A DNA stretch of 64,000 bases from Rosettibacter firmus (GTDB taxonomy: Bacteria; Bacteroidota; Ignavibacteria; Ignavibacteriales; Melioribacteraceae), in assembly GCF_036860695.1 (NCBI RefSeq), contig NZ_JAYKGJ010000003.1, positions 248,001 to 312,000 of the forward strand. Direction: 5' to 3'. Below are positions 1 through 64,000 of the stretch, piece after piece; the first letter of the stretch is position 1, and every line of letters starts with the position of its first letter. The notes under the pieces were generated by a model that was not told the DNA's origin, ran no database searches, and saw only the letters and a program-made list of their open reading frames with translations. The translations under genes were made by a program, and so were the position numbers.

Positions 1-30
1 TTGCGCCTTTTTTGCGTCCTCTGCGGTTAG
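1..30. repeat. Fragment of dispersed repeat family R1 (GCAAAG/CTCTGCGGTT)
   Basis: This edge segment contains TTTGCGTCCTCTGCGGTTA, the same core seen near 9763, 10210 and 20615. It is the right-hand part of a palindromic repeat family that recurs at several intergenic sites in the window. The copy is cut by the window start, so its full extent is unknown. Confidence 0.6.
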
Positions 31-34
31 AACA

Positions 35-65
35 TAAAAAAAGCCCCTTATTCAGGGGCTTTAAA
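35..65 (-). terminator. Rho-independent terminator after the 572-aa secreted protein
   Basis: On the minus strand an AAAGCCCC / GGGGCTTT stem (positions 40-47 with 55-62) with a seven-base loop is followed by a run of seven T. It lies about 28 bp beyond the stop codon of the secreted protein at 90-1808 and should end its transcript. Confidence 0.85.
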
Positions 66-89
66 CTTATTCAGTCCTAACAAAATTTA

Positions 90-1808
90 TTACTTCACAT
101 ACATCATCTTTTTCATCGATACAAAATTATCTGCCTGAATTTTATAAATGTACATACCTGTATTTAATCCAGAAGCATCGAATTTAATTGTATGGTATCC
201 TGCATTCATAAATCCATTAACAAGAGTTGCTACTTCCTGACCAAGAATATTGTAAACAGAAAGTTTAACATGTGAATCTTTTGGAAGAGCAAATTTAATT
301 GTTGTTGATGGATTAAATGGATTTGGATAATTCTGCATAAGTGAATATTCTTTAGGCATTCCAACTTCCTCTTCAACACCAACTACAACATCACTTACTT
401 TAACTCTTCTCGTAGAAGTAGCTATTAAAGAACCATCAGAAACCTCTACAACTATATCGAACTCTTTGCCAGCTTGTGCTGGAAGTGGAGCCCATAAATA
501 TTCACCTGTAGTTGAAATTGTACCTGGACCAATTACTAATCTAAATGTCAAAGGATCACCATCTGGATCACTTGCTTTATAAATAAATTCAAATGGAACA
601 GGAACGTTATGTACAGGAATTACCTGATTATTTGGAATTTCTGCAGTAAAAACAGGTGCTCTGTTTACATTATTCACAACAATTGCTACTGTCTTTGAAG
701 CAGATAATCCCCCCTTATCAGTTACTTTAAAAGTAACAGAATAAGCACCAGCCTGATCATATGTTGGTTTCCAGGTAAATACATTATTTACTAATGTTGC
801 ACCTTGTGGTAGACTTGTTACTGAATATGTTAACACATCACCAGTATTTGCATCAGCACCAACAAGTGTAATAGTTAATGTTTCATTTTCATTAACTGCA
901 AATGAAGTTTGATTTGGATTTAATGTTAACGTTGGAGCAACATTAGCTTCTGCTACAACTATTAAAGCTGGATCAGCTGTTGCACCTGGTGTTCCTGTAT
1001 TGAATCTAAAAGAATTAAATACTAATTCAGTACTTCCAGCTGCTTTTGCTTTCCCTTTTAATTTCAAGAGAGTTCCACTACCTGTAATATATGAACCACT
1101 TGCAAGTGAAAAGCTAACTGTTCCAGCATTATTATCAACATTAATAGCAGCAAGTCCACCAGCACTTAATGTTGATTCTAAGTCGTAGTTATTAATTTCA
1201 ATTACATTTTTATCAAATGATGCTGTAAATTCATATGATAATACTTTTTGAGCTGCAGTAATTTCTGTTGTTAAAACTGGAATTTCAATATTATCACCAG
1301 CAGTTGCACTAACAGAGCCACCCTGAATTAGAACAGCGGCTGTTTGTAGTGAACCAGCTGTTACATTAGCTACGGGATTACCATTATTGAATTTAAAAGT
1401 ACCACCATCACTTAATGTAGTAGTTCCCGAGCTAACAAATTTAACTTTTAATTTAAGTAAAGTCCCCTGTCCGCTAAGATAGGATCCACTTGCCCATGCT
1501 ACGGAAAGAGTACCGTTTGCTGTATCAGCATTTACTGTAAGTATTCCTTTACCTTCTACCAGTGTACCGGCTTGTTCTACCTCGGCTATTTTTACAACAT
1601 TTTTATTATATGATAGAGTAAATTGAAATGATAATACATTCTTGCCGGTTAAATCACCTACAGTAATTGCGCCTAACTTTTCAACTCCTGATGCACCACT
1701 TACGCTTGGTAATGTTACACTAACCTGTGCAAACGTACTCGTTCCTAACATAAGCATTGTTACAAGAAGACCGAGAAACTTTACAACGCTTATTTTTATT
1801 CTTCTCAT
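90..1808 (-). CDS. Type-IX-secreted protein with two cohesin-like domains
   Basis: Predicted extracellular protein of 572 residues. Residues 1-27 form a signal peptide ending TFA before Q28. Residues 28-158 and 160-288 are two related beta-sandwich repeats that share the FTLSYNKNVVKI / FTASFDKNVIEI pattern and a GSYLSGQGTLLKLK / GSYITGSGTLLKLK pattern; these resemble cohesin (PF00963-type) domains. Residues 290-475 look like two cadherin/He_PIG-type Ig-like domains. The last 86 residues are a type IX sorting domain beginning at NYPNPFNPSTTIKF. GAGG six bases before the ATG supports the start. It lies 71 bp downstream of the giant dockerin-bearing protein and is probably co-expressed with it. 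Seen: signal peptide, repeats, sorting domain. Inferred: surface attachment or scaffold role; ligand unknown. Confidence 0.85.
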   Translation of the reverse strand: MRRIKISVVKFLGLLVTMLMLGTSTFAQVSVTLPSVSGASGVEKLGAITVGDLTGKNVLSFQFTLSYNKNVVKIAEVEQAGTLVEGKGILTVNADTANGTLSVAWASGSYLSGQGTLLKLKVKFVSSGTTTLSDGGTFKFNNGNPVANVTAGSLQTAAVLIQGGSVSATAGDNIEIPVLTTEITAAQKVLSYEFTASFDKNVIEINNYDLESTLSAGGLAAINVDNNAGTVSFSLASGSYITGSGTLLKLKGKAKAAGSTELVFNSFRFNTGTPGATADPALIVVAEANVAPTLTLNPNQTSFAVNENETLTITLVGADANTGDVLTYSVTSLPQGATLVNNVFTWKPTYDQAGAYSVTFKVTDKGGLSASKTVAIVVNNVNRAPVFTAEIPNNQVIPVHNVPVPFEFIYKASDPDGDPLTFRLVIGPGTISTTGEYLWAPLPAQAGKEFDIVVEVSDGSLIATSTRRVKVSDVVVGVEEEVGMPKEYSLMQNYPNPFNPSTTIKFALPKDSHVKLSVYNILGQEVATLVNGFMNAGYHTIKFDASGLNTGMYIYKIQADNFVSMKKMMYVK

Positions 1809-1842
1809 TTACGACCTCATTTTTATTAACAATTTTTTAATT

Positions 1843-1866
1843 GGGGTAGACATTTCTGTCCACCCC
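1843..1866 (-). other. Intercistronic hairpin between the two secreted-protein genes
   Basis: A ten-base stem (1843-1852 with 1857-1866, one G-U pair) with a four-base loop sits between the stop codon of the 2343-aa protein and the start of the 572-aa protein. No T run follows directly, so it is a poor intrinsic terminator. It may instead act as an RNA-processing or stability element that uncouples expression of the two genes. Confidence 0.5.
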
Positions 1867-1879
1867 TTAATTAGCGCAA

Positions 1880-4800
1880 TTACTTCAATAAATTCATCTT
1901 CATGGTAGAAGTATACTTACCAGCAATTATTCTATAGATATAGATACCGGAAGATACTTTGCTACCAAAGTCATTTGTTCCATCCCATCTAACTGTGTAG
2001 TAACCAGCTTCCTGTTCTTGATCAACTAATGTCTTAACAACCTGACCTAACATATCATAGATAACAAGAGTTACTCTTGCATCCTGTGGAATTGCATATT
2101 TAATGCTGGTTGTTGGGTTAAATGGGTTTGGATAGTTCTGACTGATTGAGAACTCAGCAGGTATTTCTTTTACTTTTACATTCATCATACCGAATGATTG
2201 ATCATTCAACTTAGCGCTTGCTGATAAGTTAACCTGAGCTTCTTTATCTTTTAATGCTAAGTTAATCATTGCAACGTTACCATCTTTCAATGGAGTTGTA
2301 CCAGCCATTGCTATCTTAAGAACGCCGTTAGCAAAGTTGGAGTAAGCAACCCATCCTTCTGGTAACGAAGTAGAAACACCTTTGAATTCAATAGCATCAG
2401 TCAATTGAACTTCTGTATAAACTGAAACTACACCACTCGTTTTCTTTAATGTTATTGGCAATGAAATTATACCTTTTTCACTTGAAGCTCTATCAAATTC
2501 AACAGTACCCATAGCTGCACTAATCTTAGCTGTTGGCCAGCTACCATTAGCTACATAGTAGAGAATCCAAGCAGCATCATAAGCACCAACTTCACCATCA
2601 CCATTAACATCAGCAGCATAAACTTTTTCTGGATCTGTAATTAATGCTGATCCAACAACATGTTTCAATATATCAGAAGCATCTGTTGCATCAGGCATTC
2701 CGCTACCATTTATGTCACCTTTAGCTAATGTATGAGTTACAGTAACTTCTGTTGTTGTTGTTGCTGTGCTATTAGAAGCATCTTTAGCTTCGATTGTAAA
2801 TGTAATCACTTTACCAGCATCAGCAATAGCAGGAGTAAATGTTAATGTACCAGTTGAAGCTGATATATTATATGTACCTGATGGAGCTGGAGCTACACTT
2901 GCAATTGAATATGTTAATGCATCACCATCTGCATCAATTGCAGTATATGTGAATGTAAATACTTCTGTATTCTTTACAGTAGCAGTTGGTCTTGTTGCAG
3001 CACCACTTGCAGTAAAGCTTGGAGCTCTATTTACATTAACTACAGTTACACTTACAGTCTTATCTGCTGTTTGACCACCAGAATCTGTAGCTCTAACTGT
3101 AATTGTATAAGGTTGTGTTCTACCGTCTGCGTATCCTGGTTTAACCTTTATTAAACCATTAGCACCAAGTGTAGCAAATGATGGAGCTGAAACTAAACTA
3201 TATGTTACTGTTTCACCAACATCCTGAGGATCAGCAGTAAATTGAATTTCTAATGAATCTGCTTCGTTAACTGAAAATGAAGCTGCTGTTGGAGCTGTAA
3301 ACACTGGAGCTCTTGTTGGTACACCAATTGCAAAACGGCTACCTTGTGTTACAAGTCCACCCTGAGATGATGTTGTTCTTACTACTACTGTTGTGTCTGT
3401 ACCAGATACAACTTGATAGTTAGAATAATTTGGAGCTGTACCTTGCAAGAACCATCCATTGCTTTCAGCATTTCCATCCTGTCTTCTAATTATTCTTAAT
3501 TGAGCATCACTTGTATATGGATAACCAATATTATTTGCCTGTAATTCAATATCAAAGTTCTGTGTAGCTGTTAAGCTTGTTGGTGTTGTAGATATTAACC
3601 AGTAGAATTTTGCATAATTACCAACTTTAACACCATTTCCACCATCCAGTGGTAAATTAACTGTTCCCTGTGGTGAACTATTAACGTGGGAAACAACTAT
3701 ACTTGTTGGGTTACCTACTGGATATGATGGTGTAAAGGTAATTGCTAATGGTCTATATTGTCCATCTAATGTACCTACAGGGAATTCAAAACGTCCATTA
3801 GTGCCAGTCTGACCATCACCAGCATTAGCCTGCCTTTGTACTTTACCAACTACATGTCCTACATTTGTACCAGTAACAGCTGTTCTATCATAACCCAATC
3901 CATCTGGTATAGCACTTGGTCTTCCTAATACTAAAGTATTATTACCCATATTAAGTATACCATTAACAAATATGAGTTTACCTGTTGCTGGTATTGTTAA
4001 GTTTCCTCCAGTAACATTCAATACTGGATTTGTTCCTGGCATATCAAGTTTCATGTATGCTATTGTTTGATTACCACCTAATACTAAATTCTGGCCACTT
4101 GCACCACCAAATACTAAAGGAGCTGTAGCTGCAAATGTAACCACAGGATCTGTTGCATTTGTATAATTATCTTTTTCTATTTTAACTGCACCTTTTGCTG
4201 TAACCTGTGCAGTTGCTGTTAAATCGTTTCTTATTAATAATGAATCATTTACTGTAGTAGCTGTACTTACTGTAATAACAGCATTTCCAACATTAGCACT
4301 TCTTGTGATAATTAACTTACTTAATTCGCTTGGTAATTCTATACCTGTAACCATATCACCACCAGCAGATGCAGCAGTAGGTTGATAAACTACCGTTACA
4401 TTTTTATCTGCAGGGAATGAAATTCCACCAGTCGTTTTTGTTACAGATGCATTCTCTGTTCTATAAATTTTTGTTCCACTTACTAATGTTAATGTATTTG
4501 CGCCAAGAGCAAGTGTACCCCGTTTCAAATCTAATACTTGATTAACGGTTCTGCTACCGGGCAAACCAACTGTATTACCAGCCGCTGCACTATTTACAAC
4601 GAATGTATTAACCAATGTAGATGGTGAACTTGGCCAAACATTTGCTGGTATATTATTACCACTCGTTACATTAAGAGCAACCAATTTAATTGAACCAGCA
4701 TATGTAGGTGCTGCACTTAAACCACCACTTGTATAATTAACTGTTGCACCATCTGCAACTGCTAACTTACCATTGGTAGTTAAAGTTTGTGCACCTAATT

Positions 4801-7800
4801 GCATATCTAAATTATTGGTAACTGTAACAGTACCTCTTCCTGCTGCATTACTTAACGTTAGATTATTAGCTGTGCTTGCTGTAAATCTTAAATTTGGTAT
4901 TGAAAAACCATCACCTTGGTCTATTGTCCACGCAGCATTTGCATCAAAAATCATATAACCAGTTGTTGCAGTATAAGAACCAGCTGTTCTTGTAAATGCT
5001 GACTGGAATGTTAAATCTCTACTACCAAAATTCAGTACACCACCATCGTGCGTGAATGAAGTTGTAATGGTTAATCCCGTACCTGTACCAGCTAAATTAA
5101 CATCATTACTGATTCTTAAATTACTTATACTTGGCGTACCTGTATAACTAAATGTCAATGGAGGATTAGCTGCATTTAATCTAAGTACACCAGCACCAGC
5201 AACTGAACCATTTGATGTTAATGTAAAATTCGAACCTGTAACAGTTAAATTTTGTCCTAATGTAAGCATTCCTTTTGTAACTGTTAAATTACCTGCAGCT
5301 ATTAAATTATTGCCACCAGCAAGAGTAAATGCTGTTCCTGCTGCACCTAAATTAATATTAACATTAGCTGCAATTGTTACATCTGAAGTATTTAAGGTTA
5401 ATGTCGTTGCACCTGTAGAAGTACCATTACCAAATACTAAATCACCATTAGTTGTTAACGCACCACCTGTAATAGCCGGGGTTGTTCCTAAGTGTGTTAA
5501 TGTTTTTCCATTCAAATCTATGGTACCTGCTACATGGTTTAAATTACCCGACATTTGAATATCAGAACCAAGTACTAATGAATTATTAGCATTTGCTGTT
5601 GTTATACTTCCTAAATCTGTTCCATCAAATGCAACACCAGTTAATGTTAAATTTAGCCCTGCTGAACCATTTCCAAAGCTTAAGTTACCATTTGCAGAAG
5701 TTGTTGCTGGATCAAAATCATCACCACCACCACGTTCATTATCTGCACCAACTAATTGATTTATTAAAGCTTTAGGACCATTAATTACATTACCTGTTGA
5801 ATTAGCAGCAATCTGAATTGGTGGTAGATAACCAGAACCTGTAATTGTTGTACCTGTAGCAGCTGCTAATACTAACTTACCAGCACCTTCATTAGCAATA
5901 TCACCATTCAATACTATAGAAGCACCTTTCATTGTAAGATCAACTGCATCAATCAATAAAGTTTGATCTGTATTTACAGTAATAGTACCATTTACAGTTG
6001 TTGCTGTGCCAATAGTAACAACACCTTTTAATGCAACATTGTTTGTACCATTAGCACCTGTAGTTGTAGCAACTGTTAAATTATTTAATTTATCTGCAGC
6101 TGTTGGTACTTCATTACCAGATGATTTATCGCCACCTATATATGTAACATTAACCATCGAATTAAATGTAGGAGCTACGTCGAAAGAGCCATTATTTCTA
6201 ACTATAGTAGGATAATTTGTTGAATTATCAATAGTAATTAAATTACCAGTATGTGTAACTAACCCATTAGTTAAGTAAATGTTCCCTTTTATTGTAACAG
6301 GGCTTGTTGTGCTAATACCAGAACCATTATTAAACTCAATAGTACCAAAATTACCAGCTCCACCAAAGGTCTGAGCAGCGGAGCCTGCAAGTGTCACTCT
6401 ACCCTGTTCAGTAGTTTCATAACCACCTGTATTTGTAAAGCTTGCTCCTTTTACTACCAAATTAGCTACATCTGAAATCAATACTTTACCAGAAGTAAAT
6501 GATAATGTACCGTTTATATTCAGTACACCACCAGTAAATTTAACTGCTTGAGCAAGACCAGTTGTATTATTAACTTGCAAATTACCTGCAATTACAGGGT
6601 TTAATGACCCAATATTCACAGTAACTAATTGTGTTGGAGTTGGATTACCAATTACAATAGGTTCACCTGAAAATGTAGGATTAGAACTAGCCCCACCAAT
6701 TGTAATGGAAGCACTATTGAGTAAAATCGAATTTCTATTTGTTGTTGTTATTGTACCACCAGTAAACGATGCATTACCGGTAATTGTCAGATTTTGAGCC
6801 GCAGTTGATGATAAATTAACTGTCCCTCCTGAAATATTCACCGCACCATTAATTGTTAAAGCAGCATTATGATTGGTTAAACTAACAGTACCGCTTGACA
6901 CAACCAACCCACCTAAGGTAATAGTACCAGTAGATGCTGCTCCTGCTGTAAACTGAATTTGACCAGTACCAGTGTTTTCTACTCTACCAGTTACACTTAC
7001 AACATCATTATCTGAAATATTTAAAACAATATCACTTTTACCTGTATTCTGAATGTAACCGCCTACTGTAATTGTAACAGTAGTAAGTGCTACAGTATTA
7101 CTTACAATATCAGCACCAGTATCTGTTCTATTACTTACTATATTTCCAGTAATATCGATTTTGTGATCACCAAAAATAATATCACCACCTTTACCTGCAC
7201 TACCTTGAGTAATATTAGTACCATAAAAATCTCCAGTAGATGCACTTCTAAAATCAATTACACCATTTGTAGCTTCTGTAGAAGTTGATGTATTTACAAC
7301 ATTACCAGTTCTATTAGTAGATGTACCAATTTTTCCTGTTGTTCTTGCTGTAAATACAATCACTCCATTTCCACCTGTTGTAGCACCAACAGGACCTATC
7401 GATGATGAATTTGAAAATCCACCAGAAGCTACAACATCACCTGTAGTATTTGCAAATGTAATTCTCATATTATTTTGTACGGTTGTACCAGCAGTAGTTC
7501 CACTTGCAGTAGAAGTAGCTGCATTCGATACAACTCCTGAAATTGTAACAGTTGTTGTAGTGTTAGAAAATCTTATTTCACCGTTATTTGTAAAGTTAGT
7601 ATTAGCAGGAGATGTAGCTACTGACCCACTTAATGAACCATTTACTGTAACATTACCGTTAATTGTTAAATTTTGATTTGGCAAAATAATTACACCAGCG
7701 TTACTAACTGCAGCACCACTTAATGCAATACCCGCACTATTTGTAACATTACCATTTATAGTTAAAGCTGCAGCTACAGTAGATAAATCAATTTGAGCAG

Positions 7801-8911
7801 CATTGTTAGTTGACAGATTAGTAGTATTTAATAAAACATTTCCATGTATAGTAGTTAAAGCAGTTCCTAAGCTCACTGTACCAGTACCACTCAATACAAG
7901 AGCATTCCCTGTATAGCCTGATGTACCAACAACATCAACACCATTATTCGAAGAAGTAACACTTGCAAGCTGGTTTACAGTTAGCGAGCCTGCAATTGTT
8001 ATAACCCCTGTTCCTTGACCTTTAATATCCAATGTACGTGCAGTTGATGTACTAGTTGTAGCTATAACATGTGGTAATTTTACATTTGTATTATTTGTAG
8101 GTTGTAAAGCAACATTACCTCCACCCATGCTAAATGTTAGTGTACCATTTGTTACATCACCACCAAAAGTATGTGTCGGAGTCCCAGAAGCATTTGCAAC
8201 TGTCCATGTATTTCCACCTAAATTAAGTGCACCTCCTGTAGTAATAGTACCATTAACCGTAATATTTGCACCACTCTTTACTGTTAATGCAACACCAGCC
8301 CCTGTAGTCAAATTATTAATACTTCCACCTGTATTAGGGAATTCATCTCCCGTTGTATAATTCGCGTTATATTGCCAATTAACACTACCACTAAAAGCTA
8401 ATTGTCCAGTAACCTTTGTAGTTGTTGCTATTGCACCAACTGTTATAGTACCACCACTAACGGTTACAAGTCCATTCGGATTATCTAATGTACCCTGTGT
8501 TAATGTTAAACCACCTTTAAGTGTAAATTGTCCAGAGTTAAAAATTGCTTTTTTAGCAAGTGCTGAAGTATTGATTTGCAACAAAGAAGCAATATTAACA
8601 TTTCCACCGGTAGATTGAAATGTTAGCTGTTTATTTACAACTATAGTAGCAGGTTCACCACTTACTGTACCATAATCCGTTCCGGTGTTAGCCACAACGA
8701 TTATATCACCTTCATTTGATTCGGCGATAGCAACAGCGATGGTTCTCTTTGGTCCTGTTACTCCGTCATCAGGATCTGGTATCGTTGGAGATAAACCATT
8801 ACGGCCGTCGTTACCGCTAAAATTATTGACGTACCAGGTTACTTGTGCAAACGCCGTAGTTCCAAGTAGAACTAAAAACGTTAGCATCAAAAATAATTTG
8901 TTTAACTTCAT
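1880..8911 (-). CDS. Giant type-IX-secreted repeat protein with dockerin-like module
   Basis: A 2343-residue predicted surface protein. Residues 1-22 are a signal peptide (TTAFA before Q). About residues 25-1690 are low-complexity, Gly/Thr/Asn-rich short beta-strand units (for example LTINGNVTVNGSLSG) typical of a right-handed beta-helix or adhesin stalk. A non-repetitive beta domain follows, then two cadherin-like Ig domains around 1870-2060. Residues 2064-2122 hold two dockerin-type F-hand calcium loops, GDINGSGMPDATD and ADVNGDGEVGAYD. Residues about 2125-2245 are a cohesin-like beta domain and the last ~90 residues a type IX sorting domain with NYPNPFNPTTSIKY. GGGAG before the ATG supports the start. 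Role inferred: a calcium-stabilised surface adhesin or scaffold; substrate unknown. Confidence 0.85.
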   Translation of the reverse strand: MKLNKLFLMLTFLVLLGTTAFAQVTWYVNNFSGNDGRNGLSPTIPDPDDGVTGPKRTIAVAIAESNEGDIIVVANTGTDYGTVSGEPATIVVNKQLTFQSTGGNVNIASLLQINTSALAKKAIFNSGQFTLKGGLTLTQGTLDNPNGLVTVSGGTITVGAIATTTKVTGQLAFSGSVNWQYNANYTTGDEFPNTGGSINNLTTGAGVALTVKSGANITVNGTITTGGALNLGGNTWTVANASGTPTHTFGGDVTNGTLTFSMGGGNVALQPTNNTNVKLPHVIATTSTSTARTLDIKGQGTGVITIAGSLTVNQLASVTSSNNGVDVVGTSGYTGNALVLSGTGTVSLGTALTTIHGNVLLNTTNLSTNNAAQIDLSTVAAALTINGNVTNSAGIALSGAAVSNAGVIILPNQNLTINGNVTVNGSLSGSVATSPANTNFTNNGEIRFSNTTTTVTISGVVSNAATSTASGTTAGTTVQNNMRITFANTTGDVVASGGFSNSSSIGPVGATTGGNGVIVFTARTTGKIGTSTNRTGNVVNTSTSTEATNGVIDFRSASTGDFYGTNITQGSAGKGGDIIFGDHKIDITGNIVSNRTDTGADIVSNTVALTTVTITVGGYIQNTGKSDIVLNISDNDVVSVTGRVENTGTGQIQFTAGAASTGTITLGGLVVSSGTVSLTNHNAALTINGAVNISGGTVNLSSTAAQNLTITGNASFTGGTITTTNRNSILLNSASITIGGASSNPTFSGEPIVIGNPTPTQLVTVNIGSLNPVIAGNLQVNNTTGLAQAVKFTGGVLNINGTLSFTSGKVLISDVANLVVKGASFTNTGGYETTEQGRVTLAGSAAQTFGGAGNFGTIEFNNGSGISTTSPVTIKGNIYLTNGLVTHTGNLITIDNSTNYPTIVRNNGSFDVAPTFNSMVNVTYIGGDKSSGNEVPTAADKLNNLTVATTTGANGTNNVALKGVVTIGTATTVNGTITVNTDQTLLIDAVDLTMKGASIVLNGDIANEGAGKLVLAAATGTTITGSGYLPPIQIAANSTGNVINGPKALINQLVGADNERGGGDDFDPATTSANGNLSFGNGSAGLNLTLTGVAFDGTDLGSITTANANNSLVLGSDIQMSGNLNHVAGTIDLNGKTLTHLGTTPAITGGALTTNGDLVFGNGTSTGATTLTLNTSDVTIAANVNINLGAAGTAFTLAGGNNLIAAGNLTVTKGMLTLGQNLTVTGSNFTLTSNGSVAGAGVLRLNAANPPLTFSYTGTPSISNLRISNDVNLAGTGTGLTITTSFTHDGGVLNFGSRDLTFQSAFTRTAGSYTATTGYMIFDANAAWTIDQGDGFSIPNLRFTASTANNLTLSNAAGRGTVTVTNNLDMQLGAQTLTTNGKLAVADGATVNYTSGGLSAAPTYAGSIKLVALNVTSGNNIPANVWPSSPSTLVNTFVVNSAAAGNTVGLPGSRTVNQVLDLKRGTLALGANTLTLVSGTKIYRTENASVTKTTGGISFPADKNVTVVYQPTAASAGGDMVTGIELPSELSKLIITRSANVGNAVITVSTATTVNDSLLIRNDLTATAQVTAKGAVKIEKDNYTNATDPVVTFAATAPLVFGGASGQNLVLGGNQTIAYMKLDMPGTNPVLNVTGGNLTIPATGKLIFVNGILNMGNNTLVLGRPSAIPDGLGYDRTAVTGTNVGHVVGKVQRQANAGDGQTGTNGRFEFPVGTLDGQYRPLAITFTPSYPVGNPTSIVVSHVNSSPQGTVNLPLDGGNGVKVGNYAKFYWLISTTPTSLTATQNFDIELQANNIGYPYTSDAQLRIIRRQDGNAESNGWFLQGTAPNYSNYQVVSGTDTTVVVRTTSSQGGLVTQGSRFAIGVPTRAPVFTAPTAASFSVNEADSLEIQFTADPQDVGETVTYSLVSAPSFATLGANGLIKVKPGYADGRTQPYTITVRATDSGGQTADKTVSVTVVNVNRAPSFTASGAATRPTATVKNTEVFTFTYTAIDADGDALTYSIASVAPAPSGTYNISASTGTLTFTPAIADAGKVITFTIEAKDASNSTATTTTEVTVTHTLAKGDINGSGMPDATDASDILKHVVGSALITDPEKVYAADVNGDGEVGAYDAAWILYYVANGSWPTAKISAAMGTVEFDRASSEKGIISLPITLKKTSGVVSVYTEVQLTDAIEFKGVSTSLPEGWVAYSNFANGVLKIAMAGTTPLKDGNVAMINLALKDKEAQVNLSASAKLNDQSFGMMNVKVKEIPAEFSISQNYPNPFNPTTSIKYAIPQDARVTLVIYDMLGQVVKTLVDQEQEAGYYTVRWDGTNDFGSKVSSGIYIYRIIAGKYTSTMKMNLLK

Positions 8912-9026
8912 TTTTTTCTCCCTTATTGGTTGAGAAATTGTTTTTGATTAAAAGAAAAGTTGTAATCAAAATTAAGATTACTTTTCACACACACAAACAA
9001 ACTTACTGGATTGCAAGCCCTCGTCC

Positions 9027-9050
9027 TTAAGTAGGTATCGGTTTTTTCAT
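9027..9050 (-). CDS. Possible seven-codon leader peptide upstream of the giant protein
   Basis: In the leader of the giant secreted protein there is a perfect AGGAGGT (9059-9065) eight bases before an ATG that opens MKKPIPT and then stops. The ribosome site is stronger than that of most genes here. The 20 bases after the stop form a G+C-richer patch in otherwise A+T-rich DNA. This could be a regulatory leader peptide or uORF. A longer overlapping frame (68 codons at 8923-9129) exists but has no ribosome site of comparable quality. No family was recognised. Confidence 0.35.
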   Translation of the reverse strand: MKKPIPT

Positions 9051-9140
9051 GCGTTGTTACCTCCTTATTTAGTTTGTAAATATTGTTATTACTTGTTTCG
9101 TTCATTTGTTTTTTCATTATGGTTTTCAAAATATCATTTA

Positions 9141-9575
9141 TGTCATTCTGAACGAAGTAAAGAATCTCAGATCCTTCCTCCTGCCTAAAGCAGGACTCAG
9201 GATGACGAAGTAATTCATATTATCAAAAAACTTATATTGTCATTCTGAGCGAAGCGAAGAATCTCTTTTTAGTTCCTTCGTCCTGTCAAAAGCAGGGCTC
9301 AGGATGACTCCGTCAGATTCTTCGGTCACTTCGTTCCCTCAGAATGACAACTTCATCATTACCTGTCATTCTGAGCGAAGCGAAGAATCTCTTTTTAGTT
9401 CCTTCGTCCTGTCAAAAGCAGGACTCAGAATGACTTCGTTAGATTCTTCGGTCGCTACGCTCCCTCAGAATGACTTTGTAAATTTTCATTTGTCATTCTA
9501 AGCGAAGCGAAGAATCTCAGATTCTTCAGAAATTCTTATTTGTCATTCTGCTTCTTTTAAGTGCAAAGAAGAATT
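9141..9575. repeat. Cluster of dispersed repeat family R2 (GTCATTCTGAGCGAAG)
   Basis: Four to five copies of a palindromic unit whose left half reads TCATTCTGAGCGAAGCGAAG and then AATCT, and whose right half is the inverse ending TCAGAATGACA, often separated by a TCCTGC..AAGCAGGACTCAGGATGAC spacer. Copies start near 9141, 9238, 9364, 9491 and 9540. Translations give the spurious HSERSEES-type peptides well known from automatic annotation. The rest of 8912-9805 has no recognisable gene. Confidence 0.9.
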
Positions 9576-9744
9576 TTTTAAAAACATTAACTAAAGAACA
9601 CAATGTAAATCAATAACTTACAAAAATCATATAGAGTTTTGGTTTAAAATAAGAGTTAGCCTCAAACTTGTCAACAAAAATTTTAAATAAAATTCTTTTC
9701 CTGTTAAGTAAGTTACACATTTCAAATCAACCTGTCAAATTTTT

Positions 9745-9803
9745 TCTCTGCGTTTTCTTTGCGACCTCTGCGGTTTAAGTATTTAACCGCCAAGAACGCA
9801 AAG
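9745..9803. repeat. R1 repeat hairpin, downstream bracket of GxxExxY gene
   Basis: CTCTGCG..CTTTGCG..CTCTGCGGTTT on the left faces AACCGCCAAGAACGCAAAG (9785-9803) on the right, so the unit can fold into a hairpin. Its edge is three bases from the stop codon of the PD-(D/E)XK gene. Confidence 0.85.
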
Positions 9804-9805
9804 AA

Positions 9806-10186
9806 TTATAAATTATGGACAACTCGTTTAATTCCATTCTTAAGCAACTTAACATTGAAATTTATCAAGTATCCTAATTTACATCCTGATAGTTTCAAAT
9901 AAGTTATTAATTGAGCCATATGGACTTCATTTAATGCTTCTACAGATTTTATTTCCACTACTACTTTATTATTAATCAGCAAATCAAGACGATAGCCAAT
10001 ATCAAGTTTTACATCTCTGTAAATAACAGGTAATTCTTTTTGCGATTCAACGTATAAACCTGATTTAATCAACTCATACTTCAAACATGCTTCATAAGTC
10101 GATTCTAAAAGTCCAGGTCCGAGTTCCTTGTGCACAATTAGCGCACAATCAATCAATATTTTCCCTATTTCATTTTCTGTTAACAT
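9806..10186 (-). CDS. GxxExxY-family PD-(D/E)XK nuclease-like protein
   Basis: A 126-residue protein matching the GxxExxY family (TIGR04256/PDDEXK_3). The naming motif is GLLESTY at residues 25-31. The nuclease core is visible as D68 in RLDLL, E78-I-K80 in VVEIKS and Q92/Y96 in AQLITYL, so the catalytic D-ExK set is intact. Length is normal for the family. The family's biochemical role is not established; nuclease activity is inferred from the fold. The gene is bracketed by R1 repeats: one ends 3 bp past its stop and another begins about 12 bp before its start codon, with no room for a normal promoter outside the repeat. This packing suggests the gene and repeats move or persist as a unit. 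Confidence 0.85.
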   Translation of the reverse strand: MLTENEIGKILIDCALIVHKELGPGLLESTYEACLKYELIKSGLYVESQKELPVIYRDVKLDIGYRLDLLINNKVVVEIKSVEALNEVHMAQLITYLKLSGCKLGYLINFNVKLLKNGIKRVVHNL

Positions 10187-10198
10187 ATTTAAAATTTT

Positions 10199-10299
10199 TC
10201 TTTGCGCCTTCTCTGCGAACTCTGCGCCTTCCTACCGCAGGCAGGGTTAAATTATATTGAAACCGCCAAGAACGCAAAGCATGCTAAGAGACGCTGAGA
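10199..10299. repeat. R1 repeat between GxxExxY gene and rpiA, overlapping the rpiA 3' end
   Basis: TTTGCGCCTTCTCTGCG and CTCTGCG on the left and AACCGCCAAGAACGCAAAG (10261-10279) on the right, with an inserted CTACCGCAGGCAGGGTT segment that is also found near 20640. The right end, ATGCTAAGAGACGCTGAGAA, supplies the rpiA stop codon and its last three sense codons. Confidence 0.85.
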
Positions 10300-11018
10300 A
10301 TTTTTATTCCATTATGTGAAGAACAATAAACTTTATCAACAAGTTTGTTTAAGAAAATACCATGTTCAACAATTCCAGCTCTTTCATTTAGAATAGAGCT
10401 AAGCTCAGCTGGATTTTCAATTTTTCCAAAATAAACATCAAGTATAAAATTTCCTTCGTCTGTTAAAAATGGTTCATCATTATTTTTTCTTAAAACTACT
10501 TTTGCACCAAGTGATTCAAGAAAAGATTTTTCACTTTCAAGTGCAAATTGTAAAACTTCAACAGGCACAAAAAATTTTTCACCTAATTTATCTGAAAGCT
10601 TTGATTCGTCAACTACTACAAGAAAACTTTTTGTATTCTGAGCAATTACTTTTTCACGCAATAATGCCCCACCACCACCTTTAATTAAATTTAATTCCGA
10701 ATCTACTTCATCAGCTCCATCAATTGTAATATCGATTGGTTTTAGATCGTTAATATTTTCACTGGACAATTTTTTATAACATTCATTAAGTGAAATTACA
10801 GGTATTCCGAGTTGAATGGCTAATTCTTTAGTTTTATTTGATGTTGGAACACCGTAAATATTTTTCAATTTACCTTCCTTAATTTTTTTTGCCAGACTTT
10901 CAATTGCGAATTTAGCAGTAGAACCAGTGCCCAGACCAACAATCATTCCGTCCTTAATTTCTTCAACTGCATTTTCTGCAGCTGACTTTTTCAATATTTG
11001 AGTTTCTGAATTTTCCAT
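10284..11018 (-). CDS. rpiA: Ribose-5-phosphate isomerase A
   Basis: Interconverts ribose 5-phosphate and ribulose 5-phosphate in the non-oxidative pentose phosphate pathway; cytosolic. The 244-residue protein has the phosphate-binding GTGSTA (30-35), the catalytic DGADE (100-104) and KGGGGALLREK (113-123) motifs. Length is slightly above the usual ~220-235. The C-terminus reads IKILSVS; the final SVS and the TAG stop are encoded by the R1 repeat that abuts the gene, so the original stop was probably replaced when the repeat arrived. zwf and pgl of the oxidative branch lie at 41-43 kb. Confidence 0.95.
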   Translation of the reverse strand: MENSETQILKKSAAENAVEEIKDGMIVGLGTGSTAKFAIESLAKKIKEGKLKNIYGVPTSNKTKELAIQLGIPVISLNECYKKLSSENINDLKPIDITIDGADEVDSELNLIKGGGGALLREKVIAQNTKSFLVVVDESKLSDKLGEKFFVPVEVLQFALESEKSFLESLGAKVVLRKNNDEPFLTDEGNFILDVYFGKIENPAELSSILNERAGIVEHGIFLNKLVDKVYCSSHNGIKILSVS

Positions 11019-11159
11019 ATAAAATCTCGAGCTAATTTTTAAAGAAATAATTGTGCCAGCAAAAATATCTTTGTTTTTGATAAATAAATTTAGGATTATT
11101 TTTTGAGTGATGCGAATATTTTTCGCATTCAGGTGAAAAAGTTACTAATTGTTATATTG

Positions 11160-11214
11160 AAACCGCCAAGAGCGCAAAGATTATGCAAAGAGTTACTGGC
11201 GTTCTTAGCGGTTT
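11160..11214. repeat. R1 repeat hairpin between rpiA and the M13 peptidase
   Basis: AAACCGCCAAGAGCGC (11160-11175) pairs with GCGTTCTTAGCGGTTT (11199-11214) with one mismatch and one G-U pair. It lies 10 bp past the peptidase stop codon on the minus strand, upstream of rpiA, and may also serve as a transcript-end structure. Confidence 0.85.
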
Positions 11215-11224
11215 CAAAATATTA

Positions 11225-13267
11225 TTACCAGATTTTTACAATTTTATCTTCTGGATTACGCATTGGGTCGCCAGGTTTAACATCGAATGCTTCAAAAAAT
11301 TCTGGCATATTCATAAGTGGTCCATTAACTCTTTGAACAGAAGGAGAATGCACATCAGTTTTAACCTGAAGTTTTAATGCTTCCGGTCGAATATTTGTAG
11401 CCCATACCTGAGCCCATCCAAGGAAGAATCTTTGTGCAGGTGTAAATCCATCAATCAATTCACCTTTTTTATATTGCTCTGTTTTCTTAAATGCAGCAAA
11501 AGAAATTGTAAGTCCACCTAAGTCTGCAATATTTTCACCAAGTGTTAGAGCACCATTAACTCTAAATGTATCAATTACAACAAAGTTATTATAATGTTCA
11601 ATCAGTTTTTGTGCACGTGCCTGAAATTTTTCGTTATCTTCTTTTGTCCACCAATCTTTTATATTTCCTTTTTCATCATATTTTCTTCCCTGATCATCAA
11701 AGCCATGAGTAATTTCGTGACCAATGACAGCTCCCATTGCACCATAATTAATTGCATCATCAGCCTGTGGATTAAAGAATGGTGGTTGAAGAATTCCAGC
11801 TGGAAATGTTATTTCATTTTTGGTTGGAGAATAAGATGCATTAACAGTTTGTGGTGTCATTCCCCATTCTGATTTATCAACTGGTTTACCAAGTTTTTTT
11901 AGATTCTCTTTTCTTGCCCATGTAGCTGCTCTTCTTAAATTTTTGAAATAAGAATCTCTTGCAATTTCGAGTTCAGAATAATCTTTCCATTTATCTGGAT
12001 AACCAATTTTAACTCCAAATGTACTTAATTTAGTAAGAGCTTTTTGTTTTGTTTCATCACTCATCCAGTCGAGATTCTTTATACTTTCTTCCATTGCAAC
12101 AAGAAGATTATTCACAATTGCTTTTGCTTTTTCTTTTGCTTCTGGTGGAAAAACTTTAGCAACATAAATTTGTCCAAGTAATTCACCAACAGTTCTGTTC
12201 AATACTCCAATTACTCTTTTCCATCTTGGTTCAATAACTTTTTGACCTCTTAAAAATTTACCTTCGAACTCAAATTGTTCATTTACAAAAGGAGAACTGA
12301 GTGCAGAAGCAGATGAACGCAAAACATTCCACTTAAAATAAATTTTCCAGTCGTTTAATGAAATTTCATCAATTAATTCCGATGCACCTTTAATAAATTT
12401 AGGTTGATTAACCACAACAACATCAATCTTATCAATTCCTAAATTTGTAAAGTATTTATCCCAGTCAATATTTTCAGAGATTGATTTCAAATTATCATAA
12501 GTCATTTTATTATAAGTTTTATATGGGTCACGATTTTCCAGACGAGTATTAGAAACCTTTGCTAATTTAGTTTCGATATCCATTACAATCTGGGAATAGC
12601 GATTTGCAGTTTCTTCATCAACATCAATAAGTTTAAACATATTGGTAACATGTTTTACATATCTTTCACGAATTTCTTTTGAACGGGCATCGTCTTTAGT
12701 ATAATATTCAACGTCTGGCAAGCCAAGTCCACCCTGTGAAATTATACCAACATTTAAATCACTTTTCTTTGCATCTGCATTTACAAAAAAGTTAAACAAT
12801 GCAGGAATTCCAGTTGAATGAAATTCTGAAATTAGTTTAAATAGATTTTTCTTATTATCAAGATTATCAATCTGTTGTAAGTAAGGTTTAATTGGATTGT
12901 AACCAGCTTTTTCAATACGAATAGAATCCATTCCAGTTGCGTAGAAGTCACCAATTTTTTGTTGTGGTGTTCCTTTATTTAAATTTTTATTTGCTGCAAG
13001 TTCTTCTACAATTTCTTTAAGTATTTTATTATTCTGCTCTTCGAGTATAGAAAAAGAAGCCCAGCGAGTTTTGTCATCCGGGATGGGATGATTCTTTGAC
13101 CAGTTGCCCACAGCAAACTGATAAAAATTTTGTGCGGGAGATACACTTCGATCCAGACTATTTAAATCAAAGGCTTTTGATTTATTATTGTCTTCACCAA
13201 ATGCAAAGACATTAAAAGAAAAAATTGAAGTAAAAATTAATAGCAGGAATAGAAATCTTTTTTTCAT
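11225..13267 (-). CDS. pepO: M13-family zinc endopeptidase (PepO/neprilysin-like)
   Basis: A secreted metallopeptidase of 680 residues that cleaves small peptides. Residues 1-22 are a signal peptide ending FNVFA. The zinc site is HEITH at 517-521 with the third ligand in ENIADLGG near 578, and the substrate-binding NASYSP motif lies upstream, followed by the NEITFPAGILQPPFF segment typical of the family. The C-terminal end, DPMRNPEDKIVKIW, is the canonical M13 finish, so the gene is complete. It stands alone between repeat clusters. Function is secure by family; the natural substrate and whether it is periplasmic or surface-held are inferred. Confidence 0.93.
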   Translation of the reverse strand: MKKRFLFLLLIFTSIFSFNVFAFGEDNNKSKAFDLNSLDRSVSPAQNFYQFAVGNWSKNHPIPDDKTRWASFSILEEQNNKILKEIVEELAANKNLNKGTPQQKIGDFYATGMDSIRIEKAGYNPIKPYLQQIDNLDNKKNLFKLISEFHSTGIPALFNFFVNADAKKSDLNVGIISQGGLGLPDVEYYTKDDARSKEIRERYVKHVTNMFKLIDVDEETANRYSQIVMDIETKLAKVSNTRLENRDPYKTYNKMTYDNLKSISENIDWDKYFTNLGIDKIDVVVVNQPKFIKGASELIDEISLNDWKIYFKWNVLRSSASALSSPFVNEQFEFEGKFLRGQKVIEPRWKRVIGVLNRTVGELLGQIYVAKVFPPEAKEKAKAIVNNLLVAMEESIKNLDWMSDETKQKALTKLSTFGVKIGYPDKWKDYSELEIARDSYFKNLRRAATWARKENLKKLGKPVDKSEWGMTPQTVNASYSPTKNEITFPAGILQPPFFNPQADDAINYGAMGAVIGHEITHGFDDQGRKYDEKGNIKDWWTKEDNEKFQARAQKLIEHYNNFVVIDTFRVNGALTLGENIADLGGLTISFAAFKKTEQYKKGELIDGFTPAQRFFLGWAQVWATNIRPEALKLQVKTDVHSPSVQRVNGPLMNMPEFFEAFDVKPGDPMRNPEDKIVKIW

Positions 13268-13521
13268 AAAAACTCCTATAAAATTTTTTGAACATTAATT
13301 AAGACGATTTTTACTTACAATCGTTTTACTTTTAAGTAAAATTAATACAATTATTTTTTGTTAAAAAATTATTTATTAGGTAATGAATTGTTATTTTGAG
13401 TTTGGGAAAGTATGATTGCCAGAGAATCTGACAAAGTCATTAAATGATTTAACAAATATTTAGTAAGAGATACTTCATGCCGCTTTTTGCGTAATTCAGG
13501 ATGAGACATAATGAACCTACA

Positions 13522-13902
13522 CTGTAATTCTGAGAAAGTGAAACGATTAAAGAATTTTAGATTCTTCACTTCGTTCAGAATGACAAATGAGAATTTATAA
13601 AGTCATTCTGAGTCCTGCTGTAGAAAGGATGAAGGGTCTCAAGAAAGAAAAATAAACTTTGAGATTCTTCGCTTCGCTCAGAATGACAGGTAATGATGAA
13701 GTTGTCATTCTGAAGGAGTTTAGTGACTGAAGAATCTGACGAAGCAAACATAAGCCTGAGTGAAATAAAGATAAAGAAACAAAAAAGAGATTCTTCACTT
13801 CGTTCAGAATGACAATTGTAATGATGAAGTTGTCATCCTGAGTCCTGCTATAAGCAGGACGAAGGATCTATTGAAAGATTCTTCACTTCGTTCAGAATGA
13901 CA
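13522..13902. repeat. R2 repeat cluster between the M13 peptidase and GIY-YIG gene
   Basis: At least four inverted or degenerate R2 copies, starting near 13522, 13601, 13704 and 13831, each ending in TTC(G/A)CTTCG(C/T)TCAGAATGACA. Several carry the TCCTGCT..GCAGGA spacer. No gene is supported in 13268-14127 apart from these repeats; apparent frames are repeat-derived. Confidence 0.9.
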
Positions 13903-13956
13903 GATGAGAATTTATGAAATCATTCTAAGCTTTGCTTAAAGTTAGGGCTTTGTGTT

Positions 13957-13980
13957 ATTGATTATTAATGTGGCTAAAGC
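13957..13980. repeat. Third repeat (R3), left copy
   Basis: ATTGATTATTAATGTGGCTA followed by AAGC; the same 24 bases recur with one change at 14657-14680, exactly 700 bp away in the same orientation. The pair brackets the GIY-YIG gene and its R2 repeats. Flanking bases (GGGCTTT/GAGCTTT before) are also similar. Confidence 0.65.
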
Positions 13981-14070
13981 AGGATTATTCTTTGTAATTT
14001 TTTTGACTAAACGCATTTGAAGCAGCAAGGTTCAAGTGGAATTTTTTATTCACATATTCTATTTTTTCAT

Positions 14071-14107
14071 TGTCATTCTGACCCCGCTGAAGGCGGGGGA
14101 AGAATCT
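14071..14107. repeat. R2 half-unit immediately upstream of the GIY-YIG gene
   Basis: TGTCATTCTGACCCCGCTGA, then a GGCGGGG hairpin arm and AAGAATCT. It ends 20 bp before the GIY-YIG start codon. Confidence 0.85.
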
Positions 14108-14127
14108 AAATATACAACAAGTAAAAC

Positions 14128-14412
14128 ATGAAATCATATTACGTATATATAATGGCAAGCAAAAGTAAGGTTATATATACAGGTGTAACGAATGATATAA
14201 AAAGAAGAGTATATGAACATAAGAAAAAAATAATTCCCGGTTTCACAAGCAAATATAACACAACAAAATTAGTATATTATGAAGAGACTAAAGATATAAA
14301 AACAGCACTTGCAAGAGAGAAACAAATAAAAGGTTGGTTAAGAAGAAAGAAAATAGAATTAATAGAAAAAGAAAATCCTTTATGGGAAGACCTTAGTAAA
14401 GATTGGTATTAA
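14128..14412 (+). CDS. Small GIY-YIG nuclease superfamily protein
   Basis: A 94-residue stand-alone GIY-YIG domain (UPF0213/COG2827-like). The two strands are YVYIM (5-9) and YTGV (17-20), followed by the conserved R in KRRVYEH (25-31), GFTSKY, LVYYEE, the catalytic-type Glu in AREKQIKGW (62-70) and the terminal NPLWEDL. These features match single-domain family members, which are widespread but functionally uncharacterised. No good ribosome site precedes the ATG. An R2 repeat ends 20 bp upstream and another begins 46 bp downstream, and direct copies of R3 lie outside those. It is the only plus-strand gene in the first 23 kb. Mobile or repeat-associated role is inference. Confidence 0.88.
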   Translation: MKSYYVYIMASKSKVIYTGVTNDIKRRVYEHKKKIIPGFTSKYNTTKLVYYEETKDIKTALAREKQIKGWLRRKKIELIEKENPLWEDLSKDWY

Positions 14413-14457
14413 AAAATTTTCTTTGAGAAAAAATAGAATAACAAATAGAAACCGACA

Positions 14458-14604
14458 CTGTAATTCTGAGAAAGTGAAACGACTGAAATATTTTAGATTC
14501 TTCACCTCGCTCAGAATGACAATTGTAATGATGAAGTTGTCATCCTGAGTCCTGTTGTAGATGAAGGAGCTAAAAAGAGATTCTTCGCTACGCTCAGAAT
14601 GACA
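14458..14604. repeat. R2 repeats immediately downstream of the GIY-YIG gene
   Basis: Two copies: 14458-14521 (degenerate left arm, right arm CTCAGAATGAC) and 14538-14604. The second is nearly identical over about 65 bases to the copy at 14903-14967, including the unusual GTAGATGAAGGAGCTAAAAA spacer, pointing to recent duplication. Confidence 0.88.
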
Positions 14605-14656
14605 GGTAATAATTAGTAAATGAATGATTGATAAAATAAAATTGAGCTTTAATCCC

Positions 14657-14680
14657 ATTGATTGTTAATGTGGCTAAAGC
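14657..14680. repeat. Third repeat (R3), right copy
   Basis: ATTGATTGTTAATGTGGCTA followed by AAGC, matching 13957-13980. Downstream, 14759-14774 contains a GTTTGC..GCAAAC hairpin that may belong to the same element. Confidence 0.65.
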
Positions 14681-14858
14681 CTTTTTTATTTCTTTCTTTT
14701 CTTCTCGGTTCACTAAAATGAACTGCAATTTTTAATATTAAATAATTTTTTTATTGCGGTTTGCTTTAGCAAACTGTTCATTGATTTAAATTGGAATCTC
14801 AGGCTTAAGTCTCATTTATTCTCAATTATAACTAAAGCAAATTAATTATGATAATTTT

Positions 14859-15353
14859 AGATTCTTCGCTACGCTCAGAATGACAGATGAGAATTTATAA
14901 AGTCATTCTGAGTCCTGCTGTAGATGAAGGAGCTAAAAAGAGATTCTTCGCTACGCTCAGAATGACAATGGTAATATTCATAATGCTATAAATTGATAAT
15001 GTCACTCTGCGGGAGTGAAACAAATGAATAATCTTAGATTCTTCCCCTGCTAAAGCGGGATTCAGAATGACACGATAATGTCGATAAAATGATATGATAA
15101 AGTTGACGCAGTCATCCTGAGGGAATCCGACGAAGTCGGATGACGAAGGATCTGACAAAGTTATTAAAAGTATTATAAGAATTAACAAAGTTAAAATGAA
15201 ATGCATAGTAAGAGATCCTTCACTCCGTTCAGGATGACAGACGAGTACTTGCGAAGTCATTCTTAGGGAATTCGATAAAGTTGGATGATCGAAGAATCTA
15301 ATAAAAGAAATAAAGAGATCCTACCTCCTGCTAAAGCGGGATTCAGAATGACA
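14859..15353. repeat. R2 repeat cluster between the GIY-YIG gene and thiE
   Basis: About six R2 half- or full units in tandem and inverted order (starting near 14859, 14903, 15001, 15111, 15257 and 15300). One includes a GTCATCCTGAGGGAATCCGA variant. No gene is supported in 14413-15400. Confidence 0.88.
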
Positions 15354-15400
15354 TGGTAGAATTGATAAAGTAGAAACAAAGTGATTGAAGATTCTAACGA

Positions 15401-16027
15401 TCATTCCAAACAAAATTTTTTTGCATTAATATATGGATTGCCATTAAACAAAGCAGAGACTACTGCAATAGCATCAACATAATCAATTATTAATTTATAA
15501 TTATTTTCATTAATACCACCAATTGCAACAACTGGAATTTTTAATTTCTTTTTTGCTTTCTTAAAAAAATCGATTGAGTTTAATACTGGTTCTGATGGTT
15601 TAGTTGGAGAAGCAAATACAGCTCCAAAAGCCACATAATCTGCACCTAATTTTTCAAACATTATAGCTCTTTCAAGATCATCGTAACAGGAGATACCTAT
15701 AATTTTATTCTTTAATATTTTTCTAATTTTATTAAAGCTATCGAATTCATTATTACCAAGATCTTCTTTACCAAGATGAACACCATCTGCATTACTCTCA
15801 AGTGCAACATAAGGATCATCGTTAATAATTAATGGAATTTTATATTTATCTGTAATAGATTTAATTCGCTTTGCTCTTTCTAATCTTTTTTCGAAGCCAA
15901 AATATTTATCTCTTAATTGAACTAAATTTACTCCTCCTAATATCGCCTGCTCAATCATTTCTTCGAGTTTATCATCAGGAATTAGATTTTCATCTGTTAT
16001 TGCATAAAGACCTTTTATTCTTTCCAT
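15401..16027 (-). CDS. thiE: Thiamine-phosphate synthase
   Basis: Joins HMP-pyrophosphate and thiazole phosphate (THZ-P) to make thiamine phosphate. The protein has the ThiE TIM-barrel landmarks LYAITDE, VNLVQLRDK, IPLIINDDPYVAL, ADGVHLGKEDL, GADYVAFGAVFASPTKP and PVVAIGGI. A GTG at 16033 would add two residues; ATG at 16027 is preferred here but neither has a well-spaced ribosome site. It overlaps the end of thiD, indicating translational coupling. It is the last gene of the thiC-led operon. No thiazole-synthesis genes (thiG, thiH, thiS) are in the window, so that moiety must come from genes elsewhere or be salvaged. Confidence 0.95.
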   Translation of the reverse strand: MERIKGLYAITDENLIPDDKLEEMIEQAILGGVNLVQLRDKYFGFEKRLERAKRIKSITDKYKIPLIINDDPYVALESNADGVHLGKEDLGNNEFDSFNKIRKILKNKIIGISCYDDLERAIMFEKLGADYVAFGAVFASPTKPSEPVLNSIDFFKKAKKKLKIPVVAIGGINENNYKLIIDYVDAIAVVSALFNGNPYINAKKFCLE

Positions 16028-16815
16028 AACCACCTGTGATTTAATGGACCAAAACCTTTTCCAATTTTAATTTCGTTTTGAAGAGCAGATTGAATATAAT
16101 TTCTTGCATTTTTAATTGAAGAAATAACATCATAGCCTTTAGCTATAAAAGCTGTGATAGCTGCAGAAAAAGTGCAACCAATACCATGAGTGTTGATGGT
16201 ATTGATTCTTGGATATTCTAAAAATTCAATTGTATTTTCTGAAAAAATCAAATCGAAAACTTTTTCATTTATTAAAAGATGACCACCTTTGATCACAATA
16301 TATTCTGGACCAAGTTTTATAAGTTTCTCTGCAACTTTTATCATATCATCTTTTGTTGAAATTTCTATTCCAGAAAGTAATTGTGCTTCAGAAATATTTG
16401 GAGTAATAACTAAAGCAAGTGGTAAGATTTTTTCTTTAAAATCATTTAATGAATTTCTTTTCAATAATTCAGAATTATCTTTTGAATGAAGGACTGGATC
16501 AACAATTAGTTTGTCCAAATGAAAATCTTTAATTGCCAATGCAACATTATCAATTATCTCAGCATTTGAAAGCATACCAGTTTTTACAGCATCAATTTTA
16601 ATATCATCGGCAATTGATTTAATTTGCCTGTAAACGAGAAAACCAGGCAGGTCATATATTTCATTTATGCCAGTGGTGTTTTGAGCAGTAATGGAAGTGA
16701 TAGCAGATACACCATAAACATTTAGAGCCATAAAAGTTTTTAAATCTGCCTGAATACCAGCACCAGCACTGCTATCACTTCCAGCTATTGTTAATGCAAC
16801 AGGTAATGAATTCAA
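16015..16815 (-). CDS. thiD: Hydroxymethylpyrimidine (phosphate) kinase
   Basis: Phosphorylates HMP and HMP-phosphate, feeding the pyrimidine half of thiamine to ThiE. The 266-residue ribokinase-fold protein starts with LTIAGSDSSAGAGIQADLKT, has the VKTGML and VVDPVLHS segments, and the anion-hole motif NTHGIGCTFSAAI. The start is TTG at 16815 with AGGT six bases upstream; no better ATG is in range. It begins 8 bp after the AIR-synthase-like gene ends and overlaps thiE, so it is internal to the TPP-regulated operon. Confidence 0.95.
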   Translation of the reverse strand: MNSLPVALTIAGSDSSAGAGIQADLKTFMALNVYGVSAITSITAQNTTGINEIYDLPGFLVYRQIKSIADDIKIDAVKTGMLSNAEIIDNVALAIKDFHLDKLIVDPVLHSKDNSELLKRNSLNDFKEKILPLALVITPNISEAQLLSGIEISTKDDMIKVAEKLIKLGPEYIVIKGGHLLINEKVFDLIFSENTIEFLEYPRINTINTHGIGCTFSAAITAFIAKGYDVISSIKNARNYIQSALQNEIKIGKGFGPLNHRWLWKE

Positions 16816-16823
16816 TTTTTTAC

Positions 16824-17891
16824 CTAATTTAATTTCATTTCAAAAGCTTTTGCAATTGCCTGCCAGAATGGATCTACTCTTGGATGTTCTAATTTTTTTG
16901 TTTCATTATTTTCAACAATCCATCTACCTTTTTCTTCTGGAAGAATTTCTCCAACTACAGCAGACTCAATTCCTTTATTTTTTAATTCATTAATTAACAG
17001 ATCAACTTTGTGAGGTCGAACTGTTATGACCAAAGTTCCTTCGCTAATTGAAATGTAAGGATCCATATCAAATAAATTGCAAACGGCATTAACTTCGGGA
17101 AGTACAGGAATTTTATCTTTATAAATAATGATTCCTTTTTTACTTGCTTGAGCCACTTCGTAAACACCACCTATCACACCGCATTCAGTTGCATCGTGCA
17201 TTGAAGTAACGCCATCATCTTTAACACCAATTTTAACAGCTGTTAAAGCATCATCTACAGTACTCATTTTATAGAATAAATTTTCGGCTTTAGAAAAAAT
17301 TTCTTCTCCTAATTTTTCTTTAATATAATTTTTGAAAGTATTAGAAAAAATGCCAACAGCTTCTATTGCTGCTCCTTTAGTAATAACAACGTAATCACCT
17401 TCCTGTGCAAATTGTGGTGTTAAATATTTATCTTTTGGTCCAATAGCAATAAAAGTAGCACCACCAACCATAGGATAATCTGTTCCGGTATAACGAGCTG
17501 TGTGACCGGTTATTACAGATGTTCCATATTTTTCACATTCCTGATGAATAACTTTCCAAACTTTTTCAAATTCATCTTCTTGAATACTCATTGGAAGATT
17601 AAAATCAAAAATAGCATAAGCTGGAGGGAATCCACTTGTTGTAACATCACTTGCTAAAATATGCCATGCAAACCATGCAGCTTTTTCCCATCCATATTGT
17701 GGTACAATATAAATTGGATCGGTTGTAACTGCCATTACTGTATTATCTGCTACCTGAACAATTCCAATATCAACTCCATGATTTGGAGGTACCAGCACAT
17801 CATTTCTTTTTGCACCAAGTTGTGGATAAATATAGTGATTAAAAAATTCTGGACTAATTTTTCCAATTGCAGGAAATTGAGCTTTATTCAT
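16824..17891 (-). CDS. AIR-synthase-related (PurM/HypE/ThiL-fold) protein in the thiamine operon
   Basis: A 355-residue protein with the two-domain ATP-binding fold shared by PurM, HypE, SelD and ThiL. The N-terminal half has VTTDPIYIVPQYG and a LASDVTTSGFPP segment resembling the HypE/ThiL metal-nucleotide loop; the C-terminal half has KDDGVTSMHDATECGVIGG and ISEGTLVI. It lacks the C-terminal PRICY-type tail of HypE (it ends EMKLN), and no hydrogenase genes are nearby. It starts 2 bp after thiC with a good AGGTG site and is followed 8 bp later by thiD. The position suggests it supplies thiamine-phosphate kinase (ThiL) activity or another thiamine step; that assignment is inference. Confidence 0.8.
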   Translation of the reverse strand: MNKAQFPAIGKISPEFFNHYIYPQLGAKRNDVLVPPNHGVDIGIVQVADNTVMAVTTDPIYIVPQYGWEKAAWFAWHILASDVTTSGFPPAYAIFDFNLPMSIQEDEFEKVWKVIHQECEKYGTSVITGHTARYTGTDYPMVGGATFIAIGPKDKYLTPQFAQEGDYVVITKGAAIEAVGIFSNTFKNYIKEKLGEEIFSKAENLFYKMSTVDDALTAVKIGVKDDGVTSMHDATECGVIGGVYEVAQASKKGIIIYKDKIPVLPEVNAVCNLFDMDPYISISEGTLVITVRPHKVDLLINELKNKGIESAVVGEILPEEKGRWIVENNETKKLEHPRVDPFWQAIAKAFEMKLN

Positions 17892-17893
17892 AT

Positions 17894-19192
17894 TTACACC
17901 TCAATTAATTTGTTATTACGAATTGTGTGTTCAACAAGATTCATCGGGCAGAATGGACCGCACATTGAGCAGGCTTCTGTTTTAGAAGCTCTTTTTTCAA
18001 AAATCTTTTTTGCTTCGTTACCATAGAGAGCCAGTTCAAATTGTTTATCCCAATCAAGTTTATATCGAGCTTCACTCATTTTTTTATTTCTTTCAATAGC
18101 ATTTTTATTTCCTCTTGCTATATCTGCAATGTGAGCTGCAATCTTAAAAGCAATAACTCCATCTTTTACATCATCAACGGTTGGAAGTCCTACATGTTCA
18201 GCTGGAGTAATATAACAGAGCATATCGGCACCATACCAGCCTGCAAGTGCACCACCAATTGCTCCAGCAATATGATCAAATCCAGCAGCAATATCCGTAG
18301 GAAGCATTCCAAGAATATAAAATGGAGCTCCTTTTGTAAGCTTTTTCTGAATCTGAACATTTGTTTGAATTTCATTAAGAGGTATATGACCCGGACCTTC
18401 GACCATTACCTGAACACCAGCTTTACGTGCTCTTTCTACCAGTTCGCCAATAATCATCAATTCTGCAATCTGTGCTCTATCTGTCGAATCGTTAATACTG
18501 CCCGGCCTTAAACCATCACCCAGTGATAAAGTTATATCATATTCGTGGGCTATTTCGAGAAGGCGATCGTAATATTTATACAAAGGATTTTCTTCTTTAT
18601 TTTTTAATATCCATGCAGCAATTAGTCCACCACCACGAGAAACAATTCCAGTGGTTCTATTTTCATTCTGATATCTTCGCAGGGTTTCTATTGTAATTCC
18701 ACAATGAACAGTTATGTAATCGACTCCCTGTTTTCCATGTTCTTCAATTACATTAAAAATATCATCTGGAGTCATATCATAAATTGAAGATCTCTTAGCC
18801 ACTTCAAATTCTGCTTCGTAAATTGGAACAGTACCGAGTGGAACTGTGCAAACATCAAGAATTGCATTACGTATAAATTTCAAATCGCCACCTGTTGATA
18901 AATCCATAAGAGTATCGGTTCCATATTGAATTGCGACTTTTGCTTTTTCAATTTCTTCTTCAACATTGATATAATCATAAGAAGTACCAATGTTTGTATT
19001 GACTTTTACAGAAAGGGATTCACCAATTCCTGTAAAGTTTGTAAGATTTGTATGATTTATATTAGCTGGAATTATTACTCTGCCAAGTTTTACAAGTTCA
19101 AGGATTTCAGCTGGAGATTTATTTTCCTTTTCGGCAACATATGCCATAGCATCTGTAATTTTACCAGCACGTGCAAATTCTAATTGAGTCAT
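17894..19192 (-). CDS. thiC: Phosphomethylpyrimidine synthase ThiC (short form)
   Basis: Radical SAM enzyme that converts aminoimidazole ribotide to HMP phosphate. At 432 residues it is the short form lacking the N-terminal domain of the enterobacterial protein. Recognisable segments are GTDTLMDLSTGGD, VDYITVHCGIT, SRGGG, LSLGDGLRPG, MVEGPGHIPL and LGMLPTDIAAGFDHI. The C-terminal cluster motif is CSMCGPFC, that is CX2CX3C rather than the CX2CX4C of long ThiC, as in other short-type enzymes. GGAGG lies six bases before the ATG. First gene of the operon; expression is controlled by the TPP riboswitch upstream. Confidence 0.97.
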   Translation of the reverse strand: MTQLEFARAGKITDAMAYVAEKENKSPAEILELVKLGRVIIPANINHTNLTNFTGIGESLSVKVNTNIGTSYDYINVEEEIEKAKVAIQYGTDTLMDLSTGGDLKFIRNAILDVCTVPLGTVPIYEAEFEVAKRSSIYDMTPDDIFNVIEEHGKQGVDYITVHCGITIETLRRYQNENRTTGIVSRGGGLIAAWILKNKEENPLYKYYDRLLEIAHEYDITLSLGDGLRPGSINDSTDRAQIAELMIIGELVERARKAGVQVMVEGPGHIPLNEIQTNVQIQKKLTKGAPFYILGMLPTDIAAGFDHIAGAIGGALAGWYGADMLCYITPAEHVGLPTVDDVKDGVIAFKIAAHIADIARGNKNAIERNKKMSEARYKLDWDKQFELALYGNEAKKIFEKRASKTEACSMCGPFCPMNLVEHTIRNNKLIEV

Positions 19193-19223
19193 ACTACCTC
19201 CATTGTTAATGATTTAATAAATC

Positions 19224-19245
19224 ACCGAAGGAAGTATGGGGAGGG
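19224..19245 (-). promoter_or_regulatory. Expression-platform segment of the thiC riboswitch
   Basis: On the RNA this reads CCCTCCCCATACTTCC then TTCGGT. It is the inverse of ACCGAGGAAGTTGGGG at the 5' edge of the aptamer (19355-19370), so the two can form about 15 base pairs that would compete with the aptamer's own GGGG pairing. Its CCCTCC end could alternatively pair with the thiC GGAGG ribosome site 40 bases further on. No T-run terminator is present, so control at translation is likelier. Mechanism is inferred from base pairing only. Confidence 0.5.
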
Positions 19246-19274
19246 TTAACAGGCTATATGAAAGGATTTAATTT

Positions 19275-19375
19275 AACCTTCCCTACGCCGGTATTACCCG
19301 GATCAGGTTCAAAAGGCCGAAGTCGCATTCTAGACTTCCTCTCAGCCGGGTTGTCCCCAACTTCCTCGGTTTTTA
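19275..19375 (-). ncRNA. TPP (THI-box) riboswitch
   Basis: The minus strand contains the conserved aptamer landmarks in order: GGGG, GGCTGAGAGG, a variable stem, TTTGAACCTGATCCGGGTAA and TACCGGCGTAGGGAA. This is the THI element that binds thiamine pyrophosphate. It lies about 80 bases before thiC and should shut down the thiC operon when TPP is plentiful. Confidence 0.95.
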
Positions 19376-19432
19376 CAAATATTAATAATTTTTTTTACAG
19401 AATCAAATCAATTAACAAATTTTCTTTTTCAA

Positions 19433-20497
19433 CTAATCAACATGTATAAACTTTACTACCTGACTATAAACATGTTCCACTCCAAGTTCTTTTATGCATT
19501 TAAATTTAATATCTTTTCTTGTACAGGTTAATGGTTTGGGTGAATAATAGAAACATGGAGAACATTCAAGTTCTAGTGAAGCAATTTTATAGTTTGTTTT
19601 CCATGGATGAATATAATTTTTATTTGTTGGACCAATTATCGCAACAACATTCAATCCCAGTGCAGATGCAATGTGCATTAGACTTGAATCGTTCGTAACA
19701 AAAATGTTACATCTTTTCATTACTGTTGCTGTGTGAATTAATGATGATGTATCTACACTTATTGCTGAAGTGGAGTTGATTTTATTTACAACTTCTTCTT
19801 TTATGATTTTTTCTTCTGGTCCACCAAATATTAAAATTTTTGCTTTGTGTTCTTCGATTAATTTTTTACCAAGTTCAGCAAACTTATAAGTTTCCCATCT
19901 TCTTTTGTCATGATTTTTTAATGTTGAACATCCAGGATGAAAACCAATTATTAATTCATTTTCACTGATATGATTTTCCTTTAGAAAATTTTCACCAAAC
20001 TCTAAATCTTCGTTTTTGAAATTCAGGATTAATTCAGGTATATCACTAAATTTTTTATTTGTAACTAATTCACATAATCTTATATTTTCTTCGACATTGT
20101 GAAGACTATCATCTTCTTGAACTCGGAGATTATTAAGAAAGCCAAGATTCTGAAAATCTTTTCTAAGATATTTAATAGCTACTCTTTCTTGTGCTCCAAT
20201 TAAAAAATTAATCAGGTTATATTCTTTTCTGTTTGATGGATAAACATTAATGGAAATATCATATTTATTTCTTAAACTCAATACAAAGAGTAATGATTTT
20301 AATTTTTTTTCTTTCAAGAATTCCCAGTAATGAATCTTAGATATTTCAGGAAGTCTTTCATAAATTTCCTTTACACCTTTATACATTACAAGGGCATCAA
20401 TTTGAGAATCGGGGTAATCTTCTTTGAGTTTTTTTAATGCAGGAGTAAACATTAATGCATCGCCAATGCCAGATAAAGCATTAATTAGAATTTTCAT
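19433..20497 (-). CDS. Glycosyltransferase family 9 (heptosyltransferase-like)
   Basis: Resembles ADP-heptose:LPS heptosyltransferases (WaaF/RfaF, GT9, GT-B fold). N-terminal ILINALSGIGDALMFTPAL, central FHPGCSTLKNHDKRRW, and the C-terminal donor-site NDSSLMHIASALGLNVVAIIGPT with a following HPWK are diagnostic. The ATG at 20497 gives the usual MKILINALSGIGD beginning; a TTG 15 bases upstream would add five residues. A Cys cluster near the C-terminus (CSPCFYYSPKPLTC, then C) is unusual and may bind metal. Probably acts in lipopolysaccharide or surface glycan assembly; exact sugar unknown. Confidence 0.85.
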   Translation of the reverse strand: MKILINALSGIGDALMFTPALKKLKEDYPDSQIDALVMYKGVKEIYERLPEISKIHYWEFLKEKKLKSLLFVLSLRNKYDISINVYPSNRKEYNLINFLIGAQERVAIKYLRKDFQNLGFLNNLRVQEDDSLHNVEENIRLCELVTNKKFSDIPELILNFKNEDLEFGENFLKENHISENELIIGFHPGCSTLKNHDKRRWETYKFAELGKKLIEEHKAKILIFGGPEEKIIKEEVVNKINSTSAISVDTSSLIHTATVMKRCNIFVTNDSSLMHIASALGLNVVAIIGPTNKNYIHPWKTNYKIASLELECSPCFYYSPKPLTCTRKDIKFKCIKELGVEHVYSQVVKFIHVD

Positions 20498-20566
20498 AAA
20501 ATGATTTTTCAACTTAAGATTTATGTTTTATTGAAACTATAGAGATCTGTGCGATTAAAGTAAATT

Positions 20567-20653
20567 AAAACCGCAAAGGGCTCAAAGAGAGCAAAGTTTT
20601 ATTTCTTTGCATCCTCTCTGAGTTCTTTGCGACTGCCAGCAGCAGGCAGGGTT
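20567..20653. repeat. R1 repeat between GT9 and DUF2723 genes
   Basis: AAAACCGCAAAGGGCTCAAA and GAGCAAAG on the left, TTTCTTTGCATCCTCTCTGA, GTTCTTTGCG and a CTGCC..GGCAGG palindrome on the right. It fills the gap between the two genes and ends 11 bp from the DUF2723 stop codon. The inserted GGCAGGGTTT tail matches the copy near 10240. Confidence 0.85.
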
Positions 20654-20663
20654 TCAATATATC

Positions 20664-23540
20664 TTAATTACCTTTATTTCCTTCTGCAAGTCTTTTGAAC
20701 TTATCAATTAAACTTTTTACAGTTACATCATTAGGCAAATAAGTTGACAATTGATTTAATACTTCGAGAGCTTCTTTATACATTTTCAAATTTTCATAAT
20801 GAGTAAGAAGAACATCATATGGATTATTCCAGCTCGAAAAATCCTGTGGATTTATCTTAAGCATTTGCTTTGCAGTTTTAATTACATCTTTTGCATAAAT
20901 TGTATATTGTTTCATATCACCTGCAGCATAATAAAGTCGAGCAACATCATGTTCAATTCTATAATCTAAAGGAATAACATCACGTGGAATTTTTTTCTCC
21001 ATCATATTAAGAGTTTCAATTGCTTTAGAGCTATCTTTCAGATGGTACAAATAATGAATTGCAAGTCTTAAGAAAGTATTTCTATAATTTTGAGTAAGTC
21101 TTTCATGATTTTCATCAAAGAAAATAGTTTTATCATTTAAGCCTCTGAACTTAAATCCAGGTCTATAAGTTTTACTAAAGCCTTCAGGTTCATCAAATAA
21201 TTGTTTTCTTACAATAGGTTCATTAATATATTCAAATGATTGTGCATCAAATTTTTTTGGAACAACTCTTAAAGCAACACCTTCCATCTGTAAATAATCT
21301 TCCAGACTCAATTTACTATCTTCAGAGCATGTCATAGCAAAATAAACCGGTCGTTTCCATTTACTTTGCATAATAATATCGAGCACAGCAAGATCCTGAA
21401 CACGGATTGCTTTAATATTTCCGTATTGAACCGGATTCTTCATTATCCAGGAAATTTTTTTATGTTTTATAACGGCTGTATCGGTAATTCCCCATTCTTT
21501 AATTACATCATCAGTTACTGGAATAGATACTTCAACCGGTTCCCATCTTTGCACTGTAAGCTGGTCAATTTCTTCGTCTGTAAAACTCATTGCAACTTTT
21601 TCTGCACCATAAGGGGATGTATTCTTAAGTTGTTTAATATACCATGGTGTATTCAAGAGACTCAAATTAGCAATTCTAACATCTCGCCTTACACCTTCGA
21701 CATCCTGTAAATACCATAATGGGAATGTATCGTTATCGCCATTAGTGAATAATATAGCATTAGGAGCAACACTTTGTAAAAGATTATATGCATAATCCCA
21801 TGGCACATAATTTTTAGAGCGATCATGTTCAAAATAATTTGCACGATACATATTAGCAGGAACAACAATAAAACCTGCAAGCAAAAGAATAATTGTAGCA
21901 GGTTTAAGATTTTTTATTTTATCAAATTTTTCATGAAGTAATTCAATTAAACCACGCATTCCAAGAGCAATCCATAAAGAAAACACAAAGAAAGCTCCAA
22001 CATAGAAATAATCTCTTTCTCGTGGTTGTGGTTCCTGCTGATTTTGATAAAATGCAGTTAAATAGCCAAGAAAAATAAACATCACCAGAAAGACCGAAGC
22101 CATCTTCCAGTCTCTTCTAAAATGAAAATACAAACCAAATAAACCAATAAAAAATGGGATTCCATATAAGTCCTTCCAATCAACTCCACTATCCTGATAA
22201 GTCGATACTCTTCCAATATAATTCCAGAATAAATATCTATTAAACATATGATCCATTTGATATCGAAGTAGAAAATCTAAATCACTCGAATAGTTAGTAT
22301 AAATTAATTGCTGATGTGGTTCGTTTGAATATCTTCTTTTGAAAATTGGGAAATCGCCATATTGTTCACGATTTAAATAAGATTCTAATTCTGTAAATGT
22401 TTTTGGACTATTCATATTTATCGGAGTTTCTTGATTGGCACGGATTATAATCATTGCATAAGTTGTAATTCCAATCATTGCATAGAAAATACATTTAAAG
22501 ATCAGGTTAAAAGTTGGTTTATTATTTTTTGATGACCAATAAATTGCTCCTCCTAAAACTGCAAATAATAATACAGAAACAATTATGTTCATTGTAAAAT
22601 CGTTCCCGGATAAAATTGTTATAAGTTTAGGTACATATTTAACTATTCCGGGATAAACACCAATTAAAGCAATTCCACCAATGATAATTGGGATATAAAA
22701 TGAACTTCTTTGAAATATTTTTTTATACAAAGCTCCCATAAATAAAATACTGATCACAATAAACACCATCCAGAATCTTGAATCAATCTGACGAAATTCT
22801 TCGTATGAAGGTGGAGTAGATTCATTTTGAGAAGCCCACATTGCAAAAGCAACAAGAATAATAATCACAGAATGGATTATAAAAATTATCCCGGTTTTTT
22901 TAAGTACTTCCTCATCGGTTACATATTTTCTAAAGACAACAACCATTACAATAGGAACAATTGCAAGAACAGACATCAGATGAACACCGGTAGAAAGTCC
23001 AATTAAATAAGCAATTAGAATAAGATATTTTTCGTTATCTGGTTTATCTGCTTTTTCGTTCCATAAAATCATTAACCAAATTACAAAAGCAATAAAGAAA
23101 GTTGAAAATGCATAAACTTCTGCTTCAACAGCATTAAACCAGAAAGTATCGCTAAAAGATAAAGAAAGGGCACCAATTGCTGCGGAAAAATATATTGCTA
23201 AAGCATCAATTAAATTATCTGGTTCTTTCTTTCTATAATTTTGAATCAATTTAACAGCAATTAAATAAAGGAGCATCACAGTAAAAGCACTCGATAAAAC
23301 AGAAATCATATTTACACGAAGACCAATATTCTCAGCAATTGGAAGCATAGAAAATAATCGTCCAAGAATTAAAAAGAATGGAGTGCCCGGCGGATGTGGA
23401 ACCTGCATTGCATAAGATGATGCAATAAATTCACCACAATCCCAGAAAGATACCGATGGTTGTACTGTAGATATAAAAACTAATAGGCTAATAAAAAATA
23501 CAATAGCAGCAATTATGCGATTTAATATTTTATAACTCAT
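20664..23540 (-). CDS. DUF2723 membrane glycosyltransferase with C-terminal TPR region
   Basis: A large integral membrane protein (about 958 residues from the ATG at 23540; a GTG at 23552 would add four). The N-terminus has the DUF2723 signature SFWDCGEFIASSYAMQVPHP followed by PPGTPFF, as in TMEM260-type enzymes (GT117), which transfer mannose to proteins from a lipid-linked donor. Around a dozen hydrophobic segments follow to about residue 590, then a soluble periplasmic domain and TPR-like helices over the last ~120 residues (FLRLAIHYLY, ARLYYAAGDMK, YKEALEVLNQL). GGTGGT precedes the start. In type IX secretors such enzymes are candidates for glycosylating exported proteins; substrate here is inferred, not shown. 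Confidence 0.85.
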   Translation of the reverse strand: MSYKILNRIIAAIVFFISLLVFISTVQPSVSFWDCGEFIASSYAMQVPHPPGTPFFLILGRLFSMLPIAENIGLRVNMISVLSSAFTVMLLYLIAVKLIQNYRKKEPDNLIDALAIYFSAAIGALSLSFSDTFWFNAVEAEVYAFSTFFIAFVIWLMILWNEKADKPDNEKYLILIAYLIGLSTGVHLMSVLAIVPIVMVVVFRKYVTDEEVLKKTGIIFIIHSVIIILVAFAMWASQNESTPPSYEEFRQIDSRFWMVFIVISILFMGALYKKIFQRSSFYIPIIIGGIALIGVYPGIVKYVPKLITILSGNDFTMNIIVSVLLFAVLGGAIYWSSKNNKPTFNLIFKCIFYAMIGITTYAMIIIRANQETPINMNSPKTFTELESYLNREQYGDFPIFKRRYSNEPHQQLIYTNYSSDLDFLLRYQMDHMFNRYLFWNYIGRVSTYQDSGVDWKDLYGIPFFIGLFGLYFHFRRDWKMASVFLVMFIFLGYLTAFYQNQQEPQPRERDYFYVGAFFVFSLWIALGMRGLIELLHEKFDKIKNLKPATIILLLAGFIVVPANMYRANYFEHDRSKNYVPWDYAYNLLQSVAPNAILFTNGDNDTFPLWYLQDVEGVRRDVRIANLSLLNTPWYIKQLKNTSPYGAEKVAMSFTDEEIDQLTVQRWEPVEVSIPVTDDVIKEWGITDTAVIKHKKISWIMKNPVQYGNIKAIRVQDLAVLDIIMQSKWKRPVYFAMTCSEDSKLSLEDYLQMEGVALRVVPKKFDAQSFEYINEPIVRKQLFDEPEGFSKTYRPGFKFRGLNDKTIFFDENHERLTQNYRNTFLRLAIHYLYHLKDSSKAIETLNMMEKKIPRDVIPLDYRIEHDVARLYYAAGDMKQYTIYAKDVIKTAKQMLKINPQDFSSWNNPYDVLLTHYENLKMYKEALEVLNQLSTYLPNDVTVKSLIDKFKRLAEGNKGN

Positions 23541-23569
23541 TTTTACCACCACAAAATTTTTTTGGAAGA

Positions 23570-23809
23570 TTAACTGTTTGAGTCATTATCAGCTGGTTTT
23601 TTAAAAAGATTATCGTAATTCTTTTTTTCTCTATTGACATGATATTTAGTATAAAGTGCTTTTAATTTTTCCATCGATAATCTATCGAGATCTTCATCGT
23701 CTTTGTGTCTCTTAAGTAGCATCTTGTACTCTTCTAATTCTTTCGAATCGAATTTTCTTTCGTATCTTTTTAATATTTCAAAGTAATTCTTTTGCTCTTT
23801 AGAGCTCAT
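23570..23809 (-). CDS. Small charged helical protein, unknown function
   Basis: A 79-residue, Lys/Glu-rich, cysteine-free protein with no signal peptide or membrane segment; predicted mostly alpha-helical (for example KNYFEILKRYERKF and LKRHKDDEDLDRL). It lies 29 bp upstream of the DUF2723 gene and is likely its operon partner. Not recognised as any family. It could be a cytosolic accessory of the glycosyltransferase, but nothing in the sequence proves this. Confidence 0.6.
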   Translation of the reverse strand: MSSKEQKNYFEILKRYERKFDSKELEEYKMLLKRHKDDEDLDRLSMEKLKALYTKYHVNREKKNYDNLFKKPADNDSNS

Positions 23810-23901
23810 TTGTATTTCCTGTAATTAAATTAATTAGTTAAATTAAGTAAAAATTTAGTTTAATAAAAAGTTATATTTGAAGAAAAGTTTATTATTTTTT
23901 T

Positions 23902-24552
23902 ATGATACAGGTTTACAATAATTTTAATCCAGTTGTTTCAATTATTCTTCCAACATTCAACAGAATAAATTATCTCGAAAGAGCAATTAATTCTGTACTC
24001 AAACAAACATTTAAAGACTGGGAATTAATAATAGTTGATGATGGTAGCACAGATAATTCAATAAAACTTATTGATAATTTTATTTTAAAGCATGAAAACA
24101 TTAGATACTTAAGACATTCTAATAGAAAAACACCTCTTTCGACTAATGCTGGCATTTTAGCATCAACAGGTAAATTTATAACTTTTCTAGGAAGCGATGA
24201 TGAATATAAATCCGAACACTTAAAACTTAGAGTTGATTTTATGAACAATAATACTGATGTTGATTTAATTCATGGTGGCGTTGAAATTATTGGTTTCCCT
24301 TATGTAAAAGACAAAAATGATTTAAAAAAATTAATTCACTTATCTGAATGTGTAATTGGGGGAACATTCTTTGGAAAAAGGAATGTCTTTTTTGAACTTG
24401 GTGGTTTCAGAAATTTAAGATACAGCGATGATTCAGATTTTTTTGAAAGAGCTCAGGAAAGATTTAAAATTATTAAAGTTGATTATCCAACTTATATTTA
24501 TTACCGTGATACGCCAGATAGTATTTGTACAACAATTGATGATAATACATAA
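23902..24552 (+). CDS. Glycosyltransferase family 2, short form
   Basis: A 216-residue GT-A glycosyltransferase. The N-terminal nucleotide-sugar site is VSIILPTFNRINYLERAINS, with VDDGSTDNS, and the metal-site acidic pair is GSDDEY. The C-terminal acceptor half is short (GGFRNLRYSDDSDFFERA) and there is no membrane anchor. Length is near the lower limit of functional GT2 proteins. It faces the DUF2723 and GT9 genes and probably belongs to the same surface-glycan locus. The acceptor is unknown. Confidence 0.85.
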   Translation: MIQVYNNFNPVVSIILPTFNRINYLERAINSVLKQTFKDWELIIVDDGSTDNSIKLIDNFILKHENIRYLRHSNRKTPLSTNAGILASTGKFITFLGSDDEYKSEHLKLRVDFMNNNTDVDLIHGGVEIIGFPYVKDKNDLKKLIHLSECVIGGTFFGKRNVFFELGGFRNLRYSDDSDFFERAQERFKIIKVDYPTYIYYRDTPDSICTTIDDNT

Positions 24553-24667
24553 TTAGTTTATTGATAAAAATATTTTTCTTATAAAGTCTAATAAAACACT
24601 TCCTCTATTACCTTTGAACCCCAAAAAATTTTAAGAAGAATTTGTTAAGTATTCTTGATAGCATTGT

Positions 24668-24853
24668 AACTCCCGAAGAATCTAACGAAGTGACCGAAGA
24701 ACTTCTTATAGTGAAGTAACCGAAAACTCTGAGATTCTTCGCTTCGCTCAGAATGACAGATGAAGACTTATGAAGTCATTCTGAGTCCTGCGTGAAACAA
24801 GACGATCTCAAAAGAGATTCTTCACCTCCCCTTTAGTGGATTTCAGAATAACA
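24668..24853. repeat. R2 repeat cluster between GT2 and the ABC transporter
   Basis: Contains a degenerate copy (24675-24710), a clear right arm CTTCGCTTCGCTCAGAATGACA, and a full unit GTCATTCTGAGTCCTGC.. ..TTCAGAATAACA. The 390 bp between the GT2 stop and the ABC start hold no gene. Confidence 0.85.
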
Positions 24854-24898
24854 AAAGAATAAACAGAGATTATTTAAAATGACATAATAATTTTTATA

Positions 24899-24925
24899 TT
24901 GCCATATCTTCTTTAATTAACTTTG
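24899..24925 (+). promoter_or_regulatory. Candidate promoter of the ABC exporter genes
   Basis: TTG at 24899 and TAACTTTG at 24918-24925 fit the Bacteroidota TTG/TAnnTTTG pattern, 17 bases before the ATG. Spacing between boxes (16) is shorter than usual and the leader would be very short, so this is tentative. Confidence 0.25.
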
Positions 24926-24942
24926 TAAAAAAGAGGGAGAAT

Positions 24943-25872
24943 ATGAACCATTCACTTGAAGTAAAAAATCTAACAAAAAGCTTTAACGGCTTAGTAGCTG
25001 TTAATAATGTTTCTTTTGAAGTTCCCGATGGTTCAATCTTTGGACTTATTGGAAGAAATGGTGCAGGCAAAACTACAACTATTAGAATGATGATGGGAAT
25101 TTATTTACCAGACAATGGAGAAGTAATTCTTCGTGGTACTAAAGTAGGACAGGAATTTAAGAACAATGTAGGTTATCTGCCAGAAGAAAGAGGACTTTAT
25201 AAAAAAATGAAAGTGCTCGATACACTTCTTTACTTTGCAGAACTTAAAGGAAAAACTGGACGAGAGGTTACAAAAAAGGCTGAAGATTATCTAAAAAAAT
25301 TTGAGCTGTATGACAGAAGATTTTCTAAAATTGAAGATCTTTCCAAAGGGAATCAACAAAAAGTACAATTCATTGCTACAATACTTCATGACCCGGAATT
25401 TATAATACTTGATGAACCATTCGCAGGACTTGATCCGGTTAACACAAATATCTTAAAAAATATCATTCTTGAAATGAAAGAAAAAGGGAAAGTTATAATT
25501 CTATCAACACATCTAATTGACTATGCAGAAAAAATGTGCGACTACATTGCAATAATTGATTCTGGTAAACTTATACTCAAAGGTTCTCTATCAGAAATTA
25601 AATCGAAGTATGCACAAAGAAATGTAAGCTTATCTTACGAAGGAGATATTTCTTTTCTAAAAGAACATCCCTTTGTAGAAAAAATAGAAGATTTTGGAAA
25701 TACCACCGGCATTAGAGTAAAAGATTCAAATCAAATACAGCAACTCTTAAGATTGCTAATAGAAAGAAATGTATTAATAAAAAAATTTGATGCTAATGAT
25801 ATCTCTCTACACGAGATTTTTATAGAACTTGTTGGCAAATATGATGACAATAATATTAATATTATTAATTAA
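24943..25872 (+). CDS. ABC transporter ATP-binding protein (NatA-like)
   Basis: Cytosolic ATPase of an ABC-2 exporter. Walker A is GRNGAGKTTT, the signature motif LSKGNQQKV, Walker B FIILDEPFAGLDP, and the H-loop STHLIDYAEKMCD. After residue ~215 there is the C-terminal DUF4162-type extension. At 309 residues it is full length. GAGGGAGA precedes the ATG. The permease starts 9 bp downstream. Related pairs export sodium, antibiotics or lipids; the cargo cannot be told from sequence. Confidence 0.93.
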   Translation: MNHSLEVKNLTKSFNGLVAVNNVSFEVPDGSIFGLIGRNGAGKTTTIRMMMGIYLPDNGEVILRGTKVGQEFKNNVGYLPEERGLYKKMKVLDTLLYFAELKGKTGREVTKKAEDYLKKFELYDRRFSKIEDLSKGNQQKVQFIATILHDPEFIILDEPFAGLDPVNTNILKNIILEMKEKGKVIILSTHLIDYAEKMCDYIAIIDSGKLILKGSLSEIKSKYAQRNVSLSYEGDISFLKEHPFVEKIEDFGNTTGIRVKDSNQIQQLLRLLIERNVLIKKFDANDISLHEIFIELVGKYDDNNINIIN

Positions 25873-25881
25873 GGGGGCATT

Positions 25882-27147
25882 ATGTTTAATTACAGAGTAT
25901 TAGCAGTAATTAAAAGAGAATTAAAAGAAAGATTATTTTCCAGAGCTTTTATTACAATGACATTATTAATTCCAGGTTTAATAATAGTTTTTCTTGGAGT
26001 TCAAGCTTTATTATACTCAACAGAAAGTAAAAATCTAAAATTTGAGTTGATTACAGAAGATCAAGATATGCTAGATAATTTTATGAATGAATTTAATAAT
26101 TATGATTTTGTAACAAAAAGAAATTATGTGTTTACATATAAAACAATGCAAAGAGAAGAATTTACAAAATACTTGAATGATAAAAGACAGGAAATAATGG
26201 AAGAAAGACTAACAGGAATAATTTTTATTCCAGCTTCTGCTCTTGTGAATAAAAAAATTGAATATTACTCAAAATCACCTATGAATATTTCATTATCAAA
26301 AGAATTAGAAAACCCGATTAACAAAGTCTTAATAGATTCACATTTTATGAATAGAGCACTCTCACCAGAAGAATTAAATTTTGTACGGCGGGGAGTAGAA
26401 TTTGCTGGTTTTAAAGTTTCTAAAGATGAAGACATCAAAAAAGAAGGTTATGGAAATCTAATCTTAGCTTATGCATTTACAATTTTACTTTATATGAGTT
26501 TATTGTTAATAGGACAGATGACAATGCAATCTGTAATAGAAGAAAAAAGCAATAGAATTGTAGAAATAATTCTATCGTCTGTAAGTCCAGTAGAATTAAT
26601 GACAGGTAAAATACTCGGTGCATCAATAACTGGTGTTGTTCAGATGGGAATATGGTTATTAACAATTATAGCTGTTACATCTTCAACCTGGCTTGCTCTA
26701 CCAGAAGATATTCTAATAAGTATTAATCCAAATATAGTTTTGTATGTTTTAATTAATTTCTTTATTGGATTAATTCTGTTTATTTCATTATTTGCAACAG
26801 TTGGTGCAATATTCGATAATCCACAGGATGCATCTTCTGGAACCATGCCTGTTATGATGTTAATCATTATTCCCTTTTTCATTTCTCTGTCAATAATGGA
26901 AAACCCAAATAAGCCTTATGCAGAAATAGCTTCGTTGTTTCCTTTCTCATCAATAATTGTAATGCCTGCAAGAATGACATTGATTGATGTTCCTTTCTGG
27001 CAGCTAATTTTAGCATTAACATTAAATGTATTAACGATATCTGCAATATTTCCTGTTGCTGGCAGAATTTATCGAGTTGGGATTCTAAGAACAGGAAAAA
27101 AACCCAGATGGTTGGAAGTAATTAAATGGTTAAGATATAAATACTGA
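25882..27147 (+). CDS. ABC-2 type permease (NatB-like)
   Basis: Membrane partner of the preceding ATPase. One N-terminal transmembrane helix (FITMTLLIPGLIIVFLGVQALL) is followed by a ~150-residue extracytoplasmic domain and five to six helices from about residue 195. The conserved segment MQSVIEEKSNRIVEIILSS with SPVELMTGKILG is the ABC-2 coupling region. AAGGGGG stands before the ATG. The gene is followed by a strong bidirectional terminator. Confidence 0.92.
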   Translation: MFNYRVLAVIKRELKERLFSRAFITMTLLIPGLIIVFLGVQALLYSTESKNLKFELITEDQDMLDNFMNEFNNYDFVTKRNYVFTYKTMQREEFTKYLNDKRQEIMEERLTGIIFIPASALVNKKIEYYSKSPMNISLSKELENPINKVLIDSHFMNRALSPEELNFVRRGVEFAGFKVSKDEDIKKEGYGNLILAYAFTILLYMSLLLIGQMTMQSVIEEKSNRIVEIILSSVSPVELMTGKILGASITGVVQMGIWLLTIIAVTSSTWLALPEDILISINPNIVLYVLINFFIGLILFISLFATVGAIFDNPQDASSGTMPVMMLIIIPFFISLSIMENPNKPYAEIASLFPFSSIIVMPARMTLIDVPFWQLILALTLNVLTISAIFPVAGRIYRVGILRTGKKPRWLEVIKWLRYKY

Positions 27148-27166
27148 TTAATGATGCAATAAAATT

Positions 27167-27195
27167 AAAGGCTTGCAATTGCAAGCCTTTTTTAT
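27167..27195 (+). terminator. Bidirectional intrinsic terminator
   Basis: A perfect 24-base palindrome (AAAGGCTTGCAA and its inverse) followed by a T run on the plus strand and AATTTTATT on the minus strand. It separates the convergent permease gene and the membrane-protein gene at 27231. Confidence 0.9.
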
Positions 27196-27230
27196 TCCAG
27201 ATCTATTATTAACTCAAAATACTTGTGTAA

Positions 27231-27764
27231 CTATAAATCATAATGTATTGAATCAGCCAATTCTCTCTTCCTTAAAACCCAGAAGGTATAGATAGATAAA
27301 ATAAATGCAATTAATAACTGAATATATAATGGTGTGTTAACAAGATCTTCTTTCATTAATCCAGACGAAATGAGAATAAATTTTACTGTATAATAAAAAA
27401 TCTTACTTAATAGGATACTGATAAAAGTCGCAATAAGTTTATTATTAATTTTTGTAATTAACAGAAAAAACAAATAAACATTAAGAGATAATTCAGCAGC
27501 AATAAGAATAGTTTTTATTAAAGATGGATGATTGGATATTAACAACGAAAATAATGGCAACACAAAAGCAAGAACATATGCATTTTTTCTTGAAGTGTGA
27601 AGTAGTGTAATAATCAACATTATTCTCATCGGTTCGAGTAAATATAGTGGTATACTGGTCAAATGTGATAATGCTGGAGTTAAAGTAATTACCGATAATG
27701 ATATTAGATCAAATATAATGTTGGTGATTTTACTTTCACTGAGAACTAATACTTTTGAATTCAT
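27231..27764 (-). CDS. Polytopic membrane protein, possibly an ECF-type S component
   Basis: A 177-residue, very hydrophobic protein with five or six predicted transmembrane helices and few charged residues. The stretch TPALSHLTSIPLYLLEPMRI and FVLPLFSLLISNHPSLIKT recalls S-component-like membrane proteins of Bacteroidota, but no EcfA or EcfT gene is nearby, so the assignment is weak. It is a single gene, convergent with the exporter and divergent from the DUF362 gene. Confidence 0.55.
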   Translation of the reverse strand: MNSKVLVLSESKITNIIFDLISLSVITLTPALSHLTSIPLYLLEPMRIMLIITLLHTSRKNAYVLAFVLPLFSLLISNHPSLIKTILIAAELSLNVYLFFLLITKINNKLIATFISILLSKIFYYTVKFILISSGLMKEDLVNTPLYIQLLIAFILSIYTFWVLRKRELADSIHYDL

Positions 27765-27853
27765 TTTTTTAATCCACAGTTGTTTTTAATCTTGAATACA
27801 ATATAATATATATATATCTTATATTAAAAAAAATTTTATCAACAGGGAATAAA

Positions 27854-28780
27854 ATGAAAAGAAGAGAATTCATCAAAAAAGGACTACAGGCAGGCACAAT
27901 CATTGGTGCTTCTTTATCTTTTCCAGGCTTTGTAAGTAATTATATTTTTAAAGAAAATTATTCATTATCAGGAAATTATGATTTAGTTGCTATCAAAGGT
28001 GGCGAACCAGATAAAATGTTCGATGAGGGAATAAAATCACTTGGTGGTATGAAAGCATTTGTAAAGAAAAATCAAACTGTTGTAATTAAACCAAATATTG
28101 GATGGGACGCAAACCCGGAACGTGCAGCAAATACCAACCCAAAACTTGTTGCAAGAGTAATAGAACATTGTTACGAAGCTGGTGCAAAAAAAGTTTATGT
28201 GTTTGACCATACCTGTGATGACTGGAAAAGATGCTATTCAAACAGTGGCATTGAAAAGGCTGTAAAAGATGCTGGTGGAGAAATTGTTCCGGGAAATAGT
28301 GAAAGTTATTATCAAGATGTAGAAATAAAAAAAGGTGTAAAACTTAAAAGAGATAAAGTACATGAGCTTATACTTGATTGTGATGTATTTATAAATATAC
28401 CGATTCTCAAACATCATGGTTCAACAAGATTAACCATTTCAATGAAAAACTTAATGGGAACTGTATGGGATAGAGGTTACTGGCATCGAACCGATTTACA
28501 TCAATGTATAGCTGATTTCAGTACATTTAGAAAACCAGATTTAAATATTGTTGATGCTTACTATGTGATGAAAAAAAATGGACCTCGTGGAGTATCTCTT
28601 GCTGATGTTGTAATTATGAAATCTCAAATTATTTCTACAGACATTGTCGCAGCAGATGTAGCCGCAACAAAACTTTTTGGAATGAATCCTGATGATATTC
28701 AATATATCTCTTTAGCTCATAAACTTGGTGTTGGAACAAAAAATCTGGAATCACTTAGAATAAATAGAATCATTCTCTAA
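27854..28780 (+). CDS. DUF362 domain protein with twin-arginine signal
   Basis: A 308-residue protein beginning KRREFIKKG, a twin-arginine (Tat) type signal, followed by a short hydrophobic stretch, so export in folded form is likely. The DUF362 core is visible as KKNQTVVIKPNIGW, ARVIEHCYEAGAKKVYVFD, VFINIPILKHHGSTRLTISM and KNLMGTVWDRGYWH. DUF362 proteins often pair with iron-sulphur proteins, and here the polyferredoxin gene starts one base after the stop. The family has no proven reaction; a redox role is inferred from the partner. Confidence 0.85.
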   Translation: MKRREFIKKGLQAGTIIGASLSFPGFVSNYIFKENYSLSGNYDLVAIKGGEPDKMFDEGIKSLGGMKAFVKKNQTVVIKPNIGWDANPERAANTNPKLVARVIEHCYEAGAKKVYVFDHTCDDWKRCYSNSGIEKAVKDAGGEIVPGNSESYYQDVEIKKGVKLKRDKVHELILDCDVFINIPILKHHGSTRLTISMKNLMGTVWDRGYWHRTDLHQCIADFSTFRKPDLNIVDAYYVMKKNGPRGVSLADVVIMKSQIISTDIVAADVAATKLFGMNPDDIQYISLAHKLGVGTKNLESLRINRIIL

Positions 28781-28781
28781 T

Positions 28782-30359
28782 ATGAAATCTTCACACTTGC
28801 GAAAAATTCGAATTGTTCTTTCAATTTTGTTTTTTATCCCATTAACAGTAATATTGATAGATTTTACTGAACAAATTCCACCTGCTTTTACAAAATATGT
28901 TCTTTATTTTCAATTTATTCCTTCATTGCTTAAGTCGTTAGCAGCATTTACTATTTTATCAACAGGATTTCTTTTAGTTTTATTATTAACAGCTTTATTT
29001 GGAAGAATTTACTGTTCTACAATTTGTCCACTCGGTTTTTTACAGGATATTATAAACTATATCACAAAAAAAATTAAAAAGAGAAAAAGAAGATTCGAAT
29101 ACTTAAAAGAACAGAAAATTTTAAGATGGTCATTCCTTGCTTTTTGTGTGGTGTTATTTTTATTTGGATTTGCAATAGGAATAAATTTACTTGATCCTTA
29201 TAGCATTTATGGAAGAATTGCTGGAAATATTTTTAGACCCACTGTCATTGGTCTTAACAATTTTATTTCATCGATTCTAACTAATTTTAAGATTTATTCC
29301 TTATATCCTTACGAAATAAAATCTTTTAATCTAATCCCGTTTCTTATAACAATTTCTTTTCTAATACTTATTGCTTACTTATCAGTAAAAAAAGGAAGAT
29401 TATATTGCAATACTGTTTGTCCAGTTGGCACATTACTCGGATATATTTCAAAATATTCTTTCTTTAAGATAATCATTAAAGATGAAGAATGTTTAAGTTG
29501 TGGTCTCTGTGAACGAGATTGTAAAGCAAATTGCATAGATAGCGATTCCAAAATTGTAGATATGAGCAGATGTGTAATGTGTTTTGATTGCATATCACTA
29601 TGTCCTACAAATGGAATAACATTCGATTATAAAAAATCAATAAAAACACCTGAACCTGAACTTGTAGAGGTTGATGAATCAAAAAGAAATTTTTTAATCT
29701 CAACTGGAGTATATTTAACATCTTTATCCACAATATTAGCCCAGGTTAAAAAGCAAATTGTAGTAACCAAACCAAGTACTGTACCAATATTTAGAAAGTA
29801 TGCAATTTCTCCACCTGGTTCACAAAGTATAAAAAGATTTAATTCAATATGCACTGCATGTCACCTGTGTGTTAGCTCATGTCCTACACAGGTATTACAA
29901 CCTTCATTTCTCGAATATGGTTTTACAGGAATGTTGCAACCAAGATTAAACAATAAATCTGGATATTGTAATTTTGATTGCAATATTTGCAGTGAAGTTT
30001 GCCCAACAGGAGCAATTCTTCCTATTGATATAGAAAAGAAAAAATTAACGCAACTTGGTGTTGCAAAATTTATTAAAGAAAATTGTATTGTTTATACTCA
30101 GAGAACAGAATGCGGTGCTTGTTCTGAACATTGTCCAACAAAAGCAGTTCATATGATTCCATTCGAAAATAATTTAGTAATACCAGAAGTAAGAGAGGAA
30201 TATTGCATAGGCTGTGGTGCTTGCGAATATGCCTGCCCAGTAAAACCATATAAAGCAATTTATGTAGAAGGAAATCCTATTCATAAAACTGCCAAAAAGA
30301 ATATTGAAGAAGAAAAGCCACAACAAAAAGTAGATTACAAAGAAGAATTTCCTTTCTAA
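28782..30359 (+). CDS. NapH-like membrane polyferredoxin (4Fe-4S protein)
   Basis: A 525-residue membrane-bound iron-sulphur protein. About four to five helices occupy the first 210 residues, with the NapH/RdxA-type motifs CSTICPLG and CNTVCPVG at the membrane edge. Then come repeated cluster motifs: CLSCGLCERDC, CVMCFDCISLCP, CTACHLCVSSCP, CNICSEVCP, CGACSEHCP and CIGCGACEYACP, enough for five or more 4Fe-4S clusters. It is cotranscribed with the exported DUF362 protein. Expected to carry electrons between the quinone pool and a periplasmic partner; direction unknown. Confidence 0.88.
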   Translation: MKSSHLRKIRIVLSILFFIPLTVILIDFTEQIPPAFTKYVLYFQFIPSLLKSLAAFTILSTGFLLVLLLTALFGRIYCSTICPLGFLQDIINYITKKIKKRKRRFEYLKEQKILRWSFLAFCVVLFLFGFAIGINLLDPYSIYGRIAGNIFRPTVIGLNNFISSILTNFKIYSLYPYEIKSFNLIPFLITISFLILIAYLSVKKGRLYCNTVCPVGTLLGYISKYSFFKIIIKDEECLSCGLCERDCKANCIDSDSKIVDMSRCVMCFDCISLCPTNGITFDYKKSIKTPEPELVEVDESKRNFLISTGVYLTSLSTILAQVKKQIVVTKPSTVPIFRKYAISPPGSQSIKRFNSICTACHLCVSSCPTQVLQPSFLEYGFTGMLQPRLNNKSGYCNFDCNICSEVCPTGAILPIDIEKKKLTQLGVAKFIKENCIVYTQRTECGACSEHCPTKAVHMIPFENNLVIPEVREEYCIGCGACEYACPVKPYKAIYVEGNPIHKTAKKNIEEEKPQQKVDYKEEFPF

Positions 30360-30432
30360 TTAAATTTGTATTTTTGTAAATAATTATTCCCAAAATTTTT
30401 AAAATCATTATTAAACAAAAGAAGAGGTAAGT

Positions 30433-31581
30433 ATGAATAACTTCATATATCATAATCCAGTAAAAATTGTATTTGGTAAAGGTTCGATAAAAGAATTATC
30501 AGAGCTTATTCCGAAAGAATCAAAAATATTAATGACATATGGAGGTGGCTCTATTAAAAAGAATGGTGTTTATGAACAGGTAAAATCTGCTTTAAAAGAT
30601 TTTAATGTACTTGAATTTGGAGGTATTGAACCAAATCCCAGATACGAAACATTAATGAAAGCTGTAGATATTTGTAAAAATGAAAAAATAGATTTCTTAT
30701 TAAGTGTTGGTGGTGGCTCTGTATTAGATGGTACAAAATTTATTTCAGCAGCTGCAAAATATGAAAATGGTGATCCATGGGATATTTTATCTAAAGATGC
30801 AGAAATAAAAGATGCAATACCACTGGGAGATGTTTTAACACTTTCAGCTACAGGTTCAGAAATGAATATGTGGGCAGTAATTTCACGTGAGTCAACAAAA
30901 GAAAAATTAGCATTTGGTCATCCGCTTGTTTATCCAAAATTTTCAATACTCGATCCAGAAACAACATTTTCTCTTTCTGAATGGCAAACCGCCAATGGAA
31001 TAGTTGATGCTTTTGTTCATGTTCTGGAACAATATATGACATATCCAGTTAATGCACTTGTTCAGGATAGATTTGCAGAAGCTCTACTAAAAATATTAAT
31101 CGAAGAAGGACCTAAAGCAATTAAAAATCCAAAAGATTATGATACTCGTGCAAATATAATGTGGGCTGCAACTCAAGCTCTTAATGGTAATATTGGAGTT
31201 GGAGTTCCTCAGGATTGGGCTACTCACTCAATTGGTCACGAATTAACTGCATTCTATGGACTTGATCATGCAAGAACTTTAGCTATTGTATTGCCTGGAG
31301 TGTGGAAACATCAAAAAGCAGCTAAAGAAGAAAAGCTAAAACAATATGCAAAACAAGTCTGGAATTACGAAGGCTCAGATTCTGTGGACAAAGCAATTGA
31401 ATTTACTGAACAATTTTTCCGTTCACTTGGTATGAAAACTAAACTAAAAGAAAATGGCATTGGAGAAGAAAAATTCGAAGAAATTGCAAATAGATTTGAA
31501 ATTAGAAACCAGAAACTTGGTGAACACCAGAACATTGGTAAGAAAGAAGTAATTGAAATCCTGAAATTGTGCCTCGAATAA
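30433..31581 (+). CDS. yqhD: Iron-containing (NADPH-dependent) alcohol/aldehyde reductase
   Basis: A 382-residue group III alcohol dehydrogenase closest to YqhD. The NADP-binding motifs are MTYGGGSIKKNG and SVGGGSVLDGTKF. Metal-binding residues are in DAFVHVLEQY and GLDHARTLAIVLPGVWKH. YqhD reduces short-chain and lipid-derived aldehydes. AGAGG precedes the ATG. Single gene, closed by its own terminator. Confidence 0.92.
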   Translation: MNNFIYHNPVKIVFGKGSIKELSELIPKESKILMTYGGGSIKKNGVYEQVKSALKDFNVLEFGGIEPNPRYETLMKAVDICKNEKIDFLLSVGGGSVLDGTKFISAAAKYENGDPWDILSKDAEIKDAIPLGDVLTLSATGSEMNMWAVISRESTKEKLAFGHPLVYPKFSILDPETTFSLSEWQTANGIVDAFVHVLEQYMTYPVNALVQDRFAEALLKILIEEGPKAIKNPKDYDTRANIMWAATQALNGNIGVGVPQDWATHSIGHELTAFYGLDHARTLAIVLPGVWKHQKAAKEEKLKQYAKQVWNYEGSDSVDKAIEFTEQFFRSLGMKTKLKENGIGEEKFEEIANRFEIRNQKLGEHQNIGKKEVIEILKLCLE

Positions 31582-31597
31582 AACTCAAAATTATACT

Positions 31598-31634
31598 GGC
31601 TGTAAGTTATTTGTGCTTACAGCCTATCTTCTCT
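31598..31634 (+). terminator. Intrinsic terminator after yqhD
   Basis: GGCTGTAAG (31598-31606) pairs perfectly with CTTACAGCC (31616-31624), followed by TATCTTCTCTTTT. It lies 17 bases past the stop codon. Confidence 0.8.
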
Positions 31635-31741
31635 TTTAATCTAATTAATTAACAATTTTCATTGAATAATTATTTGATTTAGAAATTATAACGACTTTAG
31701 AATCAAAAAAGTTAAGAATTGAATTATAATAAGTCATCCAA

Positions 31742-32119
31742 TCAATTAGGATTTCCAAATTTTTGAAATATTTTCTCTAAATGGTCTGCTAACTGAGATG
31801 TATAAGCAGTCTTCAATAAATAACCAGAAATATTATACTGAATAATTTTTTCAACAAATTCTTTTTCGTTGTGTGATGTTATAACAACTATTGGTACATT
31901 ACTACCAGTTTCCCTAATCTTTTGTAAAAATTCCAGTCCATTTAATCCAGGCATATCTATATCAAGAAATATAAGTCCTGGACTTGTTTTATATAGTAAT
32001 TCCAGACCAGCATTTCCATCTTCTGCTTCAGTCACTTTAATCAGGAACTTTCTTTCTATAAGTCTTTTAAATAAAGTCCTGAATTTACTATCATCATCGA
32101 TAAGTAAAACCTGGTTCAT
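31742..32119 (-). CDS. Stand-alone response-regulator receiver domain
   Basis: A 125-residue CheY-like protein with no output domain. The acidic pocket is D8-D10, the phospho-acceptor D53 (FLDIDMPG), the switch residue T81 and the conserved K103. It is transcribed alone, away from any kinase, so its partner is unknown. Single-domain receivers usually act by protein contact or in a phosphorelay. Confidence 0.9.
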   Translation of the reverse strand: MNQVLLIDDDSKFRTLFKRLIERKFLIKVTEAEDGNAGLELLYKTSPGLIFLDIDMPGLNGLEFLQKIRETGSNVPIVVITSHNEKEFVEKIIQYNISGYLLKTAYTSQLADHLEKIFQKFGNPN

Positions 32120-32256
32120 TTTTATTTAATAAAATATTATTTACAATTTATTATCGAAGTTTTAACTAATTATTTTATTATTAATTGGTATTGAAAAGCT
32201 CTTAAATTAATTCCACAAGTTTTATTAAATTAGTTATAGTCTAATTATTTATTGCA

Positions 32257-33240
32257 ATGAAATTCAAACCTTCCTATATAAAATTATTAGAAAGCGGGGA
32301 ACTTAAAGAGAGAGCAGAAAAAGCTCTCAAAATTTTAGAATCCTGTAGAAGTTGCCCGAGGAATTGTGAAGTTAACAGATTTAAGAACGAATATGGATTC
32401 TGCATGAGCGGTTATCTCCCAATTGTATCATCATTTACACCACATTATGGAGAAGAACCTGGATTATCTGGAACTCGTGGTGCAGGAAATATCTTTTTTG
32501 GTAATTGTAATTTGAGATGTATTTTTTGTCAGAATTATGAAATAAGTCAAAACTGGAGAAATGAAATTAAACACGAAGTAAGTCACGAAAGATTAGCTGA
32601 AATAATGTTGAGACTTCAGTCAATGAATTGCCATAACATTGGATTGGTCTCTCCCACTCATTTTTCTGCAACAATTTTAAAATCCATTTACATAGCAGCT
32701 GAGCGTGGCTTGCAACTTCCAATTATTTATAATACTAACGGATACGATTCAGTTGAAATCTTAAAACTTTATGATGGAGTAATTGATATTTACTTGCCAG
32801 ATTTTAAATATGGCAATGATGAATACGCAAAAAAATACTCACTTGCAGATAATTATTTTGAAATCACAAAAGCTGCAATCAAAGAAATGTTCAGACAAGT
32901 AGGTGATGAGCTTATCTATGAGAATAATGTTGTTGTAAGGGGCTTGATTATTCGTCATTTAGTTCTTCCAAATGGTTTAGCAGAATCTGAAAAAGTTTTT
33001 AAATTTATTGCAGAAGAACTAAGTCCAAAAGTTCATATTTCGTTAATGTCTCAATACTATCCAGCAAATAAAGCTTATAAAGAAATTTTACTGAATCGTA
33101 CAATTAGAGAAATCGAATATGAAAGAACACTTGAATTAATGGATAAATATGGTTTACACAATGGTTGGATTCAGGAACTTGATAGTTTTCATAATTACAG
33201 ACCACACTTCTTAGAAGATCGAGAAAATCCTTTTAGATAA
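32257..33240 (+). CDS. PflX-like radical SAM protein
   Basis: A 327-residue radical SAM enzyme of the COG1313 (PflX) type. The radical-SAM cluster motif is CNLRCIFCQNYEIS (CX3CX2C). An extra N-terminal Cys set, CRSCPRNC with a later GFC, is typical of the family. Other marks are HYGEEPGLSGTRGAG, YNTNGYDS and IDIYLPDFKYG. No pyruvate formate-lyase gene is near, so activase function for a glycyl-radical enzyme is not supported here; the real substrate is unknown. Confidence 0.88.
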   Translation: MKFKPSYIKLLESGELKERAEKALKILESCRSCPRNCEVNRFKNEYGFCMSGYLPIVSSFTPHYGEEPGLSGTRGAGNIFFGNCNLRCIFCQNYEISQNWRNEIKHEVSHERLAEIMLRLQSMNCHNIGLVSPTHFSATILKSIYIAAERGLQLPIIYNTNGYDSVEILKLYDGVIDIYLPDFKYGNDEYAKKYSLADNYFEITKAAIKEMFRQVGDELIYENNVVVRGLIIRHLVLPNGLAESEKVFKFIAEELSPKVHISLMSQYYPANKAYKEILLNRTIREIEYERTLELMDKYGLHNGWIQELDSFHNYRPHFLEDRENPFR

Positions 33241-33265
33241 TTACAAAAGTCATTTTATCATAAAA

Positions 33266-34252
33266 TTAATATTTCATAATCTCTTCAAGTTCTTCACTTT
33301 TTATTTTAAGTAAACCATTTGGAATTAATCTTGGTGTTAAAGTTTTCCAGTTTTTATCTTTTGAAAAAATTTCTTTAAATATTGGTAATGCTTCATTTAA
33401 TTTCCCATTATTTGCAAGAGCAACTGCAGTCCAGTATTTCATTTCAAGATTATCTGGAAACATTTCCATTGCAGCATTATATTCTTTCATAGCTTCTTCC
33501 ATATTATTTTTTTCTACAGCCAGATCTCCCTTGTTCATATGTTCATAAGCACTATGAATCTTTAATAATCTTCTTAGTTCTTTCAAAGGTTCAGGATTAT
33601 CATCAACTCTTAAATCTACAATTTTATCTTCCCAGATTTTACCAGTAGGTTTTCCAGAAAAGACAAGCAAAGCAGCTGATTGTTTTCCTCTAATATCTCC
33701 TCCTGCATTTTCTGCTGCTTCGAGTGCAATTAATAATCTTTCTGCAAGTGTTCCTTTAGACAATTCAAAAGCTTTAGCCATTGCAGGCCATACATTATCA
33801 TTTGCCATCAAATTTGCCTGAACAGAAAATCCTTTTCCAGTAATATGTCCTGCAGATTGAATACAATTTTTTCCAGTATATGCAGCTACATTTCCTTTTG
33901 CATCAAGTACTGCAAGTTGACGATAATCTCTTCCTTCGTCATTTTCAATTAATACATTTACTACCTGCTGTGGTGTTAATCCATTTTTTAAAAGTTCCAA
34001 TCCTCTTGGACCAAAAGAAGGATTTACAAAAGATTGCGTTGCAATAACTCCAACTCCAGCTTCGCCCCAGCTAACAACTGTGCCCACAGAAAACCAGTGC
34101 GATTGAACTGCAACTCCAATTTCACCAGTTGTTGAATCATAAGCTACAATTGAATATGTATTAACAAGTGGATTTGCTTTTTCAAAAACTTGAGAATAAG
34201 TAATTGATACTAAAATCAAAAAGTTCACGAAAATCACTTTAAATGTTTTCAT
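33266..34252 (-). CDS. Secreted DUF1028 protein with C-terminal TPR repeats
   Basis: A 328-residue protein with signal peptide (residues 1-20, ITYSQ). Residues 27-225 form the DUF1028 domain, an Ntn-hydrolase-like fold, with NTYSIVAYDSTTGEIGVAVQS, GVGVIATQSF, GKGFSVQANLM and GDIRGKQSAALLV. Residues about 235-315 carry two TPR units (AMKEYNAAMEMFPDN, LNEALPIFKEIF). DUF1028 function is unproven. AAGGAGAAAG precedes the ATG. Confidence 0.87.
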   Translation of the reverse strand: MKTFKVIFVNFLILVSITYSQVFEKANPLVNTYSIVAYDSTTGEIGVAVQSHWFSVGTVVSWGEAGVGVIATQSFVNPSFGPRGLELLKNGLTPQQVVNVLIENDEGRDYRQLAVLDAKGNVAAYTGKNCIQSAGHITGKGFSVQANLMANDNVWPAMAKAFELSKGTLAERLLIALEAAENAGGDIRGKQSAALLVFSGKPTGKIWEDKIVDLRVDDNPEPLKELRRLLKIHSAYEHMNKGDLAVEKNNMEEAMKEYNAAMEMFPDNLEMKYWTAVALANNGKLNEALPIFKEIFSKDKNWKTLTPRLIPNGLLKIKSEELEEIMKY

Positions 34253-34387
34253 AACTTTCTCCTTATGTAATCAAAACTAAAATAAAACTTTTTCTTATAT
34301 ATAAAAACAATAAATTTGCTATTGATTATTAATTGCTTTTATTTTCGTTTATCTAATTAACTAATTAAAATTTATTCTGGAGTTACA

Positions 34388-35086
34388 ATGAAGTATCTAA
34401 AAATATTTTTGCTTTCTACAATACTTACTTCAATAATATTTGCACAAAATACAAAAGAACAAAAGATAGAATTAAAAACACAGGATGATTCTATCAGTTA
34501 TAGCATTGGGCAGAACATCGGTAAAAATTTGAAAGACGCTGATCTGAATATCAATTTTGAACTTTTATATCAGGGAATGAAAGATCAGGTTAAAGGCAGT
34601 TCATTATTAACAGATACTGATATTCAGAGAGTTATGATAGCTTTTAATCAAAAATTAATTGCTAAAAGAAATGCACAGTTAAAAGCTCAAAAAGAAAAAA
34701 ATAAAAAAGAAGCCGAAGCTTTCTTAGAAGAAAATAAAAAGAAAGAAGGTGTTGTTACTTTACCAAGTGGTTTGCAATATAAAAAATTAGTTAGTGGCAA
34801 TGGACCTTCGCCAAAAGAAACGAGCATAGTTAAAGTTCATTATGTAGGTAAATTAATTGATGGTCGTGAATTTGATAATTCATACAAAAGAGGCGAGCCA
34901 GCAGAATTTCCATTAAATCAGGTTATAAAAGGATGGACTGAAGCTTTGCAGTTAATGCATGTTGGTGATAAATGGATTTTATATGTACCACCAGAATTAG
35001 GTTATGGAGAAAATGGGGCTGGAAATACAATTGAACCCAATTCACTTTTAATTTTTGAAGTAGAATTACTTGATATATTAAATTAA
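34388..35086 (+). CDS. FKBP-type peptidyl-prolyl isomerase, periplasmic (FklB/Mip-like)
   Basis: A 232-residue envelope foldase. Residues 1-19 are a signal peptide (SIIFA). An N-terminal dimerisation domain (SYSIGQNIGKNLKD) and a Lys/Glu-rich long helix (residues ~95-120) lead into the C-terminal FKBP domain with VKVHYVGKLIDGREFDNSY, VIKGWTEALQLM and WILYVPPELGYGENG. These are the classic active-site segments, so catalysis is expected. Likely helps fold exported proteins. Confidence 0.93.
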   Translation: MKYLKIFLLSTILTSIIFAQNTKEQKIELKTQDDSISYSIGQNIGKNLKDADLNINFELLYQGMKDQVKGSSLLTDTDIQRVMIAFNQKLIAKRNAQLKAQKEKNKKEAEAFLEENKKKEGVVTLPSGLQYKKLVSGNGPSPKETSIVKVHYVGKLIDGREFDNSYKRGEPAEFPLNQVIKGWTEALQLMHVGDKWILYVPPELGYGENGAGNTIEPNSLLIFEVELLDILN

Positions 35087-35100
35087 CATAAACCATATAT

Positions 35101-35156
35101 AAAAACGCAGATGAGAAGGAACAGTGAAATTAATAAATCATCTCATCTGCGTTTTT
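35101..35156. terminator. Bidirectional terminator between FKBP and hemL genes
   Basis: AAAAACGCAGATGAGA (35101-35116) and its exact inverse (35141-35156) form a 16-base stem with a 24-base loop. T runs occur on both strands. It touches the hemL stop codon (35157) and ends both convergent transcripts. Confidence 0.85.
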
Positions 35157-36464
35157 TTAATTCGCTAAAACTTTTCTTAATGCTTCATTACTTGCATTTA
35201 TAGTTTTCTCGAGATCTTCAATTGAATGTGCAGTCGAAACAAACATCGCTTCAAACTGGGAAGGTGGTAAATAAATACCTCTATTCAGCATTTCGTGAAA
35301 ATATCTGGCAAATAGTTGTGTGTCTGATTTCAATGCAGATTTATAATCCATAACAGGTTCTTCAGTAAAAAATAATGTCATCATAGAACCAATTCGATTT
35401 AACTGATAATTTTTACCCAATGATTTAATTCCTTCACGAATTCCATTTTCAAGATAAGCTGAATTCTTTTCAAGTGTATCATAAATTTCAGGATGATTCT
35501 TAATGTAAGAGAGAGCAGCATAACCAGCACTCATAGCAATTGGATTACCACTTAATGTTCCAGCCTGATAAATTGGTCCACTTGGTGATATCATCTCCAT
35601 AATATCTCTTCTTCCACCATATGCTCCAACTGGCAATCCACCACCAATTATTTTTCCAAATGTTGTTAAATCTGGTTTAACGTTGAATAATTCCTGTGCC
35701 CCTCCTTTAGAAAGGCGGAAACCTGTCATCACTTCATCAAATATTAAAATAATTCCTTCTTCACTACAGATATCTCGTAACTCTTTCAAAAAATTTTCTT
35801 TGGGAATTACTGTTCCCATATTTCCAACAACAGGTTCAATTATAACTGCTGCAATTGTATTTCCATATGATGATTTATTTTCTTTAATCAACTTTTTAAA
35901 TGAATCGATATTATTAAATTCAGCTATTAAAGTATCTGCTGCATTTCCTTTTGTTACACCCGGTGAAGTTGGAACACCAAAAGTTAAAGCACCACTCCCT
36001 GCTTTAATTAAAAAGAAATCTCCGTGACCGTGATAACAACCTTCAAATTTTATAATCTTATCTTTACCTGTAAAACCTCTTGCAGCACGAATTGCACTCA
36101 TTGTTGCTTCGGTACCACTATTTACCATTCTAATCATCTCTATAGAAGGTACAAGTTCAGTTATAAGTTGAGCAATTTTTACTTCGAGTTCTGTAGGAGC
36201 ACCAAAACTTGTTCCATTTTCCAGTGCGTTCAATATCGCCTGTTTAATAAATGGTGGATTATGACCAAAAAGGTGTGGACCCCAGCTACCAATAAAATCG
36301 ATAAATTCATTACCATCTACATCAATCATCTTGGAACCATATCCCTTTGAAATAAAAAGTGGGGTACCGCCTACTGATTTAAATGCTCTCACAGGTGAAT
36401 TTACACCACCAGGAATATATTTTTTTGCTTCTTCAAATAGCTTTTCACTTAATTGCGTATTCAT
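35157..36464 (-). CDS. hemL: Glutamate-1-semialdehyde 2,1-aminomutase
   Basis: PLP enzyme that converts glutamate-1-semialdehyde to 5-aminolevulinate, second step of the C5 haem route. The 435-residue sequence starts [20 protein letters not shown] and has [37 protein letters not shown] and the PLP lysine K271 in TFGKIIGGG. All are canonical. It works with HemA at 52.5 kb and HemB at 40 kb. Confidence 0.97.
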
Positions 36465-36700
36465 CTATTCTCCTGATTAATGAATTAAAAATATCTAAAA
36501 TTATTTGCTAAAATAATTAATTTAATTTACTTATAAGCTAAAAAGAAAAGTAAGTTATTATTACAATCTGTATTATAAAAACACGACTTTAATTTATTAG
36601 AATATTATTAATCGTGATAATTTTTTATAATTCTTACTATATCCTGATTCTCTGTCTATTTTTTTATTTTGAATTGAAATAGTTATTCAGCCATAATATC

Positions 36701-36731
36701 TTGTTAATGAACGATATAATTTATAGTTTTG
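36701..36731 (+). promoter_or_regulatory. Candidate promoter upstream of miaB
   Basis: TTG at 36701 and TAGTTTTG at 36724-36731 match the Bacteroidota -33/-7 pattern (TTG, TAnnTTTG) with 20 bases between them, 28 bases before the ATG. No ribosome site is obvious. Recognised by eye only. The rest of 36465-36759 shows nothing else. Confidence 0.3.
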
Positions 36732-36759
36732 AAACCCCGGATAAAAATTAATTTATAGT

Positions 36760-38064
36760 ATGAACAACAAAGTATACATTGAAACATACGGTTGCCAGAT
36801 GAATTTAGCTGATTCAGAATTGGTAATGGGCATATTAAAAAGAAAAGGCTATGAAATCACAAAAGAACTCGATTCAGCCAATGTAATTCTTTTAAATACA
36901 TGCAGTGTAAGAGAAAATGCAGAAGAAAAAATTTTTCATCGTTTAGATCATCTAAAAAGTATTAAAAGAGGGAAGCCTTCTACAGTTATTGGTATATTGG
37001 GCTGTATGGCAGAACGACTTCGCAAAAATTTGATAGAAGAAAAGAAAATTGTTGATGTTGTAGTTGGACCTGATGAATATAGAAGATTACCAGAATATCT
37101 TGATATGGCTTTTGGAGGTGAAAAAGGAATAGGTGTAAAACTTTCGAGAACTGAAACATACGAAGACATAGAGCCTTATCGAGAAGAAGGAATTAGTGCA
37201 TGGATTGCAGTAATGAGAGGTTGTGACAAATTCTGTTCATTTTGTGTTGTACCATTTACTCGAGGCCGCGAAAGAAGTCGTTCGCTCCATTCAATAGTTG
37301 AAGAAATCAAAAAACTTTCTGATCGTGGATTTAAAGAGGTTACTTTATTAGGACAAAATGTTAATTCTTACAGAGATGATGGTCATGATTTTGCTGATTT
37401 ACTTGCAGCTGCAGCCAGGGTCGATAAAAATATGAGAATTAGATTTACTACATCACATCCACAGGATTTATCTGATAAACTTTTATATACAATTGCCGAA
37501 CATGATAATATTTGTAACTATATACATCTTCCTGTACAATCTGGTTCAAACAGAATTTTAGAATTAATGAATCGTTCTTACACTATTGAACATTATCTTA
37601 ATTTGATTGAAAAAGCTCGTAAGATTATTCCAGGATTAAGTTTATCTACAGATATAATTGCTGGTTTCCCAACTGAAACAGAAGAAGATCATCAGATGAC
37701 ACTTAATGTAATGAAAGAAATTCGCTACGATGGAGCATTTATGTTTAAATATTCTCCAAGAGAAGGAACAAAAGCATATAATATGGTAGACGATGTTCCC
37801 GAAGAAATTAAATTGAGAAGATTGAATGAAATTATTGAATTACAACAGGAAATTTCTTTTGAAATTAATCAGCAATTAATTAACAAAGAAGAAATTATAT
37901 TAGTTGAAGGATTGAGTAAAAAATCAGATCAATTTTATTCTGGCAGAACCGATACAAACAAAGTTGTTATCATCCCTCGATATGATAGCATAAAAATTGG
38001 TGACTATGTTAAAGTAAAAATCACTCGCGTTACTTCTGCAACTTTATTTGGTGAAGTAGTTTAA
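36760..38064 (+). CDS. miaB: tRNA-2-methylthio-N6-dimethylallyladenosine synthase
   Basis: Radical SAM methylthiotransferase acting on A37 of tRNAs. The 434-residue protein has the N-terminal MTTase domain with ETYGCQMNLADSE, LNTCSVRENAEEK and GCMAER supplying the auxiliary cluster cysteines, the radical-SAM motif MRGCDKFCSFCVVPFTRG (CX3CX2C), and a C-terminal TRAM domain (~370-434, KKSDQFYSGRTDTNKVV). Order and spacing are typical of MiaB. Confidence 0.96.
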   Translation: MNNKVYIETYGCQMNLADSELVMGILKRKGYEITKELDSANVILLNTCSVRENAEEKIFHRLDHLKSIKRGKPSTVIGILGCMAERLRKNLIEEKKIVDVVVGPDEYRRLPEYLDMAFGGEKGIGVKLSRTETYEDIEPYREEGISAWIAVMRGCDKFCSFCVVPFTRGRERSRSLHSIVEEIKKLSDRGFKEVTLLGQNVNSYRDDGHDFADLLAAAARVDKNMRIRFTTSHPQDLSDKLLYTIAEHDNICNYIHLPVQSGSNRILELMNRSYTIEHYLNLIEKARKIIPGLSLSTDIIAGFPTETEEDHQMTLNVMKEIRYDGAFMFKYSPREGTKAYNMVDDVPEEIKLRRLNEIIELQQEISFEINQQLINKEEIILVEGLSKKSDQFYSGRTDTNKVVIIPRYDSIKIGDYVKVKITRVTSATLFGEVV

Positions 38065-38239
38065 ATTTCCCAATCTCAGCACATTATACAATAGAACCAT
38101 TATTTATTTACTACATTTTCTTATCAAAAAACTTCAAATTGCTTTATCTTTGTTATCAAATTATTTTATTTTTTTAAACATATGCGCATTTAAGGATTCT
38201 ATTATTTTTAATAAATGACAAACTAAATACGGATTTAAA

Positions 38240-38746
38240 ATGCTTCACAAAATTATTGGTAAACAACACAATTCAAAATTGTGTTTTGTATGTGGTTTAA
38301 AAAACAAATTTGGAATTAAGGCTCATTTCTACATTACAGAGAACAAGGAATTAATTGCAATTTTCAAACCACTTGAAGAACATCAAAGTTATCCCGGAAG
38401 ATTACATGGTGGAATAGCATCTGCAATTTTAGATGAAACAATCGGTAGAGCAATTTTAAATCATCATCAAGAAGAAATTTGGGGCGTCACAATTGAGTTG
38501 AATGTAAAATTCAAAAAGCCAATACCATTAAATGAAGAATTAAAAGTAGTAGGAAGAATTACATCTGAGAATAATCGTCTTTTTGAAGGAAGTGGTGAAA
38601 TTATTCTGGCTAATGGAGATATTGCTGTAACAGCAACCGGTAAATACTTAAAAGTACCATTAGAAAAAATTACAGAATTCGACAAAGAAGAAAATGAATG
38701 GAAAATTGTTAAGCTGGAGAATGATCCAGAAGAAATTGAAATATAA
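38240..38746 (+). CDS. Hotdog-fold (PaaI-like) thioesterase
   Basis: A 168-residue single hotdog domain. HGGIASAILDETIGRA is the thioesterase helix motif and TIELNVKFKKPIPLNEEL the matching strands. The N-terminal CFVCGLKNKFGI, with two cysteines, is a hallmark of one PaaI-like subgroup. Substrate, presumably an acyl-CoA, is unknown. Its stop codon ends one base before the stop of the convergent MFS gene. Confidence 0.85.
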   Translation: MLHKIIGKQHNSKLCFVCGLKNKFGIKAHFYITENKELIAIFKPLEEHQSYPGRLHGGIASAILDETIGRAILNHHQEEIWGVTIELNVKFKKPIPLNEELKVVGRITSENNRLFEGSGEIILANGDIAVTATGKYLKVPLEKITEFDKEENEWKIVKLENDPEEIEI

Positions 38747-40012
38747 TTATTCAATATCGATTAATTTAGGATAATTATATAAAACAATTCCCGATAATAT
38801 TAACAAAATTACTCCATTAATCATTACTGCTAAATGAGCACCAAAATGTTCTGCAAGTGTACCAATTAATAATGAACCTATTGGCATTAAAGCAAAAAAA
38901 CTAAAACTATAAATACCCATAATTCTTCCTCTAAACTCTTCTGTTACTAATGTCTGAGTTAGTCCATTTGATAAATTATTAATTGCAAGAATAGCAGCTC
39001 CAATAAGTATCAATAAAGTAGATGATATTACAAAGGTTCTATTAAAAGAAAATAGTATCATTAAGATTGGAAGTGAAATCATACTAAAGCTCAGAACTTT
39101 TCCTCTGATTAAATATTTACTTGTAGAAGCAATCATTAAAGCACAGAGTACAGCTCCAATACCTCTTGCAGTTTGTAAGAATCCATTAGTTGCTGCATTA
39201 CCATGTAATATTTTTACTGCCCAGTCAGGGAATATAGTTACAATACTAATTCCAAACATGCTTGTAAAAGCTACAATTAACATAATTAACAATAATAATT
39301 TTTGTGTCCTCAAATATTTAATGCCATCTAAAAATTCCTTTGGTGCAGATTTATTTTCCAATTTTTTATTTATTGCATTTAATTTCATACGTAAAAGATT
39401 ATAAATAACTGCAATAAATGAAATTCCATTTATAGTAAAACACCAGGCAGGACCCAAAATTGCATAAACAATTCCTGCGACAGCTGGACCAATTGCAGCT
39501 GCAGTATGAAACATAGTTGAGTTCAAAGCAATAGCATTTATTAATGCATCTTTTTCAACCAGTTCATTAACAAATGCCTGACGTGCAGGAGCATCAAAAG
39601 CATTTATAACACCAAGTAAAAAAGCTAAAAGAATTATATGCCATGGTTGAATTAGTTTTGAAAAAGTTAGAAATGCAAGTATAAATGCAAATATCATCAT
39701 TAATATTTGAGTTACAATAATAATATTTTTTCTCGGGAATCTATCTGCAATTACTCCACCATAAAGCATAAATAACCAGGTAGGAATTCCACTTGCAAAA
39801 CCAACATATCCAAGAAATGCAGGTGAATGTGTCAATTCATAAATAAAAAATGCCTGTGCAGTTGTTTGCATCCAAGAACCAAAGAGAGAAACAATTTGTC
39901 CCTGAAACCATAATTTATAATTCGGATATTTTAAGGCTGCAAAAGTATTCTTAATTGTAAATTTAGGTTTTAAATCGAATGTTTCTGAATTCTCTTTCTT
40001 AAATAAATTCAT
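38747..40012 (-). CDS. Major facilitator superfamily transporter (MFS_3, EntS-like)
   Basis: A 421-residue inner-membrane transporter with about 12 helices. FAALKYPNYKLWFQGQIVSLFGSWMQ-type N-terminus, GGVIADRFPRKN between helices 2 and 3, and EFRGRIMGIYSF near the C-terminal half are typical of the MFS_3 (enterobactin exporter-like) group. Cargo is not predictable; siderophore genes are absent here. It is convergent with the thioesterase with no gap. Confidence 0.9.
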   Translation of the reverse strand: MNLFKKENSETFDLKPKFTIKNTFAALKYPNYKLWFQGQIVSLFGSWMQTTAQAFFIYELTHSPAFLGYVGFASGIPTWLFMLYGGVIADRFPRKNIIIVTQILMMIFAFILAFLTFSKLIQPWHIILLAFLLGVINAFDAPARQAFVNELVEKDALINAIALNSTMFHTAAAIGPAVAGIVYAILGPAWCFTINGISFIAVIYNLLRMKLNAINKKLENKSAPKEFLDGIKYLRTQKLLLLIMLIVAFTSMFGISIVTIFPDWAVKILHGNAATNGFLQTARGIGAVLCALMIASTSKYLIRGKVLSFSMISLPILMILFSFNRTFVISSTLLILIGAAILAINNLSNGLTQTLVTEEFRGRIMGIYSFSFFALMPIGSLLIGTLAEHFGAHLAVMINGVILLILSGIVLYNYPKLIDIE

Positions 40013-40086
40013 TTTAATAATAAAACAGAAATTATATCATTCTCAAATAAAATTATTAAAGCCAGTAATTTGAAATAAGCATTGTT

Positions 40087-41073
40087 TTATTTTTTCTTAT
40101 TATCAAGATATTTAGCCACATCTTTTGCGAAATATGTTAAAATCATATCTGCTCCTGCACGTTTAATTGCAGTAAGAGATTCAATCATAACTCTTTCTTC
40201 GTCAATCCATCCTAATTTTGATGCAGCTTTTATCATCGAATATTCACCACTTACCTGATATGCTGCTGTTGGCATTCCAAATTTTTCTTTAACACGCCAG
40301 ATTATATCAAGATAAGCACCTGCAGGTTTAACCATTATAATATCTGCACCTTCTTCTATATCAGATTCTGCTTCTCTTAAAGCTTCGAGTGCATTTGCAA
40401 TATCCATTTGATGAGAGCGTCTATCTCCAAAAGCTGGAGCTGATTCTGCTGCATCTCTAAATGGCCCATAGAATCCAGATGCATACTTAACAGCATAACT
40501 GAGAATCGGTATTTCAATAAATCCATTTTCATCAAGTATCTTTCTTATTGCTAAAACTCTTCCATCCATCATATCAGATGGAGCAACTATATCTGCTCCT
40601 GCCTGTACATGTGTTAATGCTTCTTTAGCAAGTAATTCTACAGTCTTATCATTTAATATTTTTTCTCCATCTAAAATACCACAATGACCATGAGATGTAT
40701 ATTCACACATACATACATCTGTTATAACTAATAAATTCGATGTGTTCTTTTTAATTTCTCTTACTGCACGTTGAACTATTCCTTCAGGATTATAAGCTTC
40801 TGAACCCATTTCATCTTTATGTTCAGGAATTCCAAATAAAATAATAGCAGGAATTCCAAGTTGTTCAACTTCTTTACATTCTTCAACAAGCACATCTATT
40901 GACATCTGATAAACACCTGGCATAGATCGAACTTCTTTTTTCACATTTGTTCCAGGTACAACGAATAGCGGATAAATTAAATCATTCTTACTAATTTGTG
41001 TCTCGCGTACCATATCGCGGACTACTGGATTATATCTTAATCTTCTTAATCTTTTAATTGGAAAGGTTGCCAT
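40087..41073 (-). CDS. hemB: Porphobilinogen synthase (delta-aminolevulinate dehydratase)
   Basis: Condenses two 5-aminolevulinates into porphobilinogen. It has the zinc-binding [11 protein letters not shown], the two active-site lysines in [18 protein letters not shown] and [12 protein letters not shown], and [11 protein letters not shown]. The three zinc cysteines mark the zinc-dependent type. ATG at 41073 gives the usual start; a GTG four codons earlier is also in frame. It sits apart from the main hem operon but on the same strand. Confidence 0.97.
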
Positions 41074-41195
41074 TTTTATTCTCACTTTTTTAAAATTATT
41101 TAATATTCAGAAAGTTATTCATTAATTTACTTACAAATATATTAACAAATACAGCATTAATTAAAATACAGGATCAGCTTTATACAAAAACATTG

Positions 41196-41951
41196 TCATA
41201 TAAATAAATTTATTTTCGATTTATCAAGTAACTGGGAAGATTCTTTATCTAATAACCAGATTAATTTTCCTGAATCTGGTTGAACATAACTGGCAGGATA
41301 TTTTTCAGAAATGCTGTTTTCATTTACAATTTCATAAACTTTTTCTGATTTATTTTTTCCTGTTACAAGAAAAATTACCTTAGCAGCATTATTAATAACT
41401 TTTCCAGTAAGAGTTATTCTTTTCTGTTTTGTTTGTGGATGAATAGAAGTAACACAAAATTGATCTGAAAAGAAAAGTTCTAATTGTTCAGGAAAAATAG
41501 ATGCTGTATGTCCATCTTCTCCCAATCCAAGCATAATCAAATCGAATGATGGGACTCCATTAATAATTTTTAATTCATCTAAAAGTAATTTCGAATATCG
41601 AGGAGCTTCTACTTCAGGAATCTCTTCTCCTTTCATTCTAAATATGTTTTCTTCTGGAATATTCACATACTTCAATAAATTATTATAAGCCATGTTATAA
41701 TTACTCTGTTCATCTTCTGGATTTACACATCTTTCATCACTCCAGAATATTTTTATTTTACTCCAATCAATTTCATCTTTATAATCTTTAGAAATAGACA
41801 AAAATAAATTTTTAGGCGTTGCACCACCTGAAAGTGCAATTGTAAAATAATCATCTTTTCTAACATCATTAATTTCTCTTTTCAAATATTCAATAGAGTA
41901 TTTAGCTAAGGAATCTATGTTATCAAATACTATTATTTTATCATTTCTCAT
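41196..41951 (-). CDS. pgl: 6-Phosphogluconolactonase
   Basis: Hydrolyses 6-phosphogluconolactone, second step of the oxidative pentose phosphate pathway. The 251-residue protein (DevB/SOL type) shows ALSGGATPKNLF, FWSDERCVNPEDEQSNY and LGLGEDGHTASIFP. Its ATG overlaps the last codon of zwf (ATGA, four bases), so the two are translationally coupled. Confidence 0.95.
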   Translation of the reverse strand: MRNDKIIVFDNIDSLAKYSIEYLKREINDVRKDDYFTIALSGGATPKNLFLSISKDYKDEIDWSKIKIFWSDERCVNPEDEQSNYNMAYNNLLKYVNIPEENIFRMKGEEIPEVEAPRYSKLLLDELKIINGVPSFDLIMLGLGEDGHTASIFPEQLELFFSDQFCVTSIHPQTKQKRITLTGKVINNAAKVIFLVTGKNKSEKVYEIVNENSISEKYPASYVQPDSGKLIWLLDKESSQLLDKSKINLFI

Positions 41952-43462
41952 AATTCACAATAAGTATTATTATTAGAAAGATTACGACAAGGATAATGCC
42001 ATGAAATATTTTTTTCGTCGAATAATTTATTTGCTTCCAGTGGTCCCCATGTACCAGCAGGATATCCATATAATGGTATGGAGTGATTATTTTTCCATGC
42101 ATCAATTACTGGTGTAAGAAATTTCCATGCTGCAATTACTTCTTCTGTTCTTGCAAAGAGTGTATTATCTCCCTTAATTGTATCATATAGAAGTCTTTCA
42201 TATGCTTCTGGTAATCTTTGTGAAGCAAGCTCAGCGTATTTGAAATCAAGATCTATATTCTGTACATCAAAACCCTGTCCAGGAGTTTTAATTCCTATTT
42301 CAAGTAACATTCCTTCATCTGGTTGAATTCTAATAATTAATTTATTACAAGCTTCATAAATATTATTTCTTGAAAAAAGAAAATGAGGAGTTGGTTTAAA
42401 GTGAATTACAACCTCAGTCACCTGAACTGGAAGTCGTTTTCCTGTTCTGATATAAAATGGGACACCACCCCATCTCCAGTTATCAATAAAAAATTTAATA
42501 GCAGCATAAGTTTCTGTCCGCGATTCTGGATTAATATGATTTTCTTCTCTATAACCTTTAATATATTCATTGTTTATTGTAGATGAAGTATATTGCCCTC
42601 TTACAGCAATAGAAGAAACTTCTTCAATTTTAATCGGTCGAAGTGATTGAAAAACTTTTAAGATTTCATTACGAATTGAAAGAGGTTCAAGTGATGAAGG
42701 TGGTTCCATTGCAACTAATCCAACAACCTGCAATAGATGATTCTGAATCATATCTCGCAAAGCACCAATATTATCATAATATCCACCACGGTTTTCAACA
42801 CCAATATTTTCTGCTGCAGTAATTTCAATGTGATGAATATAATTTCTATTCCAGAGAGGTTCGAAAATACCATTGGAAAACCGTGTAACCAATAAGTTTT
42901 GAACAGTCTCTTTTCCAAGGTAATGGTCAATACGAAAGATTTGTTCTTCTTTCCAGTGTTTTAATAATATTTCTTTTAATTGTAATGCAGAATCAAGATC
43001 ATATCCAAAAGGTTTCTCAACAATTATTCTTTTCCATCCATTATCTTCTCTATTTAATCCCACAAGAGCTAAGTTTTCAGGAATTTTATAATATAAATCA
43101 GGTGGTGTAGATAAATAAAATATTGTATTTCCATTTATATTACTTCGAGTTCTTAATTCTTCGAGTCGTTGATTTAAATAGTTATATGAGTTTAGATCAT
43201 CATATTGAATTTGTTCATAGAGTAGATGATCAGCAAATTCTTTTAGGCGAGAAAAATCACCAGATTTATAATATTTTTTTATAGACTCAATCATTAATTC
43301 TCTAAAACTTGCACTTGAAATCTCTGTACGGGCAGCCCCCACAATTAAAAATTTTTCTGGAAGCATTTTATTAAGATAAAGTGAATAAAGTGCTGGAATT
43401 AACTTTCTTTTTGTAAGATCTCCAGAAGCTCCAAAAATTACATGTATATGATTGTTATCCAT
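41948..43462 (-). CDS. zwf: Glucose-6-phosphate 1-dehydrogenase
   Basis: NADP-dependent oxidation of glucose 6-phosphate. The 504-residue protein has the coenzyme site FGASGDLTKRKLIPALYSL, the catalytic RIDHYLGKE, and IEITAAENIGVENRGGYYD. Full length. Coupled to pgl; no gnd or edd gene is in the window, so the downstream route is undetermined. It may supply NADPH. Confidence 0.96.
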   Translation of the reverse strand: MDNNHIHVIFGASGDLTKRKLIPALYSLYLNKMLPEKFLIVGAARTEISSASFRELMIESIKKYYKSGDFSRLKEFADHLLYEQIQYDDLNSYNYLNQRLEELRTRSNINGNTIFYLSTPPDLYYKIPENLALVGLNREDNGWKRIIVEKPFGYDLDSALQLKEILLKHWKEEQIFRIDHYLGKETVQNLLVTRFSNGIFEPLWNRNYIHHIEITAAENIGVENRGGYYDNIGALRDMIQNHLLQVVGLVAMEPPSSLEPLSIRNEILKVFQSLRPIKIEEVSSIAVRGQYTSSTINNEYIKGYREENHINPESRTETYAAIKFFIDNWRWGGVPFYIRTGKRLPVQVTEVVIHFKPTPHFLFSRNNIYEACNKLIIRIQPDEGMLLEIGIKTPGQGFDVQNIDLDFKYAELASQRLPEAYERLLYDTIKGDNTLFARTEEVIAAWKFLTPVIDAWKNNHSIPLYGYPAGTWGPLEANKLFDEKNISWHYPCRNLSNNNTYCEL

Positions 43463-43557
43463 AATTTCATTAATTATTTATTAAATACAAATTTGATGCT
43501 GGAAATTTCTGAAGGTATCAGAATTAGTTAAGAAAATTATACGAAATAAAAATCAAA

Positions 43558-44922
43558 TTAATTATCAATGTTCTGAGTTCTTATTTCAGAATTTTTTACA
43601 CAATCTCCAACAGAAATTCCACCCCTGTAATTGCCACTTAAAAATATACCTGGATTATTGCTTTCAAATTTTTCAAAATAAAGTTCATGTTCAATATAAC
43701 CGAGATTATATTGTGGGATTGCTTTTTCCCAGAATTTATCTTTTAGAATGAGAGGATCACTTTTTATCTTCATAATTTCTTTGAATTCTTTAAGAACTAT
43801 ATCTATAAGTTTTTCTTTCTCAATATCAAATAAATGTGGTGAACGTGCACCACCAATAAATAAAGTAAATGCAGCTTTATCTTCATCACATCGATTTGGA
43901 AAGATTGCAGAACTCCAGATTGCACCAAGAAAATGTTTTTGTTCTTTCGAGGGAATTAAAAATCCAAAACCATCTAAAGGTGTTTGGACACTTTCTTTTT
44001 TAAATCCAAGATATAAAACCATTACAGGTGGATAATAAATTTCATTCAAATGATTTGACAGTTCAGAATCTAATTCATCAAAGATCTTTGATGCCACATA
44101 AGCAGGAACTGTGGAGAAAACTATATCAGAATATATCTTATTTAATTGCCCACTTTTTTCATAAGTTATTTCCCATTTATCATCAACTTTTTTTACTTTT
44201 TTAACAATGCATTCATATAAAATATTTTGTTCTAATTTTTTAGCAATTGCTTGTGGAAAAGATTGCATCCCATTTATAAATGAAAACATCTTTGCACTTT
44301 GTTTTGATTGTTCAGCTCTTTGCTTTCTTTCTTTTGCACCTTTTATCATTCCTTTAATCAAACCACCATAGACTTCTTCCAGTCGATATAATTTGGGAAA
44401 AGCAGATTTAACACTTAACTTTTCAGGATCACCAGCAAATACACCACTAACAAATGGATCGATTGCATAATCAAGAAATTCACCGCCCAATCTTCTTCTT
44501 ACAAATTCAGCAACACTTTGATAATATCCATCTACGGATTTCCCAACAAATGGTTCTGCAAGTAATCTTAGTTTGGCTTTTGTAGAAAATAATTTTGTCT
44601 TAATAAAAAGGAGAGGATTCATCGGTAGAGCATGAAGTTCATTATTTTTTAAGATGTATCTATTTTTTGATGATTCATTTGCATAAACAAATTCATCTAC
44701 CAATCCTACTTCTTCAACAATTTGACGAATTAAAGGTGTTGTTTCAAGTCCACTATTTGGACCATAATCGATCAAAAAATTATCAATAATTTCAGTTTGC
44801 ATAGAGCCACCAGATTTGCTGGCAGCTTCCAGTATTTTTATATCAAAACCTTTTTTAAAGAGCCAATAAGCAGAAGTAAGACCCGATATCCCTGCACCAA
44901 GAATTACAATTTTCTTACTCAT
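43558..44922 (-). CDS. hemY: Protoporphyrinogen oxidase (HemY/HemG type, FAD)
   Basis: Oxidises protoporphyrinogen IX (or coproporphyrinogen III) to the porphyrin. The 454-residue protein opens with VILGAGISGLTSAYWLFKKG, the FAD dinucleotide fold, with EAASKSGGSMQTE, and ends with a C-terminal FAD contact GNYRGGISVGDCV. With HemN, HemE and classical HemH present, the protoporphyrin-dependent route is the more likely. It follows the M3 peptidase gene by 30 bp and is probably cotranscribed. Confidence 0.92.
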   Translation of the reverse strand: MSKKIVILGAGISGLTSAYWLFKKGFDIKILEAASKSGGSMQTEIIDNFLIDYGPNSGLETTPLIRQIVEEVGLVDEFVYANESSKNRYILKNNELHALPMNPLLFIKTKLFSTKAKLRLLAEPFVGKSVDGYYQSVAEFVRRRLGGEFLDYAIDPFVSGVFAGDPEKLSVKSAFPKLYRLEEVYGGLIKGMIKGAKERKQRAEQSKQSAKMFSFINGMQSFPQAIAKKLEQNILYECIVKKVKKVDDKWEITYEKSGQLNKIYSDIVFSTVPAYVASKIFDELDSELSNHLNEIYYPPVMVLYLGFKKESVQTPLDGFGFLIPSKEQKHFLGAIWSSAIFPNRCDEDKAAFTLFIGGARSPHLFDIEKEKLIDIVLKEFKEIMKIKSDPLILKDKFWEKAIPQYNLGYIEHELYFEKFESNNPGIFLSGNYRGGISVGDCVKNSEIRTQNIDN

Positions 44923-44952
44923 ACAGTTCTCCAGAATAATATTTCATTTTAC

Positions 44953-47049
44953 CTAATTCAAACCTCTTCTTTTTAAAAGAGCATTAACTTTTGGTTCGCG
45001 ACCTCTAAATTTTATGTATAGAACCATTGGATCTTCAGTTCCACCTTTTGATAGAATAAAATTCCTGAATGAATTTGCTGTTTCTGGATCGAACAAATTA
45101 CCTTTTTCTTTAAATGCTTCAAAAGCATCGGCATCGAGAACTGCAGCCCATATATAACTGTAATATCCTGCTGAATAGCCACCAACAATATGAGCAAAAT
45201 TTGTTGTTTGATAACGAGATTCTATTTCTGGAATTTTTCCAATTTTATCAAAACATTCTTTTTCAAATTGAATAACATCTCTTTCTACAGTGTCTGTAAT
45301 TGTGTGCCAGTCCATATCCAAGAAAGATGCTGCAAGATATTCAACAGTTTCAAATCCCTGATTAAACAATTTTGAATTTTCGAGTTTATCAATTAATTCT
45401 TGAGGAATTACTTCTCCAGTTTGATAATGTTTAGCATACATTTTAAGAACTTCTGGTTCTAAAGCCCAATTCTCCATTATTTGTGAAGGAAGCTCAACAA
45501 AATCTCTTGGTACCCATTTAGTACCATGATAAACAGTGTTTGAAAATAAAGAATGAAGAGCATGACCTAATTCGTGAAACAAAGTATTTACTTCATCAAT
45601 GCTCATCAGTGCAGGTTTATCGGATGTAGGTTTTGAAAAATTGCCAACATTATAAACTAATGGCGTAATAAATTTCCCTTTAATATTCGATTGACTTCTA
45701 AAACTGCTTGACCATGCACCACTTCTTTTTCCATCACGTGGAAAATAATCTGCATAAAAAATTCCAATATGTTTTCCATTTTGTTCCTGAACTTCAAAGA
45801 CTTTAACATCGGGATGATAAACTTGAATATCATTTCGTTCAATAAATTTTATTCCATAAAGTTTTGATGCAACTTCAAAAGCTCCTTTCAATACATTTTC
45901 CATTTTGAAATATGGACGTAACATTTCTTCATCAAGTGCATATTTTTCCTGTTTTACTTTTTCTGCATAATACCACCAGTCCCACGGCTGTAATTTAAAA
46001 TTACCTCCTTCTCTATCAATAATTCTTTGCATTTCTTCTACTTCCATTTTAGCTCTTTTAATTGCTGGTTCCCACAATTGATGTAAGAATTTATAAACAT
46101 TTTCAGGATTCTTTGCCATATTTCTTTCAAGAACAAAATCTGCATGTGTTTTATAACCAAGAAGATTTGCTTTTTTAACTCTTAGAGAAATAATTCTTGA
46201 AATTATTTTCTTATTATCAAATTCATTATTGTTATTGCCACGATTAATATATGCTTTAAATAATTTTTCTCTTAATTCTCTTTTAGGTGAATATTGAAGG
46301 AAAGGAATCCAGCTTGGTTTTTGTAATGTAAAAACCCATTTGCCAGGATAACCTTTTTCATTTGCAAGTTCTGCAGCAAATTTAATTACATTTTCGGGCA
46401 AGCCAGCAAGATCTTCTTTTTTATCTATTACTAAAGCAACAGCATTTGTTTCTTTAAGTAAGTTTTCGTTGAATTTGAGTGACAAAACTGATAGTTCTTC
46501 ATTAATTTTTCTTAATTCATCTTTTTCTTGTTTATTTAAATTAGCACCACTTCTTACAAAATCGATATAATAAAATTCAAGTAATCTTTTCTGTTCCTGC
46601 GTTAAATTTAATTTATCTCGTTGATCGTATAATACTTTTATTCTCTGGAATAATTTTTCATTCAAATAAATATCATCACGATGTTTTGAAAGCATTGGTG
46701 TGACTTTTCTTGCAATTGCTTGAAGTTCATCGTTTGTATTTGCCCCCTGTAATCCATAAAAAACACTTGTAACTTTATCAAGTAGTTCACCACTTAATTC
46801 CATTGCTTCGATTGTATTTTCGAATGTTGGTGGTTCAGAATTGTTTGCTATTTTTTGAATTTCTTCCTCTTCAATTTTTATTGCTTCTTCAATAGCAGGT
46901 AAAAAGTGTTCGGTTTTTATTTCATTAAATGGTGGTGTCTGGAATGGTGTATCCCATGTTTTAAAAAATGGATTATTCATAAGTTTACTCTCTTGTGCTT
47001 TTGAGGTTGATAATAAAATTAATAATAAGAATAAAAGTTTTGATTTCAT
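44953..47049 (-). CDS. dcp: M3-family peptidyl-dipeptidase (Dcp-like), exported
   Basis: A 698-residue zinc peptidase with a signal peptide (residues 1-18, LSTSKA). The metal site is HELGHALH (492-499) followed by the third ligand region in ESRYQ/PSQIMENW; other M3 marks are NPFFKTWDTPFQTPPFNEIK and GIFYADYFPRDGKRSGAW. Bacterial Dcp removes C-terminal dipeptides. It lies between hemH and hemY, 30 bp before hemY, which is an odd place for a peptidase. Confidence 0.92.
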   Translation of the reverse strand: MKSKLLFLLLILLSTSKAQESKLMNNPFFKTWDTPFQTPPFNEIKTEHFLPAIEEAIKIEEEEIQKIANNSEPPTFENTIEAMELSGELLDKVTSVFYGLQGANTNDELQAIARKVTPMLSKHRDDIYLNEKLFQRIKVLYDQRDKLNLTQEQKRLLEFYYIDFVRSGANLNKQEKDELRKINEELSVLSLKFNENLLKETNAVALVIDKKEDLAGLPENVIKFAAELANEKGYPGKWVFTLQKPSWIPFLQYSPKRELREKLFKAYINRGNNNNEFDNKKIISRIISLRVKKANLLGYKTHADFVLERNMAKNPENVYKFLHQLWEPAIKRAKMEVEEMQRIIDREGGNFKLQPWDWWYYAEKVKQEKYALDEEMLRPYFKMENVLKGAFEVASKLYGIKFIERNDIQVYHPDVKVFEVQEQNGKHIGIFYADYFPRDGKRSGAWSSSFRSQSNIKGKFITPLVYNVGNFSKPTSDKPALMSIDEVNTLFHELGHALHSLFSNTVYHGTKWVPRDFVELPSQIMENWALEPEVLKMYAKHYQTGEVIPQELIDKLENSKLFNQGFETVEYLAASFLDMDWHTITDTVERDVIQFEKECFDKIGKIPEIESRYQTTNFAHIVGGYSAGYYSYIWAAVLDADAFEAFKEKGNLFDPETANSFRNFILSKGGTEDPMVLYIKFRGREPKVNALLKRRGLN

Positions 47050-47349
47050 TTTTATACCATGATTTTTGTTTTATAAATCGAGTTAATAGTTATTTCTTTC
47101 AATGTATTTTTTTTGTGGACTTATGTTTACGGTAATAATTTTCAATCATGTCTTTTATTCAAGAGAATGCAAGGAATTACTGTTATGTCATTTTAAGAAT
47201 ATTTATAATCAATTTTGAATAACATTTAGTTTTATACTCTTTGTAAAATATTATATAGAATCTTATAAACTCAAAACCACTTAATCCTTTCAATCTCAGC
47301 GTGCTCTGTGGTTAATTTAAATATCTTGCAGAAATATCATTGAATAATT
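47050..47349. other. 300-bp intergenic gap with remnant R1 repeat
   Basis: No gene. At 47295-47315 CTCAGCGTGCTCTGTGGTTA A resembles a decayed R1 right arm. The rest is A+T-rich and shows no other structure I can identify; a promoter for the M3 peptidase and hemY is expected on the minus strand. Confidence 0.4.
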
Positions 47350-48303
47350 TTATACATTACTCATTACTAAATCTAACAATGCATCTACAAATAAATCAGA
47401 GTCGTTCAAGCCTGTCATAACATAATAATTTTCTATACCCGATTCTTTTGCAACATGTCTATATTCAATATCCAGTTCGTATAAAGTTTCTATATGGTCA
47501 GAGACAAAGCTTATTGGTACAATCAATAAGTTTTTAATTCCATTTTGACTGAGTTCCTCAATCATTTTATCTGTTGCAGGTTCAAGCCATTTCATTGGTC
47601 CAACTTTACTTTGAAAACAAAGGTGATATGGATGAGAATAATTTCTTGCCTTCATTACTGCTTCCATAGTTTCTTTAATTTGATGACTATATGGATCGCC
47701 ATTCTTAACCAAGCTTACTGGAGTTCCGTGTGCACTAAATACAATATGAATTTTATCTTTAACATCTTCAGGAAATTTTGAAATTGTCTCATCAATTCTT
47801 TGATTAATTGCTGCAATATACTTTTCGTTAAGATAATAACTCTTTATAAAAATTAATTTATCACTTTCATTTTTATAATATCGATTCCATTCATTAAAAG
47901 AAGAGCCAGTGGTTGTAATTGAATAATGTGGATAAAGTGGCAACAAAATTACTTTCGAATAATTTTCTTTTTCAATTTTATCGACTACTTCTTTAGTAAA
48001 AGGTTTCCAGTATCTCATTGCAACATAAACATCTGCTTGAAGATTCTTTTTTCTTAATTTTTCTTCAAGTTTAGATCTCTGAATTTCTGTCCAATGACCA
48101 ATTGGTGATTTACCACCAATGAGTTTATATTCTTCGATTACTTTAGGTGCTCTAAAATGTGATATGAGTTTAGCAAAGAGTTTTTGTCCAACTGGAATTT
48201 TGAAAATATCAGGGTCACAAAATAAATTATAAAGGAATGGTTCAACTGCATCGAGTGAATCGGGACCTCCAAGATTTAATAATACTACTGCAAATTTACT
48301 CAA
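47350..48303 (-). CDS. hemH: Ferrochelatase
   Basis: Inserts ferrous iron into protoporphyrin IX. The 317-residue protein has LLNLGGPDSLDAVEPFLYNL, AMRYWKP, LPLYPHYSITTTGSSFNEW, the active-site His in FSAHGTPVS and FVSDHIETLYELD. The start is TTG at 48303 preceded by AAAGGA, with no alternative ATG. Last gene of the hemX-A-C-D-E-N-H run. Confidence 0.96.
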   Translation of the reverse strand: MSKFAVVLLNLGGPDSLDAVEPFLYNLFCDPDIFKIPVGQKLFAKLISHFRAPKVIEEYKLIGGKSPIGHWTEIQRSKLEEKLRKKNLQADVYVAMRYWKPFTKEVVDKIEKENYSKVILLPLYPHYSITTTGSSFNEWNRYYKNESDKLIFIKSYYLNEKYIAAINQRIDETISKFPEDVKDKIHIVFSAHGTPVSLVKNGDPYSHQIKETMEAVMKARNYSHPYHLCFQSKVGPMKWLEPATDKMIEELSQNGIKNLLIVPISFVSDHIETLYELDIEYRHVAKESGIENYYVMTGLNDSDLFVDALLDLVMSNV

Positions 48304-48338
48304 TATAATTTCCTTTCATTTATTAGAAAAATATACTT

Positions 48339-49715
48339 TCAAATTGTTCTTGAATATTTTGCTTTATCAATTTTTTGTTCGATATACCAGTCAAAATTCA
48401 TAGCTATATTTCTTATTAAATATCTTCCCATTTCAGTAACAATCAATTTTCTATTTTTCAATTCAACCAGTCCATCTAAAATAAATTCATTCAGATTTTC
48501 AAGTGAGCGTTTGAAATAATTTTCAAACTCTATATTAAATTGTGTTTCGACAGAAGAAAAATCAAGTTCAAAGTCGCACATAATTTTTGTTATTACATGT
48601 CTTCTTAACAAATCATCATCGCTTAAGTATATACCTCTTTCTGTAGGAATAATCTCATCATTTAATTTATTGTAATATTCTTTTTCTTTTTTCACATTTT
48701 GAGCATAGCATCTACCCACCTGACTTATACTTGTAATTCCAAATCCATAAAGGTCACAACCTGCATGAGTACTATATCCCTGAAAATTTCGATATAACTT
48801 TTTTTCTTTGAGAGCTTTTGCAAGTTCGTCATCTGGTTTGGCAAAATGATCCATCCCAATAAAAACATAACCAGCATGAGTAAGTTTTTCTGTAGTAGTT
48901 TTTAGGATTTGCAACTTTTCTTCCGGTCTGGGTAAATCTTCTGGTTTTATCAATGCTTGATGTTTTTTAAGCCATGGCACATGAGCAAAATTAAAGACAG
49001 CAATTCTATCCGGTGATATATCAATAATTTTATCAACAGTTTCTGAGAAAGATTCTACAGTTTGAAAAGGGAGTCCATAGATTAAATCAATATTAATACT
49101 ATGAAATTTTAATTCTCTTATCCATTGGATTACCTGTCTAGTCATATCTTCTGGTTGAATTCTATTAACAGCTTTTTGAACTTTTTCATTGAAATCCTGA
49201 ACTCCCATACTAATTCTATTAAATCCATTATTTCTAAGAGCTTCGAGATGTTCTTTTGTTAGACCTCTTGGATCAATTTCACAACCCTGTTCGGCATTCA
49301 AATCAATAATAAAACTTTTTTTGATATAAGAAATTAAATCAACTATTTCATCTGGAGTAAGATGAGTGGGTGTTCCACCGCCCCAGTGAAGTTGTACAAC
49401 TTTTCTTCCTTCAATAATATATGAGCGTAATAAATCAATTTCATTTTTTAAATAACTAAGGTATTCCTTAATTCTATCTCGATTTCTTGTTATTATCATA
49501 TTACAACCGCAGAAATAACAAAGTGTATCACAATATGGAATATGAAAATAGAGAGAAAGATCCGGCGGATTTTCTGCGTTATTAGTTCTTATAATTTCAT
49601 CAAGATAATGTTCAGATGTAAATGATTCATTAAATTGTGGTGCTGTTGGATAACTTGTATATCGCGGTCCCGGCTTATCATATTTTTTAATAAGATTTAA
49701 ATCTATTTCAAACAT
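48339..49715 (-). CDS. hemN: Oxygen-independent coproporphyrinogen III dehydrogenase
   Basis: Radical SAM enzyme that decarboxylates coproporphyrinogen III to protoporphyrinogen IX without oxygen. The cluster motif is YCDTLCYFCGCN (CX3CX2CXC, the true HemN pattern, not the HemW one), within YTSYPTAPQF and HIPYC, and LHWGGGTPTHL follows. At 458 residues it is full length with the HemN C-terminal domain. Fits an anaerobic or facultative life style; no HemF is seen. Confidence 0.96.
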   Translation of the reverse strand: MFEIDLNLIKKYDKPGPRYTSYPTAPQFNESFTSEHYLDEIIRTNNAENPPDLSLYFHIPYCDTLCYFCGCNMIITRNRDRIKEYLSYLKNEIDLLRSYIIEGRKVVQLHWGGGTPTHLTPDEIVDLISYIKKSFIIDLNAEQGCEIDPRGLTKEHLEALRNNGFNRISMGVQDFNEKVQKAVNRIQPEDMTRQVIQWIRELKFHSINIDLIYGLPFQTVESFSETVDKIIDISPDRIAVFNFAHVPWLKKHQALIKPEDLPRPEEKLQILKTTTEKLTHAGYVFIGMDHFAKPDDELAKALKEKKLYRNFQGYSTHAGCDLYGFGITSISQVGRCYAQNVKKEKEYYNKLNDEIIPTERGIYLSDDDLLRRHVITKIMCDFELDFSSVETQFNIEFENYFKRSLENLNEFILDGLVELKNRKLIVTEMGRYLIRNIAMNFDWYIEQKIDKAKYSRTI

Positions 49716-49735
49716 ATATTTTCCCTTCCCATATT

Positions 49736-50776
49736 TTAATGAAATAATTTACTTTCTTCTTTTACTACTTCAACTAAATATTTTGCATGTTCTGGATTAA
49801 CATCTGGTAATATTCCATGACCAAGATTAAAAACATGTCCACTTCCATTACCAAAAGAATTCAAAATCATCAATGCTTCTTCTCTAATTTTTTCTTTTGA
49901 TGCATACAATATAGCTGGATCTAAATTCCCCTGCAGTGCTACTTTTTTCCCAATTTCATTTTTTGCTTTTCCTAAATTAATTGTCCAATCGAGACCAAGT
50001 ACATCTGCTCCGCAATTTGCTAATTTGTCCAGGCAATGAACTCCTTTAGCAAATACAATTACAGGTTGATTATCTCTTTTAATTTCTCCAATAACTTTAG
50101 AAATATATTGAAGAGAAAATTCTTCATAATCTTTTTCTGAGAGTAAACCTCCCCATGTATCAAAAATTTGAACTGCATCTGCACCAGCTTGAATTTGTGC
50201 AGTGAGATAATCTGCTACAACTTCGGATATTAGATTTAATAATTTATGTGCAAAATCTGGTTTATTAAAAATAAACTTTTTTATTTCAGAAAAATTTTTC
50301 GATCCACCACCTTCTACCATGTAAGTCATTAAAGTCCAGGGAGAACCAGAAAATCCAATAAGTGGAACTCTTCCATTCAATTCTTTTTTTGTAAGATTTA
50401 TAGCATCAAGAACATATTTTAGTTTATGTGATGGATCAGGTTTAATTAATTTATTAATATCATTTTCATTTCTAATAGGTTCATAAAGTTGTGGACCTTT
50501 ACTCTCAACTATTTCGAGTTTCATTCCCATTGCTTCTGGTACAACAAGTATATCAGAAAAAATTATTGCTGCATCAACTCCAAGAAAATCCACTGGTTGA
50601 ATTGTAACCTCTGCAGCAAGTTCAGGTGTTTTACACATTGTAAGAAAATCATACTTTTCTCTTACTTTTCTATATTCAGGTAAATATCTACCTGCCTGAC
50701 GCATAATCCAAATTGGTGTTCTTTCTACTGGTTGCTTTTTACATGCTCTTAAGAACAAATCATTTTTTAATTGCAA
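49736..50776 (-). CDS. hemE: Uroporphyrinogen decarboxylase
   Basis: Removes four acetate carboxyls of uroporphyrinogen III. It has WIMRQAGRYLPEYRK, the catalytic Asp in AIIFSDILVVPEAMGM, and GFSGSPWTLMTYM. The start chosen is TTG at 50776 because GGAGG (50781-50785) lies just upstream and the resulting MQLKNDLFLRAC beginning matches other HemE proteins; a TTG at 50797 without a ribosome site would add seven residues. It begins 17 bases after hemD. Confidence 0.95.
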   Translation of the reverse strand: MQLKNDLFLRACKKQPVERTPIWIMRQAGRYLPEYRKVREKYDFLTMCKTPELAAEVTIQPVDFLGVDAAIIFSDILVVPEAMGMKLEIVESKGPQLYEPIRNENDINKLIKPDPSHKLKYVLDAINLTKKELNGRVPLIGFSGSPWTLMTYMVEGGGSKNFSEIKKFIFNKPDFAHKLLNLISEVVADYLTAQIQAGADAVQIFDTWGGLLSEKDYEEFSLQYISKVIGEIKRDNQPVIVFAKGVHCLDKLANCGADVLGLDWTINLGKAKNEIGKKVALQGNLDPAILYASKEKIREEALMILNSFGNGSGHVFNLGHGILPDVNPEHAKYLVEVVKEESKLFH

Positions 50777-50793
50777 AATTCCTCCATTAATTA

Positions 50794-51576
50794 TCAAACA
50801 AGATTTTTCGTTAGATTAAAATATTCAATTATTGCATCTGCTACTCCTTCAAGAGTATAAATTTTAGGAACAATATTAACATTTATTTGATTACTTTTTA
50901 TCTCACTTTCTGTTGTTGGTCCAATAGCACATATAGTTACATTAGTAAAATAATCCACAGGATCATTTATATTCATTAACTTCAAATAATTTTCGAATGA
51001 AGATGGACTTGTAAAAATAAAAACATCAGGCTTTCTTGAAGTTATTATTTTATACTCATCTTCTAATTCACTCAAATCGTTTACGACAACATCATAAATT
51101 GGAAGATTAATCACTTCTGCTCCAAGTTCAGTTAATCCTAATTTTAATTCTTCTCTTGAGAGTGCTGAACCAGGAATTAATATTTTTTTATTATCAATTC
51201 CAAATTGCGAAAACTTTTTTATCAAACCTTTAGCACTAAATTCTTCGGGTATTATGTGTATATAAATTCCATTTGCTCTACATTCTTCTGCAGTTGTTTT
51301 TCCTACAACAGCAATTTTTGTACGAGATAGATCAAGTTTATAGTCAGCTAAAATTTTTGCAAAAATTTTAACTGCATTAGCAGAAGTAAATACAATAAAA
51401 TCATATTTAAGAGATTCGCTCATTAATTCATCAATAACTTCAGTTCCATAAATAGGCTTTATTTTTATTGTTGGAAAGAATATTAATTCTGCTCCTTCAT
51501 TAATTAACTTCATAAGTGAATTTTTAACTTCTAATCTGGATTTAGTAACTAATATTAAATGATTTTTCAACTTCAA
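50794..51576 (-). CDS. hemD: Uroporphyrinogen-III synthase
   Basis: Cyclises and inverts ring D of hydroxymethylbilane. The 260-residue protein is divergent, as usual for HemD, but shows the two-domain pattern with FIVFTSANAVKIF, KIAVVGKTTAEECRANG, KILIPGSALSREELK and DVFIFTSPSSFENYL with CAIGPTTESEI. The start is TTG, with AGAAGGT six bases upstream that is also the end of hemC. Position between hemC and hemE makes the assignment firm. Confidence 0.92.
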   Translation of the reverse strand: MKLKNHLILVTKSRLEVKNSLMKLINEGAELIFFPTIKIKPIYGTEVIDELMSESLKYDFIVFTSANAVKIFAKILADYKLDLSRTKIAVVGKTTAEECRANGIYIHIIPEEFSAKGLIKKFSQFGIDNKKILIPGSALSREELKLGLTELGAEVINLPIYDVVVNDLSELEDEYKIITSRKPDVFIFTSPSSFENYLKLMNINDPVDYFTNVTICAIGPTTESEIKSNQINVNIVPKIYTLEGVADAIIEYFNLTKNLV

Positions 51577-51579
51577 TGT

Positions 51580-52518
51580 TTACCTTCTTTGTTGTAATAT
51601 TTCTTTTAATACTTCAAAAGCTCCTGCTTTCAGCAAATCTTTTGCAAGTTGTTCTCCTAATTTTTCGGGATTATTTTTAGAACCACGAATTTTTTTTCTA
51701 AAAGTAACAGAGCCATCAATAGAAGCAATTATTGCATCAATATAAAGTCCATTTTGTTTAACCTGAGCAAAAGCTCCAATTGGAATCTGACATCCACCTT
51801 CTAAATATTTTAATAAAGCTCGTTCTGCTCTAATAGCAATAAATGTATTTTCATCATTAATATTTTTTAAAATTTCTTCTGCTAAAATATTCTTTTCATT
51901 AATTTCGATGCCTAAAGCTCCCTGTCCAACTGCAGGTAATATTTCATCTGTTGAAATAATTGATGATATATATTTATTCATTTTTAATCTTTCAATTCCA
52001 GCTCTTGCAAGAATAATTGCATCCCAATCAGATTTTAAGAATTTATCTATTCTTGTAGGAACATTTCCGCGAAGTTCAACAACTTTTAAATCTGGTCTTA
52101 AATGTAAAAGTTGTGCTTTTCTTCTTAGAGAACCTGTTGCTACGATTGCTCCTTCTTTAAGATCATTAATGCTAATTCCTTTCTTTCTTGCAATTAAAAC
52201 ATCTTCAACGTTGTGACGTTTTGTTACAGCAGCCAATTTTAATCCAGCAGGAATTTCTGTTTGCAAATCTTTTAAACTATGAACTGCAATATCTATTGTT
52301 CCTTTAAGTAATTCTTTTTCGAGTTCTTTAGTAAATAAACCTTTATCCCCAATTTTTGAAAGAGCCACATCAAGAATTTTATCTCCTTTTGTTTTAATGA
52401 TTTTTATATCAACAGAGAGATTTTTGTTTTTTCTTTCAAGTTCTTTTTTTACAAAATTTGCTTGCCATAGAGCAAGCTGGCTACCACGACTTCCAATTAT
52501 TAATTTTTGTTTTTTCAA
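51580..52518 (-). CDS. hemC: Hydroxymethylbilane synthase (porphobilinogen deaminase)
   Basis: Polymerises four porphobilinogens on a dipyrromethane cofactor. IIGSRGSQLALWQANFVKKE starts the protein; the cofactor-binding cysteine is C243 in GGCQIPIGAFA; HSLKDLQTEIP and RRKAQLLHLRPDL carry substrate-binding residues. The start is TTG at 52518 with AAGGG upstream; it lies 2 bp after hemA. Confidence 0.96.
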   Translation of the reverse strand: MKKQKLIIGSRGSQLALWQANFVKKELERKNKNLSVDIKIIKTKGDKILDVALSKIGDKGLFTKELEKELLKGTIDIAVHSLKDLQTEIPAGLKLAAVTKRHNVEDVLIARKKGISINDLKEGAIVATGSLRRKAQLLHLRPDLKVVELRGNVPTRIDKFLKSDWDAIILARAGIERLKMNKYISSIISTDEILPAVGQGALGIEINEKNILAEEILKNINDENTFIAIRAERALLKYLEGGCQIPIGAFAQVKQNGLYIDAIIASIDGSVTFRKKIRGSKNNPEKLGEQLAKDLLKAGAFEVLKEILQQRR

Positions 52519-52520
52519 AA

Positions 52521-53816
52521 CTATTCCCTTTTATTAGTTTCTTTTCCATCAGATTTATTTATATCGAGCAAAAACAATTCTTTAATTATTGCAGTACGAG
52601 CTGCTACATCTTCTATGTTAATTCCAGATTCTGCTATTTCACGCAGTTTAACAGTAGGATTATGAAGTAATCTTCCTATTAATCTTCTTGTCATATCTTC
52701 AATTTTAGTATAATCTTCTGCACTCACCTTATTTTTAATTTTTTCAAGTTCATCATTTTTTATTTCGTCAAAAAATTCTCTTAGAGATTTAATAACTGGA
52801 ACAACTTCAAGTGTATTGTACCAGCTAAAAAATTCTACCATCTCTTCCATAATAATTTTTTCAACTTTTGGAATCTCATTTTTTCTTTTTGCAATATTCT
52901 GATCAACAATAACTTTCAAAGAATCCATATCGTGATAAAAAACATTTTCAATATTTTTTACTTCGGGATCGATGTCACGTGGTACTGCAATATCCATTAG
53001 AACCATTGGAGTTCCTTTTCTTTTCTTCATTGCATTATAAATATCATCTTTCGAAAGAATATAATCTGGAGCACTTGTAGCACTAATTATCACATCAAAA
53101 TTATGAATGGATTCTTTTAAAGATTCAAAAGGAATAATATTGCCATTAATTTTATTTGCAAGATCTTCGGCTCGTTTTAGTGTTCGATTAGAAATAGAAA
53201 TTTTTCCAATTCCTTTATCTTTCAGATGAATAGCTGCAAGTTCACCTGTTTCGCCTGCTCCAATTACGAGTGCCGATTTTTTATCCAGTCCAGCAAATAT
53301 TTTTTCGAGCACCTGAACTGCGGCATAACTTACAGTTACAGCTCCTTCGCCAATTGTTGTTTCTTTAATTGCTCTTTTACCTACCTTTAAGGCAGTATTG
53401 AATATTTTTCTTATAATAGTTCCAGTAAAGTTTAAGTCTTCTGATAATTCAAAAGCTTCTTTAACCTGTCCAAGAATCTGACTATCACCAATTACAAGAG
53501 AATCGATTCCAGATGCAACGGAAAAAATATGCTTAATAGCTCCGCAAGAAAAATATTTTGTAAAATTTTCTTCTTTAATATTCTCAACAGGTTTAAACTC
53601 GAGTAGTTTTGTTATAATCCGATTTGAATCCAGACTCTGATTTTTAGATATGCAGAAAATTTCTGTACGGTTACAGGTTGAAATAACAACACCTTCACTA
53701 AAATCATTTTTAAGAACTGGAATAAGTTCTATAATTTCATCTCGTGAAAGATGTAGTGCTTCCAGCAATTCAATTGGAGCTGTTTTATGATTTATTGAAA
53801 TTCCTATCAAATTCAT
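52521..53816 (-). CDS. hemA: Glutamyl-tRNA reductase
   Basis: First committed enzyme of the C5 haem pathway, reducing Glu-tRNA to the semialdehyde. The 431-residue protein has the catalytic cysteine in VVISTCNRTEIFC, VASGIDSLVIGDSQILGQVK, the NADPH site VIGAGETGELAA and the C-terminal dimerisation helices. Start ATG. Lies 52 bp after hemX. Confidence 0.97.
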   Translation of the reverse strand: MNLIGISINHKTAPIELLEALHLSRDEIIELIPVLKNDFSEGVVISTCNRTEIFCISKNQSLDSNRIITKLLEFKPVENIKEENFTKYFSCGAIKHIFSVASGIDSLVIGDSQILGQVKEAFELSEDLNFTGTIIRKIFNTALKVGKRAIKETTIGEGAVTVSYAAVQVLEKIFAGLDKKSALVIGAGETGELAAIHLKDKGIGKISISNRTLKRAEDLANKINGNIIPFESLKESIHNFDVIISATSAPDYILSKDDIYNAMKKRKGTPMVLMDIAVPRDIDPEVKNIENVFYHDMDSLKVIVDQNIAKRKNEIPKVEKIIMEEMVEFFSWYNTLEVVPVIKSLREFFDEIKNDELEKIKNKVSAEDYTKIEDMTRRLIGRLLHNPTVKLREIAESGINIEDVAARTAIIKELFLLDINKSDGKETNKRE

Positions 53817-53868
53817 ATTAGTTTTCTAAATTAATCCATTAATACAAACACTTAATCATTTTCATTAA

Positions 53869-54693
53869 TCAATAAAAAGAGTGGAATGTTTTTGAATATG
53901 TACTTGTAACAATTAATGAAATTAAAGTCAATAAAAATCCACACAAAGAAAAGATAATAACTTTCTTACCATACCATTTAGCTAAAATTTTACTAATTAT
54001 TCCTGTTCCATAAGCCAGCCATACAAATGCAGTACCAACTAACTTGGGATCAAAATAACTAAAATTCGGGAATGCTTCTGGAAGCCAGATTGCACCAATT
54101 ACTATTGCAACAGATAAAAGAGCAAAACCAATTACAACTGAGTAAAAGCTTAACTTTTCCAGAATTTCTAAACTTGGTAATCGGTTAAATATCAAACCGA
54201 ATTTATTATTCCTTAAATTTTTATAAAGAATTAAAAATAACAAACCATAAACAGCAGATATTGTAAATCCTGAATAACCAAGAATAGCACTAACTACATG
54301 AAGACCCAGCATTCGATTTCTTAAAACTTCCGGGACTACATAATTATTTTCCAGTGATAGTGAAGAAATGGTTTGAAATATTAAAGAAAACAGTACAATA
54401 AATGAACCGGTAGCTCGAATATCTGTTAGTAATTCAAGTATGAAATAAGAAAATGAAACAGAAAAAGCCAGCAACGAAAATATCTCGAATTTATTTGTAA
54501 TAGGTGGATGATCAAATTCGACTGTTCTAATCATCAAATAAAATGCATGAATAAAAAGTGTAATAAATAGAAAAATCCTTTTAGAATTTTTAAATAAATT
54601 CTTTTCAGTAAAAAAATCATAAGTGTAAATTAAAAATACAATCAAATACAAAAATGGAATTAAAATATTTAAACCATTTATTGTAGATATCAT
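53869..54693 (-). CDS. hemX: CcsA/HemX-family membrane protein
   Basis: A 274-residue protein with about eight transmembrane helices of the cytochrome c assembly (PF01578) family. The conserved His region LGLHVVSAILGYSGF is present. The family WWD motif, however, is degenerate: where CcsA has a Trp-rich WxxWxWDPKE loop, this protein reads FPNFSYFDPKLVG, so haem handling as in CcsA is doubtful. Its place at the head of the hem genes matches HemX, which tunes glutamyl-tRNA reductase in Bacillus. HemX-like is therefore the favoured call over cytochrome c synthase. Confidence 0.8.
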   Translation of the reverse strand: MISTINGLNILIPFLYLIVFLIYTYDFFTEKNLFKNSKRIFLFITLFIHAFYLMIRTVEFDHPPITNKFEIFSLLAFSVSFSYFILELLTDIRATGSFIVLFSLIFQTISSLSLENNYVVPEVLRNRMLGLHVVSAILGYSGFTISAVYGLLFLILYKNLRNNKFGLIFNRLPSLEILEKLSFYSVVIGFALLSVAIVIGAIWLPEAFPNFSYFDPKLVGTAFVWLAYGTGIISKILAKWYGKKVIIFSLCGFLLTLISLIVTSTYSKTFHSFY

Positions 54694-54765
54694 AATTATC
54701 TCTTTTTGTTTTATAAACCTAAAATAAGCTCCAATAATTCAAAATGAAAATTACGTAAAAATAAA

Positions 54766-54795
54766 AAAGCCGTCCCTTAAAAAGCAGAGACGGCC
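54766..54795 (-). terminator. Terminator of the multihaem cytochrome operon
   Basis: On the minus strand GCCGTC (89-94 of this hundred) pairs with GACGGC (69-74), extended by two pairs past a mismatch, and is followed by six T. It lies 20 bases past the stop of the 9-haem cytochrome and separates the cytochrome genes from hemX. Confidence 0.85.
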
Positions 54796-54814
54796 TATGT
54801 TATAGATATTTTTA

Positions 54815-55813
54815 TTAAAATAAATCAACTTTTCCATTTATATGTTTTGTTTTATCTACAATTTTACCATACTTATCAACTACGCCAACATGGCATGTAC
54901 CGCATGATTTTAATTGAGATTCAATATGACCCTTAGGTGGTAAATCGTGACAGGTTCCACAAGCAGCTTGAGATCCATCAACTTTATTCCATACCGGCTG
55001 AAAGTTATTGCCAGTAATTTTATCTTCAACATATGCAAACTGATAAGTAGAATTTTCCTTTTTGAATTCAAAATTTCCATGACAATAAGTATTACTGCAT
55101 TTATAATCATTAAAATTATAAACTGGATTATCACCTAAAGAACTAAAACTACCAAATACTACTTCTGCTCTTGGAGTATTATCAATATGACCACTTGAAT
55201 TAAATTCAGATGGAATTGTATGACATTCATTACACTGAACTGCTTTTGCAATATCAGAATCTTTCAAATGAATTTCATGAGCACCCACACGAAAATCATC
55301 TGTAAGTATTGAACCATTTGTTGCTCTTGGTGGTGCTATTTTTGAAGCATTATTAAAATCTCCGTGACAAGTATTGCATGCTTCTGGTCCTTTTGATTGC
55401 TTATGACAGCTATTACAGGTTGGGCTTGTAACTCCACCTGAATAATCTTTTCCGTGACACTGAGAGCATTTTGACAAATCCCAATTAATATTAGCTATAA
55501 ATTTTCCATGAAACTTTTCTGATTCTAAATTATTAATTTCATTAGTATGTACAATAATAGATGAATGGCAATCAAGGCAACTTACTTTTGCAGTTCCACC
55601 AGAGAAATTTGCATCATGACATAGTTTACAGCCATCGAGTTTACCATCAATTAATTTTTTACCATGAAACTCTTGAGAAGTTTTTACCAGAGCATCTTTT
55701 CCATGAACACTAAATTTTTCCGGTGGAGTAATATCATCCTGAATATCACTACACGAAATGAAAATTAAATTCAATGCTGTAAACAAAATGAAATAAAATT
55801 TTATGTATTTCAT
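54815..55813 (-). CDS. Nonahaem c-type cytochrome lipoprotein
   Basis: Predicted lipoprotein (signal peptide with lipobox LIFISC, Cys near residue 21 from the ATG) carrying eight CXXCH sites plus one CX4CH site (CSNTYCH). The CX4CH...CXXCH arrangement is the Geobacter-type multihaem motif. HGK and FHGK repeats alternate with the haem sites, suggesting His-ligated c-type haems. The ATG at 55813 is preferred over a TTG two codons earlier. Last gene of the block; the lipid anchor would hold it at the outer membrane or cell surface. Electron-transfer partner inferred to be the 14-haem protein or the barrel. Confidence 0.85.
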   Translation of the reverse strand: MKYIKFYFILFTALNLIFISCSDIQDDITPPEKFSVHGKDALVKTSQEFHGKKLIDGKLDGCKLCHDANFSGGTAKVSCLDCHSSIIVHTNEINNLESEKFHGKFIANINWDLSKCSQCHGKDYSGGVTSPTCNSCHKQSKGPEACNTCHGDFNNASKIAPPRATNGSILTDDFRVGAHEIHLKDSDIAKAVQCNECHTIPSEFNSSGHIDNTPRAEVVFGSFSSLGDNPVYNFNDYKCSNTYCHGNFEFKKENSTYQFAYVEDKITGNNFQPVWNKVDGSQAACGTCHDLPPKGHIESQLKSCGTCHVGVVDKYGKIVDKTKHINGKVDLF

Positions 55814-55831
55814 ATTCAACCCAAAATTTTA

Positions 55832-57031
55832 TTATTTATGACAATAACCGCAAAAACCTACACCTTTAATTCCATTAGGTCTTGCATTGGCATCACGATG
55901 ACATGTATAGCATACTGAATTTGCATCACTATGCCAATCTCCATCCTGATCACTCATAAAGCTTCTTATATGAGTTTTGGGATTTGTACCTTTTATTCCA
56001 TCATTATCAACATGGCATAAAATACAACTTGGGTCAGCACCTTGAATATCATGGCAGGAAGTACACGATTCAATATCTCTTCTTGCAAGTTCTGCATGAA
56101 GTCCACCACCTGTTCCAACACCTATAGTAACAAAGTTCGATTTTCGATGAGATGCAGGCATTGTTCCTTCCATCGAAAAATCTCCAGATGCAGAGTTGTG
56201 GCATTCAGCACAAAATGTTTCAACCTGATGACATGTCTGGCATTCACTGGATTTATTATTAGCATCAACACCGTGTGTAAATCGATAATTTAAATCATGT
56301 ACTCTGCTTAATTGTTGCTGTTTTGTATTATCAATAAACTTATGTGGTGAATAAGGAACATAAAAATCTTTTGCGGTATTGCTTTCTGTAATCATTGTTG
56401 TAGAGACATGACAGGTTTCGCAAAAATCATTATCGTGACACATCTGGCACTCTGCATTTTCAGCATTAGCACTGAACTTATGAGATTTCATGAAATTAAC
56501 CTGTTGATGATCCTGTGGAATTAAATTAACAGTAGAGATATGACACGTTTCACAATTATTTGTAGCAACACTTTGATTATTATGACAGGAAGCACATTGA
56601 TTCATTTTTGGAAAAGCTGCTGCTGATTGAAAAGCATAATCAACTTCTTCTATTCCTTTGTGGCATACAATGCAATCCATCTTTTGATCGATAACATGCT
56701 TCTTATGATTAAATATTAACTCAGATTCTTTTTGAATAAGTTTTTCATTAACATCTTCGTAATGGCATGTATTACACTTATCTGTATCTTCAACATCGTG
56801 ACAGGTTGCACATGCATCTTTTTCAGGTAATAATCGATCCTTTAAAGATATACTTTCAGCAGCTTTTGTGTGACATGTTGTGCACTCTGCAATTTCTTTA
56901 TGCAATGAATGTGAAAATTTAATTATGTTCTTATTGGTTTTCTGTGGTTCTACTCTTTCATTTACCGCAGCAATTGTAAGAAAGATTGTAATTGAAAGAG
57001 CTATGGCTGCATAAAATATTTTTATTTTCAT
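55832..57031 (-). CDS. Tetradecahaem c-type cytochrome
   Basis: A 399-residue exported protein (signal anchor residues ~4-22) with 14 CXXCH motifs, including CTTCH, CIVCH, CQMCH, CAECH, CILCH and CGYCH, and free histidines (FSHSLHKE, FNHKKH, MPASHRK) for distal ligands. Similar density and FxHxxH spacing occur in periplasmic decahaem and larger cytochromes of metal reducers. It lies 5 bp from the barrel gene and 12 bp from the 9-haem gene, so the three are one transcript. Probably spans or docks in the outer-membrane barrel. Confidence 0.9.
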   Translation of the reverse strand: MKIKIFYAAIALSITIFLTIAAVNERVEPQKTNKNIIKFSHSLHKEIAECTTCHTKAAESISLKDRLLPEKDACATCHDVEDTDKCNTCHYEDVNEKLIQKESELIFNHKKHVIDQKMDCIVCHKGIEEVDYAFQSAAAFPKMNQCASCHNNQSVATNNCETCHISTVNLIPQDHQQVNFMKSHKFSANAENAECQMCHDNDFCETCHVSTTMITESNTAKDFYVPYSPHKFIDNTKQQQLSRVHDLNYRFTHGVDANNKSSECQTCHQVETFCAECHNSASGDFSMEGTMPASHRKSNFVTIGVGTGGGLHAELARRDIESCTSCHDIQGADPSCILCHVDNDGIKGTNPKTHIRSFMSDQDGDWHSDANSVCYTCHRDANARPNGIKGVGFCGYCHK

Positions 57032-57036
57032 AATCT

Positions 57037-58299
57037 TTAAATGTTTGTATTAAACAAATAATTTATTTTGAACATTAATCTCAGATCGTTTTTATAAATC
57101 TTATTATTAAAATATTGTGTCTGGAAATCGAAAGAAAATGTTCTCCATGGTCTTAAGTTTAATCCACCAATAAATGAAGTTACTGAGTTAATATTATCAT
57201 ACTTTGATAATTTATAATTAGAATAAGTAATACCAATTGAAGGAGTGATAAAACCTTCAAAAAATGATCTGGCAGCAAATACAGAAATAGCATCGAGTTC
57301 ACCAATATCTCCAAATGTTTTTCTGTAACTTAAGCTACCAAAGTTTGTATTTGCTCCCATTGTAATTCGAGATGAATGTTCGCTTCCAAATTTCACATCA
57401 CCGAATTTCAACACAAATGTATATAGATTAGAAACATTATAATCAATACCACCTTCTATTTCCTGGCTATTTCCATAATCAAAAACAGAAAAAATAGAAT
57501 TGTATCTTACCTTTGGTTCTCTCAAATTATAATAAAAGTTAATTCCCATATCTTTTGTAGCTTTTAATCTTCCATCAAATTCAATTCTCGATGTTTCTTT
57601 ATAATTCAAATCATATTCATAACGAGTATTAACATCCAGAATTTGATTGTAATTATAAGTAGCATCTGCAGAAAGATATTTATACTGATTAGATTTTGTT
57701 TGTATCAATACTGTAACTAAATCCAGATTTTCGTTTAATCTTTCAGCATAGTAATCAAGTGGTTTAAAATTCTTATCGAAATATGAAATTCCAATTCTAA
57801 AATTTTTCAAAGCATATGCTTCAAATCTTCCGCCCAAAACATAATTATTTGAAATATCGTCAATTAATTCAAATTTTTGATAAGCTGGAACATTTCCACC
57901 ATAGAATCCCATTAGAGAAAAACCAGAGTATTTAATTTTCAAATTAATTCCATCAAATAAACCACCAGCTACTGGAGTTATTAAAGGTTGTCTTCCAATC
58001 TTAATAGAAACAAGGTTGAATAAATCTCTTGCTTCCAGATAAAGATTATAAAATCTCGTTCTTGGGTCTGCATCAAGAACATTTCCAATATTGCTTTCAA
58101 AATTGAATCTGGTTCGCAAAGAAAATTTGTTGTAATTGACATTGAGATTCAGTGTTTGATAAGTTCTGAAAAATGTTTCTGAGTTGTTTACATCGTTAAA
58201 TCTTTCAAATGAATAAACAGAAGAAGTAAATCTGCCATTGATATTCTGGGCAGAAATAATCAATGGCATTAAAATTATTAATGAAATTAATTTTTTCAT
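57037..58299 (-). CDS. Outer-membrane beta-barrel protein (porin-cytochrome type)
   Basis: A 420-residue protein with signal peptide (residues 1-17, LIISA) and a long series of alternating hydrophobic/aromatic beta-strands (FSLRTRFNFES, NYVLGGRFEAYAL, ITMGANTNFGSLSY), ending in a hydrophobic strand with an aromatic three residues from the end. No plug or TonB box is seen. Its position inside the cytochrome cluster suggests the porin partner of a porin-cytochrome conduit (MtrB-like in role); no sequence family was identified, so this is inference from context. Confidence 0.75.
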   Translation of the reverse strand: MKKLISLIILMPLIISAQNINGRFTSSVYSFERFNDVNNSETFFRTYQTLNLNVNYNKFSLRTRFNFESNIGNVLDADPRTRFYNLYLEARDLFNLVSIKIGRQPLITPVAGGLFDGINLKIKYSGFSLMGFYGGNVPAYQKFELIDDISNNYVLGGRFEAYALKNFRIGISYFDKNFKPLDYYAERLNENLDLVTVLIQTKSNQYKYLSADATYNYNQILDVNTRYEYDLNYKETSRIEFDGRLKATKDMGINFYYNLREPKVRYNSIFSVFDYGNSQEIEGGIDYNVSNLYTFVLKFGDVKFGSEHSSRITMGANTNFGSLSYRKTFGDIGELDAISVFAARSFFEGFITPSIGITYSNYKLSKYDNINSVTSFIGGLNLRPWRTFSFDFQTQYFNNKIYKNDLRLMFKINYLFNTNI

Positions 58300-58317
58300 T
58301 TTAGTCCTGCTAAGATT

Positions 58318-58863
58318 TTAGTTTTTTGGTACTTTGTGTTCAATCTTAGACCACATTTCATCAAATTTAAATTCTTTATAAGTTGGACTTTCAGGATTAT
58401 GGCATGTTTTGCAATATTTTTCAATTTCTTCTTTATTTTTCCAAATAATTAATCCATTTTTAACAGATTCTTCTCTGCTTTTCATTACTTTAAGTGATTT
58501 ATAAGCAGAACCAGGTCCATGACATGTTTCGCATTGTACACCATCTTCAACTTTAAATTTTGCACCAATTAATTTTTTATCTACATCGTAACCAGAAGCA
58601 TGACATTTCAAACACTTTGGATTTTCAACTGCTTTTACATCACCAGAAAGTTTATTAGCTTCTTCTGTTAAAAGTGCTTTGTAAGCATTTGCATGTTTAC
58701 TTTCCTGCCATATTTTTAACTGCTGTCCCTGTTTTTCTGTTTTGTGACATGTTCCGCAAACCTGAACACCTTCATAACTAAATTGTTGAGAGTATCCTTG
58801 AGCTGGTAAAATAAAATAAATTAATACTGCAAAAAATATTAATGTGCTTGTTTTCTTTAGCAT
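58318..58863 (-). CDS. Tetrahaem cytochrome c554-like protein
   Basis: A periplasmic c-type cytochrome with four CXXCH sites (CGTCH, CLKCH, CETCH, CKTCH) arranged as in the cytochrome c554 family, including CHASGYD and ETCHGPGS. The ATG at 58863 is chosen because GGAGG lies seven bases upstream and it gives a clean signal peptide (to about GYSQ); an in-frame upstream ATG would add a non-signal sequence of 20 residues. Placed between the inner-membrane and outer-membrane components, it is a good candidate for the periplasmic shuttle. Confidence 0.9.
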   Translation of the reverse strand: MLKKTSTLIFFAVLIYFILPAQGYSQQFSYEGVQVCGTCHKTEKQGQQLKIWQESKHANAYKALLTEEANKLSGDVKAVENPKCLKCHASGYDVDKKLIGAKFKVEDGVQCETCHGPGSAYKSLKVMKSREESVKNGLIIWKNKEEIEKYCKTCHNPESPTYKEFKFDEMWSKIEHKVPKN

Positions 58864-58936
58864 TGTAAAATCCTCCTGATAGTTAATAAACAATTTATTC
58901 TGTAAGGAAAATAGCTTAATCATTTTTTATTGGCAA

Positions 58937-61381
58937 TCATTTATTTTCATTTTGTGATTGTGTATCCCGTCCTTTATTTTTTTCTTTTTCTTCTGAATTT
59001 AATTTTTCTTCGAGCCATGTTTTTAATTCTGGATCGTTATCAATTTCTGAATCAATAATTATATCGGGATTTAAGCCATGCTTTTTAAGTGTTGAAGTAA
59101 ATAGCAATGTTGAATTACTTAATCTTTTATAATCTCTTTTTCCAAGTTGATATTCTTTCCATTCAAGAACAACTCTACGAAAATGTTTTTCGTGATGATG
59201 ACGATAATTATGTAATGTCATTTTCCCATCTATCCAGGTTAAACTCATCGGGTATTCATGTGGATGAAAGATTACAAAAAACCAGTGCCATACAAGAATT
59301 GCAAGAGTTGCTAATATTGCTTCGTAAAAATGGATTAATTCACATACTTTAATTAACCAGACTGGAGCCCAATCGCCTACTATTGTTGGGAACCACAAAA
59401 TAAATCCAGTTAATCCCATTACAATTGTTCCCCAAATTAAAGCCCAGTATTCAGCTTTTTCGGTGTAATCAAATTTGTCGTATTGTGGTTTTTGTTTTCT
59501 TAATCCCAGATAATAAAGTATTGTCTCTTTTGCATCCAGTACATCATTAAATGTTGGAATTAAATTTTTAAGGACTTCTCTACCACGAGCTGTAAAAATC
59601 AAATATCCTACATGATAAATTCCAGTACCAATTAAAACTATTGCTGCCCCCCTATGAATATACTGACGAGCAGTTTCAGTCATTCCAAACATCTTCAACA
59701 ATTCGCCCCACCAGGTTTGACTATATTTTAATGCAAATCCTGTAATTGCAAGTGTAATAAATGATATTAACAGTAAAAGATGTTGAATAACTTCGCTTTT
59801 GGTAAATCTTGGAATTGTAATTTCATTTTCAATTCTTCTTTTCTTTTTGCGAATTTCATAGATATAAATCAACAAGTTGTGTAAAATCATTCCACCTATT
59901 ACTGAAATTATAAGCCAGAAATAAATATTAGCAATTAAGTTTTCAATTTTTGAAGCTGTTCCATTCTGAGTTTTATGTGAATAACTTTGAGCAAATACTG
60001 GAGTTGCATTTGTATGGCATTTTTGACAGGTTTTAGTAACATTATTAATATTTACACTTGATTCTGGATGTTCACTTGGTAAAATTTTATGAACACTATG
60101 ACAATCCACACACATTGCAGCATCTTTATCTCCACGCATTACTGCAAGACCATGATAGCTATCCTGATATTGTTTAGCCTGTCCCCCACTTATTCCAAAC
60201 CTTTCTGCAATACGTGGATTTTCATGACAAACCATACAGGTTTTTTCTTGAAGTTTCTTTGATTCTTCTCTTTTGTCGATTGTAGTAATTGATTGTATAC
60301 TGTGTTCACTATGGCAATCGTTACAAACAGGTGATTCTCTAAATCCTTTTTTTGCTCTTATCCAGTGAATTGATTTTTGATATTCTTCTGATTCCTTCGG
60401 ATGACATTGACCACAGGTAGAAGGAATATTAAACGAAGAAATTTTTGAAGTTGGCTGAACTTTATTTTTAATATCATGTACGCCATGACACATTGTGCAG
60501 GTTGCTGCATCAAGCCTGCCTTTTTCTACTAATTTACCATGAACAGAATTTTTATAAGTTTTGCCAGGTGTAGGAATTCCAATATCATATTTTTTAGCTA
60601 ATTCTGGATTGTCGTGACATTTTCCACAGGTTTCTGCTAAATTTGTTGGATAAACTGAACTTGATGGATGTTTTACTTTTTTAATATCATGCGAACCATG
60701 ACAATCCCAGCACTTGGCTGCATCATCAATCCCTTCGCTTAATGCAATTCCATGTATACTTTCACTATGTTCTTTAGCAATTTCTCCATGACATACATAA
60801 CAATCTGCTTTCTTTGTCGATTTCAAATTTTCAGGATGATCTTTAAGATTATTTGCAATAAAGCTATGACAATCAGAACATTCAAGATTTTTATGAACTG
60901 AGCTTGGGAGTGTGAGTTTTACATCAACTTTTTTATGACAGGCAAGACAATTACTTTTGTCAACAGCTGTTGAATGATATGCTTTTAAAATAGGTTTTGC
61001 TTCGTGACATTTAGCACAATACAGCTTTGATTTCAAAGAATTTTCTAACGGAGGCTTAACTATTTCATGATTTCCATGGCACGAAACACAATTTGGTGCA
61101 TTTTTTATTTTTAATCTATGATGGATATCTGCTTTTACAGATTTTTCTTTATCATCGTGACAGTTAATACAATTAACCTTTTTTACACCTTTATCAATAT
61201 GTTCTTCATCAGTTACATCTTCATGGCATCCCTGACAATCAATTGCATCTTTATGAACAGACTTATCAATAGAAACTTCGTGGCAATCGGCACAATTAAA
61301 TTCTTGAGCATTTATATAATTCAATAAAATAGTAAATAAAAAAGCAGTAATGAAGAGAAACCTTATCTGAATAGAACTCAC
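58937..61381 (-). CDS. Sixteen-haem c-type / b-type cytochrome fusion (CbcL-like membrane quinol oxidoreductase)
   Basis: An 814-residue inner-membrane cytochrome. Residues 1-25 are a signal peptide (YINAQ). Residues 30-456 contain 16 CXXCH sites (CADCH first, CQKCH at 452-456 last). Residues ~478-720 form five helices with the b-haem-type histidines of the cytochrome b561/Ni-hydrogenase family (YIHRGAA, GIYHVGY, LIHFYEA, WHWFF). The tail is charged and cytosolic. This fusion plan is that of Geobacter CbcL, which passes quinol electrons to periplasmic c haems. The start is GTG with AAGGAG seven bases upstream. First gene of the conduit block. Confidence 0.9.
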   Translation of the reverse strand: MSSIQIRFLFITAFLFTILLNYINAQEFNCADCHEVSIDKSVHKDAIDCQGCHEDVTDEEHIDKGVKKVNCINCHDDKEKSVKADIHHRLKIKNAPNCVSCHGNHEIVKPPLENSLKSKLYCAKCHEAKPILKAYHSTAVDKSNCLACHKKVDVKLTLPSSVHKNLECSDCHSFIANNLKDHPENLKSTKKADCYVCHGEIAKEHSESIHGIALSEGIDDAAKCWDCHGSHDIKKVKHPSSSVYPTNLAETCGKCHDNPELAKKYDIGIPTPGKTYKNSVHGKLVEKGRLDAATCTMCHGVHDIKNKVQPTSKISSFNIPSTCGQCHPKESEEYQKSIHWIRAKKGFRESPVCNDCHSEHSIQSITTIDKREESKKLQEKTCMVCHENPRIAERFGISGGQAKQYQDSYHGLAVMRGDKDAAMCVDCHSVHKILPSEHPESSVNINNVTKTCQKCHTNATPVFAQSYSHKTQNGTASKIENLIANIYFWLIISVIGGMILHNLLIYIYEIRKKKRRIENEITIPRFTKSEVIQHLLLLISFITLAITGFALKYSQTWWGELLKMFGMTETARQYIHRGAAIVLIGTGIYHVGYLIFTARGREVLKNLIPTFNDVLDAKETILYYLGLRKQKPQYDKFDYTEKAEYWALIWGTIVMGLTGFILWFPTIVGDWAPVWLIKVCELIHFYEAILATLAILVWHWFFVIFHPHEYPMSLTWIDGKMTLHNYRHHHEKHFRRVVLEWKEYQLGKRDYKRLSNSTLLFTSTLKKHGLNPDIIIDSEIDNDPELKTWLEEKLNSEEKEKNKGRDTQSQNENK

Positions 61382-61605
61382 TTAATTCTCCTTATTAATG
61401 GAACAGCAAATTACATCAAAAATTGTGCTTGAATTTTAATTTTTTATTAATCAAAAAATACTTTTAGATAATAATTGAATGAATTCTATAAAATATTCTC
61501 CCAATAAAATTATTATTTATAAGAAAAAATTTTATTAAAAATAAGATAAAAGACTTACATATCCTATCAAATTATAAACATATTTTCAATAGGAGATCAA
61601 TTTTT

Positions 61606-62748
61606 TTACTTTCTAAAAAATTCTCCTGTGATTATATACCACTCCTTCTCGCCAAGATTTTCAAGCTGTCCCCAGTAAAGTTCTTCAGAGGATTCTTCTT
61701 TGACAAATTCTTTAATCTTATTAATATATTTTTCAATTTCTTCTTGATAAAAAGTAACAGCACTTTTACCAATTTTGAGTAATTGCAATTCTGTATCTAA
61801 TTTATCTGCATCAATTATGCAGATCCAGTTTTTATCGTAAGGAGTAAAATCAAGTGATTCAAGATTTTCTGCTAATTCGTGGTTAATCGACTTAACCAAT
61901 CCACTGACAGGAGATAAAAATTGAATTGTTTTTTTATTTTGTCTTACACTAAAAAGAGGTTGTCCTTTTTGCACATTCATACCAAGATTTGGAAATTCAA
62001 TACTATCAATTTTACCAATTAATTTTTTTGCAAAGTCGTCCAGTCCAACTTTAACACTTCCATCCTGACTAACAGCCGCCCAGCAATGTCCTTCTGAAAT
62101 AAATACTCCACCTGGAATTGCAAATTCACTTTTACCAACTTTTTCAATCTCTGGAATATGAGCAATATGAACACGTGGTTTCAATTGTTTTTGAATTCTA
62201 TCGTGTCGTTTAATTAAGCATTTCTTGGTGAATTCAAGCAGTTCATCTTCTGTAAATGGTTTTTGGACATAATCCATTGCACCAAGTTTCATACATTCAA
62301 CTGCAGTTTCAACTGTTGCATATCCAGTAATTATAATTACATCAATATCTGGACGGAGATATTTAATAGTTTTTGTAACTTCAACACCGTCCATTTCTGG
62401 CATTTTTAAATCAGTAAATACAAAATCATAATGATGAGATTTAACAAGGTTAATTGCTTCTGCACCAGAGTTTACAGTGTCAACAGAATAGCCATCCAGT
62501 ACAAGAATTTTTCTAAAGCTATCTAAAATTATATCTTCGTCATCAACACAAAGAATCCTTGCTTTTGGATTTGGGACTTCAGCCCTTTTAAGTGATTTTA
62601 CTTCTTTACCAAAATCAACTTGAACAACTTCTTTAAGAATTGCTTCGCGTTCTTTTCTTATTTTCTTTTCGTTTACTTTCTTAATAGCATATCTTATAAT
62701 CACATCTGCAATAATTACTATGATAAGTAATAAAATAAATAATAGCAT
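61606..62748 (-). CDS. Membrane-anchored receiver fused to a GcvH-like domain
   Basis: A 380-residue signalling protein of unusual build. Residues 1-22 are a transmembrane helix. Residues 64-180 are a receiver (D69, D70, phospho-acceptor D113, T141, K163). Residues 217-315 resemble glycine-cleavage H protein: HCWAAVSQDGSVKVGLDDFA, then FLSPVSGLVKSINHEL and DKNWICII. K272 falls where GcvH carries its lipoyl lysine (QNKKTIQFLSPVSG). A helical tail ends the protein. No DNA-binding domain is present. AAGGAG before the ATG. Output role unknown; inference: a receiver that acts at the membrane or uses a lipoyl-like arm. Confidence 0.82.
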   Translation of the reverse strand: MLLFILLLIIVIIADVIIRYAIKKVNEKKIRKEREAILKEVVQVDFGKEVKSLKRAEVPNPKARILCVDDEDIILDSFRKILVLDGYSVDTVNSGAEAINLVKSHHYDFVFTDLKMPEMDGVEVTKTIKYLRPDIDVIIITGYATVETAVECMKLGAMDYVQKPFTEDELLEFTKKCLIKRHDRIQKQLKPRVHIAHIPEIEKVGKSEFAIPGGVFISEGHCWAAVSQDGSVKVGLDDFAKKLIGKIDSIEFPNLGMNVQKGQPLFSVRQNKKTIQFLSPVSGLVKSINHELAENLESLDFTPYDKNWICIIDADKLDTELQLLKIGKSAVTFYQEEIEKYINKIKEFVKEESSEELYWGQLENLGEKEWYIITGEFFRK

Positions 62749-62768
62749 AAATTTTCTCCTTATTAAAA

Positions 62769-63548
62769 TTATCTATCTGAACAACACGGTATTAATAATT
62801 TTTTTTCATATTCAAAGTTGTTTGGAATTATTCTATAAATCCAACCTTCGAAATAAGGATCTTTTTCAATAATCGAAATATTAGTTAATAACTTTTCATT
62901 TCTATCAATAATCCTGCCACTTAAAGCAGAGTATAGATTGTGGATATCTCCTTCTTCATCTTCAAATTTTGCAAGTAATCCAGCCTGATTAATTTTTTCA
63001 TCCAAATCTAACAATTCTATTCTTTTTAGATTATCAATAGTTTTCAGATATAAATTTGTTGCTCCAAGTAATACTGTCCCATTAAAATCTTCTAAAGCCC
63101 AGCATGAGTAACCAAACCTAAAATATTTTGATGGACAGGATACATACACCACAGTACTACTTTTGTTATTTAATAATTCATAATAATGAAGTCCACGTTT
63201 TATAGTACTTGACATTTCATCAAATGTAAATGGTTTGGGAATAAAATCAATAGCTCCTTTATAAAGAGATTGTACAGCATTTTCTAATGTTGAATATCCA
63301 GTAGTCATGATAACTGGAATATTTACCTTCAAATTTTGTAGCTCTTCTAAAAATTGAAATCCATTCATAACAGGCAACATTATATCGCAAATAATTAATC
63401 TGTAATTATTTTCTTTAACTTTTTCGATGGCAATCAAAGCATCGTTTGACGAATCAATTTTATAATTATTAATTCTGCCAACTTTAATCACAGAATCAAT
63501 AACAACCTGTTCATCATCGATTACTAATATGTCAAATTTGTTTTTCAT
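62769..63548 (-). CDS. Receiver fused to a degenerate GcvH-like domain
   Basis: A 259-residue soluble protein. Residues 4-120 are a receiver (D11, D12, phospho-acceptor D55, T83, K105). Residues 147-245 match GcvH in pattern (YSCWALEDFNGTVLLGA, NLYSALSGRIIDRNEKLL, DPYFEGWIYRIIP), but the lipoyl-lysine position is G/D (EEGDIHNLYSALSG), so it cannot be lipoylated as GcvH is. It ends with PCCSDR. Its ATG overlaps the kinase stop by four bases, so it is coupled to the kinase. Confidence 0.82.
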   Translation of the reverse strand: MKNKFDILVIDDEQVVIDSVIKVGRINNYKIDSSNDALIAIEKVKENNYRLIICDIMLPVMNGFQFLEELQNLKVNIPVIMTTGYSTLENAVQSLYKGAIDFIPKPFTFDEMSSTIKRGLHYYELLNNKSSTVVYVSCPSKYFRFGYSCWALEDFNGTVLLGATNLYLKTIDNLKRIELLDLDEKINQAGLLAKFEDEEGDIHNLYSALSGRIIDRNEKLLTNISIIEKDPYFEGWIYRIIPNNFEYEKKLLIPCCSDR

Positions 63549-64000
63549 TCTACTGGAAGTTTAATTGAAAATGTTGTTCCTTTTCCAACTTCACTTTGAA
63601 CTGTTATAGTACCATTATGATTATCAATAATTCCCCACACAACAGATAAGCCCAAGCCAGTTCCTTTCTGTCCTTTAGTTGTAAAAAATGGTTCAAATAT
63701 TTTATGAATATATTCTTGAGGAATTCCACAACCTGAATCTGTAAATTGAATTTCAACAAATTTTTTATCACCTTCTTCATCAACTTCTTTCCATCTTTGC
63801 CAATCATCTTTAAAAGAGGCACAACCTTCAAGATAACCTTGAGTTGGAATCTCTATTTTATAAACTGCTCCACCACAAACAGGACATTTTTCATTTTTGT
63901 CGATTAGAGACAAATCACATACTGGGCATGAAAGTTTTATAGCTTCATTTTTTTCTACAGGAATTCCAAAATAATGTTTAGCTCTGCCATAAATTGGATC
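63545..64000 (-). CDS. Sensor histidine kinase, C-terminal part, with zinc-ribbon-like insert (runs off the right edge)
   Basis: Only the last ~151 residues are in the window; the frame stays open to base 64000, so this is a 5'-truncated gene. ATPase-domain boxes are visible: DSGCGIPQE (G1), HKIFEPFFTTKGQKGTGLGL (F and G2) and VGKGTTFSIKLPVE at the end. Before the G1 box is an insert with CPVC, then 12 residues later CPVCGG, and a further segment GYLEGCASFKDDWQRW; the four Cys form a zinc-ribbon pattern. A TTG start at 63913 is possible but unlikely because the N box must lie upstream. It heads the two-gene receiver operon. Confidence 0.85.
   Translation of the reverse strand, partial: DPIYGRAKHYFGIPVEKNEAIKLSCPVCDLSLIDKNEKCPVCGGAVYKIEIPTQGYLEGCASFKDDWQRWKEVDEEGDKKFVEIQFTDSGCGIPQEYIHKIFEPFFTTKGQKGTGLGLSVVWGIIDNHNGTITVQSEVGKGTTFSIKLPVE

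Follow-up and report, generated by a model that had tools for sequence, protein, structure and literature searches.

Small genes of the GxxExxY family, in genomes of several bacterial phyla, are mostly enclosed by inverted arms made of tandem CRCNRRG units, and the middle letter of the CRC in these units follows the last residues of the encoded protein. We interpret this as a nuclease–repeat partnership that resembles the REPtron but has an unrelated enzyme at its core; the protein would read its own arms and mobilize the element. The probability that we attach to this interpretation is roughly 0.58. The starting point was one such gene in Rosettibacter firmus, contained in a stretch of 64,000 nucleotides that is referred to here as the window.

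The GxxExxY gene of Rosettibacter firmus and its repeats

The window gene (9806–10186, minus strand) encodes a 126 aa protein, identified as a PD-(D/E)XK nuclease from its TIGR04256 and PF13366 scores and from an AF2 model. Its neighbours are rpiA and the gene for a surface protein, and it is the sole ORF between its arms. The 5' arm, R (10200–10251, minus strand), reads on the gene strand TTTAACC, an insert, and then the spaced units CGCAGAG, CGCAGAG and CGCAAAG; the 3' arm, L (9783–9803, minus strand), reads CTTTGCGTTCTTGGCGGTTAA. The arms are mutually inverted, with the 3' arm 2 bp past the stop codon and the 5' arm 13 bp before the start. The sequence-only reading had described the gene as tightly bracketed by palindromic repeats, named R1, and this description holds. 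Each side of the gene is a full palindrome of an inner and an outer arm. On the 5' side the R arm pairs with an outer arm at 10259–10298, which overlaps the 3' end of rpiA, and on the 3' side the L arm pairs with an outer arm at 9746–9778 (inverted repeat I4).

The copies of R1 that had been reported to stand alone in the window are real. One gene-less R-spacer-L copy is found at 11158–11217, between rpiA and an M13-type peptidase gene. Another lies at 20567–20656, and at 1–31 there is the L arm of a gene-less copy, the R arm of which is just outside the window. The 3.24-Mb genome as a whole contains 17 matches to the R1 pattern and a single match to the reversed control, and an Rfam search at the repeats gave no match. 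R. firmus has only two GxxExxY genes. The second, on another contig (L002), is also bracketed, in this case by a sister repeat in which CAC replaces CGC. It lies in sense between RAMP-like and CARF-like genes of a type III CRISPR-like locus (G000:C1:396311-399637).

Other features of the repeat region were also seen. The last codons of rpiA extend into the R1 arm (window 10284–10300; L134), both here and in genome G153, so that the coding sequence is completed by the repeat. At 10226–10242 and 20636–20650 a short palindromic insert (CCTGCCTGCGGTAGG or CTGCCAGCAGCAGGCAG) is nested within the R1 arms. Another interspersed repeat, TGTCATTCTGAGCGAAGCGAAGAATCTC, forms clusters at 9123–9527, 13514–15400 and 24687–24805, beside the R1 region and, in inverted orientation, elsewhere.

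The encoded protein

The window protein scores 146.1 bits against TIGR04256 (cut-off 35) and 143.2 bits against PF13366 PDDEXK_3 (cut-off 22), which is the only Pfam family to exceed its cut-off; Cas_Cas4, at 17.3 bits, falls below its own of 22.7. The GxxExxY motif (G25-LL-E28-xx-Y31), D68 and E78-x-K80 are invariant in 44 sequences, and in a further motif, Q92-xxx-Y96, the tyrosine is invariant and the glutamine nearly so. The AF2 model has a mean pLDDT of 96. Its nearest folds in the PDB, with modest scores, are lambda exonuclease and the Cas4 protein SSO0001, and among viral models it matches a halophage PD-(D/E)XK nuclease. No solved relative was found by sequence search of the PDB, and a search of defence families returned nothing beyond weak Cas4-like scores. 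The best reading of the GxxExxY protein is a minimal PD-(D/E)XK nuclease similar to Cas4 and lambda exonuclease, the cleavage of DNA being inferred. The C-terminal tail of the window protein, ..KRVVHNL, is of the type that accompanies CGC units.

Inverted arms around GxxExxY genes in other genomes

TIGR04256 is present in 199 of the 294 genomes of the class, in up to 12 copies each. Small genes of this family are thus very common in the class, where no role is known for them. Among the papers found the family is barely mentioned, and never with repeats, and none of relevance turned up for the core letters of the repeat. Flanking sequences were read for 32 loci and then for 81 more, 80 of them in named genomes (Bacteroidota, Planctomycetota, Acidobacteriota, Chloroflexota, Cyanobacteria, Neomarinimicrobiota and Proteobacteria). 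Most of these loci share a common design on the gene strand: AACC, CRCNRRG units about 9–10 bp apart, the gene, and the reverse complement of this arrangement. The layout is therefore R-gene-L, with arms of tandem units and outer ends of AACC and GGTT. At one locus, L092 from an Acidobacteria MAG, the order of the arms is reversed to L-gene-R.

A bracket score that uses no motif was obtained by comparing the 5' flank with the reverse complement of the 3' flank. Its median was 21 for 110 GxxExxY genes and 11 for 285 other genes from the same loci (p = 3e-39). Combining the 5' flank of one locus with the 3' flank of another lowered the score to 10.5–11.5, compared with 20–21 for own pairs, which indicates that the arms match locus by locus while their letters differ between loci. 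After 100 more loci had been added, the inverted-arm match exceeded the 99th percentile of shuffles for 77% of 198 GxxExxY genes, and significant arms span the Bacteroidota, Planctomycetota, Chloroflexota, Acidobacteriota, Cyanobacteria and others. The shuffles, the mismatched pairs and the other genes of the same loci exclude an artefact of chance or composition. The sequence-only reading had staked its case on R1-like repeats being enriched at the ends of GxxExxY genes in many genomes; in this comparison (21 against 11) they clearly are.

The CGC/CAC code of the arm units

Agreement was assessed in the 66 loci in which each arm contains two adjacent units. Between the two arms the middle letter of CRC is the same in 98.5%, against 50% after shuffling across loci, and among the units of a single arm it is the same in 94.7%, whereas the two bases of the inter-unit spacer agree in only 15%, against 9% expected (p = 0.08). 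In a set of 160 loci, 119 are wholly uniform in CGC or CAC, and the mean majority share of the unit letter is 0.944 where 0.675 would be expected. Base pairing or gene conversion would have equalized the spacers as well. Uniformity of the units without that of the spacers therefore points to recognition by a protein. The differences that do exist between arms are symmetric, 250 being of the G:U type and 257 of the A:C type.

The similarity of arms between loci rises with the identity of the proteins (Mantel test, 0 of 300 permutations), and when the closest protein is taken from a different genome its arms have a similarity of 0.50, compared with 0.29 on average. An influence of the shared genome on the letter was considered and rejected: the 18 same-genome pairs showed no significant excess, and ten genomes hold both kinds.

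Unit letter and protein C-terminus

Which part of the protein varies with the unit letter? The most strongly associated columns are the last four residues, 123–126, with a V/A-N-N-L tail accompanying CGC and an I-L or I-N-G-x-L tail accompanying CAC. On a protein tree built without these columns the CGC/CAC label changes 24 times. Position 126 predicts the letter in all 24 of the tree-independent pairs, and position 125 is right in 21 of the 24 and wrong in none. Since the protein is short the tree is weak; only 2 pairs lie on supported branches, and the tree with all branches was used instead. The prediction test was run with relatives of more than 80% identity held out of training, and also without this hold-out. 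In each of the ten genomes with both CGC and CAC kinds the tail fits the arms, as in G147, where RLIL is found with CAC and RVVNNL with CGC.

The association of tail and letter is thus demonstrated; direct recognition of the units by the tail of the nuclease is an inference for which there are no binding data. N-terminal position 4 follows the arms as well, correctly in 15 cases and wrongly in none, and recombinational exchange of gene ends together with arms is consequently an alternative to contact between the tail and the DNA.

Gene-less copies, gains and losses

Genomes with GxxExxY contain on average 3.9 solo repeats and those without contain 1.1. Taxonomic confounding was addressed by testing within families, where the excess persists (p = 0.018). 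For degenerate repeats the counts per genome are 4.5 and 1.1, with 0.27 and 0.24 for the reversed control. This excess is not the result of the brackets counting themselves, which after correction account for about 0.96 of the 4.5 repeats in each carrier genome. Some families have little or no excess in carriers, and ten GxxExxY-free genomes still hold at least 3 repeats. Four genomes (G230, G081, G271 and G120) have 9–16 repeat matches and no GxxExxY gene that could be found; recent loss of the gene, or another enzyme, is possible.

Orthologous sites were found in several states. In one genus, the rpmE spacer is full in G188 and G043 (CAC) and in G270 (CGC), has arms without a gene in G337 and G177, and retains a one-arm relic in G336. 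The carA-carB spacer of 13 genomes from another genus is full in 2, contains a relic in 1 (G228, which is nearest to the full G036) and is without any R1 in 10. Between a permease gene and arsC the element is present in G165, G086 and G169, and several other genomes are empty and lack the repeat. The rpiA spacer is full in the window; in G153 it contains a palindrome without the gene, G312 of the same genus keeps a remnant, and G297 lacks R1 there. A copy in G119 has kept its arms around an internally deleted gene. In the repeat-rich sister genomes G218 and G149, the arms of orthologous solo copies are retained but the sequence between them turns over. A 14-kb DNA search against G149 matched mostly other repeats. 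Taken together, these sites indicate that a site without the repeat can acquire arms and gene, and that deletion accounts for at least some of the gene-less palindromes. Comparison of empty and filled sites in close relatives, which had been proposed along with the first description of the window gene, thus reveals that the gene has been gained and lost between the arms, and that insertion has also taken place at sites lacking any repeat.

There was no excess of direct repeats at the outer ends (n = 143), and hence no signal of target-site duplication, although old duplications may have eroded. No recent, near-identical insertion was found.

Genomic context and selection

Within co-directional gene pairs, 75 of 77 GxxExxY genes lie in sense, the co-orientation of control neighbours being 0.78. 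Among close pairs, for example Flavobacterium loci at orthologous sites, dN/dS is about 0.05, and such strong purifying selection in situ is unusual for a purely selfish element. There was no GxxExxY in 50,697 phage records; on plasmids the count was 8/72,556, and viral contigs yielded 1 locus in 2.9 million. On these counts the gene was rejected as phage or plasmid cargo. The sense bias, the dN/dS and the scarcity on phages and plasmids describe a chromosomal element that is selectively kept and is probably transcribed with host operons. Dependence on host transcription is inferred.

S23-like genes

Genes for S23-like four-helix-bundle proteins (TIGR02436) were found in 79 of 100 genomes sampled, in up to 16 copies. 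They also occur between inverted arms of tandem 7–8-bp units (L302, L303, L310; L345–L374), the letters of which vary from locus to locus (GAGTATTG, TAGTGATT and GAGTAACG are examples of units). Brackets were significant in 11 of 25 sampled genes. The carA-carB spacer (L302, L303, L310) hosts either an S23-like or a GxxExxY element, depending on the species, with different arms. The design of an inverted tandem-unit bracket may therefore be wider than GxxExxY.

Discussion

The REPtron consists of a RAYT gene with inverted REPs, in which each enzyme has a specific repeat, solo copies are present, the repeats outlive the gene and conservation is mostly vertical and housekeeping-like (PMC6006769). 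A relation of this kind had been suggested from the window alone, and much of it stands: the GxxExxY gene lies between inverted cognate repeats, there are several kinds in a genome, solo copies are intergenic, gene loss leaves repeats behind, and conservation is likewise mostly vertical and housekeeping-like. The element is nonetheless not a REPtron, because its enzyme is a PD-(D/E)XK nuclease and not a Y1 HUH nuclease (Y1_Tnp) like RAYT, and because its arms of CRCNRRG units, with AACC/GGTT ends and a letter set per locus, lack the GTAG foot (5' GT[AG]G) of the short REP hairpin. In addition, a genome may contain as many as 12 copies of the gene-bearing form, and this form enters empty sites.

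Insertion sequences and MITEs share with GxxExxY a gene between inverted ends and gene-less derivatives with the same ends. An ordinary insertion sequence or classical transposon is ruled out by the absence of a DDE transposase and of a target-site duplication signal; the nearly fixed sense orientation and the strong purifying selection in situ are further differences. Homing endonuclease genes with a PD-(D/E)XK fold exist, such as I-Ssp6803I, and they too are small nuclease genes embedded in a presumed recognition sequence. The GxxExxY gene is not tied to an intron or intein or to one conserved host site, and its putative target is an interspersed repeat. Cas4 and lambda exonuclease have the same fold and type of active site, but GxxExxY is a single domain of about 126 aa, distant in sequence and, in the window, outside any CRISPR adaptation module. 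The Rpn proteins (YhgA-like, PF04754), recombination-promoting nucleases, are also small and linked to DNA mobility (PMC5350276) but belong to a different Pfam family from GxxExxY (PF13366). The intervening sequences (IVS) of 23S rRNA have terminal inverted repeats, are cut by RNase III and carry a small S23 ORF within a transcription unit (PMC4990558). Both kinds of element have a small ORF flanked by inverted repeats and placed within a transcription unit; the S23 protein is unrelated to GxxExxY, and the GxxExxY arms bear no sign of RNA pairing.

Could the gene instead serve its host? It might be a retained cellular nuclease of repair, defence or genome maintenance with slow and incidental mobility, the arms being its operator or recognition sites, with the scattered copies forming a regulon or marking places for it to preserve or cleave. 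A dN/dS of about 0.05 at orthologous sites, as in Flavobacterium, the sense orientation in operons and a distribution that is patchy yet common on chromosomes, with almost nothing on phages and plasmids, would be expected of such a gene. We nevertheless think it unlikely: a genome can carry as many as 12 copies, the insertion sites are unrelated, sister species have clean empty sites, and a promoter operator does not have the layout seen here, with inverted arms flanking the gene. Homing would be another route: a gene-less R1 palindrome would be cut by the nuclease and repaired from a copy with the gene, which would thereby be inserted between the arms, splitting and so protecting its own target. 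The precise placement of the gene between the arms, the alternation of gene-less and gene-bearing forms in the rpmE spacer, the lack of target-site duplications and the cognate letters of arm and protein are all consistent with this. The comparison with empty alleles yielded gene-less palindromes at some orthologous sites and sites free of the repeat in sister genomes at others. At the latter, arms and gene have at least sometimes arrived together, and the remnant in G119 resembles a deletion and not an insertion. Homing of this type seems to us decidedly improbable.

Two other explanations were weighed. Templated mutation can homogenize palindromes, and strand-switching during replication or gene conversion alone might keep the arms alike, the nuclease having no part in them. 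Such homogenization would equalize the inter-unit spacers, and their agreement of 15% against 9% largely refutes it; nor does it offer a reason for the letter to follow the protein tail, and we give it hardly any credence. Alternatively, the arms might pair in the transcript, with RNase III excising the gene from operon mRNAs as it does for the IVS of 23S rRNA, whose terminal inverted repeats it cuts (PMC4990558). Sense insertion in operons would fit, as would the similar bracket of the S23-like genes, which are relatives of the IVS gene. Without an excess of G:U over A:C differences between arms (250 against 257), and with inter-unit spacers that are not kept complementary, RNA pairing is not what selection keeps, and the chance that this explanation is correct appears very small.

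The partnership of nuclease and repeat remains the reading that we favour. Its unit would be a one-gene element, a GxxExxY nuclease gene seemingly transcribed by the host and enclosed by inverted arms. The C-terminal tail of the nuclease would read the units of its own arms, V-N-N-L reading CGC and I-L or I-N-G-x-L reading CAC, and processing of DNA at the arms by the nuclease would allow copies of the element to arise at new intergenic positions, with a preference for the sense orientation in operon spacers. Gene-less pairs of arms might be copied likewise, in trans. Palindromes of R and L without a gene, among them the R1 copies that stand alone, would be derivatives by internal deletion, some of them amplified. 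How far, then, does the suggestion of a nuclease-driven or nuclease-maintained mobile repeat hold? Mobility is supported by gain and loss and by entry into repeat-free sites. That the nuclease cuts the arms or drives the movement has not been shown, and enzyme-driven mobility is inferred.

More broadly, these elements could represent a class of minimal elements, each with a small gene between inverted tandem-unit arms, a C-terminal tail that sets the unit letter and a sense position in operons, with the S23-like family built alike. We offer this only tentatively, as somewhat less probable than its opposite.

The link to a cognate repeat gives the GxxExxY family a testable role, and explains the widespread CTCTGTG/CTTTGCG palindromes as footprints of GxxExxY. 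It adds a second enzyme chemistry to nuclease–repeat partnerships, hitherto known for HUH enzymes. The natural CGC/CAC code and its matching tails are a ready system in which to study sequence recognition by PD-(D/E)XK proteins. If the interpretation is true, the tail and the letter would constitute a protein–DNA recognition code that can be read over hundreds of natural variants.
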